From: Rhodothermales bacterium
GTDB lineage: Bacteria; Bacteroidota; Rhodothermia; Rhodothermales; JANQRZ01
NCBI GenBank assembly: GCA_028284265.1
Contig: JANQRZ010000024.1
Span: forward strand, 1-64,000
DNA: 64,000 nt
Direction of reading: 5' to 3'
The notes beneath the pieces were generated by a model. It made no database searches, was not told where the DNA came from, and saw nothing but the letters and a program-made list of their open reading frames with translations. Position 1 is the stretch's first letter. Each line of letters opens with the position of its first letter. Shown in pieces: positions 1 through 64,000 of this stretch. The position numbers were made by a program, and so were the translations under genes.

Positions 1-447
1 GCGGGTGGTGGCGTTGGAGCCGTCGAGGGTGAGTTCTCCACCGGTGAAGCGACTGGAGTGGTCGCCGTAGAGGTCCATCGCTGATACGGTGATCTGCCCT
101 CCCTCAAGGCGGAGACCGGTATCTCCGCCAGTGTTCTCGGTGTAGAGCAACGAGGCTACATCGATTGCGCCACCCATGACGCTGACCCGCCCACCGCTTT
201 CGTCGTCGTTGATGTAGAGAACACGAGCTTCGACCGTGCAGCCCTCGGTTCCGTCGATCTCGGGATAGACCGAAGCGCCACCCCGCACGAAGGCGTCGGT
301 CGCGGCAGTGGGGACGCCAGCGGTCCAATTAGCTGCGTCGCACCATGCACCGGTGCTGGCTCCACCGGTCCAAGTGGTCTGGGCGAGGGCCGTCGGGAGG
401 GCAAGCAAAAGGCTGGCAAGGCCGAACAGGTTGGCAAAGGCGCGCAT
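1..447 (-). CDS. Secreted protein, N-terminal fragment running off the left edge
   Basis: Reverse frame open from ATG at 447 to the window edge: MRAFANLFGLASLLLALPTALAQTTWTGGASTGAWCDAANWTAGVPTAATDAFV...; signal peptide; not in the supplied ORF track because it has no stop inside the window. Confidence 0.8.
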   Translation of the reverse strand, partial: MRAFANLFGLASLLLALPTALAQTTWTGGASTGAWCDAANWTAGVPTAATDAFVRGGASVYPEIDGTEGCTVEARVLYINDDESGGRVSVMGGAIDVASLLYTENTGGDTGLRLEGGQITVSAMDLYGDHSSRFTGGELTLDGSNATTR

Positions 448-518
448 GGCTCGAAGGGGTCAGGTCTGGAAGGGTTGGGTTATGACGCGCAAATACCGGC
501 CCATAGCTCTAGCATCGC

Positions 519-538
519 AACCCCCGGTTTCGGGGGTT
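519..538. repeat. GC hairpin AACCCCCG-gttt-CGGGGGTT
   Basis: 8-bp perfect stem downstream of the response regulator; similar hairpin at 1253..1272. Confidence 0.7.
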
Positions 539-559
539 CTGTGTCGCCTTGGTGCGGGG

Positions 560-1237
560 TTACCGCACGAGGCGGCGTTCATAAGCCGCCCGCACCACCT
601 CGGCGCGGCTGTGGACTTGGAGCTTCTCGTAGAGGTTCTTGATGTGTCCCCGTACGGTGTGCGGACTAATGCACAGTCGGTCTGCAATTGCCTCTTCGAT
701 CAGCCCCTCCACGATCAGGTCGAGCACCTCGCGCTCGCGAGTGGTGATGTTCAGGTCGTCGCTTTCGCTGTCGTCGCCACGGACATAGCCCAGCAGCTTC
801 TTCGCCACGAGCGGGGAGACCGGAGCGCCGCCCCGTGCCACTTCAAGCACAGCACCCACGATGCGGCCCGCGCTCGCATCTTTGAGCAGATACCCCGACG
901 CTCCGGCCTTGACGGCGGCGAAGATGCGCTCCTCGTCCTCGAAGACGGTCAACATGAGCACCTCAATGCTCGGGTGATCAGCCTTGAGGTAGGCCGTCGC
1001 TGCGATGCCGTCCATTCCCGGCAGTTCGATATCCATCAGGACGATCTCGGGCGGAGCGCCGAGTAGATCGAGACGGTCGAACAAACGCTCCGCCGAGTCG
1101 GCAGCCAAGACGAGCTCGACATCGTCGAAGAATCCAAGCCGCTCGGCGAGGAGCCTGCGGACTTCGGGGCGGTCTTCGACGAGCGCGAGGCGAACGGGCA
1201 TGGTATACAGATGTGGGTGGGCCGTATGATCCGACAC
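560..1237 (-). CDS. NarL/LuxR-type response regulator (REC + HTH); start could be 1201
   Basis: VEDRPEVRRLL, VLMDIELPGMDG, LLKDAS, HTH LNITTREREVLDLIVEGLIEEAIADRLCISPHTVRGHIKNLYEKL. Confidence 0.9.
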   Translation of the reverse strand: MSDHTAHPHLYTMPVRLALVEDRPEVRRLLAERLGFFDDVELVLAADSAERLFDRLDLLGAPPEIVLMDIELPGMDGIAATAYLKADHPSIEVLMLTVFEDEERIFAAVKAGASGYLLKDASAGRIVGAVLEVARGGAPVSPLVAKKLLGYVRGDDSESDDLNITTREREVLDLIVEGLIEEAIADRLCISPHTVRGHIKNLYEKLQVHSRAEVVRAAYERRLVR

Positions 1238-1252
1238 GAACCGGTTGGGCGC

Positions 1253-1272
1253 AACCCCCGGCTTCGGGGGGT
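1253..1272. repeat. GC hairpin aaCCCCCG-gctt-CGGGGGgt
   Basis: 6-bp stem between kinase stop and response-regulator start; shares GCAACCCCCGG-TTCGGGGG with the 519..538 copy. Confidence 0.65.
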
Positions 1273-4200
1273 CAGCCGAGTGGCAGCGTGATGCGAACCC
1301 GCGTTCCGCCGACCGTCGTCAACTCAAAGCGAGCACCCAGTGCATCGGCCCGCCGCTGCATGCCGTCCAGCCCGTAGCCCGACAGTCCATCCAAGGAATC
1401 TGGTTCAGCCGAACGGTTCATGGCGAAGTGCCCATCGTCCGACACCTCTAGCACGAGGGTGTTTCTGTTCTCCGAGAGATCTACGCGAAGTTGAGATGCG
1501 TTCGCATGCGCAAGCGCATTCTGGACAGCCTCCTGCGCGATCCGGTAGAGGTGGAGCGTCTGGGTCGGGGAGAGCGGTAGGTGCTGGTCCAGCGCGTCGA
1601 GGGTACAGCGGACCTCGGGCGCGTCGGCACGGAGGGCCGTTTGCTCGCGGGCATAGGCGCAGAGTCGAGCGTGGAAAGCGCCGAGGGTGATGGCTTCCCG
1701 GTGGAGCGCCCAGATCGTCTCGCGGAGCTGACCCATCGTCTGGCGTGCGTGCGTTTCGAGTTGATCGAGGTAGGTCGCTTTCGGCGTGGCTCCGTCGCCG
1801 CCGGAGAGGCGGGCGAGGTCGATGCCCGAGATGATCGTCGAGAGTTGGGCACCGACGTGGTCGTGGAGGTCTTGGCTGATCCGCTCGCGCTCGGCTTGGA
1901 GTCGGCGGTCGACTTCGAGAGTGCGGAGCTGTCGCTTGAGCCGCCGTGTCGAGACATAGCGAATGAGGCTCGCAAAGCCGATTAGAACGGCGAGGCCAGC
2001 GAGGAGGCGGAACCAAGCGGTTTGCCACCACGCCGGAGCGATCACCACGGGGAGGGTCAGTTCGCGTTCGCTCCAGCCACCCCCGGTGTCGGCGCGGACA
2101 CGGAAGGTGTAGCGTCCGGGCGAGAGGTTGGTGTAGGCCGCATAGCGCCTCGTCCCACTCTCGATCCACTCCTCGTCGAACCCGTCGAGACGGTAGGCAT
2201 AGCGTGTCCGCTCTGGTGCCGCGAAGTCGAGTGCGGCGAACTCGAATGAGAAAAAGTCATCGCCCGCGTCAAGGTGAAGGGGAGCCTCGGGTTGGGAGGG
2301 AGCCGGTACCTCCTCATCGAAGATTCGGAATGTGGTTAAAGCGAGCGAAGCCGTCCCACTCACGGTCTCGATGCTATCTGGGTGGAAGATGACGACAGCG
2401 TTTTGGTGCGCGAGTGCAAAGCTCCCATCTGGGAGCACGGCGGCGTCGTAGAGTCCGAAGATGCGGCTCTGGAGGCCGTCGGCCTCCATGAAGGTGCGGA
2501 TGTCGCCTGTGGCCGGATCGAGGCGGGCGAGTCCTCGGTCGGTTGGAGCCCAGATGTGTCCGTAGTTATCCTCAAGCACAGCTTTGACGTAGTTGTCGGG
2601 CAACCCCTCGGCTTCCGTGTAGCGGATCGTCCGGCCGGTTTCGGTATCGAAACGCGCGAGGCCGCCGTCGTAGGTGCCGATCCACAACACGCCTTCATCG
2701 TGCCGCGCTACGTGGATCCAAGTGAGCGCACCCGACGGAAGCGAAGCCGGGTCGTTAGAGTCGGGGAGATAGCGCGTGACGCGGCCCGTGGCGGGGTCCA
2801 GTCGGTTCAGCCCTTCTGCTCCCGCCCAGAGGATGCCGTCGGGGGTCTCGGCGAGGGACCAGACAATGTTGCTCGCTAGGGTGCCGGAATCGTTGGGATC
2901 GTGGCGGTAGCGAGTGAAGCGGTCTGTAGCCGGGTCGTAGCGGTCGAGTCCTTCCTCGCCTCCGACCCAAACGTGCCCCTGCTTGTCTTCGAGGAGAGCG
3001 CGGATGCGGTGGCTCCCGAGTGCTGATGGATCGCTGGGAGTCCGGCGGTAGTGGGTCGTAGTCTCGGCCGAGGGATCGTAGCGAATGAGGCCACCCTTAT
3101 CGCTACTGCTGAGAGAGAATGCACCGATCCAGAGTCTCCCGCCCCGATCTTCGAGCAAACGCATCGGGCACGCGGGCGATTCAAGGCCAACGAGTAGTTC
3201 CTCAGCGGGCGTAAAGTTGCCGTTGTCGAAGACCCAGAGAGGGCCGCAGAGGGACCCTGCCCAGAGGCGCTGCTGCCGGTCAAGGCCAAGGGCAACAGCG
3301 AGGTCGGGTACCGGGACAGGGTAGGTGTGAAACGCTTCCCAGCGGGGCACGGCTTTGTACAGCCCATCGGTGGTGCCGAACCAGAGTACGCCGCTTCGGT
3401 CTTCGTAGAGCTTGGCGACACGGGCATCTGGGAGGCTCGTTGGATCGCCGGTGCGGTGGGTGAGCTGGACGTAGGTGCCGGTCGCAGGATCTGCGACTAC
3501 AACCCCGTTGTCATCACTGAGGGCAAGCCACAGTAGCCCACGCCGGTCCACAAGGAAGTCGCGGACCACGCGAGCGTTGAGGGGGAGCCGGTCGAAGGGA
3601 AGAACGAGCGGAAAGTTCCCACCGACGGCTCGGTGGTACCCCCGATCGGTCTGCACCCAGAGGCTCTGGTCCCCTCCGCTACGAACGGCGCGAACAGTAT
3701 CTGCTCCAAGGTCGGCAGCGCGCCATTGAGCCACCGTGTAGGTCCCGTCGCCTCGGGGAGTAGCGCGTGCCAAGCCTCGCGTATAGCCCGGAACCCAGAT
3801 GGCTCCGGCAGCATCGGTAGCGAAGCGAAGGGGCATTCCTGATATCGTCGCGCGATGGAGGTCATCGCTAAAAATCGGAACTTCCTGCCATGTACCCTCA
3901 GGTGTCAGTCGCTGGACGGACCAAGCGCCGTTTGGTGCGTCGCTCCCGACAGTCCAGAGTGTGCCTGCTCCGTCGAAGGCGAGGTCCCAAGTCGGCCTGT
4001 TACGTACGCTCTCGTAGTGTCCTGAGACAGCGTCAATCCGACCAAGCTGTTCGTTTGAGTTTAGCCACAGATCGCCGTCCGGCGCAGCAGCGATGGCATG
4101 GACGATGTTAGCAGGGAGCGCCGTCGGGTTGCCGGGTGCGGTTCGGAAAGGGCGTACCGAGTACCCGTCGTAGCGATCGAGGCCGCTCTCAGTGGCCGTC

Positions 4201-4379
4201 CACAGAAACCCTTTAGGGTCTTGCTCAAGGTCGTGGAACCAGTAGAATCCATCCGTGATGACCGGCTCGAAGCGGAGCGTCGGCGGTGGGAGCTGTGCCC
4301 ACGCTGGTACCGTCATGAGGCACACGCTCAAGGCGGGGCTGCTCCAACGTCGGAGTAGGCTGGAACAGAAAGCACGCAT
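1272..4379 (-). CDS. Two-component regulator-propeller sensor histidine kinase (beta-propeller, Y_Y_Y, HisKA_3, HATPase)
   Basis: Repeated W.GT..GL.RYDP propeller blades; YRLDGFDEEW Y_Y_Y; ISQDLHDHVGAQLSTI HisKA_3 box; C-terminal HATPase. Confidence 0.92.
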   Translation of the reverse strand: MRAFCSSLLRRWSSPALSVCLMTVPAWAQLPPPTLRFEPVITDGFYWFHDLEQDPKGFLWTATESGLDRYDGYSVRPFRTAPGNPTALPANIVHAIAAAPDGDLWLNSNEQLGRIDAVSGHYESVRNRPTWDLAFDGAGTLWTVGSDAPNGAWSVQRLTPEGTWQEVPIFSDDLHRATISGMPLRFATDAAGAIWVPGYTRGLARATPRGDGTYTVAQWRAADLGADTVRAVRSGGDQSLWVQTDRGYHRAVGGNFPLVLPFDRLPLNARVVRDFLVDRRGLLWLALSDDNGVVVADPATGTYVQLTHRTGDPTSLPDARVAKLYEDRSGVLWFGTTDGLYKAVPRWEAFHTYPVPVPDLAVALGLDRQQRLWAGSLCGPLWVFDNGNFTPAEELLVGLESPACPMRLLEDRGGRLWIGAFSLSSSDKGGLIRYDPSAETTTHYRRTPSDPSALGSHRIRALLEDKQGHVWVGGEEGLDRYDPATDRFTRYRHDPNDSGTLASNIVWSLAETPDGILWAGAEGLNRLDPATGRVTRYLPDSNDPASLPSGALTWIHVARHDEGVLWIGTYDGGLARFDTETGRTIRYTEAEGLPDNYVKAVLEDNYGHIWAPTDRGLARLDPATGDIRTFMEADGLQSRIFGLYDAAVLPDGSFALAHQNAVVIFHPDSIETVSGTASLALTTFRIFDEEVPAPSQPEAPLHLDAGDDFFSFEFAALDFAAPERTRYAYRLDGFDEEWIESGTRRYAAYTNLSPGRYTFRVRADTGGGWSERELTLPVVIAPAWWQTAWFRLLAGLAVLIGFASLIRYVSTRRLKRQLRTLEVDRRLQAERERISQDLHDHVGAQLSTIISGIDLARLSGGDGATPKATYLDQLETHARQTMGQLRETIWALHREAITLGAFHARLCAYAREQTALRADAPEVRCTLDALDQHLPLSPTQTLHLYRIAQEAVQNALAHANASQLRVDLSENRNTLVLEVSDDGHFAMNRSAEPDSLDGLSGYGLDGMQRRADALGARFELTTVGGTRVRITLPLG

Positions 4380-4500
4380 AGGTGGAGGGGTAACGTCTTG
4401 ATAGGCTGAATCTAGCTATAGATCGGTTGACGTGTCAGGTACGGTGGGAGCATGAGAACGTAGCCTCAAGCTCATAGCGTGGGATAGTCTGGCAGGAAGA

Positions 4501-6054
4501 TTGAACGACCGCCGGTGTCCCGGCGGCGGTTGCCCGCCCTCCGCGTTTCCACCCCGCTATTCGGTGTATATCCGCTCCACTCGCATACTTGCCAGACCGC
4601 CACGACGCGATGAGTCAGCATGGTGGATCGCTGCGCCCGTTTTGGGCGTATTGGCGGTGTTGCTCCCTGTCGTGGCGGTAGCAGAGCCGCCCAATCCTGT
4701 CTCGGTGGCGGAGGCGTGGGCGGGACCTTGGGAGGTGGTGCAGGCACCGACAGCCCCTGCCGCTGCCGCAGGAGCGTGGTGGGTACAGGCACTTATCTAC
4801 ACGCTCTACGGCGTCATCTCCCTCATCCTCATCTACACCCTGCGCCACTACGTCTTCACCTTCAACCGGCTTTTCGGGCGGCAGCGCCATCCCTACGCCG
4901 CACTCGACACGCTCGACTGGCCAGCGGTGACCGTGCTCATCCCGGCGCACAACGAGGAGGCGGTGATCGCCGACAGCATTGGCAATCTGTTGAAGGTGGA
5001 CTATCCCGCTGACCGGATCACGATTATTCCCGTCAACGACCGCTCGCAAGACCGGACGCGCGAGGTGATCGACGAATGCGTGGCGCAGAATCCGGGTCGG
5101 ATTAAGCCGTTTCACCGGACGGGCGGCAAGCCCGGCAAGGCCGCCGCGCTCAACGATGCCTACGGTCTGGTGGACACCGACATCGTCCTGATCTTCGACG
5201 CCGACTATCTGCCCGGACGCGACCTCATCAAAACTCTCGTCGCGCCGTTCGCCGATCCCGAGGTTGGCGCGGTGATGGGGAGGGTGGTGCCGGTCAACAC
5301 AGACGCGAACCTGATGACGCGGCTGCTCGATCTGGAGCGGACGGGCGGGTATCAGGTCGATCAGCAGGCGCGGATGAACCTCGGCCTCGTCCCGCAGTAC
5401 GGAGGTACCTGCGGTGGCGTCCGTCGAAGCGTTGTCGAGGCCGTCGGCGGCTGGCGCGATGACACGCTCACCGAGGACACGGACATCACTTGTCAGATTC
5501 TGGCGGCGGGGTGGAAGGTGGCCTACGTCAACCGCGCCGAGTGCTACGAGGAGTCGCCCGAGACGTGGGGGGTCCGCACGAAGCAAATCCGGCGATGGGC
5601 ACGGGGTCACACCGACGCCGCGATTCGCTATGCCGGGACCGTGCTGGGAAGTAAGCACCTCGGCGTCCGGGGGCGTCTGGACGGTGTGCTCTTGCTTGGC
5701 GTGTATGCAATGGGGCCGGTGCTACTGCTCGGGTGGATCCTGGCGGTCTCGCTGTTTTACATCGGCATTCACCCGCTGAATGGCGTGATCGCCCTCCTCG
5801 TGATTGCGTCGTACAACACGCTTGGCAACTTCGCCGCGTTCTTCGAGATCGCCTCCGGTGCACGGCTCGATGGCGGACGGCAGCGCATCCGTCTACTTCC
5901 GCTTAACCTGCTCGGGTTTCTTGTCAGCCTCGTTGCCACCTCGCGGGCGGTGACGGAAGAGGTCATCGACCAGATCAGGCCGGGGAAGCGGCGGCTTGTC
6001 TGGGACAAGACCAAGCGGTTCCGCGCCGACACGCGAGCCTCCGATCCGTCATGA
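4501..6054 (+). CDS. Family 2 processive-type glycosyltransferase, membrane bound (start uncertain)
   Basis: VTVLIPAHNEE, DADYLPG, TEDTDIT, QIRRW (QxxRW) and flanking TM segments. Confidence 0.88.
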   Translation: MNDRRCPGGGCPPSAFPPRYSVYIRSTRILARPPRRDESAWWIAAPVLGVLAVLLPVVAVAEPPNPVSVAEAWAGPWEVVQAPTAPAAAAGAWWVQALIYTLYGVISLILIYTLRHYVFTFNRLFGRQRHPYAALDTLDWPAVTVLIPAHNEEAVIADSIGNLLKVDYPADRITIIPVNDRSQDRTREVIDECVAQNPGRIKPFHRTGGKPGKAAALNDAYGLVDTDIVLIFDADYLPGRDLIKTLVAPFADPEVGAVMGRVVPVNTDANLMTRLLDLERTGGYQVDQQARMNLGLVPQYGGTCGGVRRSVVEAVGGWRDDTLTEDTDITCQILAAGWKVAYVNRAECYEESPETWGVRTKQIRRWARGHTDAAIRYAGTVLGSKHLGVRGRLDGVLLLGVYAMGPVLLLGWILAVSLFYIGIHPLNGVIALLVIASYNTLGNFAAFFEIASGARLDGGRQRIRLLPLNLLGFLVSLVATSRAVTEEVIDQIRPGKRRLVWDKTKRFRADTRASDPS

Positions 6055-6782
6055 TGCTAGTCGTCATCGTGTTGGCCCTAGCTTGGGTGGCGCTTCCGTT
6101 CGTGCCTGCTCTGCTGGAACTACGCCATCGGCGAGACGCCCATCCACTCACCCTATCGAATCGGTACCGGGAGGACCTGCGCTTGGGCGAGGAGCGGGGG
6201 CGGCATGAACTCGTCATATCGCCTGGCCGCGCTCTTAACGGCACTGTGTCCGCAGAAGGCACCTTGCGACTTGGTGCCGACTGTTCTTTCGAGCGGCTAC
6301 ACGCGCCAGTTGTGCAGTTCGGCGAAGAAATGAGGCGAGAGGCTATGTCGTCGGGCGATCACCTTCCTTTCCAGCCGCCGCCTCATGCAGAACTGGCCGC
6401 CAACCGGTTTCTGGTGCGCGGCGAGTTGGTGGTACCTCCGCACACGCTCGTAGAGAGCGACCTCGTCGTGACGGGAGACCTACATCTGGAGGCGGGTGCG
6501 GTGTTGAAAGGCAGCGCGAAGAGTCACGGCCAGATGACGCTAGGCCCGAACGTGACCGTGCATGGTAGCCTGTTCAGCAAGAGTAACGTACACGTTGGTG
6601 CTGGGAGCCAGGTCGATGGCGTGGTGGCTGCCGATGGTGAGTTGGTGCTATCGGCCGGGAGTGTGATTGGCATGCCGGGCGCTGAGACGACAGCAACCGG
6701 GGTGTGTGTGCACGCTGAGGTGGGAGCCTGTGTCCACGGCACCATATGGGCGCTTGAAGACGGGTGCGTGATCTCAGGTTGA
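6051..6782 (+). CDS. Membrane-anchored polymer-forming/bactofilin-like beta-solenoid protein
   Basis: N-terminal TM, then repeated V.GDL.LEAGAVLKGSAKSHGQMTLGPNVTVHGSLFSKSNVHVGAGSQVDGVVAADGELVLSAGSVIG; ATGA overlap with upstream GT2. Confidence 0.7.
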   Translation: MMLVVIVLALAWVALPFVPALLELRHRRDAHPLTLSNRYREDLRLGEERGRHELVISPGRALNGTVSAEGTLRLGADCSFERLHAPVVQFGEEMRREAMSSGDHLPFQPPPHAELAANRFLVRGELVVPPHTLVESDLVVTGDLHLEAGAVLKGSAKSHGQMTLGPNVTVHGSLFSKSNVHVGAGSQVDGVVAADGELVLSAGSVIGMPGAETTATGVCVHAEVGACVHGTIWALEDGCVISG

Positions 6783-6955
6783 GAGGCTGGAGAACCCCAG
6801 TCCGTTTAGTTGCGCGGTGGGGTGCTGGTCGGCAGGGCCGTCGTTCCGTCCGGTAACCCAGCGGGGTAGAAAGGTTGTGCTATTTCGCGTTTCGCCCCGC
6901 CTGAGCCTAGGAAAACGCAGGAAAGGCGTATAGGGGCAAAGAAAGCGTACAAGGC

Positions 6956-7018
6956 TCCGTCGAAGGATTGGATTTGCTCATCGAAGCAATTTGTCTTTTC
7001 GTCGAAATGGGCGAATAG
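6956..7018. promoter_or_regulatory. Three direct repeats C(G/A)TCGAA(G/A) at 21-bp intervals
   Basis: CGTCGAAG 6958, CATCGAAG 6979, CGTCGAAA 7000; intergenic, upstream of wecB. Confidence 0.5.
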
Positions 7019-7109
7019 GGCCGATTTATGGAACGCTACCGGGTGAATAGGGGGCACGGGGCATGTAGAGGAGGTGACAGAACGAAGACCTCTATCAACA
7101 CTCCCTTCT

Positions 7110-8396
7110 ATGCCTGCCAACACCGTATTGCTCTGTATGGGCACCCGCCCAGAGATCATCAAGATGGCCCCCGTGTACCACGCGCTGAAGGCCACGTCGC
7201 TCCGTCCGGTGGTGCTTCATACAGGCCAGCACAGCGACATGGCCTGGCCGCTCTACGAGTTCTTCGGGATGAAGCCCGACCTCGCACTCGACCTGACGCG
7301 CGAGCGCCCCAGCCTCGGTCACCTGTCAGCGAAGCTCCTTGACACGCTCGACGAGGTCGTGATGGAGTCCGAGGCCGTCGCCATGCTCGTACACGGCGAT
7401 ACGTCCTCGACGCTTGCTGCTGCCCTCGCCGCCTTCTATGCAGGCGTCCCGGTCGGGCACGTCGAAGCCGGTCTCCGCTCGCACAATGGTCGCGACCCCT
7501 TCCCGGAAGAGAAGAACCGCGAGATCGTGGCTCGGCTCGCCCGGTGGCATTTTGCCCCGACCTCCCGCGCTGTCGGGAATCTGATGCGCGAAGGGTGCAT
7601 TCCCAAGCACGTCCACCTCGTCGGGAATACGATTGTCGATGCTACGCAGCGCGGCCTTGATGCCGTGCTTGATGCGCCGGAGCAACACGAAGACGCGAAC
7701 AGCCTCTTCGACGATGATATGGCCGAGTGGGCTGACCGAGGCCGCCTCGTCCTTGTGACCGCGCATCGCCGTGAGAACTGGGGACGTCCGATTACCGAGG
7801 TGGCCGCTGCCGTTGGTGCCCTCGCGGCGCGGCATCCGGGTATCCGGTTCCTGTGGCCGCTCCACCCGAATCCGGCCGTTCGTTCGGCGGTGGCGTTCGG
7901 ATTACAGTTGGGTGGGATGCAGACGGCAGACCGTATCCGCCTGAGCAAGCCGCTGTCCTATCCCCAGATGTTGTGGGCGCTTCGCAAGTCGTGGCTCGTG
8001 ATGACAGACTCCGGTGGCATCCAAGAAGAAGCCGCCGCGCTCGACCGCCCGGTGCTCGTCCTTCGCAAGACCACCGAGCGGCCCGAACTGATCGAAGCCG
8101 GAGGTGGTGCCCTCGTCGGTACCGAGCGCTATGCGCTGGAGGCGTGGGTCAACGAACTCGTCACGGACGAGGCTTTCTACAACCGGATGCAGTGCTTGGA
8201 GAACCCGTATGGGGACGGCAAGACCGGCCCGCGCATTGCCTCGATTCTGGAGCGAGACCTAGCGAAGAAGGTTCTCGCGCCCAGCGGGATGCCCGGTGTG
8301 AGCGTGGTCGGTCCTCGGGACATCAAACAGACTCGTGATGGAGTACCGGACTTCAGCACGCTCAATCCGGCCCACACTATACCGAACGCCGCCTAG
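7110..8396 (+). CDS. wecB: UDP-N-acetylglucosamine 2-epimerase (non-hydrolysing)
   Basis: MPANTVLLCMGTRPEIIKMAPVYHAL, HTGQH, HVEAGLRS, TAHRRENWG, TDSGGIQEEA; ORF track start 7074 is upstream of the likely start. Confidence 0.95.
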   Translation: MPANTVLLCMGTRPEIIKMAPVYHALKATSLRPVVLHTGQHSDMAWPLYEFFGMKPDLALDLTRERPSLGHLSAKLLDTLDEVVMESEAVAMLVHGDTSSTLAAALAAFYAGVPVGHVEAGLRSHNGRDPFPEEKNREIVARLARWHFAPTSRAVGNLMREGCIPKHVHLVGNTIVDATQRGLDAVLDAPEQHEDANSLFDDDMAEWADRGRLVLVTAHRRENWGRPITEVAAAVGALAARHPGIRFLWPLHPNPAVRSAVAFGLQLGGMQTADRIRLSKPLSYPQMLWALRKSWLVMTDSGGIQEEAAALDRPVLVLRKTTERPELIEAGGGALVGTERYALEAWVNELVTDEAFYNRMQCLENPYGDGKTGPRIASILERDLAKKVLAPSGMPGVSVVGPRDIKQTRDGVPDFSTLNPAHTIPNAA

Positions 8397-8400
8397 TGCG

Positions 8401-9174
8401 ATGTGCGTGCTCCGCTCCATAGTCCTCGCGCTCGCTTGCTTCGGAGCAAGCGCGCTCGCCCAACCGGCGATCCACCTGCACTCGGTGGAAGTGGGGACGG
8501 AGTACGAGTCCGTATCGGGCGGTTTTACCGATACACGCGGGATCAGTAGTCAAGCTATTCTGGGCGGAGGCGGAGGAACGTGGAGGTTGCAGTGGGGTGC
8601 CCAGGAGCGTTTCGGGGAAGGGGGAGTGGTTTTCGGAGTGGGCCACTCCCGCTTCCTCGGGCGCAAATGGATCGGTAGCGCGTCTCTCGGGTCCAGTACC
8701 GCTGGAGCCTACCACGCCCGGCTGCGTGCTGGCGTTGAGGTTGGGCGGAAGTGGGGTGCCCGCGAGCAGTTCGTTACGAGTCTCGGCGCTTCATTTCACG
8801 ACGCCCGTGACGTTCACCACGACGTTGTGCTGAACGCCGAAGCGCTCTACTACACGGGCTTGGTCGTTCTGCAACTCAGCAGCCGGTACACGATCAGCAC
8901 ACCCGGCGATGCACGCGGGCACTACGTCCATGCTGCCCTCACGCACAGTCGCCCTGGGCAGCGAAGTGTGGCAGGTCGCATCGGGTTTGGGCGCGAGGCC
9001 TATCTGCGGGTGGAGCCGCTCACAGCGGAGATTGAGTTTCGGAGTTGGGAGGCGGGCCTGACGTGGATCGAGCCGGTCTATCAGCGCTGGAGCCTCGCAG
9101 TGCGCGCCACGCTGTATCACAACCCCTACTACGACCGCGCAGGCCTCGGTCTTGGCGTGCTGCACCGATTCTGA
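8401..9174 (+). CDS. YaiO-like outer membrane beta-barrel protein
   Basis: Signal peptide MCVLRSIVLALACFGASALAQ, alternating beta strands, terminal aromatic (LGLGVLHRF). Confidence 0.65.
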   Translation: MCVLRSIVLALACFGASALAQPAIHLHSVEVGTEYESVSGGFTDTRGISSQAILGGGGGTWRLQWGAQERFGEGGVVFGVGHSRFLGRKWIGSASLGSSTAGAYHARLRAGVEVGRKWGAREQFVTSLGASFHDARDVHHDVVLNAEALYYTGLVVLQLSSRYTISTPGDARGHYVHAALTHSRPGQRSVAGRIGFGREAYLRVEPLTAEIEFRSWEAGLTWIEPVYQRWSLAVRATLYHNPYYDRAGLGLGVLHRF

Positions 9175-9224
9175 GGATGCTTGGACTATCTCGACATAGC
9201 CCGCGCACCTCAACGGCTCGCCCC

Positions 9225-10025
9225 ATGTACCGGGGGGGAGCTACTACGTTTTTGCACGAGCACCGTGCCTTTGCCCGGTTGCCCAACCCTGCGCGCCGAC
9301 TTACCGAAGCCCTCGTGCTCACGCTCGTCACGACCGGGGCTTGGATCGCCGCGCTTCCGTTCGTGGGGCGGGTGTGGGGCTACATGCTAGCGGCGGTTGG
9401 TGGGAGTGACCGAGTAGTGATGACACTCTACGAGGTGTGGGGCGGGCTGACGGTCGGTGTGCCGCATGTCGTGCTGGAGGCACCCTTGCCGGGAGCGTGG
9501 CTGTGGGGCACGACGGCACTCGTGACGATTCTGCTGTTCGCTCTCTCATTCTTTATCCCCGACCGGATGACGCCGGGGATCTACGCGCTTCGGGCATTGC
9601 TCCTGATCCAAGCCAGCGCACTCGTCTCCTTCGCCCTCCGCGCCGAGCCGTTTCCCTACGGCCTCACCGACTATCTCCAAGCGATGATGACGACGGGGCT
9701 GGTGATCGCCACCGTGACGCCCGTCGTGCTCGGTTTCATCTGGCACTTGCAGGATGTGGCATGGCCGAAGAAGCTCGCGCTGGCGGCGCTGATGCAGGGC
9801 TACGCGGTCGTGCTCATTCCGCTCCAGTATGCCATGCACGGTCTCATCCTCGAACAGGCCACCATGCTGTTCATGCCGCTGCTCTACATCCTACTCGGCA
9901 TCCCGATCCATGTGCTCACCCTCGTGGCGATCTACGCCTGGGGGATGAGTTGGGACGGAGAACTCGTCGCGCTTGGCGTCCCTGCTGAAGCGACCACCAC
10001 CGATCTACACCCCGAAGCACACTGA
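9225..10025 (+). CDS. Polytopic integral membrane protein
   Basis: Multiple hydrophobic segments; start MYRGGATTF at 9225 preferred over ORF-track start 9045. Confidence 0.75.
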   Translation: MYRGGATTFLHEHRAFARLPNPARRLTEALVLTLVTTGAWIAALPFVGRVWGYMLAAVGGSDRVVMTLYEVWGGLTVGVPHVVLEAPLPGAWLWGTTALVTILLFALSFFIPDRMTPGIYALRALLLIQASALVSFALRAEPFPYGLTDYLQAMMTTGLVIATVTPVVLGFIWHLQDVAWPKKLALAALMQGYAVVLIPLQYAMHGLILEQATMLFMPLLYILLGIPIHVLTLVAIYAWGMSWDGELVALGVPAEATTTDLHPEAH

Positions 10026-10029
10026 ACCC

Positions 10030-13000
10030 ATGCGAAGCAATCTCTCGCTCAGTCTTCTAGCGCTTGCAGTGTTATGTGCTGCTAGCCCGGTTCTCGCCCA
10101 GAATCCTGTCCTTTCGCTGTCGGTCGACGACTCTACGCCTGCAGTGGGCGAGGTGGTCACGTTCACGATTGAGGTGCAGCGCAACGGGGGAAATGTCAAC
10201 AATGTGGAGGTGACGAGCCTGCTTCCGATAGGGTTGACGTATGACTCTCATGCGGCCTCGCAGGGCAGCTACGATCCGGGTAGCGGGGTGTGGGACATCG
10301 GGCGCGTCAACGGTAACCGCATTCGGACCCTTGCGCTCTCGGCGACGGTGGCTGCAACAGGCGTCTATACCCACGAGGCGGATGTTACCGCCCCCGATCC
10401 CGGCGACCACGCGGAGATCACCCTCGTCGTCCCGACAGACCTCCCGGCCATCACACTGTATCAGAGCTTCGAAGGCTCCATCGGGTATGCCGGGGCGAGC
10501 GGCACCTTCCGCACGGACAACAACGAGACGGCCCCCTGCTCGGTGGACGGCAGTTCGAAGCTAGACCTCTCCGGCATTCCGAGTGGGGCGACCGTGCGCG
10601 GAGCCTATCTCTACTGGGCTGGGTCCGGCGACCCCGACGCCATCGTGACGTTCGATGGTAGCAGCGTGACCGCCGACCGTACGTTCACCGATCAGTTCGA
10701 GATAACGGATGGCAACTTCCCATCGCTGTTTCGCTTCTTTCAGGGCTTCGAGGACGTGACGGCAACGGTGGCGGCGAAGGCCGACCCGAACACCTCATAC
10801 ACGCTCGAAGACCTCGACGTGGTGAGTGCCGACGTGACGACATCTGACCCTGACGAGTTGTATTGTAGCTACGAAGCTGTGCTCAAGTCGTGGGGACTCA
10901 TTGTTGTTTATGAGGACCCGAGTAATGTGGAACGCCGCCTGAATGTTTACGACGGGTTTCTCGTAACCCGGCAGCAGAGCGCGAGCGTGACGATGGACCA
11001 GTTCGAGACGCCCATCGCCAATACGTCCATGATGAGCTATCTCATCTTTGAGGGCGATCCCCGCGACGACGACGGCACGAATGAGCGCGTCACCATTACC
11101 CCGACGGGTGGTTCCCGAGTAGTGTTCGATGACAGTGAGCCGTTCAGTTCAGCGAGCCGTCAGTTCAGCGGGGTCGAGAGCGACAGCACCTACGGTGCCG
11201 ACTTTGATACCTACGACGTGTCGGCAGCGCTGCCCGTCGGGGCCACCGAGGCGACGCTGACTGTGGATGCTGGGCTGGACCTCGTGATTCTCAGCGCTGC
11301 TGTGCTCTCGATGCAGACCTCAGTGGTGGACCTCGCACTGTCGATGTCGGTGGACAACCCGCTACCCGATGCTGGAGATACCGTCACGTTTCTCCTGACC
11401 GTGAGCAACCAAAGCGCCGACGTTGCGACTGGCGTTCAGGTGGCCGACTATCTTGATCTTGGCTCCTCGCTCTTCGACGTCGTGTCAATCACACCGAGTC
11501 AGGGAAGTTTCGCCGATAGTCTGTGGACAGTCGGTACGCTGGCAGGGGGGGCGCGCGCGGACCTTGCCATCGAGGTCAGACTGGGAGCCGACAATGTAGC
11601 CTTCACCAACCTCGCTGAGATCGCCCACACAGACCAGCCTGATATCGACTCGACGCCCTACAACGGCAACACGGCCGAAGACGACTATGCCTCCGCGACC
11701 GCGACAACGGGCGGCTCGTCCTCCGGCGGCGAGGGTGGACTGGAGTCGAACGGTACGATGGCGCAGACGCTGGCCAACGTGCTCTACGGTCGCCGCGTGA
11801 GCGATGCTAGGACGCTGGACCGAGGCGAGTCGCTCGTGCCGCCGCCGTTCGCACCTGCTGGGTCCGCCCAGCGCTCGACGGACCTTCGGGCGATCTTTCC
11901 CGAAGAAGGGCCTGCGGGGAGCATTCCCTTCGAGGTGTCGCCGGGCGACCTACTGCCGGTCACGAATGCCCGTGCTGTGCTTGCTGCCGACTATCACCGT
12001 GCAGCGGACAACCGCCGCACCGCCGTCCTCTTTGCTACTACCACTGCTCCCGGCGAAGTCTATGAGCATACCAAGGTCGTCTGCGACCGGCTGCGCGGAG
12101 CGGTCCTCGAAGGCATCGAGCACGTCGAAATCCTCGGACACCCGTTTGTCCTTGCCCAGCTTCGCTATCCGAACGGGTCGGTGGACTACGCCGTCAGCTT
12201 TGTTGCTTACCCAAACGGGGTGGGCTATGCCGTGGACAGCCGATTCCTGTTGACCGACTATGTCCCTGAGGGCACGGGTGAGGACGTGGTGAACGTCCAA
12301 GCGTGGAGTGTCTCGCGGGCCTACACGATGGAACTCGTCGAGCGTGTCCTCACAGGACTGGCTGGAGAGGTGGTCTACCGCAACACCCACATGAACGCCC
12401 CGACGCTGCCGAGCGTGTTCGTTCGTCAGGCCGAGTATGCGAACGGGCAGCTTGCCATCGAGTTGAACAATGGGGCCGACGTGGAGCGCGTCCGCCTCGC
12501 TGGGGGCACGCTCGCTCGTGTGGAGGGCGGTCAGCGGACGAGCTTTGAAGAGACCATCGATCTGTCGCAAGGCGGGGGGAACGTGGTGTCGGCAATGTTT
12601 GAGACGGGGCCCGTCTTCGATGTCGCTTTCTTCGTTGAGACCGGAGGCGACGGGTCAGATTTGCTCTACCTCGCCGACGGCGCGTGGGGTTGGGCTGCCG
12701 ACCCCGAGGGGGCCACCGTTGAGACCTTCGAGGTGCAGCCTGATGAGCGGTCGGCCACAGGAAGCGACGTGCGCCGCGTCGAGCGCCCGGCGCGCCTCGC
12801 GGGATCAGTCGAGACGTGGGCGACGCTGTTCCGGTATCTCCGTCCCGGTGGCGGTCCGGTGGATTTATCCGGATACGAGTGGATCGAGTTTATGGCATCG
12901 GGGCGGGGCGATGTGCGGATGTTGCTCGAGAAGGCCAGTATCCGCACGTCTGACCACTTCGGCAGCAACTTCACGCTTTCGCCGGAGCCTCGGCGCGTGC

Positions 13001-13437
13001 GCGTCCCGCTCGCTGCCCTTCGCCGGGCCGATGGGGAAGACGGATTCACGGGAGAAGATGCCGTCGTGCTCTCGTTCTTCGTTTGGGGCGATAGGGTGTC
13101 CGAGGCTCCGTTCTCGCTCGATATTTCGGATGTCGTCTTCGGCAAGGGGACCGCGGGCGATGGCCTATTGCCGGAGGAGCCAGCCCTCGCTGCGGCGTAT
13201 CCCAACCCCTTCTCTGAGTCGGTGACGCTCGCGTTCGAGTTGCCCGAGGCGCAGACGGTGTCCCTGTCCGTGTATGATATGCTAGGCCGCCGCGTAGCCG
13301 TGCTGGCTTCGGGTGAGCACGAGGCTGGATACCACGCTGTGCGCTTCGATGGGCGCGATCTCAGCGCTGGAGTCTATGTGTACCGATTGGTACTGCCCGG
13401 TCACATCTTCTCTCGGCGAATGACCCTCGTGCATTAA
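10030..13437 (+). CDS. Large secreted T9SS cargo: two DUF11 domains, DUF3344-like region, carbohydrate-binding-like domain, C-terminal sorting domain
   Basis: Signal MRSNLSLSLLALAVLCAASPVLAQ; LSLSVDDSTPAVGEVVTFTIEVQRNGG and LALSMSVDNPLPDAGDTVTFLLTVSNQS; CTD AAYPNPFSESVTLAFELPEAQTVSLSVYDMLGRRVAVL. Confidence 0.85.
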   Translation: MRSNLSLSLLALAVLCAASPVLAQNPVLSLSVDDSTPAVGEVVTFTIEVQRNGGNVNNVEVTSLLPIGLTYDSHAASQGSYDPGSGVWDIGRVNGNRIRTLALSATVAATGVYTHEADVTAPDPGDHAEITLVVPTDLPAITLYQSFEGSIGYAGASGTFRTDNNETAPCSVDGSSKLDLSGIPSGATVRGAYLYWAGSGDPDAIVTFDGSSVTADRTFTDQFEITDGNFPSLFRFFQGFEDVTATVAAKADPNTSYTLEDLDVVSADVTTSDPDELYCSYEAVLKSWGLIVVYEDPSNVERRLNVYDGFLVTRQQSASVTMDQFETPIANTSMMSYLIFEGDPRDDDGTNERVTITPTGGSRVVFDDSEPFSSASRQFSGVESDSTYGADFDTYDVSAALPVGATEATLTVDAGLDLVILSAAVLSMQTSVVDLALSMSVDNPLPDAGDTVTFLLTVSNQSADVATGVQVADYLDLGSSLFDVVSITPSQGSFADSLWTVGTLAGGARADLAIEVRLGADNVAFTNLAEIAHTDQPDIDSTPYNGNTAEDDYASATATTGGSSSGGEGGLESNGTMAQTLANVLYGRRVSDARTLDRGESLVPPPFAPAGSAQRSTDLRAIFPEEGPAGSIPFEVSPGDLLPVTNARAVLAADYHRAADNRRTAVLFATTTAPGEVYEHTKVVCDRLRGAVLEGIEHVEILGHPFVLAQLRYPNGSVDYAVSFVAYPNGVGYAVDSRFLLTDYVPEGTGEDVVNVQAWSVSRAYTMELVERVLTGLAGEVVYRNTHMNAPTLPSVFVRQAEYANGQLAIELNNGADVERVRLAGGTLARVEGGQRTSFEETIDLSQGGGNVVSAMFETGPVFDVAFFVETGGDGSDLLYLADGAWGWAADPEGATVETFEVQPDERSATGSDVRRVERPARLAGSVETWATLFRYLRPGGGPVDLSGYEWIEFMASGRGDVRMLLEKASIRTSDHFGSNFTLSPEPRRVRVPLAALRRADGEDGFTGEDAVVLSFFVWGDRVSEAPFSLDISDVVFGKGTAGDGLLPEEPALAAAYPNPFSESVTLAFELPEAQTVSLSVYDMLGRRVAVLASGEHEAGYHAVRFDGRDLSAGVYVYRLVLPGHIFSRRMTLVH

Positions 13438-13537
13438 GCGGGAACGTGGCTGCGCCGATACGATATCAGTGGATACGTGGCCCATACGGTGCTGCGTGCT
13501 CGCTAATGCCTGCCTCGGCGCAACGTAGCATAATTGC

Positions 13538-15589
13538 ATGCCCTCCCGCTCACCCCGCTCCGACACGGACGCTGCACACTCGGCGTCCCGGCCTCGGCTC
13601 GACGATCCGGCGCTTCTTCTGGAATTGGCGCTTGCTGCTAGCGTAGGGTATGACCAAGCAGGAAATTGCGGTGCCTTCCTCGCCACGATCTATGAGCGAA
13701 CAGGGCTGGAGATGGCGGTGTGGGCCTACGAGGACGATCATCTGGAGCGGTGCTGTAGCACAGATTCATGGCACCCCGCTCTGACGCTTGCCCTAGATCA
13801 TCCCCTTGCTCGGTTTACCGAGACCGATGAAATACTCATCGACGTTCTCCCAAACACGCAGTTTGGCGATCTGATTAAGGAGGTGGACGGGAGCATGGGC
13901 GTATGCAGGCTGGAACGGGTCGGTTTGCTCGCCCTGCGTGCTCCGGCTGAGGCACCACTCCGCATGGCCGAGGTTGAGGCGCTACGGCCTGTGCTGGAAC
14001 ACTTCGCAGCAAGCCATCGCGCGAGTCAGATCATGGCCCACGATGTCAGCGAACAGAAGCGGCTCGAGAATGAACTACGGAAGGCGCAACGCCAAGCCGA
14101 GGCCTCGATCCAAGCGAAAGAGCGATTCCTCGCCACGATGAGCCATGAGATTCGCACGCCACTCAACGCCGTGCTTGGCTTGTCTCACCTGCTCAATGAG
14201 ACCGCGCTCGGTGACGAGCAGGCGGAGTACGTACAAGGCATCTCCGCTGCTGCCGATGCGCTCCTGAGTCTCGTTAACGATATTCTTGACTTCGCGCGCA
14301 TCAAGGCCGACAAGCTCGCTTTTGAGTCTATTCCCTTCCAGCTTGCGGAGTTGCTCCATGATCTAGTCTTGGTCCTGCGGCCTCGCGCTGAAGCGAAGGG
14401 CATTGAGCTTCATCTTGAGCTTGATCCGTCGGTGCCGGACGAACTGGTTGGAGACCCGCACCGGCTCCGGCAAGTGCTCATCAACCTCGTCTCCAACGCC
14501 GTGAAATTCACGGAGGAGGGGAGCGTCACGGTCCACGTCATTCCTGCGCTGGGTGGTGAAGGGGATACGGTCAAGCTCCAGTTCGAGGTGGCAGATACAG
14601 GGGTTGGGATTCCCCCGGAGCAGCACAAGCGGATTTTTGAGTCGTTCACGCAGGCTCGGAGCGACGATGCGCGGAACGAAGGGGGCAGCGGGTTGGGGCT
14701 GGCTATCGTAAAAGAGCTGGTAGAGGGGCAGGGAGGCGATGTCTCCGTATCGAGCAAAGAAGGACACGGCGCTCGATTCGTTGTGACGCTGCCCTTTCAA
14801 CGGGGTACAGCTCTTGTTTCTGAACCCAAGCCCGAAGGGTATGCCGACCTATGTGGCCTCCACGTTTTGCTGGCCGAGGACATTGCCGCAAACCAGTTTG
14901 TGGCGACGCGGATGCTGGAGCGTTGGGGGGTGACCGTGACGTTAGCCGAGAACGGGCGCGAGGCCGTGGAACAGGTCGCCCATCAGCCGGATGTCTTTGA
15001 TCTTGTGCTGATGGACCTTCAGATGCCCGAGATGGACGGCATCGCAGCCACGCGCGCCATCCGAGAGGAGTTGGAGCTTGCAGAACTACCGATAGTGGCT
15101 CTCACGGCCTCAGTGCTAGCCCAGCAGCGGAACGAAGTGCTGGCCGCTGGTTTTGACGAGTTTATCCTCAAGCCTTTCGACCCCGTCCACCTCAGCCACC
15201 GTATTGCTTTTCTGACAGGGCGTGTGGCGGAGGCCGAGCGGCAGCCTGTCAACCGGGCTGCGCTGGAGCGGTATGCCCTCGGAGACCCCACGTTCATCAA
15301 GGAATTGGCGTCCCTGTTTTTCCGAGAAGTGCCAGGCAAGGTCAAGGCGCTGTCCGAGGCCGCTGCTGCGGGGCAGTGGGAAGAGGTGTGGACGCTCGCT
15401 CACCAGTCGAAGTCGCAGGCGGCTTACGTTGGAGCGGAGGTGCTGGCGGAGGCACTTGCCGAGATAGAGCGTCTAGCAAGAGGGAACCACCCGGAAGACG
15501 CAGTAACCGAGGCAAAACGCGCCGAGGCACTTTGTAGAGACGTAGAGAATGACTTGGAGGAGCTGGCTCATGAGAAAGAGCATGCATAA
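13538..15589 (+). CDS. Hybrid sensor histidine kinase (GAF-like, HisKA, HATPase, REC, HPt)
   Basis: FLATMSHEIRTPLNAVLG, NLVSNAVKFT, DTGVGIP, GSGLGLAIVKELV, LVLMDLQMPEMDG, HPt-like AHQSKSQAAYVGA. Confidence 0.92.
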   Translation: MPSRSPRSDTDAAHSASRPRLDDPALLLELALAASVGYDQAGNCGAFLATIYERTGLEMAVWAYEDDHLERCCSTDSWHPALTLALDHPLARFTETDEILIDVLPNTQFGDLIKEVDGSMGVCRLERVGLLALRAPAEAPLRMAEVEALRPVLEHFAASHRASQIMAHDVSEQKRLENELRKAQRQAEASIQAKERFLATMSHEIRTPLNAVLGLSHLLNETALGDEQAEYVQGISAAADALLSLVNDILDFARIKADKLAFESIPFQLAELLHDLVLVLRPRAEAKGIELHLELDPSVPDELVGDPHRLRQVLINLVSNAVKFTEEGSVTVHVIPALGGEGDTVKLQFEVADTGVGIPPEQHKRIFESFTQARSDDARNEGGSGLGLAIVKELVEGQGGDVSVSSKEGHGARFVVTLPFQRGTALVSEPKPEGYADLCGLHVLLAEDIAANQFVATRMLERWGVTVTLAENGREAVEQVAHQPDVFDLVLMDLQMPEMDGIAATRAIREELELAELPIVALTASVLAQQRNEVLAAGFDEFILKPFDPVHLSHRIAFLTGRVAEAERQPVNRAALERYALGDPTFIKELASLFFREVPGKVKALSEAAAAGQWEEVWTLAHQSKSQAAYVGAEVLAEALAEIERLARGNHPEDAVTEAKRAEALCRDVENDLEELAHEKEHA

Positions 15590-15728
15590 CACCTCATTTC
15601 AGTATGTTGCCTTGTTTGGTGGACAAGGAGTGACATATTTCTGAGCATCTTCCTTGTTGGTGCTCCCCCTTCCATACCAGTAGCTTATGGGTATCCCACC
15701 ATGCCCATCTCCTCTCTCATCTTCTCCC

Positions 15729-16454
15729 ATGCGATGCTTGATCGTGGACGACGACGCACTCGCGCGCGCCGTTCTTGAACGCTACGTGTCGCGCTACGAC
15801 ACGCTTGACCTCATCGGGTCTTGCGAAAGTGCGCTGGATGCAGCTGACGTACTCACCCGAGAGCGTGAAGCCGCTCGCCCCATTGATCTGGCCTTTTTCG
15901 ATGTGGAGATGCCGGAGTTGAGCGGCTTGGATCTCGCACGTTCGCTTGGAGAAAATGTGCAGGTTGTCATCGTGAGTGGCAAAGAGGAGTATGCCCCCGA
16001 GGCCTTTGATCTCGCCGTGGCGGATTATATCGTTAAGCCGGTGGACTATGCCCGGTTTGTCCGCTCGGTGGAGCGCGCCCGCCTCTTGGCGTCGGCTGTT
16101 CAGGAAGACGTGGCCCACGAAGAGGCGACTACCGAGGTGTTGCAGGACGGGCACGTTTTCGTTCGCAGCGAGGGACGGTTCGTCCGCGTAAACCTTCAGG
16201 ATGTGGCGTGGGTGGAGGCGCAGAAGGACTATGTGGTGCTCCACACGCCGGAGCAGGATATCACGATCCACGCCACCATGAAGGCGATGGAAGAACGCTT
16301 ACCCGATGCCTTCGTCCGCATTCACCGTTCCACGATAGTCCGGCTGGACCAGATCAAGGATGCCTCGGAGTCCGCTGTCGTCGTGGCAGGCGTGGAACTG
16401 CCGGTCAGCAGCACCTACCGACAGGAACTACTGGGCCGACTCCGCACGCTGTAA
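15729..16454 (+). CDS. LytTR-family response regulator
   Basis: MRCLIVDDDALARAVLERY, FFDVEMPELSGLDL, LytTR core VAWVEAQKDYVVLHT...MKAMEERLPD.FVRIHRSTIV; start could be 15687. Confidence 0.92.
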   Translation: MRCLIVDDDALARAVLERYVSRYDTLDLIGSCESALDAADVLTREREAARPIDLAFFDVEMPELSGLDLARSLGENVQVVIVSGKEEYAPEAFDLAVADYIVKPVDYARFVRSVERARLLASAVQEDVAHEEATTEVLQDGHVFVRSEGRFVRVNLQDVAWVEAQKDYVVLHTPEQDITIHATMKAMEERLPDAFVRIHRSTIVRLDQIKDASESAVVVAGVELPVSSTYRQELLGRLRTL

Positions 16455-16465
16455 ATAGATTGCGC

Positions 16466-16630
16466 TTACCGGCCCTCTTCGCGTAGCTGTTCGAGTTGCT
16501 CTTGGAACGCGGCGTCCTCCCGGCCTGCTTGGATCAGCACCGTCGCCATTACGGATAGAGCGATGAGGAGAATGACGAAGGCGATCACGAAGAGTCGGGA
16601 GCGCCGCTGTTTGGGAGACACGTTGCTCAT
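16466..16630 (-). CDS. Small single-TM membrane protein (54 aa)
   Basis: Manual translation MSNVSPKQRRSRLFVIAFVILLIALSVMATVLIQAGREDAAFQEQLEQLREEGR*; starts 4 nt after the pepT stop; below ORF-track cutoff. Confidence 0.65.
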   Translation of the reverse strand: MSNVSPKQRRSRLFVIAFVILLIALSVMATVLIQAGREDAAFQEQLEQLREEGR

Positions 16631-16633
16631 CGG

Positions 16634-17902
16634 TCAATCGCCTCCGTGCTCGCCCCAGTGTTGCACGAGGGCTTTGACATAGCCGAGCGTTTCTTCTAGG
16701 TTCTGGACGGTGTTCCACTCGAAGCGGCTGTGGAAGTGGTAGCCTCCGGTGAACACGTTCGGTGTGGGAATGCCCATCTCGGAGAGGCGCGAGCCATCGG
16801 TGCCGCCGCGCACGAGGTGCCAGTGCGGTTCGAGGCCGACGGTACGAGCGGCTTCGTCAGCGAAAGAGACCGTGCGTGGGTCCGTCGCTTCGATGTAGCG
16901 GAGCATGTTGCGGTACGAGTCTTTGATCTCGACCTTGATCTGGGCGCGGGGGTGCTGTTGCCAGAGAGCTTCCGCGAGGTCGTGGAGGAAGGCTTTGCGC
17001 TGTGCCATGCCGTCGTCCTCGAAGTCGCGCAGCAGGATGCGGACGCTGGCCTGTCCGGTTTCGCCTTTCGTGATCGTGTGGGGATAGTAATAGCCCTGGC
17101 GCTCCTCGGTCGTGCTCGGGGCCTCGTCGGCTGGGAGCGCGGCGATGAACTCGGCGAGGATGCGGACCGCGTTCGCCATCACACCCTTCGCATAGCCGGG
17201 GTGGACGGTCACGCCCTCGACCGTGACGATAGCTTCGGCGGCGTTGAAGGTCTCGGACGACAGCTCGCCCACCGGCCCTCCGTCGATGGTGTAGGCGATG
17301 TCAGCCCCGAAACGCTCCCGATCAAGATGGTCCACGCCGCGCCCGATTTCTTCGTCCACCGTGAACAGGATGCGAACCTCGGGGCGTGGACCATCGCTGC
17401 CAGCGAGGTCTTCGGCGAGTTGCATCAGGACGGCAACGCCCGCCTTGTCGTCGGAGCCGAGTAGGGTGGTGCCGTCGCTCGTGATGAGGTCGTGCCCGAG
17501 GTGCTCGCGAAGGGCAGGCTGCCGCGCCGGGTCGAGCGTGACGGACGGGTCACCGGGGAGTTCGATGATCTCGCCCTGATAGTTGGGGTGGAGGATGGGA
17601 CGCACGCCCTTGCCCGGTTCGTCCGGCGAGGTATCGACGTGGGCGACGAGACCGAGTACCGGCGTAGTGCTGTCCGGGGTCAGCGTCGAAGGCAGCGTAG
17701 CGTAGACGTACCCAGCGTTGTCCATCCCAGCCTCGATACCCAACCCCTGTAGCTCATCGAGTAGCAACCGGCTGAGGTCTTTCTGTTTCTCCGTCGAAGG
17801 CACCGACGCAGAGTCCGGGTCCGACTGCGTGTCGATCTGTACGTAGCGGACGAACCGGCGGGCGACAGGGGGGAGGTCAGGGAGGGTATCGGCAGGCAAC
17901 AT
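16634..17902 (-). CDS. pepT: Peptidase T (tripeptide aminopeptidase)
   Basis: RFVRYVQIDTQSD, LVAHVDTSPD, GSDDKAGVA, TVDEEIGRGVDH, RGGTDGSRLSEMGIPTPNVFTGGYHFHSRFEW. Confidence 0.95.
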   Translation of the reverse strand: MLPADTLPDLPPVARRFVRYVQIDTQSDPDSASVPSTEKQKDLSRLLLDELQGLGIEAGMDNAGYVYATLPSTLTPDSTTPVLGLVAHVDTSPDEPGKGVRPILHPNYQGEIIELPGDPSVTLDPARQPALREHLGHDLITSDGTTLLGSDDKAGVAVLMQLAEDLAGSDGPRPEVRILFTVDEEIGRGVDHLDRERFGADIAYTIDGGPVGELSSETFNAAEAIVTVEGVTVHPGYAKGVMANAVRILAEFIAALPADEAPSTTEERQGYYYPHTITKGETGQASVRILLRDFEDDGMAQRKAFLHDLAEALWQQHPRAQIKVEIKDSYRNMLRYIEATDPRTVSFADEAARTVGLEPHWHLVRGGTDGSRLSEMGIPTPNVFTGGYHFHSRFEWNTVQNLEETLGYVKALVQHWGEHGGD

Positions 17903-17907
17903 GGGCG

Positions 17908-18273
17908 TTATTCGAGGCGGCGTTCGCGGATCAGTTGGTCGAGCGCACGGGCGTAGAGTGGGGCGTATGTGTCAGGATGCTCGGCGTAATAGTCGAGGGC
18001 TTGCTGGAAGGCGAGGGTGTCGAGGCCAAACGGCGCGAGGGCTTCGGCGCGGAGGCTGTCGCGCGACTCGCCCGTGTGCGCGGCGCGGGCATCGGCGAGA
18101 TGGACCTCGGCGAGCACATCGACCATCAGGCTGTCCGAGAGGCCGGGGGCGGCGGGGTGCTCGGCACTGCAGCCGGTGAGGGTGAGGAAAAGGGAGAGAA
18201 ACGAGGGAAGAGAAAGAGGAGATAGAAAGGAAAGACGCTCTCTCCTCTGGCTTTTCTCTCTCTTATTTCTCAT
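17908..18273 (-). CDS. DUF4296-like lipoprotein
   Basis: Signal with lipobox LTLTGC; MVDVLAEVHLADARAA...YYAEHPDTYAPLYARALDQL. Confidence 0.7.
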   Translation of the reverse strand: MRNKREKSQRRERLSFLSPLSLPSFLSLFLTLTGCSAEHPAAPGLSDSLMVDVLAEVHLADARAAHTGESRDSLRAEALAPFGLDTLAFQQALDYYAEHPDTYAPLYARALDQLIRERRLE

Positions 18274-18291
18274 CTCTATCTCAACTCCTCC
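18181..18291. repeat. Purine-arm/pyrimidine-arm inverted element
   Basis: ggtgaggaaaagggagagaaacgagggaagagaaagaggagatagaaaggaaagac then gctctctcctctggcttttctctctcttatttctcatctctatctcaactcctc. Confidence 0.6.
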
Positions 18292-18602
18292 GGCACGTCC
18301 ACCTCCATGCGCAGCAGGTGCGCGGCGTAGGTCTTGCCCTGCGCGTCGAGCTTGAGCGAGACGGTGCCGCCGCCGCCGAGGGCTTCGTGCAGCATGAAGT
18401 TCAGCGCGCCGAGGTTGGGTAGCTCAAAGCGTTCCACCTCGCCTTTGCACATCGGGCCGAAGTGGGCCTTGACGCGCTCGGCGGTGATGTGCTCGCGCAG
18501 GAATGGATAGGTGGCCGGGTCGCGGGCAATGAGGCCGACGTTGACGGCGTCGCCCTTGTCGCCGCTTCGGGCGTGGGCGATGTCGAGGAGTTTCATTTTC
18601 AC
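18276..18602 (-). CDS. Standalone AtuA C-terminal-like domain protein
   Basis: LLDIAHARSGDKGDAVNVGLIARDP...VERFELPNLGALNFMLHEALGGGGTVSLKLDAQGKTYAAHLL. Confidence 0.7.
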   Translation of the reverse strand: MKMKLLDIAHARSGDKGDAVNVGLIARDPATYPFLREHITAERVKAHFGPMCKGEVERFELPNLGALNFMLHEALGGGGTVSLKLDAQGKTYAAHLLRMEVDVPEELR

Positions 18603-18660
18603 AGCAGAAGAGGGGTCGCTTGAGGAGACAGGGAAAGATAGAACAGGCGAGGCGTTCAGG

Positions 18661-19794
18661 CTACGACTCCGGCTCGGCGACGACCTCCAATCCTTCGTCG
18701 CTGGTGCGGAAGGTGTAGGCGATGGCTTCCATCTGCCGGAGAAACTCGCGCTTCTCAGCGGGCGTGTAGCGCGGCCCGAAGATCATCCCGTCGATGAGAT
18801 AGAACCGTCCCGTGTCCTCGTCGAAAAAGGCGTAGCTCACGAATGGGCCGCCCATGATGTCGCCGGTCAGCCGCCACGTCCCGCGCGTCTCAATCGCAAA
18901 GCGCCCGCCGAGGTCTACCGTGTCCGCTTCCACCGGGCGGCCGACGGGGTCCCGCTCCTCGATGGTGATGTAGCTCTCGGGAAACGTGCCCCGGATGAAC
19001 CGCTGGGTGAGGTCGTTGCGGAGGGTGCGGACGGCGTCGGGTGCGAGGCGGGTCAGGCGCGGGTCCTCCTCGTAGTAGACGAAAAAGTCCCGCCACGAGT
19101 CTTGCCCGGCGAAGCGCCGGTAGCGAATGAACTGCCCGCGCGTACCCTGATCATTGACGAACGTGGTGTCGATGGCGCGGACGTAGTCGTGCTGGATGCC
19201 GACCGCGAACCCGTGCTCGTCCAGCAATCCGGCTTCGATCTCGACTTGGCGCGCCTTGTCGAACATATCCTCTGTAAGACGCTCGCGGGCGAGGCGGTTG
19301 AAGGAGGCTCGGAGATCGTCACCTTCGTTGCGAATCTGTTGGGCGAGGGCCGAGTCGGTCGGGGCGGTGGCGTAGACGACGAGTTGGCCGCGCATCCAGA
19401 GGTCGGGCCGGGTGATGATGCCCCGCCCGCCGCGCTCCAGAGCCTGGACGCCTGCCGAGTCGAGGCGGACACGGATGAACTGCGCGGTCTCCGAGTCGTC
19501 GGTGTAGGGGGCGGCGAAGATGACACTGTGCTGGCGGCGCAGCCCGTCAAGCGAGAACTCGCTCAGGGATTCGAGGCGGAGGGTGAAGGCGGGCGTCGGC
19601 TGCGGGAACGTCAGCATCTCGCGTCCGACGGTCTCGCGTAGCGCGTCGCCGACCGGCCCGTTCCACGTCACCGAATCCGTCACTACCATGATCTCGCCTT
19701 GCTTGCCAACGGCGGGTGGTTTGTATTCGGTCACGGTGCTGCATCCCGCCACGAGCAGGACAGCGAAAGCGGCGAGAAAGCGGAGGGTTGTCAT
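18661..19794 (-). CDS. DUF4837 family lipoprotein
   Basis: [45 protein letters not shown] overlap with the trpA stop. Confidence 0.75.
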
Positions 19795-20615
19795 ACTGAA
19801 AGCGAGGTCGTTCCGTGTTTCAGTTCGTGGGTCCAGCGGCGGACGCGGTCGAGGCGCTCGGCGTCGGTCAGCGAGGCATCGTCCCACAGCGCCTCGGTGA
19901 GTCGGATGAGTGCGGTCCCGACGATGAAGCCGTCGGTGTGCTCGCTGAGTCGGGTGGCATCTTCGTGCGTCCGTATTCCAAACCCGACGAGCAGCGGATT
20001 GTTGTGGACGATACGTCGCACGCGGCTGAGATATGCAGAGATTCCATCGAGTCCGTCGAGGTTGCTCCCGGTCAACCCCGCGACGGAGACCGCGTAGACG
20101 AACGCGCTCGCCCGCTCGTCGATGAACCGCACCCGCTCGTCTGACGTGTTCGGTGCAACGAGGAAAACGAGACCGAGTCCAGCGTTGCGTGCTTCGTGCT
20201 CGATCACGTCAGCTTCCTCGGGCGGGAGGTCGGGGAGGATGAGACCATCTACGCCGGAAGACCGCGCATCCCGGCAGAAGTTGCCGACGCCGTAGCGGAG
20301 AATGGGGTTGACGTAGCCCATCAGCAAGAGCGGCGTCTCGCTCTCGGCGCGAAACTGCTCGGCGGTGCGGAAGGCATCGGGCATTGTGACACCATGCCGG
20401 AGCGCTCGCTCCGAGGCGTGCTGGATCGGTAGCCCTTCGGCGAGCGGGTCCGAGAACGGCATCCCCAACTCGATAAAGTCGGCCCCGGCCTCGTCCACGG
20501 CATGGAGGATCGGGAGCGTGGCGTCGGGGTGCGGAAAGCCGTTCGTGAGGAACAGCCCCATCGCCTTTTCGCCGCGCTCTTGGCACGCGGCGAGTGCTGA
20601 CTGGAGTCGGGTCAC
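19791..20615 (-). CDS. trpA: Tryptophan synthase alpha subunit
   Basis: [55 protein letters not shown]. Confidence 0.95.
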
Positions 20616-21048
20616 GATTGGTAGAGGGTCGGGCGGTCGATGACCATGAAGCGCTCAGGGAAGGGGGCGCGGATGAAGCCGACTTTTTCGTAGAGGCCGT
20701 GCGCGTCCTGCGTGGTCAGCAGGAGCCGACGCAGCCCCTGCAGTTCGGGATGGTTGAGGACGCACTCCATCAGCCACACGCCGAGGCCCTGCCCGCGATA
20801 GGCTTCGAGCACGTAGACATCGCAGAGGTAGGCGAATGTCGCACGGTCGGTCACCACGCGCGCGAAGCCGATCTGCTCGTCGTCCTCATACAGTCCGAGG
20901 CAGAGCGAGCCCTGGATCGAACGCTCGACGATGGCGAGGGGAATACCCGTTGCCCAGTACGACCGGGTGAGATAGGCGTGGATCGCTGTCGCATCGAGCC
21001 GGGTCGGATCGTCGGAGACGGTGAAGGGGTCGCGGTGGCGGAGAAAGG

Positions 21049-21052
<4 letters not shown>
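20612..21052 (-). CDS. GNAT family N-acetyltransferase
   Basis: [51 protein letters not shown]. Confidence 0.85.
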
Positions 21053-22249
<1,197 letters not shown>

Positions 22250-22278
<29 letters not shown>

Positions 22279-22495
22279 GAATGTCTTTGATATCTTGGTA
22301 TGCTTCGTGCCATTCAGGTTCGCTCTTGAAGCCTATTTTTCCACTCGTCCACTCTTGAGCTTCCCATCGTGTCATGTCGGATAACTCCGGCGCTTCTTCC
22401 AGAATGCGAAGAGAGTGCAGGCGTCCAAGTAGCCGTTTAGTAGGCCACGCTTGTAACTCGTCCTTCGGAAGTATGGGGACAGGGTGGCGCTTCAT
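22250..22495 (-). CDS. Small uncharacterised protein (81 aa) between trpF and trpB
   Basis: [81 protein letters not shown]; fits between trp genes on the same strand. Confidence 0.6.
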
Positions 22496-22504
22496 GGAGA
22501 GTGC

Positions 22505-23149
22505 TTACTCGGTCTCCACCGCGGTACGGTACGCCTCGAAGAAGTCGTAGAGCTTGTCGAAGTCTTTGACGCCCGGCTCGGACTCGACGGACGAGGAGAG
22601 GTCCACCGCGTAGGGCTGCATCGTGTCGATGGCCTCCTGCACGTTCTCGGCGTTGATGCCGCCGGCGAGGAAGAGCGGGAACTCGGCGGCGAGGTCGCGG
22701 GCGAGGCGCCAGTTGAAGCTCTCGCCGGTCCCGCCCCACAGGCTGGTCTTGTGCGTGTCGAGCAGGAAGAAGTCAGCGATACCCTGATACGGCAGCATGA
22801 GCGCTCGCAGTTGCTCGGACGACGCATCGTGCTGGACGCGGAACACTTTGATAGTCGGCACCTCGATGTCGGCCACGACCTCCGGCGGCTCGTGCCCGTG
22901 CAACTGCGCGAGGCCGAACCCAACCTCGGCACAGCGGGCGTTGATCGTCTCGGCGTCCTCATTCACGAACACACCGACCGCTTCGACGCCGTCCACCCAT
23001 TCGATGATCTCCTTTGCTACGTTCGGCTCGACGTAGCGTGGGCTGTCGGCGTACTGGATAAAGCCAAGGTAGTCGGCGCCGGCCCCGGCACAGTAGCGGG
23101 CGTCGGCGAGTTGGGTGATGCCACAGATTTTGACTTTCGTTCGGGTCAT
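22505..23149 (-). CDS. trpF: Phosphoribosylanthranilate isomerase
   Basis: MTRTKVKICGITQLADARYCAGAGADYLGFI, LAQLHGHEPPE, LLDTHK, FLAGGINAENV; the 538-aa ORF-track frame extends far upstream of the real start. Confidence 0.95.
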   Translation of the reverse strand: MTRTKVKICGITQLADARYCAGAGADYLGFIQYADSPRYVEPNVAKEIIEWVDGVEAVGVFVNEDAETINARCAEVGFGLAQLHGHEPPEVVADIEVPTIKVFRVQHDASSEQLRALMLPYQGIADFFLLDTHKTSLWGGTGESFNWRLARDLAAEFPLFLAGGINAENVQEAIDTMQPYAVDLSSSVESEPGVKDFDKLYDFFEAYRTAVETE

Positions 23150-23976
23150 ACGGGTTGGTCTTCGAGAAGGCGAGCGGTGTGGTGACGGAGGGTGGCGAGG
23201 GCTGCGCCCGGATCGGGGGCACGCATGAAGGTCTCGCCGATGAGCACGGCGTCGATCCCCCGGCGGCGGAGCAGGGCGAGGTCGGGGGCGGTCTTGAGGC
23301 CGCTCTCGGCGACGCGGACGATGTGCTTCGGCACGTCCGCGAGCACGCGCGGTGCACGCTCGACATTTACCTCGAACGTCCGAAGGTCGCGGTTGTTGAC
23401 GCCGAGCACCTGGACGCGGTCGAGGTCGATGGTTTCTAGCTCGGCCTCGTCGTGCAGTTCCACGAGGCAGGCCAAGCCGAGGTCGGTGGCGGCGTCGTGG
23501 AGGTCGTGCAACTCCGACGGTTCGAGTGCCGCGGCGATGAGTAGCACGGCGTCGGCTCCGTAGGCGCGGGCCTCGACGAGTTGGTATTCGTCGACGATAA
23601 AATCCTTCCGCAGGATCGGCAGGTCGGTCGCGGTGCGTACGGCGGCGAGGATGTCGAGCGAGCCTTGAAAGTGCAGTGGCTCGGTGAGGACCGAGAGCGC
23701 CGCCGCGCCGCCTCGCTCGTACTGCCCAGCTATCTCGACCGGATTGAAGTCCGACCGGATCACGCCCTGCGACGGTGACGCCTTTTTGATCTCGGTGATG
23801 ACAGCGAGCGCCTGCCCTGAGCCTGTCGAAGGGTCTTCCCGGCACACCGCCTCGGCGAAGGGCCGCGTTGGGGTCGAGAACGCTGGACGTGTTTCGAGGT
23901 CGGCGACGGATACCTCGGCCTTGCGCCGTGCCACGAGGGTGCGGGTATCGTCGAGGATGCGATCGAGGATCGTCAT
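23146..23976 (-). CDS. trpC: Indole-3-glycerol phosphate synthase
   Basis: MTILDRILDDTRTLVARRKAEV, AVITEIKKASPSQGVI, LSVLTEPLHFQGSLDIL, LPILRKDFIVDEYQ, LGVNNRDLRTFEV. Confidence 0.96.
   Translation of the reverse strand: MTILDRILDDTRTLVARRKAEVSVADLETRPAFSTPTRPFAEAVCREDPSTGSGQALAVITEIKKASPSQGVIRSDFNPVEIAGQYERGGAAALSVLTEPLHFQGSLDILAAVRTATDLPILRKDFIVDEYQLVEARAYGADAVLLIAAALEPSELHDLHDAATDLGLACLVELHDEAELETIDLDRVQVLGVNNRDLRTFEVNVERAPRVLADVPKHIVRVAESGLKTAPDLALLRRRGIDAVLIGETFMRAPDPGAALATLRHHTARLLEDQPV
23810..23834. repeat. REP-like repeat (CCTGAGCCTGTCGAAGGG core) inside trpC
   Basis: gcctgccctgagcctgtcgaagggtc; read in frame on the minus strand as DPSTGSGQA. Confidence 0.75.
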
Positions 23977-25013
23977 GCTGCCGGGGCGTAGGCACAGGAG
24001 GCTTCGACGAGCGCATCGAGCTTGGCGAGCGCTGCACCGGAGTCCACGCTCTCGCGTGCCGCGTCGAGGCACTCGGCGAGGCCGTCGAACCGACCGCTGG
24101 CGAGGAGGGCATAGGCAGCATTCAGCAGTACGATGTCGCGCGGCGGCCCGGCCTCGCCCCGCAGAATCGTGCGGACGATCTCGGCGTTTTCATCGGCGGT
24201 CCCGCCGTCGAGTTCGGAGGCGCGGACGCGGGCCAGCCCATAGTGCTCCGGCGTGACGATCTGCTGGAGCAGGGTCTGCGCGCCGAACGGGTCGAGTTGG
24301 CTACCTGTCTGATACACCGTCGTCGGACTCGTGGTGCTGAGTTCGTCGAGGCCATCGTGGGCGTAGATGCATACGACATGCTCACTGCCGAGCCGGACGA
24401 GGATTTGTGCCATCATCTTGGCCGTCTCCTCGCTGAACGCGCCGACGAGCTGGCGCTTGACCGCCGCCGGGTTGCAGAGCGGGCCGAGAATGTTGAAGAA
24501 CGTTCGCACGCCGAGCGCCCGGCGCACCGGCATGACGTGCTTCAGCGCCGGGTGGAAGAGTGGGGCGAAGAGGAAGGCAATGCCCGCTTCGCGGAGACAC
24601 AGCTCGACCCCCTCGGCTCGGAGCGACGTGTCCACGCCAAGCGCCGCGAGCACATCGGCACTTCCGGCGTTCGACGAGACCGCTCGGTTGCCGTGCTTGG
24701 CGACGATCACACCCGCCCCGGCAGCGACGAACGAGGCAGCGGTCGAGATGTTAAACGAACCGGCATGGTCGCCGCCCGTCCCGCACAGGTCGATGGCTCC
24801 GTCTGGCGCTTCGACCGGCACAGCGTACTCACGCATGACTTTCGTGAAGCCAGTTAGTTCATCGAGCGTTTCGCCTCGGCTGCGGAGACCGAGCAGGAGT
24901 GCGGCGATCTCCTCGGGCGCGGCTTCGCCCTGAAGGAGCAGGCGCATCACGGCTTCGGCTTGGTCTTGGGAAAGCGTCTCGCCTTCGGCGATGATCTGGA
25001 GGTAGGTTCGCAA
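23973..25013 (-). CDS. trpD: Anthranilate phosphoribosyltransferase
   Basis: DLCGTGGDHAGSFNISTAASFVAAGAGVIVAKHGNRAVSSNAGSADVLAALG. Confidence 0.97.
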   Translation of the reverse strand: MRTYLQIIAEGETLSQDQAEAVMRLLLQGEAAPEEIAALLLGLRSRGETLDELTGFTKVMREYAVPVEAPDGAIDLCGTGGDHAGSFNISTAASFVAAGAGVIVAKHGNRAVSSNAGSADVLAALGVDTSLRAEGVELCLREAGIAFLFAPLFHPALKHVMPVRRALGVRTFFNILGPLCNPAAVKRQLVGAFSEETAKMMAQILVRLGSEHVVCIYAHDGLDELSTTSPTTVYQTGSQLDPFGAQTLLQQIVTPEHYGLARVRASELDGGTADENAEIVRTILRGEAGPPRDIVLLNAAYALLASGRFDGLAECLDAARESVDSGAALAKLDALVEASCAYAPAA

Positions 25014-25024
25014 AACAGGTAGGG

Positions 25025-25612
25025 TCAGGTAGTGGTCGGAGTAGGGATGTGACGGAGCCAGTTGGCGATGAGAGCTGGCCCCTCGGTGGTCAGCACGCTC
25101 TCCGGGTGAAACTGAATGCCTTCGATGGGGAGCGCCCGGTGGCGGAGGCCCATGATGACGCCGTCCGCCGTCTCCGCCGAGACTTCCAGCACGTCCGGCA
25201 GTGTCTCGCGCTCGACAGCGAGCGAGTGGTAGCGCGTGGCGACGAAGTCCTGCGATACGCCCTCGAAAAGCGATTGTCCATCGTGGCGAATGGTGCTCGT
25301 CTTGCCGTGCATCAGCGTTGGCGCGTGGATGACTCGCCCGCCGAACACCTCGCCGATGGCCTGGTGTCCGAGGCAGACGCCGAGAATCGGTATGGTCTCG
25401 CCGAAGGTTCGGAGTACGGCCTCGGAGATGCCCGCCTCGCTAGGGCGACCGGGGCCGGGCGAGATCAGAATCCCGTCCGGCGCAAGCGCCCGAACCTCAT
25501 CGAGCGAGATCGAATCGTTACGCACTACCTCGACTGCGTCCGTGTGCGCCTGAACGAGGTGGACGAGATTGTACGTAAACGAGTCGTAGTTGTCTATGAC
25601 GAGAATCATCAA
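25025..25612 (-). CDS. trpG: Anthranilate synthase glutamine amidotransferase component (TrpG/PabA)
   Basis: MILVIDNYDSFTYNLVHL, ISPGPGRPSEAG, PILGVCLGHQAIGEVFGG, GIQFHPESVLT. Confidence 0.94.
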   Translation of the reverse strand: MMILVIDNYDSFTYNLVHLVQAHTDAVEVVRNDSISLDEVRALAPDGILISPGPGRPSEAGISEAVLRTFGETIPILGVCLGHQAIGEVFGGRVIHAPTLMHGKTSTIRHDGQSLFEGVSQDFVATRYHSLAVERETLPDVLEVSAETADGVIMGLRHRALPIEGIQFHPESVLTTEGPALIANWLRHIPTPTTT

Positions 25613-25690
25613 GTGACTGTGCGCTGGGAGGTTGCCACGAGACTTAGATGTCGTGGCCCCATATACTTGGATGGATCACAAGCAAGAAAA

Positions 25691-27025
25691 TCAGGAGTCC
25701 TCTTTATTCTTAGCCCTTCTCTCATTTAGGGCACTTGTATAGGGCCTGTTACGCTTGAGTCCTATTATTTTGCTTTGTCTACCCTTATTTATGTATGAAT
25801 CTTTTCTAATGGGAGATAGCTTACTGATAGGAATGGACTTCTTTTGAATACCAATCCTGGATATGCCAGTTACATCCGTAGGTGTTTGGTATATCACCCC
25901 AGGACTCTTTCGCTTCTCGAGTTCTTGGAATAGCTGACCGCTTCTACGCTTGAGTATTGAGTGCGCACGTTGGAGCATTTGGTGCCTTCTGGATAGCTGG
26001 GCGTACGAGTTCTTTAAAGTCACCAAACCGACCCGTTCTCGGACGGCTGCCATCACCTCGTTGGTGCGGGCGTTAGCGCGGGCGGCTCCGTCGCGGAGCA
26101 CATCGCGGACGAAGTCAGGGCGCTCGGCTAGGTTTTTCCGGCGCTCTCGGGCTTCGGCAAAGTAGTCCGTGATGAGGCCGAGCAGCTCTTTCTTGGCGTG
26201 CCCATAGCCGTACCCGCCCGCCCGGTAGGCCGCGGCAATCTCCTCGCGCTTCGCGTCGTCGGCGAAGAGTTTGATGAGGGCAAAGACGTTGTCGGCCTCA
26301 GGGTCTTTCGGCTCTTCGAGCGGTGTCGAGTCGGTGATGATGCCCATGACGGTTTTCTTGAGACGCTTGCCCTCATCGAAAATCTCGATGGTGTTGCCGT
26401 AGGACTTCGACATCTTGCGTCCGTCCACGCCGGGGACGACAGCGACATCGTCCAGAATCAGTGGTTCGGGGAGCGGGAAGAGCGGCTCCTCTTCCGGGCA
26501 GAACGCTTGGTTGAACCGCGCCGCCACGTCGCGGGTCATCTCGATGTGCTGCTTCTGGTCTTTCCCGACGGGCACGAGCAGGCCCGCGCCCTCCTTCCGA
26601 TAGATCAGGATGTCGGCGGCTTGGAGGATCGGGTACGTGAGCAGCCCAGCGTTGGCCGGGATGCCTTGCGCGACCTTGTCCTTGTACGACACGCCTTTCT
26701 CAAGATGGCTGACCGGTGTGAGGCAGAGGAGAATCCACGCCAACTCGGTCACGGCGGGCACGTCGCTCTGGAGGAAGAGCGCGGCCTCGTCCGGGTTGAA
26801 GCCGAGGGCGAGGTAGTCGAGCGCTACGTCGAGGCTGTAGCGCTCTAGCGCCTCAGCGTCGCGGACGGTCGTGAGCGCGTGGTAGTTGACGATGAAGTAG
26901 AACGCTTCCTGCTGCGTGTGCAGCCGGAGGTGCTGGCGGAGCGCGCCGAAGTAGTTGCCGATGTGGAGCGTCCCGGACGGCTGGATGCCGGAGACGACGG
27001 TCGCTGCGGTGTCGGTGGAAGTCAT
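25691..27025 (-). CDS. trpS: Tryptophanyl-tRNA synthetase with about 110-aa non-canonical C-terminal extension
   Basis: VVSGIQPSGTLHIGNYFGAL (HIGN), GRKMSKSYGN (KMSKS); canonical end near MAAVRERVGL then VTLKNSYAQLSRRHQ...ERRAKNKEDS; start MTSTDTAAT at 27025, not 27172. Confidence 0.93.
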   Translation of the reverse strand: MTSTDTAATVVSGIQPSGTLHIGNYFGALRQHLRLHTQQEAFYFIVNYHALTTVRDAEALERYSLDVALDYLALGFNPDEAALFLQSDVPAVTELAWILLCLTPVSHLEKGVSYKDKVAQGIPANAGLLTYPILQAADILIYRKEGAGLLVPVGKDQKQHIEMTRDVAARFNQAFCPEEEPLFPLPEPLILDDVAVVPGVDGRKMSKSYGNTIEIFDEGKRLKKTVMGIITDSTPLEEPKDPEADNVFALIKLFADDAKREEIAAAYRAGGYGYGHAKKELLGLITDYFAEARERRKNLAERPDFVRDVLRDGAARANARTNEVMAAVRERVGLVTLKNSYAQLSRRHQMLQRAHSILKRRSGQLFQELEKRKSPGVIYQTPTDVTGISRIGIQKKSIPISKLSPIRKDSYINKGRQSKIIGLKRNRPYTSALNERRAKNKEDS

Positions 27026-27073
27026 CCGTAGATGGGAAAAGCGTGGCGAGAAGCTAGAAGGTAGCGAGGCGAC

Positions 27074-27104
27074 AAAAAAACCCGCTGCTCGGGTGAACAG
27101 CGGG
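27074..27104 (-). terminator. Intrinsic terminator of trp attenuator
   Basis: Minus strand CCCGCTGTTC-ACCC-GAGCAGCGGG-TTTTTTT: 10-bp stem (one G-U), 4-nt loop, U7; 48 nt upstream of trpS. Confidence 0.9.
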
Positions 27105-27126
27105 CGGCAATTCGGTAGCTCGGCGG

Positions 27127-27213
27127 TTATGCGGCAGCGCACGAGCGGCCCACTGTCTGGGGGGAGGTCCACCAGAGCCAGCTACCGTGGGCGGTATGGG
27201 CGTGTGTGTGCAT
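27127..27213 (-). promoter_or_regulatory. trpL: trp leader peptide ORF (28 aa, WLWW)
   Basis: Manual translation MHTHAHTAHGSWLWWTSPQTVGRSCAAA*: three Trp codons in four, ending 22 nt before the terminator stem. Confidence 0.87.
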
Positions 27214-27312
27214 CACGGCAGCAAGGATACGCCGATCTAGGCGTGGAAGCAACCGCATCTTTTCGAGCGAGGCCTCGAACAAGGGACCGAATCACTCACT
27301 CGACCCGTCTCC

Positions 27313-28629
27313 ATGTCCGGTTTGCTACGCCTCGCTCTCTTGCTTCTCGTTGCGGCCCCTGTCGCTGCACAGCCCGCTGCCGACCTCGTCCGCGTCCCCG
27401 CAGACATTGGCATCTGGCACAACATCAGTCTCAGTGATGCACTCATTCAGGACACGACACAGCAGGCGCTGAATCACCTCGCGCTTGCCCTTCCGCTTCA
27501 TCGGGCGGGTCAACTCGAAGGCGTAGCGGTAGGGGTGTTCGGGACGGCGTATGATCAGAAAGTCTACGGCGTGCAGGCCTCAGGCCTTGCCAACATCGCA
27601 GGCGAGGATGCGGTCGCCGTGCAGGTTGCGGGACTCGCCAACGTCGTCGGTGAGCAGATGACGGGTATTCAGGCGTCGGGCCTCGCCAACATCGCCGGAA
27701 GCCGGGTGGCCGGTGTGCAAGTAGCGGGGCTTGCCAACGTCGTCGGCGAAGAGGGGGGGGGCGTGCAGGCGGCGGGGCTGGCGAATATTGCTGGGGAGCA
27801 ATTTGCTGGTATTCAGGCGTCGGGCTTTGCGAACATCGCAGGTGAGGAGTTCCGCGGGATTCAGTCGTCTGGGTTCGCCAACATTGCGGGAGAGGATGCC
27901 GAGGGGGGGCAGTTCACGGGCTTTGCCAACATCGTGGGGGAGGATATGCTCGGTGTGCAGGCCGCTGGACTGGCGAACATCACCGGGGCGGACCTGCTCG
28001 GCCTACAGGCGTCGTTGTTCAACGTGGTCGGCGAGACGATGCGTGGGGCACAGGTCGGGCTTGTCAACGTGGCGGCGGAGTCCGCAGGGTTACAGATCGG
28101 CCTCGTCAACGCCGCAGGCGAGCAGCACGGAATCCCCATCGGTCTGTACTCGCGGACTGGCGGTGTGCCTGTTCTCCTCGACGCGTGGAGCGATGAGACG
28201 GCCGCGCTGCACATCGGCGTGCGCTCCGGTAGTGCGGTCGTGTCGAACTACGCCGGGATCAGCACGCGGCCTTTCGCCGACGAGGCGCTGCGGTGGGGTG
28301 TATTCGCTGGACTCGGCGTCGAGCAGCCTATCAACCGGCGCACGGCATGGGGGATCGACGCCTTCGCACACGGTCTTTTTGCCGAAGACCTCGGCGGGAG
28401 CGCTAGCTTGCTGGTGCGGCTTCGTGCCATCGTCACGCACGAACTTGGCGGGCGGACGGCTTTGTTCGGCGGGCCTTCCCTCAGCCTGTTCCTATCCGAG
28501 GAAAACGACGGAGAGAGCCTCGCCCCGTTTTCGATCTACGAAACCGCCAACGCCGACGGCACCGGCGGCTTCGTTCGCATATGGCCCGGCCTCGAAGCCG
28601 GACTCCGCATTCAGATTACCCGCAACTAG
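27313..28629 (+). CDS. Secreted/surface protein with tandem 16-aa GVQASGLANIAGEx repeats and C-terminal barrel-like region
   Basis: Signal peptide MSGLLRLALLLLVAAPVAAQ; about 12 consecutive repeats, resembling the LA_2272-type surface repeat. Confidence 0.8.
   Translation: MSGLLRLALLLLVAAPVAAQPAADLVRVPADIGIWHNISLSDALIQDTTQQALNHLALALPLHRAGQLEGVAVGVFGTAYDQKVYGVQASGLANIAGEDAVAVQVAGLANVVGEQMTGIQASGLANIAGSRVAGVQVAGLANVVGEEGGGVQAAGLANIAGEQFAGIQASGFANIAGEEFRGIQSSGFANIAGEDAEGGQFTGFANIVGEDMLGVQAAGLANITGADLLGLQASLFNVVGETMRGAQVGLVNVAAESAGLQIGLVNAAGEQHGIPIGLYSRTGGVPVLLDAWSDETAALHIGVRSGSAVVSNYAGISTRPFADEALRWGVFAGLGVEQPINRRTAWGIDAFAHGLFAEDLGGSASLLVRLRAIVTHELGGRTALFGGPSLSLFLSEENDGESLAPFSIYETANADGTGGFVRIWPGLEAGLRIQITRN
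27568..28152 (+). repeat. Tandem 16-codon coding repeat array
   Basis: GVQASGLANIAGEDAV / AVQVAGLANVVGEQMT / GIQASGLANIAGSRVA / ... decaying to 14-15 codons at the end. Confidence 0.85.
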
Positions 28630-29108
28630 GCCGTCGCCGGACGACGCATCCGCGTTACGAAAGGGTGGAGCGCGCCGAGCCGCGCTTCGCTGCCCTTGAT
28701 GTTGTTCTCCAAGATGGCCGTCGAGCGGAGTTGCTGGTGCGGCAGGTCGAGCGCGTCCTGAATGGCTTCGCGATACGCCCGCTCGATGTCATCCAACCGG
28801 TGGACCATTTCGGCATCAGTCCCGCCGAGGTCAAGGTCTGTATCGAGATCGACGCCGTTCGGGGGGATGCCTCCAAGCGAGAGCACGGTTTCCTTCAGCT
28901 TTGCCAACTCGGTTCGGGTGCGGTTCATCCCCTCGTTGAGTGAGGCGGCGAGGTCACGGTCAGCGAAGCGCCGGAGGGCGGCATCGTAGGCGAGGATCAG
29001 CTTGCCGTGTTGCTCCACGAGGGGGTTCATCGCGGCCACCGACTCGGCGCGGGTCATCGAGTAGCCAGCGCCGCCCCGGTTCAGGATCGGCTTGAGGACG
29101 TTGTACAT
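28626..29108 (-). CDS. Helical (ferritin-like?) hypothetical protein
   Basis: MYNVLKPILNRGGAGYSMTRAESVAAMNPLVEQHGKLILAYDAALRRFADRD...; start at 29108 preferred. Confidence 0.6.
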   Translation of the reverse strand: MYNVLKPILNRGGAGYSMTRAESVAAMNPLVEQHGKLILAYDAALRRFADRDLAASLNEGMNRTRTELAKLKETVLSLGGIPPNGVDLDTDLDLGGTDAEMVHRLDDIERAYREAIQDALDLPHQQLRSTAILENNIKGSEARLGALHPFVTRMRRPATA

Positions 29109-29136
29109 GGCAGGGCGGGTTTGGCGGGAGAGAGCG

Positions 29137-30063
29137 TTACGAGTCGGCGTTAGCCTTGTCGATGGCGGCCTCGAAGTCGGCGAGCGGCTTGGCCCCATTC
29201 AGGAACTCACCGTTGACGAAGAAGCCCGGCGTGCCACTGACGCCCATCTCTTGGGCAAGCGACATGGAAGCGTTGAGCGCGGCGACCGCTCCTGCGTTCG
29301 CCGATTCATCGGTCCCGTCGGTGCAGGCGAGCCATGAGTCCATATCGAGGTTGGAGTTGGCGAGGTAGCCCTGGCTTTGCTCGATGACGTTGCTCGTGTT
29401 GAGGGAGCGCTGGTTGGCGAAGTAGCCATCGTGGAGCATCCAGAACGCCTCGTCGTCCTGCTGGGCGGCGCAGAGCGCGGCAATCGAGGCCGGGCGAGCC
29501 CACGGGTGGTTCGGGAGGGGGTACTGCATGTAAACGAACTTGACATCGTCGCCACGCTTCTCGATCAACTCTTCCATCGTCGTGGCCGCGCGTGCGCAGT
29601 AGGGACACTGGAAATCTGAGAACTCGACCACGGTGACGGGCGCATCGGGGTTGCCGCGCACGGGAAGCCCCGCGATGGCTTCGTTGAGGGTGGCGGCCCG
29701 CTCGGCCATTTCCTGTCGTGCTGCCGCTTCGCGCTCGGCGAGGGCTTCGGCGAGACCGGCCTCGTCCCGGCTGACGTCCACCGGATCAGCAGCGATGAGG
29801 TAGAGCTTCGTGTTGTCGTCCGTGACGAGGAAGCGTTGCGTCTGCTGGCCGTTGACGATGAATGAGCCTTCCATTAGCCCGTCCACGCCTGTCGGTGAGA
29901 ACTCGCCCATCTCCACTTGGTACTGATCGAGCTGTGGGAACTCGAAGCGGAGGTTCGTGAGGATTTGAGATTTCCGGTCTTCATCCGGCGTCGCCGACTG
30001 GCCGCAGGCGGGGCCGGTGAAGAGGACGAAAGAGAGGAGAGGGAGGACAAACAGGCGCTTCAT
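29137..30063 (-). CDS. DsbA/DSBA-like thioredoxin domain lipoprotein/secreted protein
   Basis: VTVVEFSDFQCPYCARAATTMEELI, GVSGTPGFFVNGEFLNGAKPL; signal MKRLFVLPLLSFVLFTGPACG. Confidence 0.92.
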   Translation of the reverse strand: MKRLFVLPLLSFVLFTGPACGQSATPDEDRKSQILTNLRFEFPQLDQYQVEMGEFSPTGVDGLMEGSFIVNGQQTQRFLVTDDNTKLYLIAADPVDVSRDEAGLAEALAEREAAARQEMAERAATLNEAIAGLPVRGNPDAPVTVVEFSDFQCPYCARAATTMEELIEKRGDDVKFVYMQYPLPNHPWARPASIAALCAAQQDDEAFWMLHDGYFANQRSLNTSNVIEQSQGYLANSNLDMDSWLACTDGTDESANAGAVAALNASMSLAQEMGVSGTPGFFVNGEFLNGAKPLADFEAAIDKANADS

Positions 30064-30202
30064 CGCGTCGGGGTTCGGGGGCTTGGGGATGGGGAAACTA
30101 GGGTGATGGAGCCAGAACGTACTCCTATCGCACCACATTGTTTAATCGGAGCCATCCTCTTTTAGCTAAAGAGCGGTAAAGATACGAGCCGTTGCCAGCC
30201 TC

Positions 30203-31777
30203 TTACTCCTCTAGCCCGAGTGCTGCCGCCAGCACGGCGTCATGACCGTATACGTCGTCATAGAACGAGAGGCCGCCCTCCGTGTCGGCGTGTGCCGTGA
30301 GATAGACAAGGTGGACGAGGAGCGGCTCGTCGAGTGCGACATTCTTCGTGCGACGGGCCGAGAAGACGTCGTCTACCTCCTCACCTTCCCAGTCCTGCCG
30401 GGCGAGGAGGTGCGCGGCGAGGTCGCGTGGTTGCTCGGCGCGGATGCAGCCGTGCGAGAACGCCCGCCGCGACCGCCCGAAGAGGCGTTTCTGGTTGGTG
30501 TCGTGGATATAGATGTCGTGCTTGTTCGGGAAGGCGAACTTGACGGTCCCGAGCGGATTGGCCGGGCCGGGCGACTGGATGAAGAAGTAGTCGTAGGCTC
30601 CGGCCTCGTCCCAGTTGACGGTCGCGGGGTCCACGCGCGCGCCCTTGTGGTAGACGTTGTAGCCCCGGCTCGACAGGTACTCGCTGCCGCGGCTGCGGGC
30701 GAGCGGCAGCGTTTCGGCGGAGGCAATCGACGGCGGGACGCCCCACGTCGGGTGGAAGATGACGGCCTCCATCGTGTCGCTCAGGACGGGGGTGTACCAG
30801 CTTTTCTTGCCGACCACCACATTCATCGCGAGGGTTTCTACCCCGTATTCCATCACCTGAAGGCGGAACGATGGGAGGTTGACGAAGACATGCCGCGTGC
30901 CGAGGCTGTCGGGGAGCCAGCGCCAGCGCTCTAGGTTGAGGAGGATCGCGTCGGTCCAGTCTTCGGACGAGCGGTTGAGGGCGTGGCGGGTCGGCTGGTC
31001 GACGGTGCCGTTGGCTTCCAGTCCGTGCCGCGTTTGGAACCGGCGGACGACCTCGGATAGCTCGGCGGTGTAGATGAGGTTGAGGCTGTCGGGTGTCTCG
31101 GGGACGACCTCGCCGAAGAGGTCGAGGCGCTGACGGACGAGCGGCACACGGACACTCTCGTGACCGATTTCTAGGGTGCGGGCGGGGAGGATGATCGGAA
31201 GGTCAGCGTCGGCGGCAGCGCGAGTGCGAGCGAGGGCATCGCGGAGTCGGTCGTAGGCCGGGTGCTGTGGGCGCAGGCTGTCGAGCGCGCTGTCGAAATC
31301 ACCGGAAGCGAGGGCCTGTTCGAGCAGCGCGACGAGGTCGCGCTCGCGGTGCGCCGGGTACCACTTCTCGTAGAGCGTGCTCGGGTCCACGCGCCCGCGC
31401 AGGAGGTGCTCGCCGAGGTGGAGGAAGGCGTCGGTCAAAAGGAGGTCGAGGTCGGCTGCGGTTTCTTCGTCAAGGTCACGGCCAAGCAGGCCGAGGAGGC
31501 GGTCGAGGTGGTAGGCTTCGGGATGGAGGCCGTCGTCCTTGCTGGCGTTGATCTGCTCCACAAGCTCGGTGGCGTGCGTACCCCAAGCGTGGGCATACGC
31601 ACGCGCGGCGTAGAACCGGAACAGGTCGGGATGCACGGCGAGGGCTTCAGAGCCGACGAAGATGGTGCCGTCATCGACGGCTTCGAGCCGGTTGCGGAGT
31701 AGGTCGCTCGTGGGTGCCGCGAACAGCACCGGGGCACAGGCGAAGAGGGCGAGGAACAAGCAGGAAAAGCGGCGCAT
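30203..31777 (-). CDS. L,D-transpeptidase (YcbB-like, peptidoglycan-binding + YkuD)
   Basis: FQTRHGLEANGTVDQPTRHALN; YIHDTNQKRLFGRSRRAFSHGCIRAEQP. Confidence 0.93.
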   Translation of the reverse strand: MRRFSCLFLALFACAPVLFAAPTSDLLRNRLEAVDDGTIFVGSEALAVHPDLFRFYAARAYAHAWGTHATELVEQINASKDDGLHPEAYHLDRLLGLLGRDLDEETAADLDLLLTDAFLHLGEHLLRGRVDPSTLYEKWYPAHRERDLVALLEQALASGDFDSALDSLRPQHPAYDRLRDALARTRAAADADLPIILPARTLEIGHESVRVPLVRQRLDLFGEVVPETPDSLNLIYTAELSEVVRRFQTRHGLEANGTVDQPTRHALNRSSEDWTDAILLNLERWRWLPDSLGTRHVFVNLPSFRLQVMEYGVETLAMNVVVGKKSWYTPVLSDTMEAVIFHPTWGVPPSIASAETLPLARSRGSEYLSSRGYNVYHKGARVDPATVNWDEAGAYDYFFIQSPGPANPLGTVKFAFPNKHDIYIHDTNQKRLFGRSRRAFSHGCIRAEQPRDLAAHLLARQDWEGEEVDDVFSARRTKNVALDEPLLVHLVYLTAHADTEGGLSFYDDVYGHDAVLAAALGLEE

Positions 31778-31915
31778 GGGAGCAGGAGCAGGTGGGATCG
31801 GCGAAGGGACCATGCCTTCGGATTGGGAATATCGGCAATACAGACAGCGCCTTCAACCCTCCGGGACACCATGCGGCATCGGCGCGTACAGGCAGCCTGA
31901 TTCCCGCCTCGTCCG

Positions 31916-32710
31916 ATGCCGCTTTCTCAAACCCGCCTCGACTTCGACCCCGCCCGCGACGGGTTCTCGTTCGCCAACTCGTTCCGCTGGACCGAGGTCG
32001 ACCTGTGGTTCCTTGACCGGATGGTGCGATCGCTCGCGGTGACGGGGGCAACGGTGTTGCCTGCGGCAGCGGCTACGCTGACGGGCGGACGGCGCGGCCT
32101 CGTAGCAGGCACAGCACTTGGACTCGTCCTCGGGCGGGTCGGACTCGCCGCTGGGCTGGTTCGGGCGGGTGCGCGGCAGTGGGCGTCGTTCGGGCTGTGC
32201 GGTGGGATGGCGCTTGCGGCGGCGGAGCGTTGGCCGCATCGGGCCGGGCTGACGACTGCGGAGCTTCGAGAGGAGAACGTCCGGCTTCTCCTCTGGCGAC
32301 GGCAGGCGCGCACGCTCCGTGCTTCAGGACGGACCTTCATCCGCTACTGGTTCGCCGCCCGGTCTGGTCGAACGGCCTTTGGAAAAGACCTCCGCCGCGA
32401 ATGGGCCGCTATTCGCGAGGAGATCGACGCGGACCGACCTGTCGTGCTCGGCCTCGTCGGGGATGCGCCCGATCCGTTCAGCCAGCATCAGGTGCTCGCC
32501 TACGGCTACGCCGGGACCGACGACCGGGGGACGCTGTTCGTCTACGACCCCAACTGCCCCGGTAAGGAGAAAACCATCGCCTTCACCCTCGCCGACGCGC
32601 ACGCTCACATTACCACCGACCTGCTCGTCGGCCCGACAGCTCGCGGCAGCTATCACATCAGCACGCGACCGGGGCACCTCGACATGGTTTTTCGTGTGCC
32701 GGTCGTCTGA
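31916..32710 (+). CDS. Putative C39/papain-like cysteine peptidase family protein
   Basis: FGLCGGMALAAAE (Cys), FSQHQVLAYGYAG (His), VYDPNCPG. Confidence 0.6.
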   Translation: MPLSQTRLDFDPARDGFSFANSFRWTEVDLWFLDRMVRSLAVTGATVLPAAAATLTGGRRGLVAGTALGLVLGRVGLAAGLVRAGARQWASFGLCGGMALAAAERWPHRAGLTTAELREENVRLLLWRRQARTLRASGRTFIRYWFAARSGRTAFGKDLRREWAAIREEIDADRPVVLGLVGDAPDPFSQHQVLAYGYAGTDDRGTLFVYDPNCPGKEKTIAFTLADAHAHITTDLLVGPTARGSYHISTRPGHLDMVFRVPVV

Positions 32711-32713
32711 GGC

Positions 32714-33229
32714 TCAGTGGAGGGGGAGCGAGTACGAGACGCGCAGCGCACTAGCGGCTTGGTCGCCCGGCGCGTCGAGTCGTACCCACTCCCATTGCGT
32801 ACTTCGGATGAGCGAGCCGATGGTGGCCCCCACGGCCCCGCCGATGAGAATGCCGAAGAGACCTTTGTGCAATGTGGCACTCATCTCGTCCGGTGCCGGG
32901 GTGTTCTCGAAGTCCTCTGCTGATCCGATGAGCGCGCCAGCAAGGCCGCCCACTGCTAGCCCGATGATTCCTCCTGTAACGCCGTAGCTCCGAGACTTGC
33001 GTGCCACCTCGACGCGCTGCACGAGGGAGCGAGGATAGGCGTGGTCGGTGAGATAGAGCGAGTCGCGACCCATGCCATCGAAGGTGCCAACCACGGTTAC
33101 GTTGTGGCGAAGCGCCCGATCCCGCACCACAAGGCGCACGGTTTCGCCATACGTCGGCGGTAACGCTTGTGCCATCGCGGCGTCGCAGGTGAGCATCGCA
33201 AGCAGCAGGACGGGTACATACCTCGTCAT
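32714..33229 (-). CDS. Hypothetical secreted protein with glycine-zipper-like segments
   Basis: Signal peptide; GVTGGIIGLAVGGLAGALIGSAED and GLFGILIGGAVGATIGSLI. Confidence 0.65.
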   Translation of the reverse strand: MTRYVPVLLLAMLTCDAAMAQALPPTYGETVRLVVRDRALRHNVTVVGTFDGMGRDSLYLTDHAYPRSLVQRVEVARKSRSYGVTGGIIGLAVGGLAGALIGSAEDFENTPAPDEMSATLHKGLFGILIGGAVGATIGSLIRSTQWEWVRLDAPGDQAASALRVSYSLPLH

Positions 33230-33774
33230 CCGTTCGCGGCGAGGTCGTGGTCTTGGAAATAGTAGAGGCAGTATTTCAGCTTCTTCGCCTTGAGCGGCCC
33301 GAAGCCGGGCAGCGTCTGGATGCGCTTCTCGACGGTGGCGAGGTCGGCCCCGTCGGCCCAGAGGTTGACCGCGTCGCCGCCGTGCTCGTCGGCGAGCAGT
33401 TGGGCGACGGCTTGGGTACGGTCGGCCATCGTGTTGGTGAAGCGGTGGACGGCCGGTGACTCGGCGAAGACGGCCTTAAAGTCGTCCGGATCGTGCGCGG
33501 CGAGCTTCGCCATGTCGAAGTGGCCGAGGCGCTGCTTCAGCTTGAGTGGCCCGCAGAAGGCGGTCTCGGCGAGGACGCGCTGGTCGAAGAGGAGGCCGAA
33601 GAGGACCGCGTTGGCGTCGTCGCGGAGGAACTGGTCGGCGTCGGGGTCTTTGGTGGCGGTGCCTTCCTGCTGGAGCCGGTCCAGCATGCGGACGAGGCCG
33701 CCGTCGAGTTCGGAGTAATCGGCTGCTACGGACATGGGCATGGGTGGAGGTGTCATCGGGAGAGGCGAAGCCAA
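33226..33774 (-). CDS. HhH-GPD family protein (DNA glycosylase-like)
   Basis: DADQFLRDDANAVLFGLLFDQRVLAETAFCGPLKLKQRLG...KRIQTLPGFGPLKAKKLKYCL. Confidence 0.8.
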   Translation of the reverse strand: MASPLPMTPPPMPMSVAADYSELDGGLVRMLDRLQQEGTATKDPDADQFLRDDANAVLFGLLFDQRVLAETAFCGPLKLKQRLGHFDMAKLAAHDPDDFKAVFAESPAVHRFTNTMADRTQAVAQLLADEHGGDAVNLWADGADLATVEKRIQTLPGFGPLKAKKLKYCLYYFQDHDLAANG

Positions 33775-34175
33775 GCGCGGCGGTAGCGTTCGAGGCGCTT
33801 ACGGTCGGCCTTAGTGAGCGGGTCGGGGAGGCGGCGCACGTCGAGGTTGTCCTCCACGTCGGCCAGTTTGACGGCGCGGGCAATCGAGTCCGAGGCGGCA
33901 CGCTCGATGAACGCCTCGTAGGTCTCGTCCTCGCGCCGCGTCAGGCAGTCCACGGCAACCACCACCTCGCGCGGAAAGCCGTGCTCTCGCAGCGCGGCAA
34001 GCGTCCAGTCCGAGTCCTCGACCACGTCGTGCAGGACGGCGGCCATCTGCTCGGCCTCACTCCGCATCAGTGCCATCAGCCGAAGCGGGTGGAGGATATA
34101 GGGCCGCCCGGCCTTGTCGGTCTGCCCCCGGTGCGCGTCGAGCGCGATCTGGATAGCCTCTTCGAGCGTCGCCAT
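33753..34175 (-). CDS. HD domain metal-dependent phosphohydrolase (SpoT-like)
   Basis: ALDAHRGQTDKAGRPYILHPLRLM, MAAVLHDVVEDSDWTLAALREHGF. Confidence 0.88.
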   Translation of the reverse strand: MATLEEAIQIALDAHRGQTDKAGRPYILHPLRLMALMRSEAEQMAAVLHDVVEDSDWTLAALREHGFPREVVVAVDCLTRREDETYEAFIERAASDSIARAVKLADVEDNLDVRRLPDPLTKADRKRLERYRRAWLRLSR

Positions 34176-35695
34176 CAAGCCCCCGTCTTCTTGCGCCACG
34201 TCGTGCCCTCGGAGCCGTCCATCACCTCGACCCCGAGCGCGTCGAGTTCGTCGCGGATCGCATCGGCGCGGGTCCAGTCTTTCGCGGCGCGGACTTCGGC
34301 GCGTTCGACGAGCAGAGCCTCGACTTGAGCGGCCAGCGGGTCGGCCTCGGGACTACCGGCATCATCGGAGCGGACGATGCCGAGGAGGTCGTTGATCCGG
34401 TCGAGGAAGACTTGGACCGAGGAGGCGGTGGCGGCGTTGAGGTCGCGGCTGTAGATGGCCTTAACGCCCTCGGTCATCGCGGCGAGGGCGCGGGGCGTGT
34501 TGAGGTCGTCGCACAGCCCGGCGAGCGCTCCGGCGTAGGCCGTGTCGAGTGTCTCCTCGAAGGCTGGGTCGAGATCGCCCTCACGGGATGCGGCCTGCGG
34601 GATGAGCGTCTCCTCGATGTGGCGGAGCCGGGCGATATGCTTGGCGGCGCTCTTGAGGTTGGCCTCGGTGAAGTTGAACGGCTTGCGGTACTGCCCCGAG
34701 ATCAGCGCGTACCGAACCGCCAGCGGGTCGAAGCCCTTGTCCTCGACGAGGTCGCGCACGGTGAAGAAGTTGCCGCTCGACTTCGCCATGCGCTCGCCCT
34801 CGACCTGGAGGAACCGAGTGTGGAGCCAGACGCGGGCGAAGGGCTGATCGCTCAGGCTCTCGGCTTGGGCGATCTCGCATTCGTGGTGCGGGAAGATGAG
34901 GTCCTCGCCGCCCGTGTGCACGTCGATATTCTCGCCGAGGTAGTGGCGGGCCATGACCGAGCACTCGATGTGCCAGCCGGGAAAGCCACGGCCCCCGGCC
35001 TCGCCTTCGGTGAAGGGGCTGTACCACTGCATGAGGTGGCCGGGGTCTTTCTTCCACAGGGCGAAGTCGCGCGGGTCGCGCTTGGCGTCGTCGGTCACCA
35101 CCTCGCGGGACTCGCCTGCCGCGCCGGTGGCGAGGCTCTCGGCGTCGCGGTTGCCGGAGAGCTTGCCGTAGTCGCGGAACGAGGGGACATGGAAGTAGAC
35201 GCCGTCGTCGGTCTCGTAGGCGTGCCCGGCGTCAATGAGTTGTTGCACGGCCTCGATCTGGCCGGTGACGTGCTCGGTGGCGCGGGGGCGCACGTCCGGT
35301 TCGAGCAGATTGAGTACCTCCCAATCGTAGAGGAGCGCGTCGGTGTAGTGCCGGGCGAGGTCGTAGATGTTGGCGAAGCGCTCGCCCTCGCGCTCCAGCG
35401 CCTTCGCCATCTTGTCCTCCCCGTCGGCGTCGGCGAGATCGTCGCCGGTGAGGTGGCCGACGTCGGTGACATTGGAGACGTAGCGCGTCTGCCAGCCCAG
35501 CGCCCGCGCCGTGCGGAGCAGGAGGTCCGTCGTCAGGAACGAGCGGAAGTTGCCGATGTGGGCGTAGGAGTAGACCGTCGGGCCGCAGCCGTAGACCCGG
35601 AGCAGCGGCATGCCGTCGGCGGTCGTCTGCGTCGGCTCGACGGGTTCGAGTTGCCGGGTGAGAGTGTTTGTGAGGCGGAGGGTGAAGTCGCTCAT
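34175..35695 (-). CDS. cysS: Cysteinyl-tRNA synthetase
   Basis: [63 protein letters not shown]. Confidence 0.97.
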
Positions 35696-36114
35696 GCCGA
35701 ATCGGTGACGTGTTGACGGGCGGCCTGCTGCATTCGCTGGAGCATCGAGGCGAGGCCGCCCTGCCGGGCCGGGGTCAGGCTCTCACTCAGTCCCGCGTCT
35801 CGTATGAACGATGGATCGACCGCGACGACAGCTTCGGGTGTTTCACCATCGAGGCCGTTGACGAGCATCGCCACCATACCTTGGGCGATCTGCCCCTCGG
35901 CGGCGGCCCGGTAGTGCATTGCCCCATCGTAGTGCCGTGCGTCGAGCCAGACGCGGGAGACGCAGCCGGGGACGAGGTACGTGTCCACCTTGCCCTCGGA
36001 CGGGTACTCGCCGAGGTGCTCGGCGTAGTCGAGGAGCAGCATATAGCGCATCATCTTGTCGTCGAGCGAGGCGAGTTCATCGACGGCGGTCTGGAGCTTG
36101 AGAGGCAGCGGCAT
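35692..36114 (-). CDS. sufE: SufE family protein
   Basis: LLDYAEHLGEYPSEGKVDTYLVPGCVSRVWLDARH, AEGQIAQGMVAMLVNGLDG. Confidence 0.92.
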   Translation of the reverse strand: MPLPLKLQTAVDELASLDDKMMRYMLLLDYAEHLGEYPSEGKVDTYLVPGCVSRVWLDARHYDGAMHYRAAAEGQIAQGMVAMLVNGLDGETPEAVVAVDPSFIRDAGLSESLTPARQGGLASMLQRMQQAARQHVTDSA

Positions 36115-36240
36115 GGCAGGAGGGAGGCTGGGAGACTCGTAGTCTACCGACGTACCCGCTTTGGTGCGGCGGTGGTCCGCTCCGTGCCGGTGAAAATGGC
36201 CCGAAACCGCCGTCAGGCGAGTGTCGTCCCGTTCGGCTTC

Positions 36241-38949
36241 CTACCGAAGCAGTAGCACCTTCGTCGCCTGTCGCCGTCCGTCGGTTTCTAGCACGACGAA
36301 GTAGACCCCCGAAGCCAGCCGCGACCCGTCGAGCACAGCGCGGTGCGATCCTGCCGACATCTCACCCTCATTCAGCACCGCCACCTCGCGCCCGAGGACA
36401 TCGACCACCGAGAGCCGCACCCGGCCCGGCGTGCCGACCTCGAATGGCACTGTCGCCTGCGACCGGAATGGGTTGGGGTAGGCCGCGTCGAGGGCGAAGC
36501 CGGTAGGCTGTGTCGGCGTTTCCTCTTCGGCACCGACGGGCAGCAGACGCTCATTGGCATCAAAGCGGATCACGGTGCCGACGGGCGGCGTGGTGCCGTC
36601 GCCCGCGAGGTCGGCAATCTGTATCCCGTCGAGGCCGCCGAGTGGAGAGACAACGCGGTCGCTACCGTCCCGATAGCAATAGTCGATGTAGTACCCTTGG
36701 CTCCGCTCGTCGCACGTCGGGTCGTCCTGCGCGTCACCATCGTTCTCCGGGTCGTAGATCGCGCCGGGGCCACCGAAGCCATTGGCAGCCGTCTCGAACA
36801 GTGCGTAGCCGTTCGGGCGGTCCGGCATCATGCCTAGAATGCGGTGAGTGACAGGAAGCTCGATTTCTTCGCCGTTCACCACTACGTCTTGTACTCCGGG
36901 GAAGGTGTCGGCCCAGTCATCTGTGGGTTGTGCTCCCGCGAAAGAGCGGATGATAGGTACCATCCGCGTGGGTAGCTCCTCATTCTCTTTGGGGCCTACG
37001 TTCCACAACTCGAACGGCACGCTAGTGATGAGGTCGGTGCCACCGGGAACGGTTGTGGCATAGATGCCGAGGCAGTTTCCGAAGAGGGCGCATTGGGCGG
37101 TGAAGCGCACCTCGAAGTTGTCGCCGTCGATGGTGTCAGCATCACGGAGGAGGTCGGAGAGGTCGTTGTCTTCATTCGTGACCACGTAGTCACCGGTCGC
37201 GTTGGGATCGAGCCAGACGGTGTTGCCGGGGTAGCCTGTGGTGCAGCCGGGGTCATCGGCGTCGGGACAAGCTTCGGTGTCGGGGTTAGCGACCTCGATA
37301 ATGCCGACGCCCTTGCCAAAGTCGTCGAAGATGTAGCGGTAGAACGTGAACGAGCGGGGCGCGGAGAACGGGCTGATGCCATCGGCCTCGTCCCCGGCGC
37401 GCACGCGCCAGCGGTAGTCGGTCACTGCGTTCACGGCGAGGCGGAATCGTGGAATCTCTAGGCTTGGCTCTGCGGAGAAGAACACCTCGCGGTTGGAGAA
37501 GTCAGCGTTGCGGCTGATTTCGACGCGGTAGTAAGCGGCTCCGGCGACGGCTTCCCATTCGAGGCGCGGGTTCACGTCTACAATCGTCACACCCTCAGCC
37601 GGAGCGAGCAAGGCAGGCGCGGCGAGTACGATGGGCGGATCGGGGAGGACGGTGTCGAAGAGCGAGTCGTTGTCGTAGGCAGCTTGGACGAGGTCGGAGG
37701 CAGCGCGGAGTTCGGTGATGGAGTCGAGCCGGTCGGTGCCCTGGCCGAAGACGAGGGCGAGGTGGAAGTCTTTGGCTTTGCCCGGAGCGAGTGTAAAAGC
37801 GGGTGAGGCTGAGACCGAGCGCCGGTCGCCGCTCCGTAGCGGGACGCCGTCACCGTTGGGATTTTCCTCGCTCCAGAACTGCTGCGTCACAGGATCGCCG
37901 GGAAAGGCAAAGGGGGTGACAGGTCCATCGGTCTCGTAGCCGTCGCCTGCTTCTGTGATGGGTGTGCCATCGGGCCATAGCCCGCGGAGTATGTTGAACA
38001 GCGCTGGGCCGGTAAGGAAGATGGGAGCTGGGTCCTGAACATTACGGAAGTAGGTGAACGTGTCAAAGCCATCAAGCAGGTCTACACCGAAGGCAGGCGG
38101 TACGCCGTAGATGGCATCTACATTTTCTTCGTTGTAAACAAATCCCAGGCTTCGTGTCGTGTCCACCCCGATAAAATCATCGCTCGCGTCGCCGAGGTCG
38201 GGGTCTTGCCAGAAGCCGAAGCGGGCCTCTTCGAACGGCTGCGTATTCCGGTTGATGAGGCGGTAGCGGTAGAGCGTAGATCGGTCCAGTGCGGTCTCGT
38301 CACTTGCCACCGCGAAGGCGGTCACCTGCACCTCCAGCCCGATGGGATCAGTCTGCGACGACCAATGAATGTTGCCGACATCGTTCATCACCCAGAACGC
38401 CGTCTGGCTTCCGAAGACGACGGGCCGTTCGCCCGCTTCCAGGTCGACTACTTGCTCACGACTCGTCGGCACCACCGGCTCACCGCTCGCGTCTACCGTT
38501 TCTGCGCCGAGTCCGACGGGCCACGCCGCGAGATCGTCGCTTGCCTCGCCGGTCTCCTCGTAGCGTGCCACATCCTCAGCGCTGACGAGCCAGATGCGGT
38601 CGTAGGCCGAGCAGTCGTCGGGATCGGGCAGCGTCGCACCCTCATCGAGCGGGCCGGGCCAGAACTCGAAATCGTCGTAGCGCTCGCCCGCCACGCGGAG
38701 GTCGCCGTCGATCAGGCCCCCGACCCAGAGTCCAGCAGCAAAGAGGGGGGCAGCCGCAGCTTGGATCGGGACGATGTAGCCGGTGCCATTCGTAGTTCCT
38801 ACTCCATAGAAGAGGCTCCCGGTGTTGAAGAGTCGGGCATAGACACGGCTGACATCGAGGGTGCGTGTGGCTGTGCCGAGGTCGCAGTTGCCGGGTGTCT
38901 GTGCGAAGGCGGGTCCGGCAAGCAGGAGCAGTAGAGCCAGTCGTTTCAT
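36241..38949 (-). CDS. T9SS C-terminal sorting domain protein, paralog 1 (902 aa)
   Basis: Signal peptide; GSQTAFWVMNDVGN; CTD YPNPFRSQATVPFEVGTPGRVRLSVVDVLGREVAVL. Confidence 0.85.
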   Translation of the reverse strand: MKRLALLLLLAGPAFAQTPGNCDLGTATRTLDVSRVYARLFNTGSLFYGVGTTNGTGYIVPIQAAAAPLFAAGLWVGGLIDGDLRVAGERYDDFEFWPGPLDEGATLPDPDDCSAYDRIWLVSAEDVARYEETGEASDDLAAWPVGLGAETVDASGEPVVPTSREQVVDLEAGERPVVFGSQTAFWVMNDVGNIHWSSQTDPIGLEVQVTAFAVASDETALDRSTLYRYRLINRNTQPFEEARFGFWQDPDLGDASDDFIGVDTTRSLGFVYNEENVDAIYGVPPAFGVDLLDGFDTFTYFRNVQDPAPIFLTGPALFNILRGLWPDGTPITEAGDGYETDGPVTPFAFPGDPVTQQFWSEENPNGDGVPLRSGDRRSVSASPAFTLAPGKAKDFHLALVFGQGTDRLDSITELRAASDLVQAAYDNDSLFDTVLPDPPIVLAAPALLAPAEGVTIVDVNPRLEWEAVAGAAYYRVEISRNADFSNREVFFSAEPSLEIPRFRLAVNAVTDYRWRVRAGDEADGISPFSAPRSFTFYRYIFDDFGKGVGIIEVANPDTEACPDADDPGCTTGYPGNTVWLDPNATGDYVVTNEDNDLSDLLRDADTIDGDNFEVRFTAQCALFGNCLGIYATTVPGGTDLITSVPFELWNVGPKENEELPTRMVPIIRSFAGAQPTDDWADTFPGVQDVVVNGEEIELPVTHRILGMMPDRPNGYALFETAANGFGGPGAIYDPENDGDAQDDPTCDERSQGYYIDYCYRDGSDRVVSPLGGLDGIQIADLAGDGTTPPVGTVIRFDANERLLPVGAEEETPTQPTGFALDAAYPNPFRSQATVPFEVGTPGRVRLSVVDVLGREVAVLNEGEMSAGSHRAVLDGSRLASGVYFVVLETDGRRQATKVLLLR

Positions 38950-38982
38950 GTCAGATGGAGCCTAGCGAAGCGAGTGGGGAGG

Positions 38983-40569
38983 TCAACGCAGCAGCAACGC
39001 CCTCGTGGACTGCCGCTGCCCGTCGGCTTCGAGCACGACGAGGTAGACCCCCGACGCCAGCCGCGACCCGTCGAGCACGGCCCGGTGCGACCCGGCTGCT
39101 ACCTCGCCCTCGGCCAGCACCGCCACCTCGCGTCCGAGGACATCCACCACCGAGAGTCGCACCCGGCCCGGTGCAGCGACCTCAAACGGTACTGTCGCCT
39201 GCGACCGGAACGGGTTGGGATAGACGGTGCCGATGTGGTTTGTTCTTGGCTGGATGCTGTCCTCGTTTGCAACTGGCAAACGGGAGTCGAAGAGCGAGCC
39301 GTCGTCATAGGCTGCTTGGACCAGATCGCTAGCAGCCCGTAGCTCGGTGATCGAGTCGAGGTTGTCTGTGCCTTGTGCGAAGAGCAAGGCAATGTCGAAC
39401 GTTCTCGATTCGCCGGGTTGGAGCGAGAACACGGGAGCCGTAGGGATGATGCGGTGGTTGCCGGAGGGGTTCGACCCGCCCCCGCAGTTGTTGACATCGC
39501 TCCAGCACTCGCCTGTTGCGGGGTCGCCGGGGAAGGCCCAGACCGTGACAGGGCCATCGGTCAAGTATCCGTTGCCGTGCGCCGTGAGCGGCGTGCCGTC
39601 ACTCCATAGCCCGCGCTGCACGCGGTCCATCTCAAGTTTGCCGCGTGGGTCGCCAATAGGCCCTGCGGCGTTAAGTGCATAGTGGAAGGCTCCCAAGCCA
39701 TCGCTGAGAAAGTCGAAGCCTGCGGCTGGCGGGATACCGTAGAGAGGGTCCTTTTCAAGGGATTTGTAGTAGTAACCGAGGCTACGCGTGGTATCGACGC
39801 CTTCATGTTCTTCCCTATTCCCCCCAATATCTGTGTCGGCCCAGATGGAGAAGCGAGCATCTTCTAGCGGGAGCATGTTTCGGTTGATGAGTCGGAAGCG
39901 GTAGAACGTGGCTTGATCCAACGCTGCCTCTGTGCTCGAAATCGCAAAGGCGTTTGCTTGCACCTCCAGACCGATAGGATTCGACTTGGAATAGGCGTGC
40001 TCGTTGCCCACATCGTTCATCACCCAGAAGGCGGTCTGGCTGCCGTAGATGCGCGGTCGATCTCCGCCTTCGAGGTTGAAGTTACCTGAGACGCCATCGC
40101 CATCGATCACTTCGGCCCCGAGATCGACAGGCCATTCAGCGAGGTCGTCCGTGGCTTCGCCGGTTTCATCGTAGGCCGCTACGTCGAGCGTGCTCACTAC
40201 CCAGATGCGGTCATAGGCCGAGCAGTCGTCGGGGTTGGGCAACGCCGCACCGTTCTCTAGCGGGCCGGGCCATAGTTCGAAGTTGACAAAGGTCGCACCC
40301 GACATACGCAACTCGTCATCGACCGTGCCGCCGACCCACAAGCTTGCCCCGTAGATAGCTGTGTTCCCAGAGCCCTTCGGGACGACGTAGGCGTCAGAGA
40401 GGTACCCGGTCTCAGCTTGTCCGTGAAAGAGGTTGCCGTTTGTCAGCAACGTCGCACGCACATCGCTAATGTCGAGGTCGGCGGACGCCGTGCCGGGGGC
40501 GCAGTTGCCGGGTGTCTGAGCGAGGGCAGGAGATGCGAGGAGCAGGAGGAACGTAGCGAAGCGGGCCAT
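38983..40569 (-). CDS. T9SS C-terminal sorting domain protein, paralog 2 (528 aa, shorter)
   Basis: Same N-terminal architecture (LWPGPLENGAALPNPDDCSAYDRIW..., GSQTAFWVMNDVGN) and CTD, lacking the central FnIII-like block. Confidence 0.85.
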   Translation of the reverse strand: MARFATFLLLLASPALAQTPGNCAPGTASADLDISDVRATLLTNGNLFHGQAETGYLSDAYVVPKGSGNTAIYGASLWVGGTVDDELRMSGATFVNFELWPGPLENGAALPNPDDCSAYDRIWVVSTLDVAAYDETGEATDDLAEWPVDLGAEVIDGDGVSGNFNLEGGDRPRIYGSQTAFWVMNDVGNEHAYSKSNPIGLEVQANAFAISSTEAALDQATFYRFRLINRNMLPLEDARFSIWADTDIGGNREEHEGVDTTRSLGYYYKSLEKDPLYGIPPAAGFDFLSDGLGAFHYALNAAGPIGDPRGKLEMDRVQRGLWSDGTPLTAHGNGYLTDGPVTVWAFPGDPATGECWSDVNNCGGGSNPSGNHRIIPTAPVFSLQPGESRTFDIALLFAQGTDNLDSITELRAASDLVQAAYDDGSLFDSRLPVANEDSIQPRTNHIGTVYPNPFRSQATVPFEVAAPGRVRLSVVDVLGREVAVLAEGEVAAGSHRAVLDGSRLASGVYLVVLEADGQRQSTRALLLR

Positions 40570-40660
40570 AACCGAGCAGGATGAATGAAAGGACCGTTAC
40601 CTACGGTAGCCAGCGCACCCACACCCACGCAAGGGGAACTGCCTTGCCCTACCGAGTCGG

Positions 40661-41179
40661 CTACCGCTGCCGCAGGATTTCCCAGACGAGGTGCTGCAGT
40701 TCAGGCACGATCAGCCGTTCGGCGGCCAGCCGCACGGCATTCCGCGAGCCGGGGCAGCAGAACAGCAGCGTTTCGTTGCCTACCTTCCCATAGACGCCCG
40801 CCGTCGCCCGCGAGAGCATCGCCCCTGCGCCGATCTCTTCGAACGAGAGCATCCGAAACAACTCACCGAAGCCGGGGATCGCCTTGACGAACAATGCCTC
40901 GGCGACCTCGACCGTCGTGTCGCGCCGTGCGATGCCCGTGCCGCCCGTCGAAAGGACGACTTCAACCGTGCCTGCCCATGCCTTCAGCTTGGCCCGGATC
41001 GCCTCGGCTTCGTCGGGGACGATAGTGTAGTGTACGACCTCGTGCCCGGCGGCGTCGAGCCGTTCGCGGAGGAGCGCGCCGCTCGTGTCGGTTTCCGGTG
41101 TGCGCGTGTCGGAGACGGTGAGGACGGCGCAGACGACGGGCGTGTCCTTCGCCTTCTGCTTGTGCTCGACGTAGCTCAT
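40661..41179 (-). CDS. moaB: MoaB/Mog family molybdenum cofactor protein
   Basis: [50 protein letters not shown]; start 41179. Confidence 0.93.
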
Positions 41180-41574
41180 GCGACAGAGAAAAGAGAGAGT
41201 AGGGAGATAAGATAGAAGAGAGAGAAAGCGTGGGTTGGTGGGGCTGCTTTCTCGTCTCTCTCTTCCTTCTCTTCTGTCTCTTCTCCCGAACCTTCCCCGA
41301 ACCAGCGTGGCGGGTCGTGCCCGTGCCCGCCCCACGGGTTGCAGCGGAGGATGCGCCACGCGGCGAGGATGCTCCCGCGCACGGCCCCGTACTCCCGCAG
41401 CGCGAGGATGGCGTACTGCGAGCACGAGGGCGTGAACCGGCAACTCGACGGGAGATGCGGCGAGATGGCGAGTTGGTAGAACCGCACGAGGCCGACGAGC
41501 GCCCGGCGCGGCAGCGCGCCGACCCAGCGGAGCGTGGTATGAAAAGGACGAGTCACTCCCGTGCTACGCCCCAT
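41176..41574 (-). CDS. yidD: Membrane protein insertion efficiency factor YidD with extended C-terminus
   Basis: [64 protein letters not shown] overlap with moaB. Confidence 0.93.
41182..41287. repeat. Second purine-arm/pyrimidine-arm inverted element
   Basis: gacagagaaaagagagagtagggagataagatagaagagagagaaagc ... gctttctcgtctctctcttccttctcttctgtctcttctcc; GAGAAAGC/GCTTTCTC perfect. Confidence 0.6.
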
Positions 41575-41598
41575 ACTCCGATTCGCTCCAACCAAACC

Positions 41599-44349
41599 TC
41601 AGCGAACGAGTAGCACCTTTTGTGCCTGTTGTCGGCCATCGGCGTTGAGCACGACGACGTAGACCCCCGTTGCCAGCCGTGATCCGTCGATTACGGCGCG
41701 GTGCCTGCCTGCTGGCAGAGGGGCTTCCCGCAGCACCGCTACCTCGCGCCCGAGCACATCGTAGACGGAAAGCCGGACATGGGCGGCCTGTCCGATTACG
41801 AACGGAACCACCGACTCCGTGCGGAATGGATTGGGATAGGCTGCATCGAGAGAGAACGTACCTGGTTGTGCTGGCACCTCATCGTCGTCGGCGTCGGTCA
41901 GGAGGCGTTCGTTGGCGTCGAAGCGGATCACGGTGCCGACGGGCGGCGTGGTGCCGTCCCCTGCGAGGTCGGCGATCTGCATGCCGTCAAGGCCGCCGAG
42001 CGGAGCGACGAAGCGATCATCGGTGTTGAGGTAGCAGAAATCGACGTAGTACCCTTGGCTTCGGCAAGGCGAGGTCTCGCCCGTGTCAGGGTCAGTGTAG
42101 GTCTCTTCCTGCATATCGCCGTCCGTCTCGGGGGCGTAGAATGATCCTGGGCCGCCGAAGCCAGCAGCCGCGGCGGCGAAGCGGTTGTAGCCATCCGGGC
42201 GGTCGGGCATCATCCAGAGTATCCGGTGCGTGACGGCGAGTGTGAGGGTATCGTCATTCAAAACGATGTCGCGCTCGTCTGTAAAGGTGTCAGACCACTC
42301 TTCAATAGGCTTTTGGTCGCGTGGGGGACGGAGAAACGGAATCATTCGCACGGTGCCGTCTTGCTCGTCTCCGCTATTCCACAGCTCAAACGGGACGGAG
42401 GCAATGAAATCATTTCCATCGGGCGCAGCGGAAGCGTAGATGCCGAGGCATGCTCCAGCGGTGGCACAGGCGTCGGTAAAGCGCATCTCAAAGTCATCCC
42501 CGTCAATCGCGTCGGGGTAGCGGACGAGGCCGAATGGGCTGAGAATGTCGTCGTTGGTGTTGGCGAGGACGTAGTCGTCGGTGGTGTTGGGATCGAGCCA
42601 GACCGTATTGCCGCCGTAGCGGTCGCAGCCCGGATCGTCGGCATCCGGGCAGGGCAGGGTGTTGGGGTTTGCGGTCTCGACGATGCCAACGCCGCTGCCG
42701 AAGCCGTCGAAGACGTAGCGGTAGAACGTGAACGAGCGAACCTCGGAGAACGGACTGATGCCGTCAGCCTCATCCCCGGCGCGCACGCGCCAGCGGTAGC
42801 CGGTCAAGGCACCCTCCGAGAGATAGCGCAGCGGGACCTCGAAGCTCGGCTCCGCCGTGAAGAACACCTCGCGCTCGGCGAAGTCAGCGTTGCGGCTGAC
42901 CTCGACGCGGTAGTAGGCGGCTCCGGCGATGACTTCCCATTCGAGGCGTGGGTTCACGTCTACAATCGTTGCACCCTCAGCCGGAGCGAGCAGGTCCGGC
43001 GCGGCGAGTACGATGGGCGGATCGGGGAGGACAGTGTCGAAGAGCGAGCCGTCGTCGTAGGCACTCTGGATGAGGTCGGATGCAGCGCGGAGTTCGGTGA
43101 TGGAATCGAGTCGGTCGGTGCCTTGGGCGAAGACGAGGGCGAGGTGGAGGTCTCTGGTCTCGCCGGGGGCGAGGGTGAAGGCGGGTGAGGCCGAGATCGA
43201 GCGGCGGTCGCCGGACGGATTCGGGTGGCCCTGGGAGGCGTTCTCCTCACTCCAGAACTGAGAGGTCACTGGGTCACCGGGGTAGAAGAAGACCGTCGTG
43301 TCGCCTGCCGTCTGATACCCTGTGCCGCCTTCGGTGATGGGAGTCCCGTCGTTCCATAACCCCAAGAGACGGTTGTACATAGCGATTCCGTCACCTGGGT
43401 CATCTACGGGTTCGGAAGGGGAGTTTAGGGGGACGTTGAAGGCCGTCAGTCCATTGAGGAAGTCCACGCCGAAGGCAGGCGGCACGCCATAGATCGGGTT
43501 GATCTCTGCCTCGTTGTAGATGAAAGCGAGACTCCGCGTCGTGTCCACGCCGACGTAGTCGTCATACGCAGCGCCGAGGTCCGTGTCCATGAAGAACCCG
43601 AAGCGCGCCTCCTCGAGCGGCTGCGTGTTCCGGTTGACGAGCCGGTAGCGGTAGAATGTCCCGGTACTCAGTGCGTCCTCGTCGCCTGCGACAGCGAAGG
43701 CGGTCACTTGCACCTCCAGCCCGATGGGGTCGGTTCTCGTTCTCTCGTGCTCGTTGCCCACGTCGTTCATCACCCAGAACGCCGTCTGGCTCCCGAAGAC
43801 GACGGGCCGCTCGCCTGCCTCCAAGTCCACTACCTGCTCGCGACTCGTCGGCACTACCGGCTCGCCGCTCGCGTCTACTGCATCAGCCCCCAACCCCACC
43901 GGCCACGCGGCGAGGTCGTCGGTCGCTTCGCCGGTTTCTCCGTAGCGCACCACGTCTTCGGCGCTGACGAGCCAGATGCGATCGAAGGTCGAGCAGTCGT
44001 CGGAGTCAGGCAGCACCGCACCCTCGTTCAGCGGACCGGGCCAGAACTCAAAGCGTTGGTAGGTGGACCCCGCCATGCGGAGGTCCCCGTCGATGAACCC
44101 GCCGACCCAAAGGCTCGCGGCGAACAGAGGGGAGGCCGCCGCCTGAATAGGGACGAGGTAGCCGTCGCCGTTCGTGGTGGTGCCGCCGTAGAAAAGACCG
44201 CCCGTGTTGAAGAGCTTGGCGTAGACCCGGCTCACGTCAAGGTTGCGGTCAGCCGCTCCCAGATCACAGGCACCGGGCGTCTGGGCGAAGGCAGACGTGG
44301 CGAATGTGATGAGAACAACGGTCGCGGCGAGCAGGCGCATACCGACCAA
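41599..44349 (-). CDS. T9SS C-terminal sorting domain protein, paralog 3 (916 aa)
   Basis: Extensive identity with paralog 1 including EGATIVDVNPRLEWEV..., and CTD YPNPFRTESVVPFVIGQAAHVRLSVYDVLGREVAVL. Confidence 0.85.
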   Translation of the reverse strand: MVGMRLLAATVVLITFATSAFAQTPGACDLGAADRNLDVSRVYAKLFNTGGLFYGGTTTNGDGYLVPIQAAASPLFAASLWVGGFIDGDLRMAGSTYQRFEFWPGPLNEGAVLPDSDDCSTFDRIWLVSAEDVVRYGETGEATDDLAAWPVGLGADAVDASGEPVVPTSREQVVDLEAGERPVVFGSQTAFWVMNDVGNEHERTRTDPIGLEVQVTAFAVAGDEDALSTGTFYRYRLVNRNTQPLEEARFGFFMDTDLGAAYDDYVGVDTTRSLAFIYNEAEINPIYGVPPAFGVDFLNGLTAFNVPLNSPSEPVDDPGDGIAMYNRLLGLWNDGTPITEGGTGYQTAGDTTVFFYPGDPVTSQFWSEENASQGHPNPSGDRRSISASPAFTLAPGETRDLHLALVFAQGTDRLDSITELRAASDLIQSAYDDGSLFDTVLPDPPIVLAAPDLLAPAEGATIVDVNPRLEWEVIAGAAYYRVEVSRNADFAEREVFFTAEPSFEVPLRYLSEGALTGYRWRVRAGDEADGISPFSEVRSFTFYRYVFDGFGSGVGIVETANPNTLPCPDADDPGCDRYGGNTVWLDPNTTDDYVLANTNDDILSPFGLVRYPDAIDGDDFEMRFTDACATAGACLGIYASAAPDGNDFIASVPFELWNSGDEQDGTVRMIPFLRPPRDQKPIEEWSDTFTDERDIVLNDDTLTLAVTHRILWMMPDRPDGYNRFAAAAAGFGGPGSFYAPETDGDMQEETYTDPDTGETSPCRSQGYYVDFCYLNTDDRFVAPLGGLDGMQIADLAGDGTTPPVGTVIRFDANERLLTDADDDEVPAQPGTFSLDAAYPNPFRTESVVPFVIGQAAHVRLSVYDVLGREVAVLREAPLPAGRHRAVIDGSRLATGVYVVVLNADGRQQAQKVLLVR

Positions 44350-44438
44350 GTGTCAGGCAGGAAGAAAGCGTAGGGTTAGGTTAATGAGACCGGGTATCGA
44401 AGCGCAAGTCCATCCGAGGGCAATCCCGCATCCCCTGA

Positions 44439-46757
44439 TTACGCCGCGATCCGCTCCGGCTCTTCGGGAACGGGTGCCTTCGCCGCTTTCGGACCCACGA
44501 CGTGCAGCAGGGCGGGGAGGAGGAAGAGATCGGCCAGCACGGCGAGCGCGACGGTCGCCGAGACGAGGAGGCCCATGTAGGTCGTGCTCTGGAAGACGCT
44601 CGTCGTAAGTACGATGAAGCCGCCGAAGAGGATGATCGAGGTCAGGATCACCGCCTTGCCGGTCCCGAGGATTGTCGCCCGGACGGCGTCGCGGAACGGC
44701 GTCCCGGCCTGCAACTCCTGCCGGAGCCGGGCCAGCATGTGGATCGTGTCGTCAATGGCGATACCGAAGGCGATGGAGAAGATCACCGCCGTGGCGGGCT
44801 TGATTTCGATCCCAGTGACCCCCATCAGCCCGGCGATCACGACGAGCGGCGCGATGTTTGGCAGGAGCGAGATCAGCACCAGCTTCACGTCGCGGAACAG
44901 GAAGCCCATCAGGATCGAGATGAAGATGAACGCGAGGCCGAGCGACAGGAGCAGGCTCTCGACGAGGTAGTCCGCCAGTCCTGCGGCGAGGGCAATCGTC
45001 CCCGTCTTGGTCGCCTCCACATTCGGCGGTAGGGTCTCGGCTAGGAAGGCATCGAAGTCGCGCTGGAACGTCTTGATCTCCGCCGAGCCGATGTCGTTCA
45101 TCATCGCGCTGATGCGGACCTCGCCGTAGTCGAAGTCCACGAACCGGCGGAGCGCGTCCTCGTCGGTCAGTTCGAGGAGGAAGAAATATTGTGCAGCAAG
45201 GTCGGCGTTGTCGGGCAGGCGGTAGGCCGAGGCGGAGTCGGCGCGGAGGGCGCGGTTGAGTTGCTTAAGCAGGTCGGCGGGGGAGACGACCCGGTTGACC
45301 GGCGGCTGCGCGGCGAGGTAGCCCTCGACGGCCTCGACCGTTTGCAGCAGCGCCGGGTCCTTGAACGCATCCGGCGCGTCGGCAGTCAGCACCACCTCGA
45401 AGCGGAACGGCGAGACGATCTGTTCCTCGAACCACCGAATGTCCTGATAGACCTGCGTGCGCGGGCCGAGGTCGTCGTTGATGTAGGAGTTGACCCGAAG
45501 CTGCGACGCGCCCGCGAGGCTCAGGCCGCAGACGATGGCACCGGCAACGAGGATCGCCTTCGCCCGTCGCTCCGTGAAGTCGTCGACCCACAGCAAGGCA
45601 CGGTTGAAGCCCCCCATGCTGAGTCGGGCGATCTGCTCCTTCTTCGGCGGCTTCGTCCACAGCAGGATCGTCGTGATGAGGGCGAGGGAGATCGCAAACG
45701 TGAGCACGACGCCGATAGCCGTGAACGACCCGAAGCGCTTCATCGGGACCACCTGACTCGTGGCGAGGGTGCCGAAGCCGATGGCGGTGGTCACGCTCGT
45801 CAGGAGCGTTGCCGCGCCGAGACGGTAGGCCATCTGTCGGATCGCGGTGCGCTTGTCGAGGCCCGCGCCGAGGCCATCGTAATACTTCGCCAAGAGGTGC
45901 AGCGAGTCGGCCACGGCCACGACCAAGATGAGGGCCGCGAGCGTGCTCGTCAGTACGTCGATGGACGAGCCGAAGAGCATCATCGCCGTGATCGTCCACA
46001 GCACGCCGAGCCAGACTACGAGGAGCGGGAGGACGACTCCGCGCACGTTGCGGAACATCCAGATCAGCACCAGCACGATCACCAGCGAGGCAAGGCTGAT
46101 CGACCGGAGCACCTCGACTTGGAGCAGCGTCACATAGGCGTTGCGGAGATAGGGGTACCCCGACCAGCGGAAATCGTAGCGCTCGGCGAACGGAGCAATC
46201 GCCGCTTCCGCCTCGTCAATGATCGCGCCCCGCGTGGCGAACGAGTTCAGCGCCGGGTCCATGCGAATGAACAGCGCCGTCGCCGTGCCCGCGGGGTTGA
46301 CCACGTAGCCCGCCGCAAGCGAGTCATTCAGCACGGCCTCCCGAATCGAACGCAGCGAATCTGGGTGGTTCATGATCTCGCCGACGAGCGGGGCGACCTC
46401 GACCCCATCGAACGTCCCGCGCAGGTTCTCAATCGAGGTCACCGACGCCACGTCTTCGACACCGTCGATTTCTTCGAGCGCCTCGGTCATCGTCCGCAGG
46501 TCGGTCAGCGTCTCGAAGCTGAACACGTCGTCCGTTTCGAAGCCGAGCACGATGAAGGCGTCGTCTGGCTCGTAGACTTCGGTGAACGCCTTGTATTCCT
46601 GAATCGCCGGGTCGTCCGCCGGGAGGAAGTTCTCCAAGTTGTAGTCGAACCGAATGCCGCCGACGAGGAGGTACAGCCCCGCCGCGACGGACAGCACGAC
46701 GAGCGCGCCGAAGATGAGGCGGGGATAGCGGAGAAGAAAGTCGGCGACGCGCAGCAT
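44439..46757 (-). CDS. MMPL/RND family transporter
   Basis: Two repeats of TM bundle with large loops; AFGIAIDDTIHMLARLRQEL, VAVADSLHLLAKYYDGL. Confidence 0.9.
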   Translation of the reverse strand: MLRVADFLLRYPRLIFGALVVLSVAAGLYLLVGGIRFDYNLENFLPADDPAIQEYKAFTEVYEPDDAFIVLGFETDDVFSFETLTDLRTMTEALEEIDGVEDVASVTSIENLRGTFDGVEVAPLVGEIMNHPDSLRSIREAVLNDSLAAGYVVNPAGTATALFIRMDPALNSFATRGAIIDEAEAAIAPFAERYDFRWSGYPYLRNAYVTLLQVEVLRSISLASLVIVLVLIWMFRNVRGVVLPLLVVWLGVLWTITAMMLFGSSIDVLTSTLAALILVVAVADSLHLLAKYYDGLGAGLDKRTAIRQMAYRLGAATLLTSVTTAIGFGTLATSQVVPMKRFGSFTAIGVVLTFAISLALITTILLWTKPPKKEQIARLSMGGFNRALLWVDDFTERRAKAILVAGAIVCGLSLAGASQLRVNSYINDDLGPRTQVYQDIRWFEEQIVSPFRFEVVLTADAPDAFKDPALLQTVEAVEGYLAAQPPVNRVVSPADLLKQLNRALRADSASAYRLPDNADLAAQYFFLLELTDEDALRRFVDFDYGEVRISAMMNDIGSAEIKTFQRDFDAFLAETLPPNVEATKTGTIALAAGLADYLVESLLLSLGLAFIFISILMGFLFRDVKLVLISLLPNIAPLVVIAGLMGVTGIEIKPATAVIFSIAFGIAIDDTIHMLARLRQELQAGTPFRDAVRATILGTGKAVILTSIILFGGFIVLTTSVFQSTTYMGLLVSATVALAVLADLFLLPALLHVVGPKAAKAPVPEEPERIAA

Positions 46758-46983
46758 GAGGTTGGGGTAGGCCGCCGGGATGTACGCCGCGTGGCGTCCG
46801 TCGGGTCTTGAAGCGATGGGGAATAGCGCGTCGCACAGCGTGGATAGCCCAGCGCTGACAGGGTGTCGTCAGTCCGGGGTCCGAATCTTACCTGACCTTC
46901 ACCACGCGGGTCGCTCCAAGCTGGAACGGGGCGGCCCGCCTCCGGTTGGACTCAGGCTAGGATTCTTGTTACCCCGCCTCCCG

Positions 46984-49950
46984 ATGGACGACCAGATCAC
47001 GATTCGCGGTGCCCGCGAGCACAACCTCCAGAACATCGACCTCGATCTACCCCGAGGCGAACTCGTCGTCATCACAGGCCTGAGCGGGAGCGGCAAGTCG
47101 AGCCTCGCCTTCGACACGATCTACGCCGAGGGGCAGCGGCGCTATATGGAGTCACTCTCGGCCTATGCCCGGCAGTTCCTCGGGGTCATGGAGCGTCCCG
47201 ACATCGACTTCATCGACGGCCTCTCGCCGGTCATCGCGATTGAGCAGAAGACCGTCAGCCGCAACCCGCGGTCGACGGTCGGGACAGTGACGGAGATCTA
47301 CGACTTCCTCCGCCTCCTTTACGCCCGTGCCTCGGACGCCTATTCCTACAAGTCGCACCGCCGGATGCGGCGGCAGTCCGACGACGAGATCATCGACGCC
47401 ATCCTCGGCTTCGACGAAGGGACGAAGGTGATCGTGCTCGCGCCGGTCGTGCGCGGGCGGAAGGGGCACTACCGCGACCTCTTCGAGCAGCTTGCCGGGC
47501 AGGGCTTCGAGCGCGTCCGCGTGGACGGCGAACTGCGCGAGATCACGAAGGGGATGAAGGTGGACCGCTACAAAATCCACGACATCGAGGTCGTTGTGGA
47601 CCGGCTCGTGGTGAAAGACGGGGCGAGGCCCCGGATCGCCCGCGCTGTCGAACTCGCGCTCGGGATGGGTGGCGGGACTCTGATCGCGGCGGTGCCCGGC
47701 GGCGAAGACCACCTGATGAGCCGCCACCTCACCGACCCTGACGGCGGCCTGAGCTACGACGATCCCTCGCCGAACACGTTCAGTTTCAACTCGCCCTACG
47801 GTGCCTGCCCCGACTGCAACGGCCTCGGCGTCCGCAAAGAGATCGACCCCGACCTCGTCGTTCCGAACCCGAAGAAGACGATTGCCGAGGGCGGCCTCGC
47901 CCCGCTCGGGACGCCGCGCGACATCTGGGTCTTCTCCCAGCTCCGCGCCGTCGCCGACGCCTACGGGTTCGACTTCGAGACGCCGCTGCAGAAGCTGAGC
48001 GAGGAGCAACTGAACGTCATTCTTGAAGGCGCGGGCGAGGAGCAGTTCGACATCGTGTATGCGTACAAGGGCCGCGAGGTCAAGTATCAGCACCGCTTCG
48101 GCGGGGTCTACCAGCACATCGCCCACACGCACTCAACGACCAACTCGTCCACCCAGAAAAAATGGGCCGAGGCGTTCATGCGGGTGCGCCCGTGCGGGAC
48201 GTGCGGCGGCGGGCGGCTCAAGCCCGAGAGTCTCAGCTACCGCGTCGGCAAGACCGGCACCTACGACGGCGACGCCTCGATTGCCGACCTCGTCCAGAAA
48301 GACCTCCGCTCGCTCAGGGCGTGGTTTCAGGACTTGAAGCTCGAAGGGCGGCAGGCGGTGATCGGCGAGCCGATTGTCAAGGAGATCGTCGAACGGCTGG
48401 ACTTTTTGCTGAACGTCGGGCTGGACTACCTCTCGCTCGACCGGACGGCGCGGACGCTCTCCGGCGGCGAGAGCCAGCGCATCCGCCTCGCCACGCAGAT
48501 CGGCACTCAACTGACCGGCGTGCTCTACGTGCTCGACGAGCCGAGCATCGGGCTGCACCCGCGTGACAACGGTAAGCTCATCGCCTCACTCCGTAACCTC
48601 CGCGACCTCGGCAACTCCGTCCTCGTGGTCGAGCACGACCGCGAGATGATCGAGGCGGCGGACTTCGTCGTGGACCTCGGGCCGGGCGCAGGCGAGTACG
48701 GCGGCGAAGTCCTCGGCGCAGGCACGCCGGAAGAACTGGCGAAAGGCTCGGTGGATCGAAGCCTGACCGTGGCCTATCTCACCGGCGACCGGCAGATTCC
48801 GGTCCCGGCAAAGCGGCGCGAAGGCAATGGACACGAGATCGTGCTCAACGGCGCACGCGGCCACAACCTCAAAGACGTGACGCTCCGCCTCCCGCTCGGT
48901 ACGCTGACGTGCGTGACCGGCGTATCGGGGAGCGGTAAGTCGAGCCTCATCAACCAGACGCTCTACCCGATTCTCGCGCAGCACTTCCACAACGCCCAGC
49001 GCGTCCCGCTGCCCTACGACGAGATCATCGGCTTGGAGCGTGTCGACAAGGTCATCGCCATCGACCAGTCGCCGATTGGCCGGACACCCCGCTCAAACCC
49101 GGCGACGTACACCGGTCTGTTCACGTACATCCGCGACCTCTTTGCCCAGCTTCCTGAGTCGCAAATCCGGGGCTACAAGCCCGGTCGGTTCTCGTTCAAC
49201 ACGAAGGGCGGGCGGTGCGAGACGTGCAAGGGCGCGGGAATCGTCAAGCTGGAGATGAACTTCCTGCCCGACGTGTACGTCGCCTGCGAGACGTGCAAGG
49301 GCAAGCGCTACAACGCCGAGACGCTGGAGATCCGGTATAAGGGCCGAAACATCGCTGAGGTCTTGGAGATGCCGGTGAGCGAAGCCTTGGAGTTTTTCGA
49401 GGCCGTCCCGCGCATCGCCCGCAAGCTTCGCACACTCGACGCGGTCGGTCTCGGGTACGTCCGCCTCGGCCAGCAGGCGACGACGCTCTCCGGCGGCGAG
49501 GCGCAGCGCGTCAAGCTCTCGAAAGAGCTATCGCGCCCCGGCACGGGCAGCACGGTCTACATCCTCGACGAGCCGACCACCGGCTTGCACTTCGAGGACA
49601 TCCGGCACCTGCTCCGCGTCCTCCAAGCCCTCGTCGAGAAGGGCAACACGGTCCTCGTGATCGAGCACAACACGGATGTAGTGAAGGTCGCCGATCAAGT
49701 CGTGGACCTCGGTCCCGATGGCGGCGAAGGCGGCGGGCAGATTCTCTTCGCGGGGACGCCCGAGGCGCTCGCCGAGACCGACACGCCGACCGCCCGGTTC
49801 GTCGCCGAAGAGTTGGCCCGAAGTCGGGATGATGTCGGCGGCGATGGCGCAGCGGTAGACCTCGACGACCTCACGAGCGACGATGAGCCAGACACCGAGG
49901 ACGAGGTGATTGAGGAGGAACCCGAAGAGGAGGGCGAAGCCGTCGCGTGA
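46984..49950 (+). CDS. uvrA: Excinuclease ABC subunit UvrA
   Basis: MDDQITIRGAREHNLQNIDLDLPRGELVVITGLSGSGKSSLAFDTIYAEGQRRYMESLSAYARQFL; LSGGESQRIRLATQIG; CETCKG zinc motifs. Confidence 0.98.
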   Translation: MDDQITIRGAREHNLQNIDLDLPRGELVVITGLSGSGKSSLAFDTIYAEGQRRYMESLSAYARQFLGVMERPDIDFIDGLSPVIAIEQKTVSRNPRSTVGTVTEIYDFLRLLYARASDAYSYKSHRRMRRQSDDEIIDAILGFDEGTKVIVLAPVVRGRKGHYRDLFEQLAGQGFERVRVDGELREITKGMKVDRYKIHDIEVVVDRLVVKDGARPRIARAVELALGMGGGTLIAAVPGGEDHLMSRHLTDPDGGLSYDDPSPNTFSFNSPYGACPDCNGLGVRKEIDPDLVVPNPKKTIAEGGLAPLGTPRDIWVFSQLRAVADAYGFDFETPLQKLSEEQLNVILEGAGEEQFDIVYAYKGREVKYQHRFGGVYQHIAHTHSTTNSSTQKKWAEAFMRVRPCGTCGGGRLKPESLSYRVGKTGTYDGDASIADLVQKDLRSLRAWFQDLKLEGRQAVIGEPIVKEIVERLDFLLNVGLDYLSLDRTARTLSGGESQRIRLATQIGTQLTGVLYVLDEPSIGLHPRDNGKLIASLRNLRDLGNSVLVVEHDREMIEAADFVVDLGPGAGEYGGEVLGAGTPEELAKGSVDRSLTVAYLTGDRQIPVPAKRREGNGHEIVLNGARGHNLKDVTLRLPLGTLTCVTGVSGSGKSSLINQTLYPILAQHFHNAQRVPLPYDEIIGLERVDKVIAIDQSPIGRTPRSNPATYTGLFTYIRDLFAQLPESQIRGYKPGRFSFNTKGGRCETCKGAGIVKLEMNFLPDVYVACETCKGKRYNAETLEIRYKGRNIAEVLEMPVSEALEFFEAVPRIARKLRTLDAVGLGYVRLGQQATTLSGGEAQRVKLSKELSRPGTGSTVYILDEPTTGLHFEDIRHLLRVLQALVEKGNTVLVIEHNTDVVKVADQVVDLGPDGGEGGGQILFAGTPEALAETDTPTARFVAEELARSRDDVGGDGAAVDLDDLTSDDEPDTEDEVIEEEPEEEGEAVA

Positions 49951-49990
49951 TGTCGTTTCCTTGTAGGTGAAGAGAGAAGGTGTAACTTAT

Positions 49991-50011
49991 TTTCTCTAGA
50001 TCGTAGAGAAA
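49991..50011. promoter_or_regulatory. Candidate PadR operator (inverted repeat)
   Basis: TTTCTCTA-gatcg-TAGAGAAA, perfect 8-bp arms, 21 nt upstream of the PadR ATG. Confidence 0.6.
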
Positions 50012-50032
50012 GTCGAGATTGCCCTACCTCTC

Positions 50033-50368
50033 ATGGACGTCATCACCCGCACAGAAGAGATGCTGCTGCTCGTCGTGTGTCGGCTTCAAGCCGATGCCTT
50101 CGGGCTGCGTATCCGCGAAGAAGTAGAAGCCCTCACAGGCAAGCGGTATTCCGTCGGTGGCGTCTACGTCCCCTTGGACCGGCTCGTGAAGAAGGGTTTT
50201 CTGACGACGGAGGACGGGCACCCGACAGAGGAGCGGCTCGGGCGGCCCCGTCGCCGGTACGTCATCACGGCAGCCGGAGTGCGGGTGTTGCGAGAGGCGC
50301 GCTCGATGCAGGAAGCGCTCTGGAACCTCCTGCCCGCGCCCCTCGAACGCAAGCTCGGGCTGACATGA
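50033..50368 (+). CDS. PadR family transcriptional regulator
   Basis: EEMLLLVVCRLQADAFGLRIREEVEALTGKRYSVGGVYVPLDRLVKKGFL...RRRYVITAAG. Confidence 0.92.
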   Translation: MDVITRTEEMLLLVVCRLQADAFGLRIREEVEALTGKRYSVGGVYVPLDRLVKKGFLTTEDGHPTEERLGRPRRRYVITAAGVRVLREARSMQEALWNLLPAPLERKLGLT

Positions 50369-53013
50369 GCCGCTCGGATACCTCGCTTCCGCGCTGGGCC
50401 GAGCGCCTGCTTACGCGTCTCGCTTCGGCCCACAATCGCGATGTGGTCGTGGGCGACTTTGCCGAGCTCTTCGCTTGGCGGGCGGGCGAAGACGGTCGGG
50501 GACGGGCGCTGGTGTGGTTCTGGGGGCAAGTGCTGAAATCGTTGCCCGCTTTCATTTCGAACGGATTCATCTTTGGAGGAGCCATGCTCAAGAACTACGC
50601 GACCGTCGCCGTTCGCAACCTGCGAAAGCGGCGCTTTTACACCGCGCTCAATGTGGGTGGGCTGGCCGTGGGGATGGCGGCGTGCTTGTTGATCTTCCAG
50701 TACGTCACCTTCGAGCAGAGCTACGACGCGTTCCACGCCAACGCCGACCGAACCTATCGCACGATCTTGGCCAGCGAGCGGCCGAGTGGGTCGTTTGTCG
50801 AGCCGTTCAGTTGGGCGAACCTCGGCCCCGAAGCCGCCGAGCAACTCCCTAGCATCGAAGCCTACGTTCGCTACCATCCGAACTACGGCACCGCTACGTT
50901 GGCGGTGCTGGAAGACAGCGTGCGGGGCGATGCCTTCCGCGAAGATGCGGTCGCGTTTGTGGACCCGTCGTTCCTGTCGGTGTTTTCATTCCCGCTCATC
51001 CGGGGCGATGTGGCTACGGCGTTGACTGAGCCAAAGACGGCCCTGCTTTCAGTTTCGACGGCTGAGCGCTACTTCGGGGAGGCTGATCCCATCGGGCGAA
51101 TGCTCGAAGTGGACTCTTGGGCGGATGGCGTGTACACGGTCACGGGTGTGTTCGACGATGGGCCCGCGAACTCGCATCTCCAGTTCGATGTGCTGATGCC
51201 GCTCGCGGACCTCACCGAGAGCGGGGAAGGGCAGTACGCTGAGAGTGACGGCTGGGATTGGACCAACTTCATAACCTATCTGTTGCTCCGCCCCAGTACG
51301 GATGTAGCGGCGGTAGAGGCTGGTCTCTCTTCCCTCGTTATGGCGCAACACGCGGAAACGCTCGAAGCCGAGGGAGCTACGCAGCAGATCCGTTTGCAGC
51401 CAATCCGCGATATCCACCTCCGCTCCGACTTCGATATTGAACACGCAGAGGTGAACAGCGCGCGAGCGGTTTATTTCTTTACGCTCGTCGCACTGTTCAT
51501 TCTCGTCATCGCATGGGTCAACACGATCAACCTCTCGACGGCGCGGGCGATGGAGCGTGCCCGCGAGGTCGGTGTGCGGAAGGCGATGGGAGCCTACCGC
51601 AAGCAGGTCGTGGCGCAATTTCTCACCGAGTCGGCTTTCGTAAATGGACTCGCGCTCGTGCTAGCGGTAGGGCTTTCCGTGATCGCGATGCCCGTTCTTA
51701 ACAAGTTGGGCGGAGTCGAGATCACGCTTTCGGTGTGGCGCGAGCCGAAGCTCTGGCTGGGCTTTGTGTGGGTCTTTGGGGCCGGTGCCTTTCTCGCCAG
51801 TCTCTACCCCGCCTTCGTGCTCTCGGCGTTCGATCCCGTTGCTGTGCTGAAGGGGCGGCTCGGGCGCTTCGCGTCGCATGCGGGTCTGCGGAAAGGGCTG
51901 GTCGTGTTTCAGTTCGTCGCCTCCATTGCCCTTCTGATCGGAACCTATGCGGTCTACCAGCAGGTGGACTTCATGCGCAGCCAATCCGCGGGGTTCGATC
52001 TCGATCAGGTACTCATCGTGGATCGGCCCCGGTTCGCGGGCGAAGACTATCGCGAGACGCGCGAGGTGTTCAAGGACGCCCTGCTTCAGCAGGCTGCCAT
52101 TTCCAGTGTAGCGACCTCGGCTACGGTACCGGGTCAGGGACATAACCTCGGCACGTCGGGCCGTCGGGAAGGAGCGCCCGAGACTGAAGAGCGGATGCTC
52201 AGTATGTCGTGGGTGAACGAAGCATTCTTGGAGACCTATGGGATGAACCTCGTCGCCGGGCGCAACTTCAACGCGGCGTTGGAGACCGATCGGAGCGCAG
52301 TGCTCATCAACGAGACCGCTGTGCAGGCGTTCGGCTTCGACTCACCTGAGGCAGCTATCGGCGGAGGCATCGCGCTAGAGGGAGGTGCGCGGGAGGTAAT
52401 TGGTGTGGTCGAGGATTATCACTGGCTGTCGGTAAAAGAGCAGGTGCCACCGACGCTCCTCGTACTCACAGGGGGCGGAGGCTATTTCTCGCTCCGTGTC
52501 GATGCCGCCAACCTCGAATCGACGATGGAAGCCGTCCAGGCGACCTACAACGAGGTATTCCCTGGCAACCCATTCCACTTTTTCTTCGCCGATCAGCATT
52601 TCGACGCGCAGTACCGCGAGGACGTGCGCTTCGGTTTGCTCTTTGGCCTCTTCGCTGGATTCGCGTTGCTCGTAGCCTGTCTCGGCCTCGTCGGGCTGGC
52701 GGCCTACACGGCTTCGCAGCGGACGAAAGAGATCGGGGTGCGGAAAGTGCTCGGAGCCGGGGCAAGTCAGATTGTCCGTCTCCTCGTGGTGGACTTCGCC
52801 AAGCTGATCGGTGTAGCGTTCGTACTGACGGTGCCGCTCATGGTCTGGGGCCTCGGCGTTTGGCTCGATGGATTCGCGAAGCACATCGAGATCGGGCCAC
52901 AACTCTTTATCGTGCCAGCCGCTCTGGTACTGACGTTCGCCCTGCTGACTGTGAGCTATCACACCCTTCGGGCCGCCCTCACCGATCCAGTTCATGCGCT
53001 ACGCTCTAACTGA
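50365..53013 (+). CDS. MacB/FtsX-type ABC transporter permease with N-terminal permease-prefix domain, no cognate ATPase adjacent
   Basis: LKNYATVAVRNLRKRRFYTALNVGGLAVGMAACLLI; two MacB_PCD/FtsX halves (AREVGVRKAMGAYRKQV, TKEIGVRKVLGAGASQIV); ATGA overlap with PadR. Confidence 0.92.
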   Translation: MSRSDTSLPRWAERLLTRLASAHNRDVVVGDFAELFAWRAGEDGRGRALVWFWGQVLKSLPAFISNGFIFGGAMLKNYATVAVRNLRKRRFYTALNVGGLAVGMAACLLIFQYVTFEQSYDAFHANADRTYRTILASERPSGSFVEPFSWANLGPEAAEQLPSIEAYVRYHPNYGTATLAVLEDSVRGDAFREDAVAFVDPSFLSVFSFPLIRGDVATALTEPKTALLSVSTAERYFGEADPIGRMLEVDSWADGVYTVTGVFDDGPANSHLQFDVLMPLADLTESGEGQYAESDGWDWTNFITYLLLRPSTDVAAVEAGLSSLVMAQHAETLEAEGATQQIRLQPIRDIHLRSDFDIEHAEVNSARAVYFFTLVALFILVIAWVNTINLSTARAMERAREVGVRKAMGAYRKQVVAQFLTESAFVNGLALVLAVGLSVIAMPVLNKLGGVEITLSVWREPKLWLGFVWVFGAGAFLASLYPAFVLSAFDPVAVLKGRLGRFASHAGLRKGLVVFQFVASIALLIGTYAVYQQVDFMRSQSAGFDLDQVLIVDRPRFAGEDYRETREVFKDALLQQAAISSVATSATVPGQGHNLGTSGRREGAPETEERMLSMSWVNEAFLETYGMNLVAGRNFNAALETDRSAVLINETAVQAFGFDSPEAAIGGGIALEGGAREVIGVVEDYHWLSVKEQVPPTLLVLTGGGGYFSLRVDAANLESTMEAVQATYNEVFPGNPFHFFFADQHFDAQYREDVRFGLLFGLFAGFALLVACLGLVGLAAYTASQRTKEIGVRKVLGAGASQIVRLLVVDFAKLIGVAFVLTVPLMVWGLGVWLDGFAKHIEIGPQLFIVPAALVLTFALLTVSYHTLRAALTDPVHALRSN

Positions 53014-53030
53014 CAAAGCGAGCAGTCCGC

Positions 53031-53888
53031 CTATCGCTGGAAGAAGGTCTTGGCGATGAACCAGACGTTTTCCTTGCGCTCACGGAGCCGCCGTGTGAAA
53101 TAGGGTCCCCACTCGGTCCCGTAGGGCACGTAGACCCGCATATTGAAGCCCTCGGCGACGAGGGCGCGCTGCGTCTCGGGGCGCAGGCCGTAGAGCATCT
53201 GAAACTCGAAGGCGTCGGATGCGATGCCTTCGGTGCGGACGAACGTTTTGGTCGCCTCAATCAGCTCGTCGTCGTGCGTGGCGATGCCGGGGTAGCGGGC
53301 CTCGGTGATGAGTTTCTGCATGAGCTGTTTGTAGTTCGTGCGGATCTCCGGCATGGCTTGGTAGGCGATCTCCGGCGGCTCTTTGTAGGCCCCCTTGCAG
53401 AGCCGGACACGGGCGTTGAGTTCGCACATCCGAGCCACATCTGCTTCCGCCCGGTGGAGATAGGCTTGCAGCACGGTCCCGACGTTGTCCGGGTAGTCCG
53501 GGTAGACTTCTTCGAGTATGCCAATCGTCGAGGAGGTGAGGTCGGAGCCTTCCATGTCGAGTCGGACGAACCCGCCGAGGTGCTTCGCCTCGTCGAGCAC
53601 ACGGCGTAGGTTCGCGAGGCAGAAGGCCCGGTCGATCCGCTGCCCGATCATCGAGAGCTTGATCGAGATGTTGGGCGGAAGCTCGCTCTCCTCGGAGGCC
53701 ACGATGCGGAGAATGCGGATGTACTCCGTCGCATAGCCCTCTGCCTTCGCCCGGTCCGCTACATCTTCGCCAAGCAAGTCAAGCGTAACGAGGAGGCCGT
53801 TGGCGCGGAGGTCGCGGACGGCGGGGAGCGCAGCGTCGAGGGTCTCGCCAGCGACGAACCGACGCGCGAGGGCATAAGGCAGCTTCAT
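53031..53888 (-). CDS. Proline dehydrogenase
   Basis: ISIKLSMIGQRID, VRLDMEGSDLTSSTI, RLCKGAYKEPPEIAYQ, ATHDDELIEA, RVYVPYGTEWGPYFTRRLRER. Confidence 0.93.
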   Translation of the reverse strand: MKLPYALARRFVAGETLDAALPAVRDLRANGLLVTLDLLGEDVADRAKAEGYATEYIRILRIVASEESELPPNISIKLSMIGQRIDRAFCLANLRRVLDEAKHLGGFVRLDMEGSDLTSSTIGILEEVYPDYPDNVGTVLQAYLHRAEADVARMCELNARVRLCKGAYKEPPEIAYQAMPEIRTNYKQLMQKLITEARYPGIATHDDELIEATKTFVRTEGIASDAFEFQMLYGLRPETQRALVAEGFNMRVYVPYGTEWGPYFTRRLRERKENVWFIAKTFFQR

Positions 53889-53929
53889 GGAAGAGGGAAG
53901 GTCGGCGAGAGATGAAAGGCGACGCTAAT

Positions 53930-55090
53930 CTAGCGCGCAGCAGCGATAGGATGCAGGGCCTCGGTGAGATCGGAGATCAGATCGTCGGCGTGCTCCAGCC
54001 CGACCGAGACACGCAGCAGGTTCTGGGGCGTCGGGGTTGGCTGGCTCTCGATGGAGGCACGGTGCTCGATCAGGCTCTCAGTCCCGCCGAGCGAGGTGGC
54101 CCGCCGGAAGAGGCGGCAGCGGGCCGCGACGCCGAGCGCCTCGTCGGCTCCGCCGCGTACCTGAAAGGCGAGCATACCCCCGAAGCCGTCCATTTGCTCC
54201 TGTGCGATGGCATGGCCGGGGTGGTCTGGCAAGCCGGGATAATGCACGGCCTCGACCGCCGGGTGGCCTCGAAGCGCCTCGGCGAGTCGCTGTGCGTTCC
54301 GACTGTGGAGCGGCATCCGCGCTCCGAGCGAGCGCAGTCCGCGCAGCACCAGCCAGCAGGCGAAGGGATCGGCTACCGCTCCGGCTCCTTTCTGGAGCGC
54401 CCGCATCCGCTCAAACAGGTCTAGGCCCGATCTCGCCACCACAACGCCGAGTAGCGTATCCGAATGCCCGCCGAGGTACTTCGTCGCTGAGTGCAAAACG
54501 AGGTCGGCTCCGAGTTCGAGGGGCCGCTGGAGCAAGGGTGTCGTCCACGTCCCATCGACGAGCAGTAGTGCCCCAGCGTCGTGGGCGATCTCGGCGAGTG
54601 CTTCGAGGTTGGTGATTTTGAGGAGCGGGTTCGAGGGCGTCTCAGCCCAGACGAGTTTCGTCTCGGGTCGGAGGGCGGCCCGCACGGCGTCGAGGTCGGT
54701 CTGGTCTACCTCGGAGTAGGTCAGGCCCCAGTCGGCAAAGGTAGAGCGGAGGAGGTGGCGGACGCCGTGGTACACATCGTCGGGAAGAAGGATGTGGTCG
54801 CCGGGCCGAAGCGCTTGGAGGACCGTCATCACGGCGGCCATGCCGGAGGCAAAGGCAGCGGCTTCGGCTCCACCGTCTGGGTATTCGAGGTCGGCGAGGG
54901 TGGCTTCGAGCAGGTCACGAGTGGGGTTGCCCCACCGAGCGTAGACGTACCCGTCGCCGTAGTCGCCGCTGGCAGGACGCTCGAACGTCGAGGCGAGGTG
55001 GAGCGGTGGGGTGAGCGCGCCGGTTTGCGGGTCGGGGTGGCAGCCCGCTTGGGCGAGTCGGGTGCCGAGGTGGGGGGGGGCGTTAGGCAT
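53930..55090 (-). CDS. Cys/Met metabolism PLP-dependent enzyme (cystathionine gamma-synthase/lyase type)
   Basis: YARWGNPTRDLLEATLADLE, FASGMAAVMTVLQAL, LVWAETPSNPLLKI, LVLHSATKYLGGHSD. Confidence 0.93.
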   Translation of the reverse strand: MPNAPPHLGTRLAQAGCHPDPQTGALTPPLHLASTFERPASGDYGDGYVYARWGNPTRDLLEATLADLEYPDGGAEAAAFASGMAAVMTVLQALRPGDHILLPDDVYHGVRHLLRSTFADWGLTYSEVDQTDLDAVRAALRPETKLVWAETPSNPLLKITNLEALAEIAHDAGALLLVDGTWTTPLLQRPLELGADLVLHSATKYLGGHSDTLLGVVVARSGLDLFERMRALQKGAGAVADPFACWLVLRGLRSLGARMPLHSRNAQRLAEALRGHPAVEAVHYPGLPDHPGHAIAQEQMDGFGGMLAFQVRGGADEALGVAARCRLFRRATSLGGTESLIEHRASIESQPTPTPQNLLRVSVGLEHADDLISDLTEALHPIAAAR

Positions 55091-55293
55091 CGGGAGTAGG
55101 GGTAAGCAGAGGGCGAGGCAACGCCGGGGCGCAGCGGTGGGTTCGGGCGGTGCGAATGTATCTTGCCCACGATTCCCCGAGCCACTGCCCGCGTTTCATG
55201 CGGCAACGTAACGCAGGCGTGACAGAAAGGAACGGAATCTGCTAGTTGGTTAGCTACCGTCCAAGCCCACGCTGTCGGCGCTGATTAGCGACC

Positions 55294-57975
55294 TTGCTCG
55301 TTCCTTTTTGGAATGGGTCTGGGGTGTCAATACCTGCGTCGGCGTCACCCACCTCAACCGCCAACTCTGTGGAACCCAGGGTGCCCAATCCCTCGGATCA
55401 GGCTGCGACCCCGTTGGTCGCCCCGCTTTCGTATGTGCCGAGCGAGTTCGTCGCCAAGCCGTGGCCGCTCGTAGACTGGTTCGTGCCGGACGAGACGACC
55501 GAGAGCAGTTCGGACGCGCTGCGTCGCATGCGGCTGCTGATCGTCAGTGTCGGGGTGATGGTCCCGATCTTTTTAGTCGCCTCCGCTGGCTTCTTTGTAG
55601 CGGGCGAGGTCTTCGGCTTCCAAGGTATCGCGGTGATTTCTGCCGCCGTGCTCTTTGCGAGCTGTCCGTTTGTGCTTCGTATCACCGGGTCTTATGTGGC
55701 GGCGGGTACGTTGTTTTGTCTGACGCTCATCGGGACTCAGTTCTTTCTGGCGACGACGGATTCGGGGCTGACGGATACGTCGCTTTACTTCGCTCCCGTG
55801 ATTCCGCTGATTGCGGCTTTCATGGTGGGGCCTCGCGTGGCCGTCCTGTGTGCGGTGCTTGTCATCGGCGAGGTCGGGGCGCTCTACGCGATGGAGGTGA
55901 ACGGCTACGCCTTCCCGACCATTTCTTCGCCGGACGATGTCGTCTGGTTCACGATGCTCGCGCTGGCACTCACCACCCTCTTCTGCGCGGCGCTGAGTTG
56001 GATTTACGAAGGCTACACGCTCGTCCGGCTGCGCCGGATGAACACGCGGCTCCAAGGGCTGCAGGGGGCGCTTGAAGAGAGTGAGGCCCGCTACCGCTCG
56101 CTCTTCGAGAACATCCCGATTGGCGTCTACCGAAGCTCGCCGGGCGGCCAGGTGATTATGGCAAACGAGGCCCTCGTTTCGATGCTCGGGTTCGACTCGG
56201 TCGCCGATTTCAAGGCGTTCGACCTCGAACGGGTCTACGATGGGCCGGAAGGGCGGGGGCGGTTCCGCGAGCTGATGGTTCGCAACGGCGGGGTCGACCA
56301 GTTCGAGTCCATCCTGCTCAACCGCGATGGACGGAAGGTCTACGTCCGGGAGAATGCACGTGCCTCGTTCGATGAGAATGGCAACGTGATGTACTATGAG
56401 GGGACGGTTGAGGACATCACCGAGCACCTTCGCGCCAAGCAGGCGCTGCGTGCCAGCGAGGAGCGGTTCCGTGCTCTCGTCCAGCACTCCACCGACACCA
56501 TCACGGTCATCGACCGGGAAGGCATTATCCAGTATCAGAGTCCGTCGGTGCGCCAGAATCTCGGCTTCGAGCCGGACCAGACGGTGGGACTGTCGTTCAT
56601 GCACCTCGTACATCCGAAGCATCAGCAGCACGTCCAGTCGCTCTTCGAGCGCGGGCTGGAGCAGCCGGGCGAGTTTGGCGCTGTCGAGTTCTGGTGTCGC
56701 CATGCGTCGGGCCACTACATCTATGTCGAGGCCGTCGGGACGAACATGCTCGACAACCCGTGGATCAACGGGGTCGTGCTCAACTCGCGCGACGTGACCG
56801 AGCGCAAGCGCTCCGAAGTGGCGCTCGTCAAGGCGAAGGAGCAGGCCGAAGAGGTGGCGCGGATGAAGAGCGCCTTCCTCGCCAACATGAGCCATGAGAT
56901 CCGCACGCCGCTGACCGGCATCCTCGGGTTCGCCGGGGTGCTGGCCGAGGAGGTGGAGGACGAGCACCGCGAGTTTGTGCAGCTCATCGAGAAGAGCGGC
57001 AAGCGCCTCCTCGAAACGCTCAACTCGGTCCTCGATCTCGCCCGTCTCGAAGCAGACCAGATGGAGGTCGATGTCGATCAACTCGACGTTGGCGAGCAGG
57101 TGGAAGAGGTCGTCCGCTTGCTCACGCCGCTCGCTTCGGAGAAGGGGCTGCACCTAGAAACCATCGTCGAAGCGCCCGGCGTTCAGGCCCGTCTCGACTC
57201 GGGCTGCCTGAACCGTATCCTCAACAACCTCGTCGGCAACGCCATCAAGTTCACGGCCTCGGGCAGCGTCACCGCCCGCGTCACCGCCGACAGCAAGCGG
57301 GTCACGATTCAGGTAGAGGACTCCGGGATCGGCATCGACGAGGAGTTCCTGCCCAACCTGTTCGAGGAGTTCAAACAGGAGTCCACGGGGATTGGACGGA
57401 GCCACGAGGGGAGCGGCCTCGGCCTGACCATCACGCGCCGCCTCGTAGAGATCATGCACGGCACGATTGAGGTGGAAAGCGAGAAAGGCGTCGGAAGCAC
57501 GTTCACCGTGTCCTTCCCGCGTGTGGACACGGTGATTCCGAAGGCGGAGGCCGAACCTGAACTGTCGAATGGAGCGCCTGCCGCGAACCAAGCCCGCGTG
57601 CTGGTCCTCGACGACAATGAAAGCGCCCGGCTGCTCATCGAGCGGATGCTCCGGGGAAGCTTCGCTGCGGACATCGCGGGCAGCTTCACGGAGGCCCTCG
57701 GGTATGCGCGAGCGAAGGACTACGACATCGTGTTGCTGGACATTCACCTCTCCGAAGACGAGTCCGGTGTGGAGTTGATGGAGGAGCTACGCGCTATGCC
57801 AGCCTATCAGGATGTGCCCATCATCGCGTTCACGGCGTTCGCCCTGCCCGGCGACCGGGACCGCTTCCTGAACGAGGGCTTCACCGGATATCTGAGCAAG
57901 CCCTTCACGAAGCAGCAACTCCTCGATATCCTGGGGTCGGCGCTCGATCCTGACTGGGCGATGGGCAGCGAGTGA
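55294..57975 (+). CDS. Membrane PAS hybrid sensor histidine kinase (TM, PAS x2, HisKA, HATPase, REC); start uncertain
   Basis: YRSLFENIPIGVYRSSPGG, FLANMSHEIRTPLTGILG, GSGLGLTITRRLVEIMHG, DIVLLDIHLSEDESG. Confidence 0.92.
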   Translation: MLVPFWNGSGVSIPASASPTSTANSVEPRVPNPSDQAATPLVAPLSYVPSEFVAKPWPLVDWFVPDETTESSSDALRRMRLLIVSVGVMVPIFLVASAGFFVAGEVFGFQGIAVISAAVLFASCPFVLRITGSYVAAGTLFCLTLIGTQFFLATTDSGLTDTSLYFAPVIPLIAAFMVGPRVAVLCAVLVIGEVGALYAMEVNGYAFPTISSPDDVVWFTMLALALTTLFCAALSWIYEGYTLVRLRRMNTRLQGLQGALEESEARYRSLFENIPIGVYRSSPGGQVIMANEALVSMLGFDSVADFKAFDLERVYDGPEGRGRFRELMVRNGGVDQFESILLNRDGRKVYVRENARASFDENGNVMYYEGTVEDITEHLRAKQALRASEERFRALVQHSTDTITVIDREGIIQYQSPSVRQNLGFEPDQTVGLSFMHLVHPKHQQHVQSLFERGLEQPGEFGAVEFWCRHASGHYIYVEAVGTNMLDNPWINGVVLNSRDVTERKRSEVALVKAKEQAEEVARMKSAFLANMSHEIRTPLTGILGFAGVLAEEVEDEHREFVQLIEKSGKRLLETLNSVLDLARLEADQMEVDVDQLDVGEQVEEVVRLLTPLASEKGLHLETIVEAPGVQARLDSGCLNRILNNLVGNAIKFTASGSVTARVTADSKRVTIQVEDSGIGIDEEFLPNLFEEFKQESTGIGRSHEGSGLGLTITRRLVEIMHGTIEVESEKGVGSTFTVSFPRVDTVIPKAEAEPELSNGAPAANQARVLVLDDNESARLLIERMLRGSFAADIAGSFTEALGYARAKDYDIVLLDIHLSEDESGVELMEELRAMPAYQDVPIIAFTAFALPGDRDRFLNEGFTGYLSKPFTKQQLLDILGSALDPDWAMGSE

Positions 57976-58037
57976 CACGACGGGCACTTTTCCGGCGCAC
58001 GGCGTAGAAGGAGAGCCTACCAACCGCTCCGCCGCCA

Positions 58038-58700
58038 ATGCCCGATACGTCAACCAACCCGGCCCCGTCCTTGGCCGACCTCCGCCAGAGCTACACCCGC
58101 GCCGGTCTCTCAGAACATGACACTGACGCCGACCCGGTTCGCCTGTTCGAGCAGTGGTTTGAGGAAGCGTTGCAAGCAGGTGTCCGCGAGCCGAATGCGA
58201 TGACGCTGGCGACGGTGGGAGCAGACGGGCAGCCCGCTGCCCGCGTCGTGCTCCTCAAGGCAATGGACGACCGAGGGTTTGTGTTCTACACCAACTACGA
58301 GAGCCGCAAGGCGCGCGATATCGAAGCGCATCCCCGCGCCGCGCTCGCGTTCTGGTGGGAAGCGTTGGAGCGGCAGGTCCGCATTGAAGGTGCCGTCGAG
58401 AAGGTGAGCGAGGCTGAGTCCGATGCCTACTTCGCCAGCCGACCCCGTGGCAGTCGCCTCGGTGCATGGGCGTCAGACCAGAGTCGCCCGATCCAAGGCC
58501 GAGCGGTGCTGGAGCAGCGGCTCGAAGCGCTGGAGGACCAGTATTCCGATGACTCGGTGCCTCGCCCGCCGCACTGGGGTGGATTCCGCGTCGCCCCAAC
58601 CCGCATCGAGTTCTGGCAAGGCCGCCCGAGCCGTCTCCACGACCGCCTCGCCTACACGCGCATGGAAGAAGGCTGGACCATCGAACGGCTCGCTCCCTGA
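58038..58700 (+). CDS. pdxH: Pyridoxamine 5'-phosphate oxidase
   Basis: [80 protein letters not shown]. Confidence 0.96.
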
Positions 58701-58786
58701 CTCCTCCAGAAGGTGGCTCGGGCACCTTCCGAGCTGTTCCTCTTGTAAGCCCCCGATCTTCCTCCGCCTCCTCTCTGTCTGCCGCC

Positions 58787-59125
58787 ATGAAATTGCTGTC
58801 TCGCTGGGTGGTTGCTGCCCTCGCCCTGCTGCTCGTTGCGTACCTCTTCCCCGGCATCGCCGTGGCGAACTTCTTCCCGGTCGCGCTCATTGCGGCGCTC
58901 GTGCTCGGCCTCGTCAATGCGTTCGTGCGGCCCATTGTGAAGCTGCTCACGCTGCCGCTGACGTGTCTCACCCTCGGACTGTTCTCGCTCGTCATCAACG
59001 CCGTCTTGTTCTGGGTCGTGTCGGAGTTCGTCGACGGTTTCGTGGTGGAAGGAGCGCTCACGGCGCTGCTCGGTTCGGCCGTCTACAGCCTCATCACGGC
59101 GGCGGTGAATCACCTCGTCGATTGA
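58787..59125 (+). CDS. Phage holin family 4-like (DUF360) membrane protein
   Basis: LLLVAYLFPGIAVANFFPVALIAALVLGLVNAFVRPIVKLLTLPLTCLTLGLFSLVINAVLFWVVSEFVDGF. Confidence 0.88.
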   Translation: MKLLSRWVVAALALLLVAYLFPGIAVANFFPVALIAALVLGLVNAFVRPIVKLLTLPLTCLTLGLFSLVINAVLFWVVSEFVDGFVVEGALTALLGSAVYSLITAAVNHLVD

Positions 59126-59238
59126 GCCAATCACATCTTTGGGTGATGCCGTCGGGTAGGTCATGCGGTATCATAGGGTAGGCCGGTACGCTTTTTTCGT
59201 ATTAGCCTGCACCGTGAACCCACCTCGTGAGGACCGCC

Positions 59239-60597
59239 ATGCTGACCCGACTGCTGCTGTTCACCTTCGCGCTGCTGCTCGCCGCGCAACCCGCCGACGC
59301 TCAAGGGTTTCTAGATCGACTGAAAGACGGAGCCAAGCGCGGGGCCGAGCGTGCCGCCGAGCGCGAAGCCGCCAAGCGGGCCGACCGAGCCGTGACCGCT
59401 GCCTTCGACGTGGCCGAAGATGCGGTCGTTTGTGCCGTCACCGATGAGACCTGCATCGCCGAGGGTGCGAACAGTGGAGCCGAGGTCGTGATCGTGGACG
59501 ATGAGGGGCAGCGGGTGTCCGACGCCGAGGAGCGCGCCGCCCGGCAGCGCGCCGGCGTTCCTCCTGCCGCCACAGGGGGGGCTGAAGCTACTGGAGGGGA
59601 CGATGAACCTGGCGAGGGTGTCTGGGCGAATTATGACTTTGTTTCTGGTGACCGGGTCCTGTTCTATCACGACTTCGAGGGCACCCGCACGGGCAACTTC
59701 CCGTCGCGCCTCGACTACATCGCGGGCAACCTCGACGTGGTCGAACTCGGCGAGAACAAGGTGCTCCGCGTGGGCGAGGGCACAAGCGAGGGCGGTCCCG
59801 GCGGCAACGGCTGCATTACCATTCCACTCCCCGAGGCCTTGCCCGAGCGCTACACCATCGAGTTCCGCATGCGGACGAGCGACCCGCTGCTCCGCGCCAA
59901 CCTCCAACTGTTCTCTGATGGCAGCGACGACACGCCCGACACGCGCTGTACCTATCCGCCCGACCCGCACGTCTTCGTTGGGCGTCACGGGCAAGGCCTC
60001 CAACTTGCCAGCGGAGGCAAGTCCGAGGGCAACGTTGGGCTGGAGCAGAACGAGTGGATGGACATCGCCATCGCGGTGGATGGGGACTACTGGAAGATGT
60101 ACGCCAACGGCGAGCGCGTCTCGAACGTCCCGCGCTACGACTTCCCCCGCGCCGAAAAGCTGCACGTTTTCCTGAACGTCTATCGCTACTCGCTCTTCGT
60201 CGACGAACTCCGCATTGCTGAGGGTGGGCCGCGTTCGCTCTACGACGACCTCGAAGCCGACGGCTTCGTCTCAACGACCGCCATCCGGTTCGACTCGGGT
60301 AGTGCCGTCCTCAAGCCTGAGTCCTCGGGCATCCTGATGGAAGTCCTCGATATGTTGGAGGACTACGATGACCTGAGCCTCCGCATCGAAGGCCACACCG
60401 ACAGCGACGGCTCCGACTCCGCCAACCAGACCCTCTCCGAGCAGCGCGCCGAAGCGGTCGCTGCGTGGCTCATCGACAAGGGGATCGACCGGGATCGGCT
60501 GGAAACCGCCGGGTTCGGCGAGAGCCAGCCGGTGGCCGACAATGGCACGCCCGAAGGCAAGGCCGAGAACCGTCGGTCGGTTTTTCGCAAGCTCTGA
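59239..60597 (+). CDS. OmpA family outer membrane/periplasmic protein
   Basis: Signal MLTRLLLFTFALLLAAQPADA; IRFDSGSAVLKPESSGIL...LRIEGHTDSDGSDSANQTLSEQRAEAVAAWL. Confidence 0.92.
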   Translation: MLTRLLLFTFALLLAAQPADAQGFLDRLKDGAKRGAERAAEREAAKRADRAVTAAFDVAEDAVVCAVTDETCIAEGANSGAEVVIVDDEGQRVSDAEERAARQRAGVPPAATGGAEATGGDDEPGEGVWANYDFVSGDRVLFYHDFEGTRTGNFPSRLDYIAGNLDVVELGENKVLRVGEGTSEGGPGGNGCITIPLPEALPERYTIEFRMRTSDPLLRANLQLFSDGSDDTPDTRCTYPPDPHVFVGRHGQGLQLASGGKSEGNVGLEQNEWMDIAIAVDGDYWKMYANGERVSNVPRYDFPRAEKLHVFLNVYRYSLFVDELRIAEGGPRSLYDDLEADGFVSTTAIRFDSGSAVLKPESSGILMEVLDMLEDYDDLSLRIEGHTDSDGSDSANQTLSEQRAEAVAAWLIDKGIDRDRLETAGFGESQPVADNGTPEGKAENRRSVFRKL

Positions 60598-60605
60598 CGC
60601 CACAG

Positions 60606-60626
60606 TCCCGGCTCAGAACGCCGGGA
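60606..60626. terminator. Possible bidirectional terminator hairpin between convergent genes
   Basis: TCCCGGC-tcagaac-GCCGGGA, 7-bp perfect arms overlapping the stop of the DUF4249 gene; no clear U tract. Confidence 0.35.
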
Positions 60627-61593
60627 CGATGGTGGTGGTGACGGTCTCCGCGGAGAACGAACCAAAGATGCCGAGGCCGCCCTCGATGTTGGAGGTCACG
60701 TTCGGGATTTCGCCCGGCGAGAGGGTGGAGCCGCCGCCTTGGATGGCTTGCGTCTGAACGAACGCTTGGAACGCCGGATCGAGCGAGACGAGCGTGAGCC
60801 TCTGGGGGCCGTAGTAGCCGAACGCGAGGAAGGGCACCCGGACGAGGATCGTGCCGTCGCCGAGGTCCACGTAGCTGGCCTCGTTGAGGACGGGCGAGGT
60901 GCCGGTGATGACGCCATCCTGAAGCGGGTCTTCCTCGCAGACGAGGCGACCGGTTTCGTCCTCCTCGCAGTCGAGGAACCGCTGGTAGAGCGGCACCGGG
61001 CGGAAGCGGTCGGGGAGGTTGAGGCTCCGGTAGCGCGTCTCGCCGTCGATCTCGACCTCCTCGAAGTCGTCCGCGGCGAGGGCACGCACCGAGCCGACAA
61101 ACGCCGCGAGCCGGTCCTCGGTCGAGCTTTGCGTCACCTGAATCTCCGGGCCAAGACCGATGCCATAGGGCACTTCATCGGCAGGGCCGCCGAGCACGTC
61201 GTAGTCGGGCGGCACGGTCGTTTCCGCCGTCAGTCGCTCACCGTCAGGGCCAGTCACATCGAGCCGGTAGGTCCGCATCTCCAACCCGTGAATGCTGGTG
61301 TCGGCAGGGACGTAGAGGCCGGGCCGGGCCGGGATGTAGGCGTAGGTCGCTTCGTCGGAGCCGTCCGGGGCGAGGAGTGTGATCGACACAATGGCTCCGG
61401 CGACAGCAGCTTCGAGCGTGTCGAGCGGCGCGAGGAGCGGCGTCGTGCGGGAGAGACGCACCTCGGGCAGTGGCTCGGCGGTGCCGAGGAAGGCGGAGAC
61501 GACCAGTTGGGGCGAGAAGTCGTCGTCCGTCGTTCCGTCGCATCCGGCGAGGGGCACGAGGAAGAGGGCGAGGCAGAAAAGGCGGATCGGCAT
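60613..61593 (-). CDS. DUF4249 family lipoprotein
   Basis: MPIRLFCLALFLVPLAGCDGTTDDDFSPQLVVSAFLGTAEPLPEVRLSRTTPLLAP. Confidence 0.82.
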   Translation of the reverse strand: MPIRLFCLALFLVPLAGCDGTTDDDFSPQLVVSAFLGTAEPLPEVRLSRTTPLLAPLDTLEAAVAGAIVSITLLAPDGSDEATYAYIPARPGLYVPADTSIHGLEMRTYRLDVTGPDGERLTAETTVPPDYDVLGGPADEVPYGIGLGPEIQVTQSSTEDRLAAFVGSVRALAADDFEEVEIDGETRYRSLNLPDRFRPVPLYQRFLDCEEDETGRLVCEEDPLQDGVITGTSPVLNEASYVDLGDGTILVRVPFLAFGYYGPQRLTLVSLDPAFQAFVQTQAIQGGGSTLSPGEIPNVTSNIEGGLGIFGSFSAETVTTTIVPAF

Positions 61594-61597
61594 CGGA

Positions 61598-63880
61598 CTA
61601 AAAGTCGAGCGAGAATGAGATGTTGGGGAGGATCGGAAGCTGGCGGACTTCAGTGACCTCGACAGGGTTCTCATCGAAGTCATAGGTCACGAACCACAGG
61701 TTGCGGCGGTTGTACACGTTGACGACCTGGAGTTGCAACTCGTACTCCGCGCCAAAGAAGACACCTGTCCTCGTGAAACCGATGTCGACCCGGTGATAGG
61801 GCGCGAGGCGTGCTGTGTTGAGGCCGTTCGAGAAGAGCACATTCAGGTCGGGGTCCTCGAAGGGCAGGCCGCCTGTTTCGTAGCGGGCGGCAGGCGTCGT
61901 GTAGGCTTGGCCCGTCGCATAGGCCCCGGCGAGCGTCACGCGCCAGTTGCGGCCTAGCTCGTAGTTGGCGACCAGCGTGAGGTCGTGGAGGCGGTCGTAC
62001 TTCGGCGGGAAGGTCTCGCGGAAGGCAGGCTCATCCGGGTAGCGCCGCCGCGTCGCGCCGAGCGTGTAGCCGACGAGGCCCGTCAGCGGGCCGACGCCGC
62101 GCTCCAAGAGTACCTCGACGCCGTAGGCGTAGCCCTCGCCGAAGCGGAACAGTTCGGCGTAGTCCAGCCCCGCCGCGTCCTGCACCTCGGGGCGTGTATC
62201 GAACAGGTCGCGCAGCGTCCGACCATACAGTTCGACATCGAGCTTGTACGCCTCGCCGAGCCGGGTTTTTACACCGAGTACGGCCTGCTCGCTCGATTGC
62301 GGCGGCACGCCCACGCCCGTTGTCACCCACGTATCGAACCCAGAGAACGCCTCGTTCGAGAGCAGCGAGAGGAACTGATGGTAGCGCCCGGCGGCGGCCT
62401 GCACCACCACGCGGTCGCCGAATGTCCGCTCGACTTGGACCTGCGGCGAGACGCGGAGGTACGACGCCGGAACGGGGTCGAGGTCGTCGATCAGGTCGTC
62501 GGTGAGGCTGCGGAAGTATTCGGCGCGGAGGCCGCCTGTGAAGATCCACGGGCCGCGGCGGAGGCGGGTCTGGACGTAGCTCGATGCGTAGCGCGAAGGG
62601 TTCTCGTAGTCGGTCTGCGTGGAGCCGTTGAAGCTGCTCGACAGGCCGAGGGTCAGCAGGCCGCCCCAGACGCCGCCGCGTAGCTCAAACCGTTCCGACG
62701 GCAGCCACTCGGCGTCGAACCGGGCCGAGAAGTCGGTGATGGTGTTGGGCCGCTCAAAGGTGGTCCCGGCGAAGTTGCCGGTGGGGAAGCTGAAGTAGCG
62801 GCTCGCCGTCAGCCGGAGGTTGGCGAAGGCGGTCCCGGAGAGCACGCGCTGGTAGGCGAGCGACGCCGTCTGGTTGCCGTAGTCGAGGTCGAACTCCGCG
62901 TCGTCGCCGATGGGAAGAACGACCCGGTCGCGCCCTGCGTAGGCGGCGAGGCTGATCCGATCGTCGGGCGTGAGGTCAAAGCCGACCTTCGCGTTGACAT
63001 CATAGAAGTAAAAACTCTCCGGGATACCGTCCTCGTCGAGGTTCTCGCGGAGCACGGCGAGGAGCGGTTCGAGCGTCGAGCGCCGGGCGTTGAACGAGTA
63101 CGACGCTCGGCCCTTCACGATGGGGCCTTCGATGCCGATCCGGCTGGCGAGCAGGCCGACGGTCACGCTCCCGGCCCGCTCATTCCGGTTGCCGTCGCGG
63201 TTGTAGATGTCCACGACGCTCCCGAGGCGACCACCATAGGTCGAGGGATACGCTCCCTTGTAGAGCCGAACGTCCTTGATGGCTTCGGTGTTGAACGTCG
63301 AGAAGAAGCCGAAGAAGTGGGTCGGGTTGTAGACCGTCGTGCCGTCGAGGAGGACGAGGGTCTGGTCGGGCGAGCCGCCCCGGATGTAGAGCGCCGACGA
63401 GAAATCGCTGGCCGACTTGACGCCGGGTAGAAGCTGGATCGAGCGGAAGAGGTCGGCCTCGAAGACAGTCGGCAGTTCCTCTACGAGGGCAATCGAGACG
63501 TTCTGCACGCCCGGCGGTCGCTCGTCCTCAATCGCCTCGTCGGCCTCGACGACGATCTCTTCGCCGACGACACCTTCTGGCTGCAAGTCGAGGTCGAGGC
63601 GCTGCACCTCGCCCGGCGTGAGCGTGACGGTGCGGCGGACGGCGTCGTAGCCGATGTAGCGGGCGACGATAGTTACCTCACCTGGTGGCAGGTCGCCAAG
63701 CGAGTAGAAGCCCTGCACATTAGAGACCGTGCCCCGACCTGTGCCGTCGACTTGGACGGTGGCTTGGACGAGCGTCTCGCCAGAGGCCGCGTCGCGGACA
63801 AAGCCGTTCAGGGTGGCAGTTTGGGCTTGGGCGGTGGTTCCGAGGAGGAGAAACAGCAGAGCAGCGAGGCGGACGAGCAT
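61598..63880 (-). CDS. TonB-dependent receptor with carboxypeptidase-like regulatory domain
   Basis: Signal MLVRLAALLFLLLGTTAQAQ; LNGFVRDAASGETLVQATVQVDGTGRGTVSNVQGFYSL; plug LPGVKSASDFSSALYIRGGSPDQTLVLLDGTTVYNPTHFFGFFSTFN. Confidence 0.93.
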   Translation of the reverse strand: MLVRLAALLFLLLGTTAQAQTATLNGFVRDAASGETLVQATVQVDGTGRGTVSNVQGFYSLGDLPPGEVTIVARYIGYDAVRRTVTLTPGEVQRLDLDLQPEGVVGEEIVVEADEAIEDERPPGVQNVSIALVEELPTVFEADLFRSIQLLPGVKSASDFSSALYIRGGSPDQTLVLLDGTTVYNPTHFFGFFSTFNTEAIKDVRLYKGAYPSTYGGRLGSVVDIYNRDGNRNERAGSVTVGLLASRIGIEGPIVKGRASYSFNARRSTLEPLLAVLRENLDEDGIPESFYFYDVNAKVGFDLTPDDRISLAAYAGRDRVVLPIGDDAEFDLDYGNQTASLAYQRVLSGTAFANLRLTASRYFSFPTGNFAGTTFERPNTITDFSARFDAEWLPSERFELRGGVWGGLLTLGLSSSFNGSTQTDYENPSRYASSYVQTRLRRGPWIFTGGLRAEYFRSLTDDLIDDLDPVPASYLRVSPQVQVERTFGDRVVVQAAAGRYHQFLSLLSNEAFSGFDTWVTTGVGVPPQSSEQAVLGVKTRLGEAYKLDVELYGRTLRDLFDTRPEVQDAAGLDYAELFRFGEGYAYGVEVLLERGVGPLTGLVGYTLGATRRRYPDEPAFRETFPPKYDRLHDLTLVANYELGRNWRVTLAGAYATGQAYTTPAARYETGGLPFEDPDLNVLFSNGLNTARLAPYHRVDIGFTRTGVFFGAEYELQLQVVNVYNRRNLWFVTYDFDENPVEVTEVRQLPILPNISFSLDF

Positions 63881-64000
63881 GGGCGAGCAAGCGAAGCGGT
63901 GGAGGTGTGGGGGAGGGACGCAGGGGAGAGGCCGTGGTTGCAACGAACGAGGTAACGCGGTTCTTTCCTTCGCTCTTTCACGCCGGGGTGCAGCGGCGGT

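Follow-up and report, generated by a model that had tools for sequence, protein, structure and literature searches.

Ribosome-stalling attenuation is the classical design known from enteric trp operons, and most documented cases of leader-peptide attenuation at trp genes come from Proteobacteria and Actinobacteria. In the first 64,000 nt of contig JANQRZ010000024.1 of a Rhodothermales bacterium (the whole stretch of DNA analysed, hereafter the window), a short ORF rich in Trp codons and a terminator precede a trp operon that is headed by trpS. Here we ask whether these parts form an attenuator and how it came to stand in front of the gene for tryptophan--tRNA ligase. From the sequence comparisons reported below, we consider it very probable that the element is a classical ribosome-mediated trp transcription attenuator, descended from a trpE leader that is spread across the class, presumably Rhodothermia (as indicated by the first-pass annotation of this DNA and by a Balneolaceae contig among the relatives).

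Leader and operon

The window belongs to a genome of 3.69 Mb that is 97.9% complete; statements about this genome are the outcome of covariance-model and family searches. The features of the locus are listed in Table 1. The first-pass annotation had placed a leader ORF of 28 residues on the minus strand, and its sequences and coordinates are all correct, although an in-frame GTG at 27216 may be the true start, as in the related genome G002 of the same family. The three Trp codons occupy 27180-27178, 27174-27172 and 27171-27169. A short ORF this rich in W (three TGG within four codons) with a terminator behind it occurs exactly once in the window and was absent from 150 sequences of 64 kb simulated by a Markov-1 model that keeps the dinucleotide make-up. 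The chief support for the element comes from its conservation among relatives.

Table 1. Coordinates of leader and operon features in the window.
Feature	Position	Strand	Evidence or remark
-35-like element TTGCTT, leader promoter	27247-27252	-	block kept in congener G001
-10-like element TATCCT (family consensus TATCTT)	27224-27229	-	putative promoter
trpL leader ORF, MHTHAHTAHGSWLWWTSPQTVGRSCAAA*	27127-27213	-	ORF and homologous leaders in relatives
Candidate region 1, GCCCAC, complement of GTGGGC 27153-27148 (protector 1:2)	27187-27192	-	
Control codons TGG CTC TGG TGG (WLWW)	27169-27180	-	RLWW in G001, WLWW in G002
Region 2, ACAGTGGGC, antiterminator 5' strand	27148-27156	-	begins 12 nt past last Trp codon
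Region 3, GCCCGCTGTTC, terminator 5' arm and antiterminator 3' strand	27095-27105	-	
Region 4, GAGCAGCGGG(T), terminator 3' arm and T7 run	27074-27090	-	
trpS, tryptophan--tRNA ligase, first structural gene here	25691-27025	-	TIGR00233 (273 bits), PF00579
trpG	25025-25612	-	TIGR00566
trpD	23973-25013	-	TIGR01245
trpC (start approximate)	23146-23976	-	NF001377
trpF	22505-23149	-	NF002298 family match
trpB	21049-22278	-	TIGR00263
trpA	19791-20615	-	TIGR00262

A promoter-like pattern precedes the ORF and recurs across 31 leaders as TTGC, a gap of 17-18 nt, and TATCTT. The TTG of the -35-like element is kept in about 28 of these leaders, 17-18 nt 5' of the -10-like element, the first two positions of the latter are TA in 30 of the 31, and its distance to the leader start codon is 6-10 nt in most loci. 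If transcription starts about 7 nt after the -10-like element, the leader ORF is leaderless or nearly so; from this spacing, trpL is probably a nearly leaderless ORF.

By comparison with relatives and TIGR00233, trpS starts at ATG 27025, 55 nt from the end of the terminator stem. As had been pointed out earlier, the longest trpS ORF, from GTG 27172, overruns the leader, the frame of which is different. On the same strand trpS is followed by trpG, trpD, trpC, trpF, an 81-aa ORF, trpB, a GNAT protein gene and trpA. The last 110 residues of the trpS ORF (25691-26037) extend past the TrpS profile and have 44% GC, compared with 64% elsewhere in the ORF; TrpS of the congener G001 has a short tail only, and this part of the trpS-trpG junction is possibly an inserted or foreign stretch.

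Competing RNA structures

The terminator described in the first-pass annotation is present as an 11-bp stem, GCCCGCTGTTC/ACCC/GAGCAGCGGGT, with T7 at 27080-27074, and so is the antiterminator, in which ACAGTGGGC (27156-27148) and GCCCGCTGT (27105-27097) form 9 bp, one of them G-U. Since both structures use region 3, they are mutually exclusive. In the folding check that had been suggested, the free leader reached -61.3 kcal/mol (z = -2.5), a better fold than chance would give. With only the RNA beyond 10 nt after the last Trp codon free to pair, and the polymerase just past region 3, the antiterminator has -26.9 kcal/mol. At equilibrium, with a stalled ribosome and region 4 made, the terminator (-36.1 kcal/mol) is slightly more stable than the antiterminator (-33.5 kcal/mol), so that the switch must act during transcription, in agreement with the classical scheme. 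With a ribosome at the stop codon, the remaining downstream RNA can form only the terminator. Region 2 lies inside the ORF and ends 18 nt before the stop codon, and a ribosome waiting at the stop therefore covers little of it; this and the equilibrium energies are points against the switch.

Two further pairings had weaker outcomes. The complementarity of CGGTAGCT and AGCTACCG noted earlier is present in the window and is not conserved, with 3 of 8 positions broken in G001; this stem was dropped as a conserved part because only 5 of 8 positions pair in that congener. Candidate region 1 (GCCCAC) is kept in G001 and reads GCCCAT in G002; its pairing with GTGGGC across the Trp codons is found in the genus, and its family-wide signal is weak (142/5000 permutations).

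Judging from this anatomy and from the established enteric model, the transcription start, the stalling of the ribosome, the termination step and the response to tryptophan would be arranged as follows. RNA polymerase would start just 5' of the leader start codon, and trpL, nearly leaderless, would be entered by a ribosome. A shortage of charged tRNA-Trp would stall this ribosome at the Trp codons with its leading edge just before region 2, which would pair with region 3 once this emerges; the terminator would be blocked and trpS-trpG-trpD-trpC-trpF-trpB-trpA transcribed. When charged tRNA-Trp is plentiful, the ribosome would cross region 2 to the stop codon, region 3 would pair with region 4, and transcription would stop at the U run with the release of an RNA about 140 nt long. 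Because the operon also carries trpS, tryptophan supply and tRNA charging would share one sensor.

Covariation across families

Pairing of region 2 with the terminator was examined by permutation in 36 leaders from 13 families, using the 22 nt that start 6 nt after the last Trp codon and the terminator 5' arm. True partners gave a mean duplex energy of -19.9 kcal/mol and partners swapped between families one of -15.7 kcal/mol, and none of 5000 permutations was as good as the observed value. Control windows gave no signal, with z = 1.8 for the 22 nt before the Trp codons, 0.2 for 28-50 nt after them, and 0.8 after the stop codon. In a 23-row alignment of the three strands (A4), the terminator has 96.6% standard pairs and 22 double changes (7.8 +/- 2.8 in shuffled data), and the antiterminator 87.4% standard pairs and 21 double changes (6.2 +/- 3.0 shuffled); the registers of A4 were chosen by complementarity and its counts lean towards structure, a fault of which the permutation test is free. 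Pairs were counted on A4 because MAFFT misplaces region 2 of one family (f14) in alignment A3.

Region 2 begins exactly 12 nt beyond the last Trp codon in 15 of 33 leaders, representing seven families, and 13 nt beyond it in f14; overall, 18 of the 33 have a spacing of 12-13 nt. This spacing would fit the leading edge of a stalled ribosome that leaves region 2 free. In most families a CAGTGGG core within the leaders falls in frame 1 (xVG), in others in frame 2 (DSG, SSG), which argues that the RNA and not the peptide is selected. By these comparisons it is base pairing rather than peptide sequence that is conserved, while HTAH-like and AVG-like stretches of the leader peptide are common to some families. 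While the frame shifts, the antiterminator preserves its base pairs and, in many families, the spacing to the Trp codons, and the leaders thereby offer a natural test of stalled-ribosome geometry. Leader ORF, terminator, antiterminator, conservation, covariation and spacing are all read from the aligned sequences themselves. The lack of conservation that had been named as a possible refutation did not occur: Trp codons are kept and both stems covary, and on these grounds the ribosome-stalling interpretation of the first-pass annotation gains support.

Distribution in relatives

TrpS was matched in 56 of 60 relatives, and the usual arrangement of the operon within the order is trpE-(x)-trpS-trpG-trpD-trpC-trpF-trpB-trpA. 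A leader with WW, WWW or occasionally W.W, together with a terminator, stands before trpE at 34 of the 44 loci of the order that have enough upstream sequence; it is absent upstream of trpE at the other 10, mostly in two families (f15 and f5), which is a point against the reading. Examples are G002, with a GTG-started VTRLHAHTAHSWLWWISPRTVGCPCAVA before trpE, and at least two named contigs, JAFIFA010000024.1 (a Balneolaceae MAG, ...HTNWWW...) and CALFHN010000091.1. Directly before trpS, the leader was found in both genomes of the window's genus (that of the window and G001), and a scan directly upstream of trpS found none in the order outside this genus, because in most of these genomes trpE precedes trpS and the leader sits upstream of trpE.

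A covariance model (R1) was built from 18 leaders, those of the window and G001 among them. In the window's genome its sole full-length strong match is the known site (82.3 bits, E = 1.5e-17). Of 114 genomes of the order, 53 have an R1 match at E <= 1e-4 and 63 at E <= 0.01, some of the latter matches being terminators behind tRNA genes; several weak matches with E of about 1e-3 were rejected as terminators after tRNA genes or other non-leaders. Among 297 genomes of the phylum, 35 were matched, comprising 12 of the order, 22 of other families of the class, the matches of which lie outside the training set, and one elsewhere. This lone match in another class (L291) is false, with neither trpE nor a Trp leader at the site.

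All 10 inspected loci from other families of the class (38-63% GC) carry a leader with WW or WWW plus a terminator ahead of trpE-trpS-trpG, nearly all with CAGTGGG between Trp codons and terminator, and we conclude that both the attenuator and the trpE-trpS operon are class-wide. One orthologous attenuator can be followed over 13 families of the order and into other families of the class, at GC contents of 38-65%. The covariance model could serve annotation pipelines, which miss the leader and, in the window, overrun it with a longest-ORF call of trpS.

Loss of trpE from the operon

Judged by this distribution, the attenuator did not arise before trpS; it is a class-wide leader of the trp operon, normally located before trpE, that ended up there. 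Gene orders indicate how. G002 has, one after another, a DsbA-like gene, an ORF of 200 aa, a repeat protein gene on the other strand, the leader, trpE, an ORF of 252 aa (X) and trpS; the series in G001 is DsbA-like gene, X, leader and trpS; and in the window it is DsbA-like gene, X (28626-29198), repeat protein (27313-28629, other strand), leader and trpS. Comparison of these orders places X, which lies between trpE and trpS in G002, upstream of the leader in the genus, with trpE gone from the locus. In the genus trpE has left the locus and the leader now stands directly before trpS, the operon of the window being trpS-headed because trpE is gone from it.

Two neighbours of the leader deserve mention. 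The divergent gene at 27313-28629 (plus strand) encodes a repeat protein with GLANIAGE/GVQASG units and without Pfam match, which is also present in G002 and absent at the corresponding place in G001. Beyond it, upstream of the leader, protein X (28626-29198, minus strand) is conserved, has 190 aa in the window and is likewise without Pfam match.

The first-pass annotation had put the whole pathway under control of the leader, which goes too far: trpE is missing from the operon, and the TrpE N-terminal family has no match in the window's genome (97.9% complete), where the only chorismate-binding proteins are one PabB-like and one MenF-like. G001 carries a distant aroF-trpE-trpG cassette elsewhere (G001:C8; L190:10521-13707), the TrpE of which is only 34% identical to that of the order. 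In the window's genome both flanks of this cassette lie together on one contig and the cassette is absent (G000:C23:206602-207416). We tentatively suggest, as a possibility somewhat short of an even chance, that the attenuator of this genus outlived its enzyme, in a species without any TrpE, where the sensor would mainly set TrpS and the part of the pathway fed by outside anthranilate or indole, or by an unrecognised source of anthranilate. If the species is truly without TrpE, a sensor of charged tRNA-Trp would mainly set the level of tryptophanyl-tRNA synthetase.

The same loss raises the question of whether the leader is a degenerate relic, with trpS driven from a promoter downstream of the terminator. 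The absence of trpE from the operon and of TrpE from the genome would agree with this, as would the 55 nt available between stem end and trpS start and the first Trp codon, which is CGG in G001. The two genomes of the genus, however, are nearly identical from about 27281 to 27015, whereas conservation drops sharply further upstream, and each of them retains intact the promoter, the WW codons, region 2, the two arms of the terminator and the T run. A promoter-like site was looked for between the terminator and trpS and none was found, and we regard a relic as improbable. The remaining reading, a translated short ORF beside an ordinary terminator with no switch (by chance, or as a small protein that matters as a peptide), could appeal to the shared HTAH-like and AVG-like stretches and can practically be dismissed, given that no long minus-strand ORF of the window ends just upstream for a terminator to serve (the neighbour at 27313-28629 being divergent), that antiterminator covariation and the frame change of CAGTGGG point to selection on RNA pairing, and that 0/150 simulations yield such a combination.

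Relation to known systems

A functioning attenuator of this kind, which we prefer, resembles enteric trpL in its tandem Trp codons within a short ORF, in the competition of antiterminator and terminator for a shared strand, and in its position before trp genes. It differs in that no sequence or covariance similarity was detected, the ORF is probably nearly leaderless, region 2 lies inside the ORF and not after its stop, trpS is in the operon, and trpE is not. Searches of the window leader against Rfam gave no match to Trp_leader (RF00513), even at E up to 5, and none to the T-box. In function the leader would resemble RF00513, and it is not a detectable member of that family.

Streptomyces offers a precedent for trpS preceded by a Trp leader (PMC1262725, PMC8079986), and leaderless Trp leaders are known from Sinorhizobium meliloti (PMC7298713) and Streptomyces lividans (PMC8079986). 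The trpL1 (trpE) and trpL2 (trpS) leaders of Streptomyces are comparable in being leaderless, in belonging to a GC-rich genome and in that one of them precedes trpS (PMC8079986, PMC1262725). In S. lividans trpE and trpS are monocistronic, each with its own leader, and trpL2 has a single Trp codon, whereas the window has one WLWW leader heading trpS plus trpGDCFBA. The leaderless trpL of S. meliloti attenuates trpE(G); it controls trpE(G) only, and its RNA and peptide have trans-acting roles there (PMC7298713).

A survey of 2010 knew leader-peptide systems only from Proteobacteria and Actinobacteria and added hisS of Firmicutes (PMC2965389), and a 2013 Rfam survey considered that the motifs may have originated in gamma-proteobacteria (PMC3766115). 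From the same FCB group as the window, a 2021 Flavobacterium study gives clues for leader-peptide attenuation, with leader candidates of amino-acid operons drawn from the transcriptome of Flavobacterium psychrophilum; no trp case and no covariation were found there (PMC9723704). No earlier paper on a trp attenuator in this class was found in the open-access literature. The kind of element is already known, and this member and its class-wide spread appear to be new.

Other aromatic leaders

Leaders of a second kind were encountered before a fused chorismate mutase-prephenate dehydratase-DAHP synthase gene. The window genome's own copy of this fusion (L261) is without such a leader upstream. In another family, locus L262 (genome G012) carries, about 180-90 nt upstream of the match, a Phe/Tyr run (...RFSFYFYFYFGYRGSGTGGPGAATG*), with a strong terminator between it and the same fusion gene. 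In family f12 (L256, L257, L258, about 155 nt upstream of the gene, and L237:1270-1410), leader and terminator stand directly before the fusion gene, and the short ORFs read ...PYSGYWFMR..., ...FYYGYWFMR... and ...SYYGYWFMR..., with Tyr, Trp and Phe codons in a row. After these codons follows GGCGGGC, complementary to the terminator arm GCCCGCC, and the f12 leader could sense all three aromatic amino acids at the pathway entry.
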